DNA of 11,356 bases from Syntrophaceae bacterium (GTDB lineage: Bacteria > Desulfobacterota > Syntrophia > Syntrophales > UBA5619). Made by a program: the position numbers and the translations under genes. Position 1 is the first letter of the stretch; each line of letters begins with the position of its first letter. Under the pieces are notes generated by a model. That model made no database searches. It worked only from the letters and a program-made list of their open reading frames with translations, and was not told where the DNA came from. The stretch is from NCBI GenBank assembly GCA_919902745.1, contig CAKKRN010000115.1:1-11356 (forward strand). Reading direction: 5' to 3'. Of this stretch, positions 1 through 11,356 are shown piece by piece.

Positions 1-71
1 GTGAGGAGTGAAGAGTGAGGAGTGAGGAGTGAAGAGTGTTTTCACCTCGCACCTAACACCTTACGCCTCAC
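1..71. repeat. Degenerate heptamer array with inverted arms upstream of rplT
   Basis: Positions 1-38 are five units of the 7-bp word GTGARGA (GTGAGGA at 1, 15 and 22; GTGAAGA at 8 and 29) plus GTG. After a TTTT spacer, 43-71 is a second run in the same 7-nt register with words CACCTCG, CACCTAA, CACCTTA and CGCCTCA. The second arm is roughly the reverse complement of the first (GTGAGG against CCTCAC at 66-71), so the block could fold into an imperfect hairpin. The array may extend left of the window. It lies where an rpmI-rplT spacer would be expected. Its function is unknown; similar 7-nt arrays occur at three other places in the window. Confidence 0.8.
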
Positions 72-93
72 AATAAAGATGAGGAGATAAGCA

Positions 94-453
94 ATGCCGA
101 GGGTAAAGAGGAGCTTGACGGCTCACAAGAAGAGAAGAAAGGTTCTGAAGGCGGCCAAGGGGTTTTTGCTGTCCAGAAGCAAGCTGTTGAGAACGGCCAC
201 GGAGGCGGTCAGCCACGCGATGTCCTATGCCTACCGGGACAGACGGGTCAGAAAACGGGAGTTCCGGCGGCTTTGGATTGCAAGGATCAATGCTGCCGCA
301 AGGATGAATGAAATATCCTACAGCCGTCTGATCGACGGGATGCACAAGGCGGGCGTCGAGATCGACCGGAGGGTCCTCGCGGATCTGGCCGTTCATGAAC
401 CAAGCGGATTTTCGGAGATCGCGACCATCGCAAAGGGTGAGCGGCAGGCATGA
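94..453 (+). CDS. rplT: 50S ribosomal protein L20
   Basis: This gene encodes L20, a 23S rRNA-binding protein needed early in assembly of the large ribosomal subunit. The 119-residue product has the usual length and the family N-terminus [19 protein letters not shown], a very basic RNA-binding tail, followed by the conserved globular part ([24 protein letters not shown], here around residues 46-69 and split by no gap; [11 protein letters not shown] near 72-82). The start is set by GAGGAGAT about 8 nt upstream. The stop codon overlaps the pheS start in an ATGA arrangement, so the two are probably translationally coupled. In many bacteria infC-rpmI-rplT is autoregulated by L20; infC and rpmI would lie left of the window. 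The leader visible here is occupied by repeats, so no L20-binding structure can be recognised. Confidence 0.97.
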
Positions 454-1466
454 CGGAAGCGTTGAGGGTCCTTCGGGAACAGGCGGAGGCGGAGCTCCGG
501 CAGGCCGGAACGGAAGAGGCGTTCCAGGCCATCCGCACCCGCTATCTCGGCCGGAAGGGGTTGCTGACCGGATTGCTCCGCAATATCGCCAATGTGGCGC
601 CCGCGGAAAGGCCCCAGTTCGGCAAGGAGTGCAACGAAGTCAAGGAGGAACTTTCCGCAAGGATCGATGAGCTCCTTGCGGGACTCGCATCCTCCAAAAA
701 AGATGAGCTTCTACTCCGCGAACGGATTGATGTCACGCTGCCCGGGAGGGGCGTCCGGCATGGGCGGCTCCATCCGGTCACGCAGGTGCGGGAGGAGATC
801 TGCCGCATCTTTGCCGGCCTCGGTTTCTCGGTCGTGGAAGGGCCGGAAGTCGAACTGGATTACTACAATTTTGAAGCGTTAAACATTCCCAAGGACCATC
901 CGGCGCGGGACATGCAGGACACCTTCTACGTCGAGGAGAATATCGTCCTGCGCACCCACACCTCCCCGGTCCAGGTCCGGATCATGGAAAAAACGAGGCC
1001 GCCGGTGAGAATTCTCTCGCCGGGCCGTGTCTACCGACGCGATTCGGATATTTCTCATACCCCGATGTTCCACCAGATCGAGGGTCTGCTTGTGGACCGG
1101 GGCATCACCTTCGGCGATCTCAAGGGGGTCCTGACGGTTTTCCTCAAGCAGATATTCGGAGAGGATACGGCGCTCCGCTTCCGTCCCAGCTTTTTCCCCT
1201 TCACGGAACCGAGCGCGGAGGTTGACATCCGGTGCGTCATCTGCCGTGGCCGGGGATGCAGGGTCTGCGGGCAGAGCGGCTGGCTGGAGATCCTGGGGTC
1301 GGGTATGGTGGATCCCGAGGTGTTCCGAAACGTCGGTTACGATCCGGACGAATTTACCGGTTTTGCCTTCGGGCTGGGTCTGGAACGGATTGCGATGCTC
1401 AAATTCGGGATCTCGGACATCCGTCTTTTTTTCGATAATGATATGAGATTCCTGGAACAGTTTTGA
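450..1466 (+). CDS. pheS: Phenylalanyl-tRNA synthetase alpha subunit
   Basis: PheS is the catalytic alpha subunit of the cytoplasmic alpha2beta2 enzyme that charges tRNA-Phe. The 338-residue protein has an N-terminal coiled-coil arm (about residues 1-90), which contacts tRNA, and then the class II synthetase core. Visible core signatures are [18 protein letters not shown], the [11 protein letters not shown] block, [20 protein letters not shown] (motif 2 region) and the motif 3 arginine in [13 protein letters not shown] near the C-terminus. A cysteine pair cluster CVIC...CRVC sits in the loop before [11 protein letters not shown]; similar CxxC loops occur in many bacterial PheS proteins. The ATG overlaps the rplT stop by 4 nt. 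Unlike many genomes, pheT does not follow closely: a 186-bp spacer filled with repeats separates them. Confidence 0.97.
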
Positions 1467-1493
1467 CGATTGCGGAATCCATCTTTTATGGAT

Positions 1494-1520
1494 GGGGACA
1501 CGATGCGGCATCATGTCCCC
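1494..1520. repeat. REP-like 27-bp palindrome, copy 1
   Basis: The 13-nt arms GGGGACACGATGC and GCATCATGTCCCC flank a single central G. The arms pair except for one C/A mismatch. The GGGGACA...TGTCCCC ends and 27-bp length match the copies at 4446 and 8728. It begins 27 nt after the pheS stop and has no U-tract, so it is not an evident intrinsic terminator. It looks like a REP-type extragenic palindrome; a RAYT transposase as mobiliser is inference, since none is encoded here. Confidence 0.75.
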
Positions 1521-1556
1521 TTGGCGTCCGTGAAGCGAGCAAGAGAAGTTATGTAT

Positions 1557-1574
1557 GGTGCGTCGTGACGCACC
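1557..1574. repeat. Small perfect hairpin between the 22-bp repeats
   Basis: GGTGCGTC and GACGCACC form a perfect 8-bp GC-rich stem with a 2-nt GT loop. It lies between the two 22-bp direct repeats. No T-run follows (GCTTGTTTCTG), so a terminator role is doubtful. It may be another extragenic palindrome or an mRNA-stability element. Confidence 0.6.
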
Positions 1575-1594
1575 GCTTGTTTCTGAGAAGAAAA

Positions 1595-1622
1595 ACACTT
1601 AGCACTCAGTCCTCAGCACTTG
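1595..1622. repeat. Short heptamer array before pheT
   Basis: Four 7-nt units in register: ACACTTA (1595), GCACTCA (1602), GTCCTCA (1609) and GCACTTG (1616). The 20-nt stretch 1601-1620 is the exact reverse complement of 6620-6639 in the ptsH-ptsI spacer, about 5 kb away, so this belongs to the same repeat family in the opposite orientation. Outer AAAACA (1592-1597) and TGTTTT (1621-1626) flank it as an inverted pair. Confidence 0.75.
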
Positions 1623-1652
1623 TTTTCGTGAAGCGAGCAAGAGAAGTTCCTT

Positions 1653-4064
1653 ATGCAAGTCAGTCTGAAATGGCTTCGAGATTATGTGGATGTCGATCTT
1701 TCACCGGAAGAGCTGGCGGACCGGCTGACCATGTCCGGTCTGGAAGTGGACTCCCTGAACCGAATCGAACCCGCCTTCAGCGGGGTCCGGGTCGCCCGGA
1801 TTGTTTCCATCAAGCCCCATCCCCATGCCGAGCAATTGTCCCTCTGTGAGGTGACCACGGGAGACGCAACCTATCCCGTTGTTTGCGGTGCAAAGAACAT
1901 CCACGCCGGTGATATCGTTCCGCTGGCGCCGGTTGGAGCGATCCTTCCCGCCGGAGATCTCATCCGGAGCGCCCGGATCCGTGACGAGGTTTCCGAGGGG
2001 ATGCTCTGTTCCGAAGAGGAACTCGGAATCGGCGGCGACGCCTCGGGGATCATGCTTCTCCCGTCCGATTTTCCGCTGGGAAAAGGGCTGGCGGAGGCGC
2101 TCGATCTGCGGGACGCGGTTCTCGATATCGGCGTGACCCCGAACCGGTCCGATTGTCTCTCCATCGTCGGCGTGGCGCGCGAGGTGGCGGCCATTACGGG
2201 AAAGACGCTGCGTTATCCCGTTGCCGTCGTCATGGAAAATGACGAGGATATCCGCCGGATCACATCGGTTTCCATCGAGGATCCCGATCTCTGTCCGCGT
2301 TACACGGCCCGGATCATTAAAAATGTCCGGATCGGACCGTCGCCCTTATGGATAAGGCGGAGGCTGGAGGCGGTCGGTCTCCGCTCGATCAACAATATCG
2401 TGGATGTGACCAACTTCGTGATGATGGAGCTGGGGCAGCCCCTGCATGCCTTCGATTTCCGCTTCCTTGCCGAAGGAAGGATCGTGGTCCGGCGTTCCCG
2501 TGCGTGCGAGACGTTCGTTTCACTGGACGGAAAGGAGCACACCCTGGGGGCCGACACGCTGATGATCTGTGACGGCGTCAAACCGGTGGCCATCGGCGGG
2601 GTCATGGGCGGGCTCAATTCCGAGGTCAAGGAAGAGACGGGGACGATCCTGCTTGAGAGCGCCTATTTCAACCCCGCTTCCATCCGTCGGACCGCGCGCG
2701 CGCTGGCGATGGGAACCGACGCCGCCTTCCGTTTCGAGAGGGGGATTGATCCGGAAGGGGTTGTCCGGGCGCTTGACCGTGCGGCAGGGCTCATGGCGGA
2801 GCTTTCCGGAGGAACGGTTTGCCGGGGAATGATCGATCAATACCCGGGAACCGTCGCGACGGTTAGAGACATTCCGCTGCGCGTGAAGCGTGTGCGGGAT
2901 ATCCTCGGGACGGCGGTTCCGGAAGAAGAGATCGTCCGCATCCTGAAAAGCCTGGAGATGGAGATCGACCAGCGCGGCAATGGGGTCATCCATGTTACAC
3001 CTCCAACCTGCCGTGTGGATATCACCCGGGAGATCGACCTCATTGAAGAGGTTGTTCGGCTGCACGGTTATGACCGGGTTCCGACGACCCTTCCCGCCGT
3101 TTCGGTGATCGCTGTCGGAAGGATCGACGAACAGAGGAAGACGGAGGCGTGGCTCCGGGAGATCATGACCGGCGCCGGTTATACGGAGGTGATCAACTAC
3201 AGTTTTATTCCGTCCGTTGCCGTCGACCAGCTCGGCTTGGATGCAGCCGACGAGCGGCGCCGTCATGTCCGGATCAGAAATCCTTTGACGGAAGAACAGG
3301 CGGTGATGCGGACCACCATGGTCTACAGCCTTCTGCGCAATGCCGCGAGGAACGCCGATGTCGGCCGTTTTGACCTGAAGATCTTCGAGACGGGCCGAAC
3401 CTTCATCGGGATGGGAGCAGGGAAGCAGCCGCGGGAACAGAACCGTGCAGCCTTTCTGACCACAGGCCGGCGCTATGAAGAGCGGTGGCATTTTTCGGAT
3501 CTGCAGGCGGACTTCTATGATCTTCAAGGGTGCGTCGAGAATATCCTGGATCTGCTGCGGATACCCGCCCCCTCATTCCGGGCAGGCGTTCATGAGCCTT
3601 TCCTCCATCCGGGAAAATCCTGTGGTGTTTTCAGCGGGGAGGAGCAGGTTGGATTTCTGGGCGAGGTGCATCCGGATATTCTCTCCCGTATGTCGTTGAC
3701 GGGACCCGTCGTGGTGTGCGAGATCGATCTCGATCTGCTGACCGCAAAATATTCCACGAAGACGACCTTCCGCGCCATCCCAAGGTTCCCGTCGAGTTCG
3801 CGGGATGTGGCCTTTCTGATCCGCCTGGGGGTGGAGGCCGGAGAACTGCTCCGGACAGCGACGGATTCCGCTGAAGAATTACTTGAAAAAGTTCAAATTT
3901 TTGATGTATACGAAGGTAAAAATATCCCTGTGGGGACGAGGAGCTTGGGATTGCGGTTTTCATATCGCAGTACGGACCGGACCTTGACGGATGACGAGGT
4001 GAATGAGGTCCATGCACGGATTGTGAAGAAGATTGTTCATGCGTCGGGGGCGTCAATCAGATAG
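1653..4064 (+). CDS. pheT: Phenylalanyl-tRNA synthetase beta subunit
   Basis: PheT is the large beta subunit of PheRS; it binds tRNA-Phe and edits mischarged Tyr-tRNA while PheS performs the activation. At 803 residues it matches the bacterial full-length form. Domain order is typical: N-terminal MQVSLKWLRDYVDVDL, an EMAP-like tRNA-binding domain (about 40-150), the B3/B4 editing module (about 200-380; NNIVDVTNFVMMELGQPLHAFDF), the B5 domain (about 400-475; ending PPTCRVDITREIDLIEEVVR with the HGYDRVPTTLP link), the catalytic-like core (NPLTEEQAVMRTTMV, LKIFETGRTF) and a C-terminal ferredoxin-like anticodon-binding domain (about 710-803; FPSSSRDVAFL, FSYRSTDRTLTDDEVNEVH). AAGAGAAG within the second 22-bp direct repeat serves as Shine-Dalgarno sequence a few bases upstream. 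ihfA follows after 31 nt. Confidence 0.97.
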   Translation: MQVSLKWLRDYVDVDLSPEELADRLTMSGLEVDSLNRIEPAFSGVRVARIVSIKPHPHAEQLSLCEVTTGDATYPVVCGAKNIHAGDIVPLAPVGAILPAGDLIRSARIRDEVSEGMLCSEEELGIGGDASGIMLLPSDFPLGKGLAEALDLRDAVLDIGVTPNRSDCLSIVGVAREVAAITGKTLRYPVAVVMENDEDIRRITSVSIEDPDLCPRYTARIIKNVRIGPSPLWIRRRLEAVGLRSINNIVDVTNFVMMELGQPLHAFDFRFLAEGRIVVRRSRACETFVSLDGKEHTLGADTLMICDGVKPVAIGGVMGGLNSEVKEETGTILLESAYFNPASIRRTARALAMGTDAAFRFERGIDPEGVVRALDRAAGLMAELSGGTVCRGMIDQYPGTVATVRDIPLRVKRVRDILGTAVPEEEIVRILKSLEMEIDQRGNGVIHVTPPTCRVDITREIDLIEEVVRLHGYDRVPTTLPAVSVIAVGRIDEQRKTEAWLREIMTGAGYTEVINYSFIPSVAVDQLGLDAADERRRHVRIRNPLTEEQAVMRTTMVYSLLRNAARNADVGRFDLKIFETGRTFIGMGAGKQPREQNRAAFLTTGRRYEERWHFSDLQADFYDLQGCVENILDLLRIPAPSFRAGVHEPFLHPGKSCGVFSGEEQVGFLGEVHPDILSRMSLTGPVVVCEIDLDLLTAKYSTKTTFRAIPRFPSSSRDVAFLIRLGVEAGELLRTATDSAEELLEKVQIFDVYEGKNIPVGTRSLGLRFSYRSTDRTLTDDEVNEVHARIVKKIVHASGASIR

Positions 4065-4095
4065 GAACGGATCAATCCATCGGAGGAGGCAGGAA

Positions 4096-4371
4096 ATGAC
4101 AAAGATCGACATTATTCAGGATGTGTACGAAAAGCTGGGATTTTCGAAGAAGGATTCGGCAAGGATTGTTGAGTCCGTATTCGATATCATCAAGGACAAC
4201 CTGACAACGGGTGAGAAGATCAAGATTTCCGGTTTTGGAAATTTTGTCGTCAAGGAGAAGAAAGCCCGGCGGGGGAGAAACCCCCAGACCGGAGACGAGA
4301 TCGCCATCTCGGCGCGAAGGGTGCTGACCTTCAAGTCCAGCCAGGTCCTTCGGAAGGCGCTGAACGATTAA
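4096..4371 (+). CDS. ihfA: Integration host factor alpha subunit
   Basis: This gene encodes the alpha subunit of IHF, a sequence-specific DNA-bending nucleoid protein acting in recombination, replication and sigma-54 promoter looping, normally as an IhfA-IhfB heterodimer. The 91-residue protein belongs to the HU/IHF family: helical N-terminus MTKIDIIQDVYEKLGFSKKD, the KISGFGNF turn near residue 45, and the DNA-binding beta arm with RRGRNPQTGDEIAISARRVLTFK (about 56-78). The arm carries the Arg-Asn-Pro intercalating tip. The location after pheT and the ARRV(L/V)TF sequence favour IhfA over HU. An in-frame upstream ATG at 4033 overlaps pheT, but the start at 4096 matches family length and is preceded by GGAGGAGGCAGG. 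The pheST-ihfA linkage is conserved from E. coli to deltaproteobacteria. Confidence 0.94.
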   Translation: MTKIDIIQDVYEKLGFSKKDSARIVESVFDIIKDNLTTGEKIKISGFGNFVVKEKKARRGRNPQTGDEIAISARRVLTFKSSQVLRKALND

Positions 4372-4379
4372 TCCGAAGC

Positions 4380-4405
4380 GGTCCGCATTCTTAAGGCGGC
4401 GGACC
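4380..4405 (+). terminator. Weak hairpin after ihfA
   Basis: GGTCCGC (4380-4386) can pair with GCGGACC (4399-4405), a 7-bp stem with a 12-nt loop beginning 8 nt after the ihfA stop. There is no T-run downstream. It could slow polymerase or protect the upstream mRNA 3' end, but it is not a canonical intrinsic terminator. A second weak stem (CCGGG/CCCGG, about 4411-4427) follows. Confidence 0.25.
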
Positions 4406-4445
4406 CAATGCCGGGGACGGAACCCGGGACAGCACTTATGATACT

Positions 4446-4472
4446 GGGGACACCTTGCGGCAAGGTGTCCCC
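4446..4472. repeat. REP-like 27-bp palindrome, copy 2
   Basis: This is a perfect palindrome: arm GGGGACACCTTGC, central G, arm GCAAGGTGTCCCC. It is identical to the copy at 8728-8754 read on the other strand; the two differ only at the centre base. It ends 8 nt before the merR-type gene start at 4481, where a ribosome-binding site would be expected. Preceding sequence contains related GGGGACGG and GGGACAG motifs (4413-4432), suggesting remnants of a larger element. REP/RAYT affiliation is inferred from shape and ends. Confidence 0.8.
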
Positions 4473-4480
4473 GTCATTGG

Positions 4481-4822
4481 ATGATGGATAAGTCAATTCC
4501 CGATAAGTCCTATTTCCGCATCGGCGAGGTCAGCAGATTATTGGGCGTGCAACCCTATGTAATCCGCTACTGGGAGTCCGAATTCAAAACGGTCCGGCCG
4601 ATCCGAACCCGTTCCGATCAGAGACTCTACCGACACCGGGATGTCGAGGAGTTGCTGACGATCCGGAAACTCCTCTATGAGGAGAATTTCACCATCAACG
4701 GGGCCAGAAAACAGCTCCAGCGGATGCGGGGTGAGGAGGCGGTCACGGGACGGGATCCGCGTGAAGGGCTTCTGGATGAAATCGAGAAGGGGTTGCGCCG
4801 GATCAGGGAAATCGTAAGTTAG
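4481..4822 (+). CDS. Short MerR-family transcriptional regulator
   Basis: The 113-residue protein carries an N-terminal MerR-type winged helix-turn-helix (about residues 10-80): [26 protein letters not shown], then [36 protein letters not shown]. The remaining 30 residues are too short for a ligand-binding domain and contain no cysteines, so it is not a metal or redox sensor of the classical MerR/SoxR sort; a dimerisation helix is more likely. Such short MerR proteins often follow pheT-ihfA in deltaproteobacteria; the regulated genes are not known to me. The start at 4481 (a second ATG is at 4484) has no good Shine-Dalgarno sequence, because the 27-bp palindrome ends 8 nt upstream. Translation may therefore be weak or depend on the hairpin. 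Confidence 0.88.
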
Positions 4823-4845
4823 ATTTATGCCCGCGGGGTCAATAC

Positions 4846-4885
4846 AAAAGGCCGACGGAAACCCTCCGGTTCCGATCGGCCTTTT
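4846..4885. terminator. Bidirectional Rho-independent terminator
   Basis: AAAAGGCCGA followed by CGGAA pairs with TTCCG, a one-base bulge, then TCGGCCTTTT, giving a roughly 15-bp stem around a 9-nt loop (ACCCTCCGG). The plus strand ends in TTTT and the minus strand in TTTTGTATT. It lies between the merR stop (4822) and the end of the convergent PxxKW gene (4916), so it can stop transcription from both sides. Confidence 0.88.
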
Positions 4886-4915
4886 CATGGTGAGCCCAAG
4901 CAGCGCATCCCGCCG

Positions 4916-5197
4916 CTATTTCTTGTTTGCCCGCTTGGACGCCTTCAGCGGGTTGACCTTCTGCGTCGTTTCCTTGACATCCAGCTTCAAATGGGTGGCC
5001 GTCGGGCATTTGCCGGTCCGCCACTTTCCGGCCGGGTCCGGATAAACACGGCAGTACTTTCCCGTCGGACATTCGATGACTTTGCCGCATCCCTCGCACT
5101 TGTCGATGATGGCATTGCAGCTGCCTCCATTGAACCCGCAGCCTTTCTTCGTCATGAAGCCGCACTCGATGCCGTTTTTAATCGTCTGACAAATCAT
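4916..5197 (-). CDS. PxxKW family cysteine-rich protein
   Basis: The 93-residue product begins MICQTIKNGIECGFMTKKGC and contains nine cysteines (3, 12, 20, 27, 34, 37, 43, 49, 64). Residues 55-59 are PAGKW, the motif naming the PxxKW cysteine-rich family, and a Lys-rich tail follows. Cysteine spacing (including CEGC at 34-37) suggests bound metal or an Fe-S/Zn site, but no function is established for the family, which I know mainly from sulfate-reducing and related deltaproteobacteria. No signal peptide is visible, so it should be cytoplasmic. The start at 5197 is chosen because AGGAGAG lies just upstream; an in-frame ATG at 5293 would add 32 residues without a ribosome-binding site and runs through a terminator-like hairpin. 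The gene is single, with its own promoter candidate and a shared terminator. Confidence 0.85.
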   Translation of the reverse strand: MICQTIKNGIECGFMTKKGCGFNGGSCNAIIDKCEGCGKVIECPTGKYCRVYPDPAGKWRTGKCPTATHLKLDVKETTQKVNPLKASKRANKK

Positions 5198-5254
5198 GGT
5201 TCTCTCCTCTTTCCTCTTTAGTGTTCTCTCTTCCGTGGTCGACTTGTTGAATTC

Positions 5255-5304
5255 AAAAAACCGACCCGCTTCCAAAACCATCTCCATGGCCAAGTCAGGT
5301 CGGT
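5255..5304 (-). terminator. Terminator-like hairpin inside the PxxKW gene leader (possible attenuator)
   Basis: Read on the minus strand, ACCGACC (5304-5298) pairs with GGTCGGT (5266-5260), immediately followed by a run of T's (5260-5255). The loop is 31 nt, long for an intrinsic terminator. It lies between the promoter candidate and the ribosome-binding site of the PxxKW gene, so it could end transcription prematurely. GACTTG in the loop is complementary to CAAGTC downstream of the T-run, offering an alternative fold. I do not recognise a known riboswitch class. Confidence 0.45.
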
Positions 5305-5329
5305 CATTCCCTTTCCTTAAAGGCGTGCC

Positions 5330-5358
5330 TTGCTATCAGAATATGAAATGGATGTCAA
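5330..5358 (-). promoter_or_regulatory. Sigma-70-type promoter candidate for the PxxKW gene
   Basis: On the minus strand a perfect TTGACA (5358-5353) is followed after 17 bp by TAGCAA (5335-5330), a poor but acceptable -10 hexamer. The transcript would start near 5323 and carry a leader of about 125 nt before the ATG at 5197. Confidence 0.5.
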
Positions 5359-5430
5359 GAGAAAAATCCAGAAAAATCCAAAATCCTATCTCGCCGAAAT
5401 CGCGTAAAAAAATGGCTGCACCTTGGGTGG

Positions 5431-5466
5431 TGAATAGATTGACTTTCGCGGGCTATTCATGATAGG
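5431..5466 (+). promoter_or_regulatory. Possible promoter/operator before the PTS genes
   Basis: TGAATAG (5431-5437) and CTATTCA (5453-5459) form a perfect 7-bp inverted repeat around a 15-nt centre that contains TTGACT, a possible -35 hexamer. The sequence 17 bp further on (ATAGGC) is a weak -10. The overlap of an inverted repeat with a -35 would suit an operator, but the evidence is thin. Confidence 0.25.
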
Positions 5467-5597
5467 CAACGCCTTCAACGGGTGGCGGAAGCTGCCATCA
5501 AGCCTCGGCATGGACTTGAGGGCGGAGGGTTCAACCGCAGTTGATCAAGGCTGCTGCGCCTCCGGTCGGCGAAAACAGATCCGGCAGGGCGGTTCTG

Positions 5598-6326
5598 ATG
5601 AAAAGATCGACGCTGTTCAGCATTTTTATGCGCTCACTGACCATTCAGGTTTCCTTCAACTTCCGGAGGATGCAGAACCTGGGTTTTGCCTTTGCGATGT
5701 TCCCGCTGATCGCGGAACAGCGGAAGGACCGGAGCGAGATGGGGGTTTTTCTTGCGAGACACTTGCAGATGTTCAACACCCATCCCTACCTCGTCTCTTC
5801 GGTCATCGGTTCCGTGGTCCGGATCGAGGAAGAGGCGTGTATACCGGAGTCGGCGGAGGATCTGAAAAAGGCGCTCATGGGTCCTTACGCGGCGATCGGC
5901 GATTCCTTTTTCTGGGGGGCGCTCCGGTCATTTTCTGCCGTCGGGGCCGTGATCCTGGCTCTCGCGGGGACTCTTCTGGCGCCGCTCGCCTTTCTGCTGC
6001 TCTACACCCCCGCTCATCTCTGGGTTCGCGTGAAGGGGTTTCTCGAAGGCTACCGGTGCGGCCGAAACGGGATTGATTTTATCCGGGCGTTGGATCTTCC
6101 GAAAGAGTCCGTTAAATTCTGTTATCTTTCGCTTATCCTGATCGGTTCCCTGGCGGCCGTGGCCGTTGACACCGCCTGCCGTTCCTGGAACTTTCCACCC
6201 GGAATGCCGGGCGGGGCGGTTGGATCTGTTTTACTCCTTCTTGTTATTGCAGGGGTTCGCCTCGGGATCTCTTCGGTGAAGATCCTTTACGGAATGAGCC
6301 TCTTGTGCATGGCGCTCTCGATCTGA
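5598..6326 (+). CDS. PTS mannose/fructose/sorbose-family IID component
   Basis: EIID is an inner-membrane subunit that, with EIIC, forms the sugar channel of mannose-family phosphotransferase systems. The 242-residue protein shows the family hallmarks: FNFRRMQNLGFAFAMFPLI near residues 20-38, FNTHPYLVSSVIGSVVRIEEE around 58-78, and LMGPYAAIGDSFFWGALR around 90-107. Hydrophobic segments follow near residues 110-140, 172-192 and 205-240. It is shorter than E. coli ManZ (283), mainly toward the C-terminus. I chose ATG 5598 (AGGG 8 nt upstream); a TTG at 5541 would add 19 residues that do not look like the family. It is separated from ptsH by 1 nt, so the two are co-transcribed. No IIA, IIB or IIC gene is in the window; what substrate it handles cannot be told. 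Confidence 0.88.
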   Translation: MKRSTLFSIFMRSLTIQVSFNFRRMQNLGFAFAMFPLIAEQRKDRSEMGVFLARHLQMFNTHPYLVSSVIGSVVRIEEEACIPESAEDLKKALMGPYAAIGDSFFWGALRSFSAVGAVILALAGTLLAPLAFLLLYTPAHLWVRVKGFLEGYRCGRNGIDFIRALDLPKESVKFCYLSLILIGSLAAVAVDTACRSWNFPPGMPGGAVGSVLLLLVIAGVRLGISSVKILYGMSLLCMALSI

Positions 6327-6327
6327 T

Positions 6328-6597
6328 ATGGTGGAAATAAGAACGTTTGAAATTACGAACAAGCTGGGAATTCACGCCCGGGTGGCCGCCAAGCTGGTGG
6401 AAACGGCCAATCGCTTTCAGGCGGAGACCTTTCTGGAAAAAGACGGCGTCGAGGTCAACGGACGAAGCATTCTGGGGATTCTCACGCTCTACTGCCCCCA
6501 GGGAAGTCGGTTGACCGTCCGTGTTGTGGGAGTCGACTCGGGGGAGGCGATCGCGGCCTTCGCCGGCCTGATCGAGGCGAAATTCGGAGAGACGTAA
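6328..6597 (+). CDS. ptsH: Phosphocarrier protein HPr
   Basis: HPr carries a phosphoryl group from Enzyme I to EIIA domains. The 89-residue protein has the active-site signature NKLGIHARVAAKLVE with His16 (equivalent to E. coli His15) and the second signature GRSILGILTL with Ser47, the position phosphorylated by HPr kinase/phosphorylase in Gram-positives and many proteobacteria. Both phosphorylation sites are thus intact, so the protein could serve transport and regulation. It begins 1 nt after the IID stop, suggesting translational coupling. Downstream ptsI is separated by 162 bp of repeats instead of the usual short gap. Confidence 0.95.
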   Translation: MVEIRTFEITNKLGIHARVAAKLVETANRFQAETFLEKDGVEVNGRSILGILTLYCPQGSRLTVRVVGVDSGEAIAAFAGLIEAKFGET

Positions 6598-6733
6598 AAC
6601 ATAGTGCTGAGGGAAACATAGTGCTGAGGACTGAGTGCTGAGAAAACATCGTGTTATGTTTTAGGTGTTATGTTTTACGTAAAACGTAAAACTTAAAACT
6701 TTGCGCTCAGCACTCAGCACTCAGCACTCAGTA
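6597..6733. repeat. Composite heptamer array between ptsH and ptsI
   Basis: Nearly the whole spacer is built of 7-nt units. A 16-nt direct repeat (6597-6612, 6614-6629) leads into AGTGCTG/AGGACTG units (6620-6640). From 6651 to 6699 there is an unbroken register with GTGTTAT, GTTTTAG/C, GTAAAAC (twice) and TTAAAAC. From 6706 to 6731 CTCAGCA is repeated 3.7 times. The outer arms (AGTGCTGAG against CTCAGCACT) and the inner arms (GTTTTAC against GTAAAAC) are inverted, giving a nested foldback. It is AT-rich in the middle and unlike the neighbouring genes in composition. No coding potential is seen. Confidence 0.85.
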
Positions 6734-6759
6734 CCTGTTGTTAGGGGATAGTCGATTTT

Positions 6760-8538
6760 ATGGCGGATGATCAGAAGAAAACGTTTGTGATGAAGGGGAT
6801 CGGTGTTTCACCGGGCATCGTCATCGGCAGGGCCTATCTTTTCGACCGCCAGGATGCGCAGGTTCCCTTTTACAATCTTAGCGATCCGGGCCTGATTTCC
6901 GCGGAGATCCAGCGTTTCCGTAAGGCCCTGCGGGAATCGGAAAAGCAACTCCTCGAGCTGAAGAACAAACTCGGCGATCTGGGCGGCGGCATGGAGCCGC
7001 TCTACATCATCGATGTCCACATCATGATCATGCGGGATCGCAAATTCATCGACCGCACGCTGAAGAACATCCGGGAGATGTCTGTTAACGCCGAATGGGC
7101 GGTCCGCATGACCGTGGACAAATACCGGGAGATCTTCGACCGGATGGATGACGACTATCTCCGGGGGCGCATCAGCGACATCCAATATGCCGGGCAGCGG
7201 ATTCTCACGAATCTCGCAGGAAAGAAGCGCACGGCCATCGACATGGGGGAGGGGGTCGTCATCATTGCCTCCGACCTGTCGCCTGCAGATACGGCGCAAC
7301 TGAAGATCGACAAGGTGCTTGGATTCGCCACCGATGTCGGCGGAAAAACATCCCATACGGCAATCGTGGCCCGGTCGATTACGATCCCAGCCGTGTTGGG
7401 TCTGGAGAGCATCACCCGGGCCGTCCGGACCAACGATGATATCATCATCGACGGTTCCGCCGGTGTCGTCATCGTCCATCCCGATCCGGAGATCCGCAAA
7501 CGCTACGAAGAGAAGAAAAGGCTGTACGAGAAGGCCCAGGACGATCTGCTGGATTACGCCCGTCTGCCGGCGGTGACCAAGGACCATTACGTTGTGGAGA
7601 TCGGAGGCAATATCGAATTCATCGAAGAGATTCCCTCCGCGGTTCTTCACGGCGCCGACGGGATCGGGCTTTACCGGACGGAATTCATCTACATCAATCG
7701 GGAGCAGCTTCCCGACGAGGAGGACCATCTCGCCCATTACCGCTCCGTGGTTGGGGTCAAGGGGCTTTCCTGGGCGACCATCCGCACCTTCGATCTGGGC
7801 GGCGACAAGTTCTTCCCGGACAAGAAGCCTTCCCGCGAGCTGAACCCGCAGTTGGGGCTTCGGGCCATCCGCTTCTGTCTGAAGGAGGTGGCGCTCTTCA
7901 AGGTTCAGCTTAGGGCCATCCTCCGGGCGAGCGTTCTGGGAAAGCTCCGTATCATGTTCCCGATGATTTCCGGGATCGAGGAGATCCGCGAGGCCAAACG
8001 GATTTTTACCGAGGTGAAAAACGAGCTGCTGGCCAAGGGGACGGAACTGGGAAATGATATCGAAATCGGGATCATGATCGAGGTCCCGTCCGCGGTGATC
8101 GTTGCCGAGGAACTGGCAAAAGAGGTCGATTTTTTCAGCATCGGGACGAATGACCTGATCCAGTATGTCCTGGCGATCGACCGGATCAATGAGCGGGTTA
8201 CCTACCTCTACGAACCCCTGCATCCGGCCGTCCTGCGCCTGATCAAACAGGTGGTGGATATCGGGCACAAGGCGGGGATCCGGGTGGCGATGTGCGGGGA
8301 AATGGCGGGAGAGCCGGCCTATACCATGATCCTGCTGGGGCTGGAACTGGATGAGTTGAGCATGAATCCGCTGGCGATCCCGCGTGTGAAGAAGATCATC
8401 CGAGGGGCCACGTTGAAGGAATCGAAGGCGCTCCTGAACAAGGTGATAACCCTCTCCTCCGCGTCGGAAATCCGGTCATTTGTCGGAGCGGAGATGCGCA
8501 AACGGTTTCCCGAAGATTTTCCGGTAAACGGTCAGTGA
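6760..8538 (+). CDS. ptsI: Phosphoenolpyruvate-protein phosphotransferase (PTS Enzyme I)
   Basis: Enzyme I takes phosphate from PEP and passes it to HPr, the first step of the cytoplasmic PTS chain. The 592-residue protein is full length (E. coli 575). An N-terminal HPr-binding helical domain (about 30-155) is followed by the phosphohistidine swivel domain with GGKTSHTAIVARS (active His199, E. coli His189) and the C-terminal PEP-binding barrel: GIGLYRTEFIY (Arg306), TIRTFDLGGDK (Arg342), MFPMISGIEEI, DFFSIGTNDLIQY and the acid-base Cys512 in VAMCGEMAGE. All key residues are present, so it should be active. No GAF domain precedes it, so it is the ordinary sugar-type EI rather than PtsP. The start at 6760 has AGGGGAT about 10 nt upstream, directly after the heptamer array. 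Confidence 0.96.
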   Translation: MADDQKKTFVMKGIGVSPGIVIGRAYLFDRQDAQVPFYNLSDPGLISAEIQRFRKALRESEKQLLELKNKLGDLGGGMEPLYIIDVHIMIMRDRKFIDRTLKNIREMSVNAEWAVRMTVDKYREIFDRMDDDYLRGRISDIQYAGQRILTNLAGKKRTAIDMGEGVVIIASDLSPADTAQLKIDKVLGFATDVGGKTSHTAIVARSITIPAVLGLESITRAVRTNDDIIIDGSAGVVIVHPDPEIRKRYEEKKRLYEKAQDDLLDYARLPAVTKDHYVVEIGGNIEFIEEIPSAVLHGADGIGLYRTEFIYINREQLPDEEDHLAHYRSVVGVKGLSWATIRTFDLGGDKFFPDKKPSRELNPQLGLRAIRFCLKEVALFKVQLRAILRASVLGKLRIMFPMISGIEEIREAKRIFTEVKNELLAKGTELGNDIEIGIMIEVPSAVIVAEELAKEVDFFSIGTNDLIQYVLAIDRINERVTYLYEPLHPAVLRLIKQVVDIGHKAGIRVAMCGEMAGEPAYTMILLGLELDELSMNPLAIPRVKKIIRGATLKESKALLNKVITLSSASEIRSFVGAEMRKRFPEDFPVNGQ

Positions 8539-8547
8539 AAACGGAAA

Positions 8548-8624
8548 ATGGGTCAGGGGTGATCGGTGATGGAAAGAGGGGTTCCGAATCACCCCGGATC
8601 TGTGATCTGTGACCCATAACCCGA
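8548..8624. repeat. Heptamer array and nested inverted repeat upstream of plsB
   Basis: Units of 7 nt are visible on both sides: GGGTCAG (8550), GGGTGAT (8557) and CGGTGAT (8564), then on the right GATCTGT (8597 and 8604), GACCCAT (8611) and AACCCGA (8618). Arms ATGGGTCA (8548-8555) and TGACCCAT (8610-8617) are perfectly inverted, and inside them GGGGTGAT (8556-8563) and ATCACCCC (8588-8595) form a second stem. It begins 9 nt after the ptsI stop and lacks a T-run, so it is not a standard terminator although it might reduce readthrough. Confidence 0.7.
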
Positions 8625-8639
8625 TAAGGGACGATTTTC

Positions 8640-8699
8640 ATGCGGTTGAAGAGATACACGGTTGTTCTGCAAACATTTTCAGCGATGGGGAGGGCCTAA
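8640..8699 (+). CDS. Possible 19-codon leader ORF or severed N-terminus of plsB
   Basis: An ATG at 8640 with a good Shine-Dalgarno sequence (AAGGG, 9 nt spacing) opens a 19-residue frame, MRLKRYTVVLQTFSAMGRA, ended by TAA at 8697-8699. It is in the same frame as plsB, and the chosen plsB ATG follows 6 nt after the stop. It could be a leader peptide coupled to plsB, or the original gene start cut off by a nonsense change. The residue sequence alone does not decide between these. Confidence 0.3.
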   Translation: MRLKRYTVVLQTFSAMGRA

Positions 8700-8705
8700 G
8701 AGAGC

Positions 8706-11356
8706 ATGTCCATCCTGTCGGCCTTACGGGGACACCTTGCCGCAAGGTGTCCCCTTTGGACAACTGAAATCGGCATCTACCATGCGGGGAGTCTTTATCG
8801 GGAGGAGAATTTTCCCCTTTACTGGCTGGTGCGGATGGTTCTCTCGAAGGTCCTGGTCTCCGATGAGACGGCGGAAGGGCTGAAATCCCTTGCGGAGAAG
8901 GGCGTCGTCGTCTATGCCCTGAAGAACAAGAGCCAGCTCAACAGCCTGATTCTCCGCGAACTCTCCATGCGGAAGGGGATTCCCCCGCCCGTTTACTGCC
9001 ACGGCATCAATATGATCACCTGGCAGCCGTATCCGATGGCCATCCGGGTGATCCTGTCTCATCTTTTCCACCGGATCTTAAGGAAAACAGCCATCCACTC
9101 CAACAGAATGGGCCATCTGAGCCAGATCACCCTGGAGGGAAAGACCTCCATCATCCACCTTGGGGAGTCCGAACTCTTTGAAAACCCCTTTGTCGAGGAG
9201 ACCCTTCACCGGTTGCTGGAAGCGCAGGAAGTCTCCGCCGTGCCGATCTACCTCTGTCCGGAATTGATTACCTATGGGAGGAGGCGGGAGAAGGAAGAGG
9301 AGAGCCTGATCAACATCTTCTTCGGTCAGAGCGACACAACGGATCCCATCCGTCGGGTCATCACCTTCCTCCGTTATTCCAACATGGCCTCCGTCATCTC
9401 CGCCGAACCGGTCAATCTCGCGGAATACATGAGAGCCGGCGGCGATCGTCCCCGGGAGGAGTTGGTCCGCCAGCTCCGGGAGGAGCTGATCGCGCGGATC
9501 GACGAGGAGAAGACGACCATCGTGGGGCCGATTCTGAAGTCCCGGGAAGAGATCATCGGCATGGTTCTCCGGGACAAGGCACTGGTCGCTTTCATGGAGG
9601 AGACGGCGGCGAAGGCGAAAAAGGGCAAGAGGGATGTAGCGGCTGTCCGGAAAGAGGCGAGGAAATACCTGGAGGAGATCGCCTCCGATTACAGCGATAT
9701 CTTTATCGAGATCTGGGAAAAGATCCTTACATGGCTCTGGAACAACATCTACGACGGCGTGGTGGTGGATGGCGAAGGCATTGCGAAGATCCGGCAGGTA
9801 TCCAAGAAGATGCCGTTCGTCATTATTCCCTGCCATCGGAGTCATTTCGATTATCTTCTGCTTTCATACAGCTTTTACAAGAACAACATTCAGATGCCGT
9901 TCGTGGCGGCCGGGACCAACCTTGCCTTCTTCCCGATGGGCTATATCTTCCGAAAATCAGGGGCGTTCTTTGTGCGGCGGAGCTTCAAGGGAAACGATCT
10001 CTACGCCGAGGTTTTTGCCCGGTACGTCAAGGTTCTTCTGCAGGAGGGGCTGCCGCTGGAATTTTTCATCGAGGGGGGGCGCAGCCGGACGGGGAAGATG
10101 GTGATGCCCAAGTACGGGCTCCTCTCCATGATCCTTCAAGCCTATCAGGAAAAGGCGTGCGACGATCTCGCCGCGATTCCCGTCTACATCGGTTATGACC
10201 GGGTGATCGAGGAAAAGGCATATCTCGAGGAGCTGGGCGGCGCGCCCAAAGAGAAGGAGAAGACGACCGACATGATCCGGAGCGGCAAGCTGCTCCGGAA
10301 ACGGTACGGACGCGTCTACATGAATGTCGGGGAACCGATCCTCCTCAAATCCTACCTGGCCGCTCAGGAAAAACCTCTGGAGGAAATGACGGTTGCAGAG
10401 CGGCAGGGTCTCTACCGCCGGATCGGTTACACGATCGTCAGGGCGATCAACAAGGTCTCTGTCGTGACCCCTTTTGCGCTGACCGCATCGGGGCTCCTCT
10501 GCTATGACCGGCGGGGAATTTCGCTCGGAGAGCTCCGGGAGGTTCTGGCGCTGTTTTTCGATTACCTCTCTTCCCGCAAGGTCTCGTTCGCGATGACCTT
10601 CGCCGACCGGGACAAGGCGGTGATGGAGGCGTTGAACCTCTTCGATCAGTCGGGGCTGATCTCTCGCATGGGGGCGGAGGAGGACGAGGAAGACGAGGTC
10701 GAGGAGGTTGTCTATTCACTCGGGGACGAGAAACGGATGAACCTCGAGTACTACAAGAACAACATCCTCCATTATTTTCTCCCCGTCAGTTTTGTAGCGA
10801 CGTCTGTTCTGGCAAGCCCTGAAGATATGCTTCCGTTGAACCGGATCCGCGACGACTATGCTTTTTTCAAGCGCCTCTTCCGGCATGAATTCATTTTTGA
10901 CGATCAAAAGGATGATCTGGAGGAGGTCCGGGAGACCCTCTCCTATCTCCGCGACCAAGGGATGATCGCCGGTTTCGACCGGGAAGAGAAGCCCTGGATC
11001 GAGGTGAAGGGCCGGGGCAGGACCAATCTCCTCCCCTTCGGAGGACTCATCCACAACTATATGGAATCCTACTGGGTGGTCGTCCGGGGATGTTACTATC
11101 TCCGGAAGGGGCCGAAGGCCGAGAGAGACTGGCTGAAGTACATCCGGGGGCTGGGGTCAAGGATGTACCGGAAGGGAGAGATCCGGAGGGCGGAGGCGCT
11201 GTCCCAGTCCAACTACCAGAGCGCCATCCGCTACCTGGAGGATGTGAACATCATCTCCGTGACGGAGGTGTCTGAAAAAGGGGATAAAAAATCCACCAAG
11301 CGTTACGCCTTGACGGAAAACAAGGTGCAGATGGAATCCCTCCGCCGCAGGCTGTT
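8706..11356 (+). CDS. plsB: Glycerol-3-phosphate 1-O-acyltransferase (PlsB type), 3'-truncated by window end
   Basis: PlsB acylates sn-glycerol-3-phosphate at position 1 at the inner membrane, the first step of phospholipid synthesis. The open frame gives 883 residues without a stop before the window edge. All four acyltransferase blocks are visible: CHRSHFDYLLLSY (catalytic His377 and Asp382; E. coli His306/Asp311), GAFFVRRSFKGNDLY from residue 419, FFIEGGRSRTGK (about 453-464) and IPVYIGYD (about 491-498). The N-terminal region (VVVYALKNKSQLN near 75-87) and the long C-terminal domain (YYKNNILHYFLPVSF) also match PlsB rather than PlsC. An acidic run (EEDEEDEVEE) lies from residue 658. The catalytic site is about 70 residues further in than in E. 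coli. ATG 8706 is the first in-frame start after a stop at 8697; the 27-bp palindrome encodes residues 8-17, so the extreme N-terminus is uncertain and no strong ribosome-binding site is seen. Confidence 0.9.
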   Translation, partial: MSILSALRGHLAARCPLWTTEIGIYHAGSLYREENFPLYWLVRMVLSKVLVSDETAEGLKSLAEKGVVVYALKNKSQLNSLILRELSMRKGIPPPVYCHGINMITWQPYPMAIRVILSHLFHRILRKTAIHSNRMGHLSQITLEGKTSIIHLGESELFENPFVEETLHRLLEAQEVSAVPIYLCPELITYGRRREKEEESLINIFFGQSDTTDPIRRVITFLRYSNMASVISAEPVNLAEYMRAGGDRPREELVRQLREELIARIDEEKTTIVGPILKSREEIIGMVLRDKALVAFMEETAAKAKKGKRDVAAVRKEARKYLEEIASDYSDIFIEIWEKILTWLWNNIYDGVVVDGEGIAKIRQVSKKMPFVIIPCHRSHFDYLLLSYSFYKNNIQMPFVAAGTNLAFFPMGYIFRKSGAFFVRRSFKGNDLYAEVFARYVKVLLQEGLPLEFFIEGGRSRTGKMVMPKYGLLSMILQAYQEKACDDLAAIPVYIGYDRVIEEKAYLEELGGAPKEKEKTTDMIRSGKLLRKRYGRVYMNVGEPILLKSYLAAQEKPLEEMTVAERQGLYRRIGYTIVRAINKVSVVTPFALTASGLLCYDRRGISLGELREVLALFFDYLSSRKVSFAMTFADRDKAVMEALNLFDQSGLISRMGAEEDEEDEVEEVVYSLGDEKRMNLEYYKNNILHYFLPVSFVATSVLASPEDMLPLNRIRDDYAFFKRLFRHEFIFDDQKDDLEEVRETLSYLRDQGMIAGFDREEKPWIEVKGRGRTNLLPFGGLIHNYMESYWVVVRGCYYLRKGPKAERDWLKYIRGLGSRMYRKGEIRRAEALSQSNYQSAIRYLEDVNIISVTEVSEKGDKKSTKRYALTENKVQMESLRRRL
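8728..8754. repeat. REP-like 27-bp palindrome, copy 3, inside the plsB frame
   Basis: Perfect 13-nt arms (GGGGACACCTTGC and GCAAGGTGTCCCC) surround a central C; this is the reverse complement of the 4446 copy. It starts 22 nt after the plsB ATG and is a multiple of three in length, so the frame stays open and reads RGHLAARCP across it. A stem this strong so close to the start codon would be expected to affect initiation. TGTCC (8708-8712) and GGACA (8758-8762) flank it as a short outer inverted repeat. Confidence 0.8.

Follow-up and report, generated by a model that had tools for sequence, protein, structure and literature searches.

Several gene spacers in a stretch of DNA from a Syntrophaceae bacterium (the window, 11,356 nt) are built of degenerate 7-nt units, which raises the question of why loci with different words share one period. 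Spacers were scored against 500 dinucleotide shuffles, and this revealed a strong period-7 signal at 1-93 (z 7.1, with z 5.3 at 14 nt) and 6598-6759 (z 8.8 and 6.9), a weak one at 8539-8705 (z 2.5) and one below significance by itself at 1467-1652 (z 1.8). Tandem Repeats Finder reported 7-nt arrays at 1-38 (GTGAGGA), 6620-6642, 6677-6699 and 6706-6731, a 14-nt array at 6651-6677, just 2.3 copies at 8597-8612 and no array at 1595-1622. In the whole window, 23 start positions of period-7 stretches (overlapping stretches of 28 pairs with at least 22 matches) were counted, one of period 14 and none of the other ten periods between 4 and 15. The initial annotation had proposed four such regions, each with its own vocabulary. 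Two of them are strong, the third is weak and the fourth does not reach significance alone; moreover, 1595-1622 repeats, in reverse complement, the AGTGCTG/AGGACTG words found at 6597-6733, so that the window holds three vocabularies and not four. Outside the regions first listed, Tandem Repeats Finder also reported TCTTTCC in 2.7 copies at 5201-5219.

Upstream of the L20 gene, a C-poor left arm (1-38, plus strand, GTGAGGA/GTGAAGA), within which the contig starts, is followed by TTTT (39-42; likewise in G004, G008 and G013) and by a G-poor right arm of period 7 (43-72, plus strand), whose words (CACCTCG CACCTAA CACCTTA CGCCTCA) differ from those of the left arm. The second spacer contains two plus-strand copies of a 21-nt direct repeat, GTGAAGCGAGCAAGAGAAGTT (1530-1550 and 1628-1648), of which G010 and G004 have only one. 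Between them lie what is left of a nested palindromic element, GTATGGTGCGTCGTGACGCACC (1553-1574, plus strand; GTAGGGTGCG... in G004), and a right-arm remnant of an AGTGCTG-family element (1596-1622, minus strand), the left arm of which is missing here and was found in G004. The ptsH-ptsI spacer carries a left arm of AGTGCTG/AGGACTG words with two AAACAT leaders (6603-6642, plus strand), an inner foldback with another word, GTGTTAT/GTTTTAG and then GTAAAAC (6651-6699; recognized by Tandem Repeats Finder and the period z-score), and a right arm of AGTGCTG words on the minus strand (6703-6734; Tandem Repeats Finder and the pair analysis). In the last spacer, TGGGTCAGGGGTGA (8549-8562, plus strand) is also present in G010, whose spacer is array-free, and is followed by a 64-nt insertion relative to G010 (8563-8626, placement ambiguous by 1 nt; spacers of 167 and 103 nt, respectively). 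This insertion includes TCACCCC and TGACCCAT, with GGATCTG TGATCTG between them; in this one spacer examined, it thus contains the reverse complement of sequence that G010 already has.

The proposal of a common period with several dispersed, intergenic words was supported outside the window as well, the arrays lying mainly, though not solely, in spacers. Thirty contigs of the same genome, picked by number (173 kb, 94 spacers), contained 4 period-7 stretches, an excess over the shuffled control (on average 0.21 and at most 3 across 200 shuffles). None were seen there for periods 4-6, 8, 9 and 11-13, while periods 10, 14, 15, 20 and 21 gave 1, 4, 1, 1 and 2, respectively. In 79 unrelated, mostly Bacteroidetes loci, 37 period-7 stretches (score 11 or more) were found versus 2-8 at periods 5, 6 and 8-12. 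Period 22 was frequent there too (23 stretches, from several loci), and therefore seven is not the sole favoured period in these loci.

Comparison with close relatives showed that words change and that arrays arise or disappear. The window genome and G010 are 97.6% identical across nine genes; none of the four window spacers is the same in both. The word has changed upstream of the L20 gene, a second spacer contains a rearranged insertion, a third has been replaced, and the last shows the 64-nt gain. Such turnover is fast enough to be followed in culture. Copy number varies as well, a right arm in G010 being exactly 14 nt longer than in G000 (the difference between L267 and L248). At a site filled in G010, G001 and G004 (L107, L112 and L119), the outer units are alike and the middle is different. 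Three sites whose array is missing in a relative (window 6598-6759 versus G010, L137 versus G010/G004, and L107/L112 versus G004) show what looks like replacement of the old spacer rather than its interruption. Another site has an element common to G000 and G013, a member of another genus, with flanks of approximately 80% identity, and one array spacer is almost identical in G000 and G010; judged from such sequences, some arrays look old.

The arms are strongly polar. Among AGTGCTG clusters (duplicates and clusters with fewer than two words being excluded), 28 of 41 were paired, and all 28 pairs were convergent, in F-to-R order, with the C-poor arm first. The best hairpins of Syntrophus-like array spacers had the C-poor arm first in a ratio of 25:1, versus 84:57 in array-free spacers (Fisher p 1e-4; spacers of 50-400 bases free of N), where ordinary hairpins were C-left in 57 of 141 cases, ties not counted. 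When all words of the Syntrophus-like set were considered, a partner was detected for 14 of 66 arrays (13 convergent, 1 tie). In the Bacteroidetes set, the array detector found partners for 9 of 55 arrays (4 G-left, 3 C-left and 2 ties) and the pair detector gave 3/3 G-left, so convergent polarity is not clearly present in that set. The pair detector excluded pairs with N, repeats and similarities below 4.2, and kept 17 pairs (13 inverted and 4 direct). AGTRARG pairs, searched in 155 genomes, yielded two convergent loci and no divergent one, too few for more. The asymmetry between C-poor and G-poor arms, which had been taken as a hint of foldback copying, is real and nearly strict in Syntrophus-like DNA. 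The copying itself did not hold for the 28 AGTGCTG pairs, in which an arm's sequence of units was no closer to its own partner than to the partners of other elements, and the arms are therefore not mirror copies. Paired arms can carry different words with one period (window 1-72; L323).

Within arrays, neighbouring units are the most alike. Unit identity at distances 1-4 was 0.79, 0.71, 0.66 and 0.59 in 51 Syntrophus-like arrays (flat at 0.66-0.67 when units were shuffled). For the other set (37 arrays) the values were 0.72, 0.66, 0.59 and 0.48, with 0.60-0.61 after shuffling. This decay is partly built in, since lag-7 similarity was used to detect the arrays. Both sets were cleared of arrays that contained N or repeated the same 16-mers, and this analysis also of arrays shorter than 35 nt. 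Duplication with ordinary mutation would yield an equal decay. The idea that each word consists of a constant core and a variable part was rejected, as the variable columns were not contiguous (p 0.39 and 0.40). Slippage had been held inadequate to account for several words; with units drifting in this way it may still be their source. Any mechanism must account for stepwise unit drift, for arms that arise independently and for convergent pairs whose C-poor strand points, 5' to 3', at the centre.

The reading that we favour, with a confidence just short of even, is that these are degenerate spacer heptanucleotide repeats, in convergent paired form and akin to the degenerate heptamers published for Nostoc and Xanthomonas, which grow by slipped copying in 7-nt steps. 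Units would be gained or lost when a 3' end slips and re-anneals in the course of replication or repair. Extension would take place on the C-poor strand, inward from either side of a weak point in the spacer (a gap, hairpin tip or break), and the ends would join afterwards, at times trapping other DNA or copying nearby inverted sequence. Spacers would tolerate such rewriting because they are not translated. As AGTGCTG is common to many loci, a step beyond slipped extension is required, and this family may additionally have spread among spacers and species via recombination or transfer. The 3'-end extension is what we infer from finished sequence. A bolder version, which we consider quite doubtful, is that end-healing extends C-poor 3' strands inward in 7-nt steps, each unit imperfectly copying the one before, followed by Ku-free joining; the pairs seen here and in Xanthomonas would then be scars, and seven a property of one widespread polymerase or end-holding complex. 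No settled cause of the step of seven was found in the literature consulted. Ku end joining as the source of the arrays was rejected: its marker (PF02735) was missing from all 8 AGTGCTG-bearing genomes, and was detected in 5 of 61 genomes overall and in 1 of 12 carrying GAGTRARGAGTRARGAG (G032). The missing Ku, the obvious marker of end joining, also counts against the favoured reading, as do the unclear polarity outside this lineage, the many arrays with no detected partner, the frequent period 22 in the 79 loci and the arrays that look old.

Slipped copying need not be directional. The arrays could be plain degenerate simple sequence repeats, products of slippage and point mutation in unconstrained DNA, paired by chance or by inverted duplication. 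The drift of units along arrays, the absence of a core among the variable columns and the small share of arrays with an inverted partner (14/66 and 9/55 by the array detector) agree with this explanation, which we judge possible and somewhat unlikely, as it predicts neither the strict polarity nor differently worded arms of one period.

For the AGTGCTG arrays, MITE-like mobile elements with terminal inverted repeats built of heptamers and an unseen transposase may be envisaged. The arrays are dispersed in 8 of 61 genomes (a reversed control pattern gave no matches), L004 and L015 share the same inner DNA, all 28 pairs keep one order, and an A-rich leader precedes AGTGCTG at many outer ends: AAAA with 0-3 further bases lies upstream in 61 of 161 distinct, overlapping contexts of AGTGCTGAG. 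Exact recurrence of one long string of leader plus two words was also sought, with no exact copies in the DNA examined, and a 20-kb query against G000 gave weak matches only. The outer word of the elements is conserved, the first word being the search anchor, but the outermost bases are heterogeneous. Spacers were replaced rather than interrupted at the three sites, the clean insertion at 8563-8626 shows no duplication longer than 1 nt (though its words are other than AGTGCTG), and no transposase was noticed inside any pair on incidental inspection. Mobility of this kind is, in our opinion, doubtful.

Arrays might instead be selected RNA hairpins, acting between the genes of operons as bidirectional terminators or mRNA-stability elements. 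Inverted arms had been noticed at three regions, of which 1-72 and 6597-6734 fold well (z -5.6 and -9.4) and 8548-8624 only weakly (z -1.8, 14 of 200 shuffles being equally good); 1590-1630 gave no fold (z +1.05). Five of nine folded array sequences reached z -3.7 or lower, the other four being weak, and many AGTGCTG stems have an A-tract before and a T-tract after them. A conserved hairpin upstream of the L20 gene was rejected, because the spacers of nine genomes (seven of nine collected sequences, with G013 and G003 left out, plus G011 and DYTH) span z -5.6 to +0.2, and the array is absent there in G001 and G006. Convergent gaps are not favoured in the manner of terminators: among spacers of 25-600 bases, the genes flanking 30 array spacers were co-directional in 22, convergent in 5 and divergent in 3 cases, versus 61%, 16% and 23% for 474 other spacers. 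In Rfam, the window had no match at the gathering threshold. Selection for such hairpins is improbable. RNA-templated synthesis at DNA ends by a telomerase-like or DRT10-like reverse transcriptase is very improbable: DRT10 is described as producing tandem-repeat cDNA from an ncRNA (PMC12632851), and the AGTGCTG/AGGACTG mix with A-rich leaders that recurs across many arms could reflect one reused template, although the exact leader AAAACATAGTGCTGAG occurred in 3 distinct contexts only, but unrelated words would each demand their own, and RVT_1 (PF00078), present in 24 of 61 genomes, was matched in 4 of the 8 genomes with AGTGCTG and in 20 of the 53 that lack it (Fisher p 0.70), the four without a match being drafts of 78-98% completeness (G000, G006, G001 with 96% and G046 with 98%).

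It was asked initially whether the arrays are the same phenomenon as the heptanucleotide repeats of cyanobacteria, known in Calothrix as STRR; in broad terms, they are repeats of that published kind. The closest parallels are as follows. Heptanucleotide long simple sequence repeats (LSSR) of prokaryotes were described by Mrazek et al. (2007, via PMC4679880 and PMC4692102), who posed the question of the preference for seven and suggested polymerase contact length as its cause. Like LSSR, the arrays repeat in tandem with a unit of exactly 7 nt more often than expected by chance, but they are very degenerate, many-worded, paired and convergent. Since near-perfect repetition of a single word is lacking (adjacent units are 79% and fourth neighbours 59% identical), we do not file them as LSSR and regard them only as working like one. 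TAACTGA repeats, sporadic across phyla (Beggiatoaceae, cyanobacteria and Bacteroidetes), are likewise 7-nt tandem words, mostly intergenic and near start codons; of the 170 sets in the Beggiatoa genome, one is inverted (PMC4679880). Calothrix has three heptanucleotide repeats and thus, as here, several words per genome (PMC4692102). Both are mostly perfect words, unlike the degenerate ones studied here. Degenerate 7-nt units pairing into a hairpin are reported from P6b of the Nostoc tRNA-Leu intron, with two word classes, copy-number changes and indels of other sequence (PMC3488679, citing Costa et al. 2002); that is one locus within an intron, whereas here there are many intergenic ones. Geobacter metallireducens has tandem heptamers or octamers, mostly paired and, for certain classes, reported to lie on opposite strands, but of fixed unit number, with one consensus per class and interpreted as regulator sites (PMC2700814). 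The GGGAATC repeats of Xanthomonas resemble the present arrays in their dispersed, heterogeneous heptamers (GGGANTN), in 70 and 75 convergent pairs and in much length and sequence variation among relatives; they differ in having one G-rich word and in being reported at locations more conserved than those of controls (PMC4692102), in contrast to the replaced spacers seen here. Repeats of seven nucleotides, hairpins of degenerate heptamers and heptamers in convergent pairs have all been published, and the arrays described here are a known kind of repeat whose form is unusually varied and changes quickly.

Four intergenic spacers of the window (1-71, 1595-1622, 6597-6733 and 8548-8624) had been described in the initial annotation as built from degenerate 7-nt units, each with its own word. 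Their period-7 z-scores are 7.1, 1.8, 8.8 and 2.5, respectively. The vocabularies number three and not four, since the remnant right arm in the second spacer consists of the AGTGCTG/AGGACTG words from which the third is built: (i) GTGAGGA, (ii) AGTGCTG with an inner GTTTTAN/GTAAAAC foldback and (iii) GGGTGAT-like words. A TCTTTCC array (2.7 copies, 5201-5219) lies directly before a small minus-strand ORF, with a 10-nt repeat, AGAAAAATCC (2.1 copies, 5360-5380), nearby. The draft genome holding the window (G000) comprises 1.84 Mb and is 85.5% complete; among named loci, a MAG carrying the label Syntrophus aciditrophicus is closest (PheT identity 67%), and we call the lineage Syntrophus-like. 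Pfam matches in the window are L20, PheS, an IHF/HU-type DNA-binding protein, MerR, mannose-type EIID, HPr, enzyme I and glycerol-3-phosphate acyltransferase; what we take to be PheT was named from protein appearance and operon, not by a family search.

The window repeats are real and widespread. In 30 G000 contigs picked by number, 14.4 kb of spacer held 4 period-7 stretches, against a mean of 0.21 and a maximum of 3 in 200 shuffles; the intergenic excess over shuffled sequence is not restricted to the window. All fetched G000 DNA, a sample biased by the inclusion of the window and ten contigs, all selected for holding arrays, gave 15 stretches scoring at least 11 at period 7, none at periods 5, 6, 8, 9, 11 and 12, 2 at period 10 and, besides the multiples 14 and 21, 1 or 2 at a few long periods. 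The samples of G010 (a close relative) and G008 gave one period-7 stretch apiece. Among 79 other loci, mostly from Bacteroidetes and brought in via PheT, 37 stretches had period 7, and periods 5, 6 and 8-12 had 3, 4, 8, 6, 3, 2 and 4; with the threshold lowered, period 7 had 58 stretches, compared with a shuffled mean of 6.2 and maximum of 9 (20 shuffles). Period 22 is also common in this set (23 stretches of mixed sequence scoring at least 11 in non-ORF DNA of 19 loci, e.g. L060, L075 and L078). Contigs end inside arrays at window position 1 and in L297 and L298, and N gaps interrupt arrays in L259 and L267; draft assemblies thus break there, and the array counts are probably lower bounds.

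The motif AGTGCTGAGTGCTGA was located 21 times in G000 and is present in 8 of the 61 genomes searched, while its reversed control had no match in any of the 61; GAGTRARGAGTRARGAG was found in 12 of 61 genomes and its control matched 6 times in 5. The fetched Syntrophus-like DNA, much of it selected by these two motifs, yielded 66 distinct arrays. Their 40 consensus words include many that differ little from one another. An 8-kb contig of G034 (L323) carries six arrays, each with its own consensus word, some of the arrays probably being arms of a single pair. In G025, from another family, the pheS-pheT spacer (L162), the site of AGTGCTG arrays in G000 and G004, has about five AGGCTAA units and a TTAGCC right arm.

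Comparison of orthologous spacers revealed that arrays appear or change word even between G000 and G010, which share 97.6% identity over nine genes (9,781 aligned bases). Upstream of the L20 gene, GTGAGGA-type arrays are present in G000, G004, G008 and G013, GGGTAAG occurs four times at the same place in G010, and the spacer is short and array-free in G001 and G006. The G010 array (L168) has ATGAGGAG on either side, the right copy being the presumed ribosome-binding site; these flanks may reflect a target duplication or have arisen by chance. The pheS-pheT spacer (88 nt and array-free in G010; 1 nt in G001, G006 and G005) carries in G004 a complete element, AAAACAAGTGCT ... AGCACTTGTTTT, enclosing a nested palindrome, and in G000 only its right half, with a 21-nt direct repeat on either side; G004 and G010 have a single copy of this repeat. 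Between ptsH and ptsI, the array of G000 replaces most of a 58-nt sequence that is array-free in G010, G009 and G003, and between ptsI and the acyltransferase gene the G000 spacer is 64 nt longer than in G010, the insertion containing TCACCCC and, separated from it by GGATCTG TGATCTG, TGACCCAT, whose reverse complement already occurs in G010. Arrays also occur in L137 (G000) and at one G006 locus, where the counterpart spacer is 50 nt in G010 and G004 and 67 nt in G001, and in L107 and L112, where that of G004 is shorter and array-free. Counting against rapid turnover are the spacer in L128 (before a gene that we read as pnp), which is 120 nt with few changes in G000 and G010 alike, and one element that G000 and G013, from another genus, have in common at one site. 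L128 also includes a dispersed repeat of about 166 bp (10148-10313), on which most of the 46 matches of a 3.5-kb query in each of G010 and G008 fell.

In the Syntrophus-like set, paired arms have a nearly strict polarity. Among 41 AGTGCTG clusters, 28 contain both orientations (8 have reverse and 5 forward words only), and the forward word is on the left in all 28. An any-word detector placed the C-poor arm first in 13 of 14 Syntrophus-like pairs (one tie), which are not all independent (they come down to about ten spacers, of which seven have other words than AGTGCTG), and a second detector did so in 12 of 13 pairs from both sets (one tie), likewise not all independent. The best hairpins of array spacers, pooled irrespective of word, were G-left in 25 cases and C-left in 1, versus 84 G-left, 57 C-left and 15 ties in spacers of this DNA that lack arrays (Fisher p 1e-4). 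The rule holds for the Syntrophus-like set; the Bacteroidetes counts (4 G-left, 3 C-left and 2 ties; 3 of 3 G-left by the second detector) do not establish it there. For most arrays no partner was detected; 14 of 66 Syntrophus-like and 9 of 55 Bacteroidetes arrays had one by the any-word detector. Genes around 30 array spacers are co-directional in 22 cases, convergent in 5 and divergent in 3, the two divergent calls in L170 contradicting the gene map, a sign of wrong ORF picking there.

A palindromic element starting GTAGGGTGCGT and resembling REP/BIME lies between or beside array arms at window 1553-1574 and in L260, L105, L021 and L137; 4 of its 10 distinct copies on the plus strand of the fetched DNA are near AGTGCTG words. 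The window has two copies of the hairpin GGGGACACCTTG...CAAGGTGTCCCC (4446-4472 and 8728-8754), one falling inside the acyltransferase ORF start, and the left arm of this hairpin has 22 matches in other fetched loci, duplicates included.

Reverse transcriptase and Ku were examined as candidate agents and are unsupported. Copying of foldback templates had been suggested from the C-poor and G-poor arms; the asymmetry holds, but unit order at positions 2-4 matches no better within elements than between them (p 0.96, 0.97 and 0.59), and some pairs have arms of unlike words (window 1-72, L323). Unit identity is 0.79 for adjacent units and 0.59 for fourth neighbours (0.66-0.67 for shuffled units). 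The remaining candidate would be a replication or repair polymerase that slips as it copies, with units gained and lost in 7-nt steps in untranslated gaps and, for the 64-nt insertion, additional template switching. Because the arms are independent and convergent, and at the sole three-way site the outer units are common while the middle diverges, the data suggest growth toward the middle, the C-poor strand being extended from both sides. Neither slipped copying nor template switching accounts for the step of seven.

Over-representation of heptameric repeats has been noted, with polymerase contact offered as a cause (PMC4679880 and PMC4692102, both citing Mrazek 2007). In the part of the open-access literature covered, we found no system that joins a single period with many words, a strict polarity and rapid replacement of spacers. 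Geobacter metallireducens is reported to have heptanucleotide and octanucleotide sites, mostly paired (PMC2700814), in the Nostoc tRNA-Leu intron degenerate heptanucleotide repeats of two word classes form the P6b hairpin (PMC3488679), and three heptanucleotides are mentioned for Calothrix (PMC4692102). Two Xanthomonas genomes contain 70 and 75 convergent GGGAATC site pairs, with the same polarity as here but a single word (PMC4692102). The window repeats represent an informative new form of a known but unexplained class.
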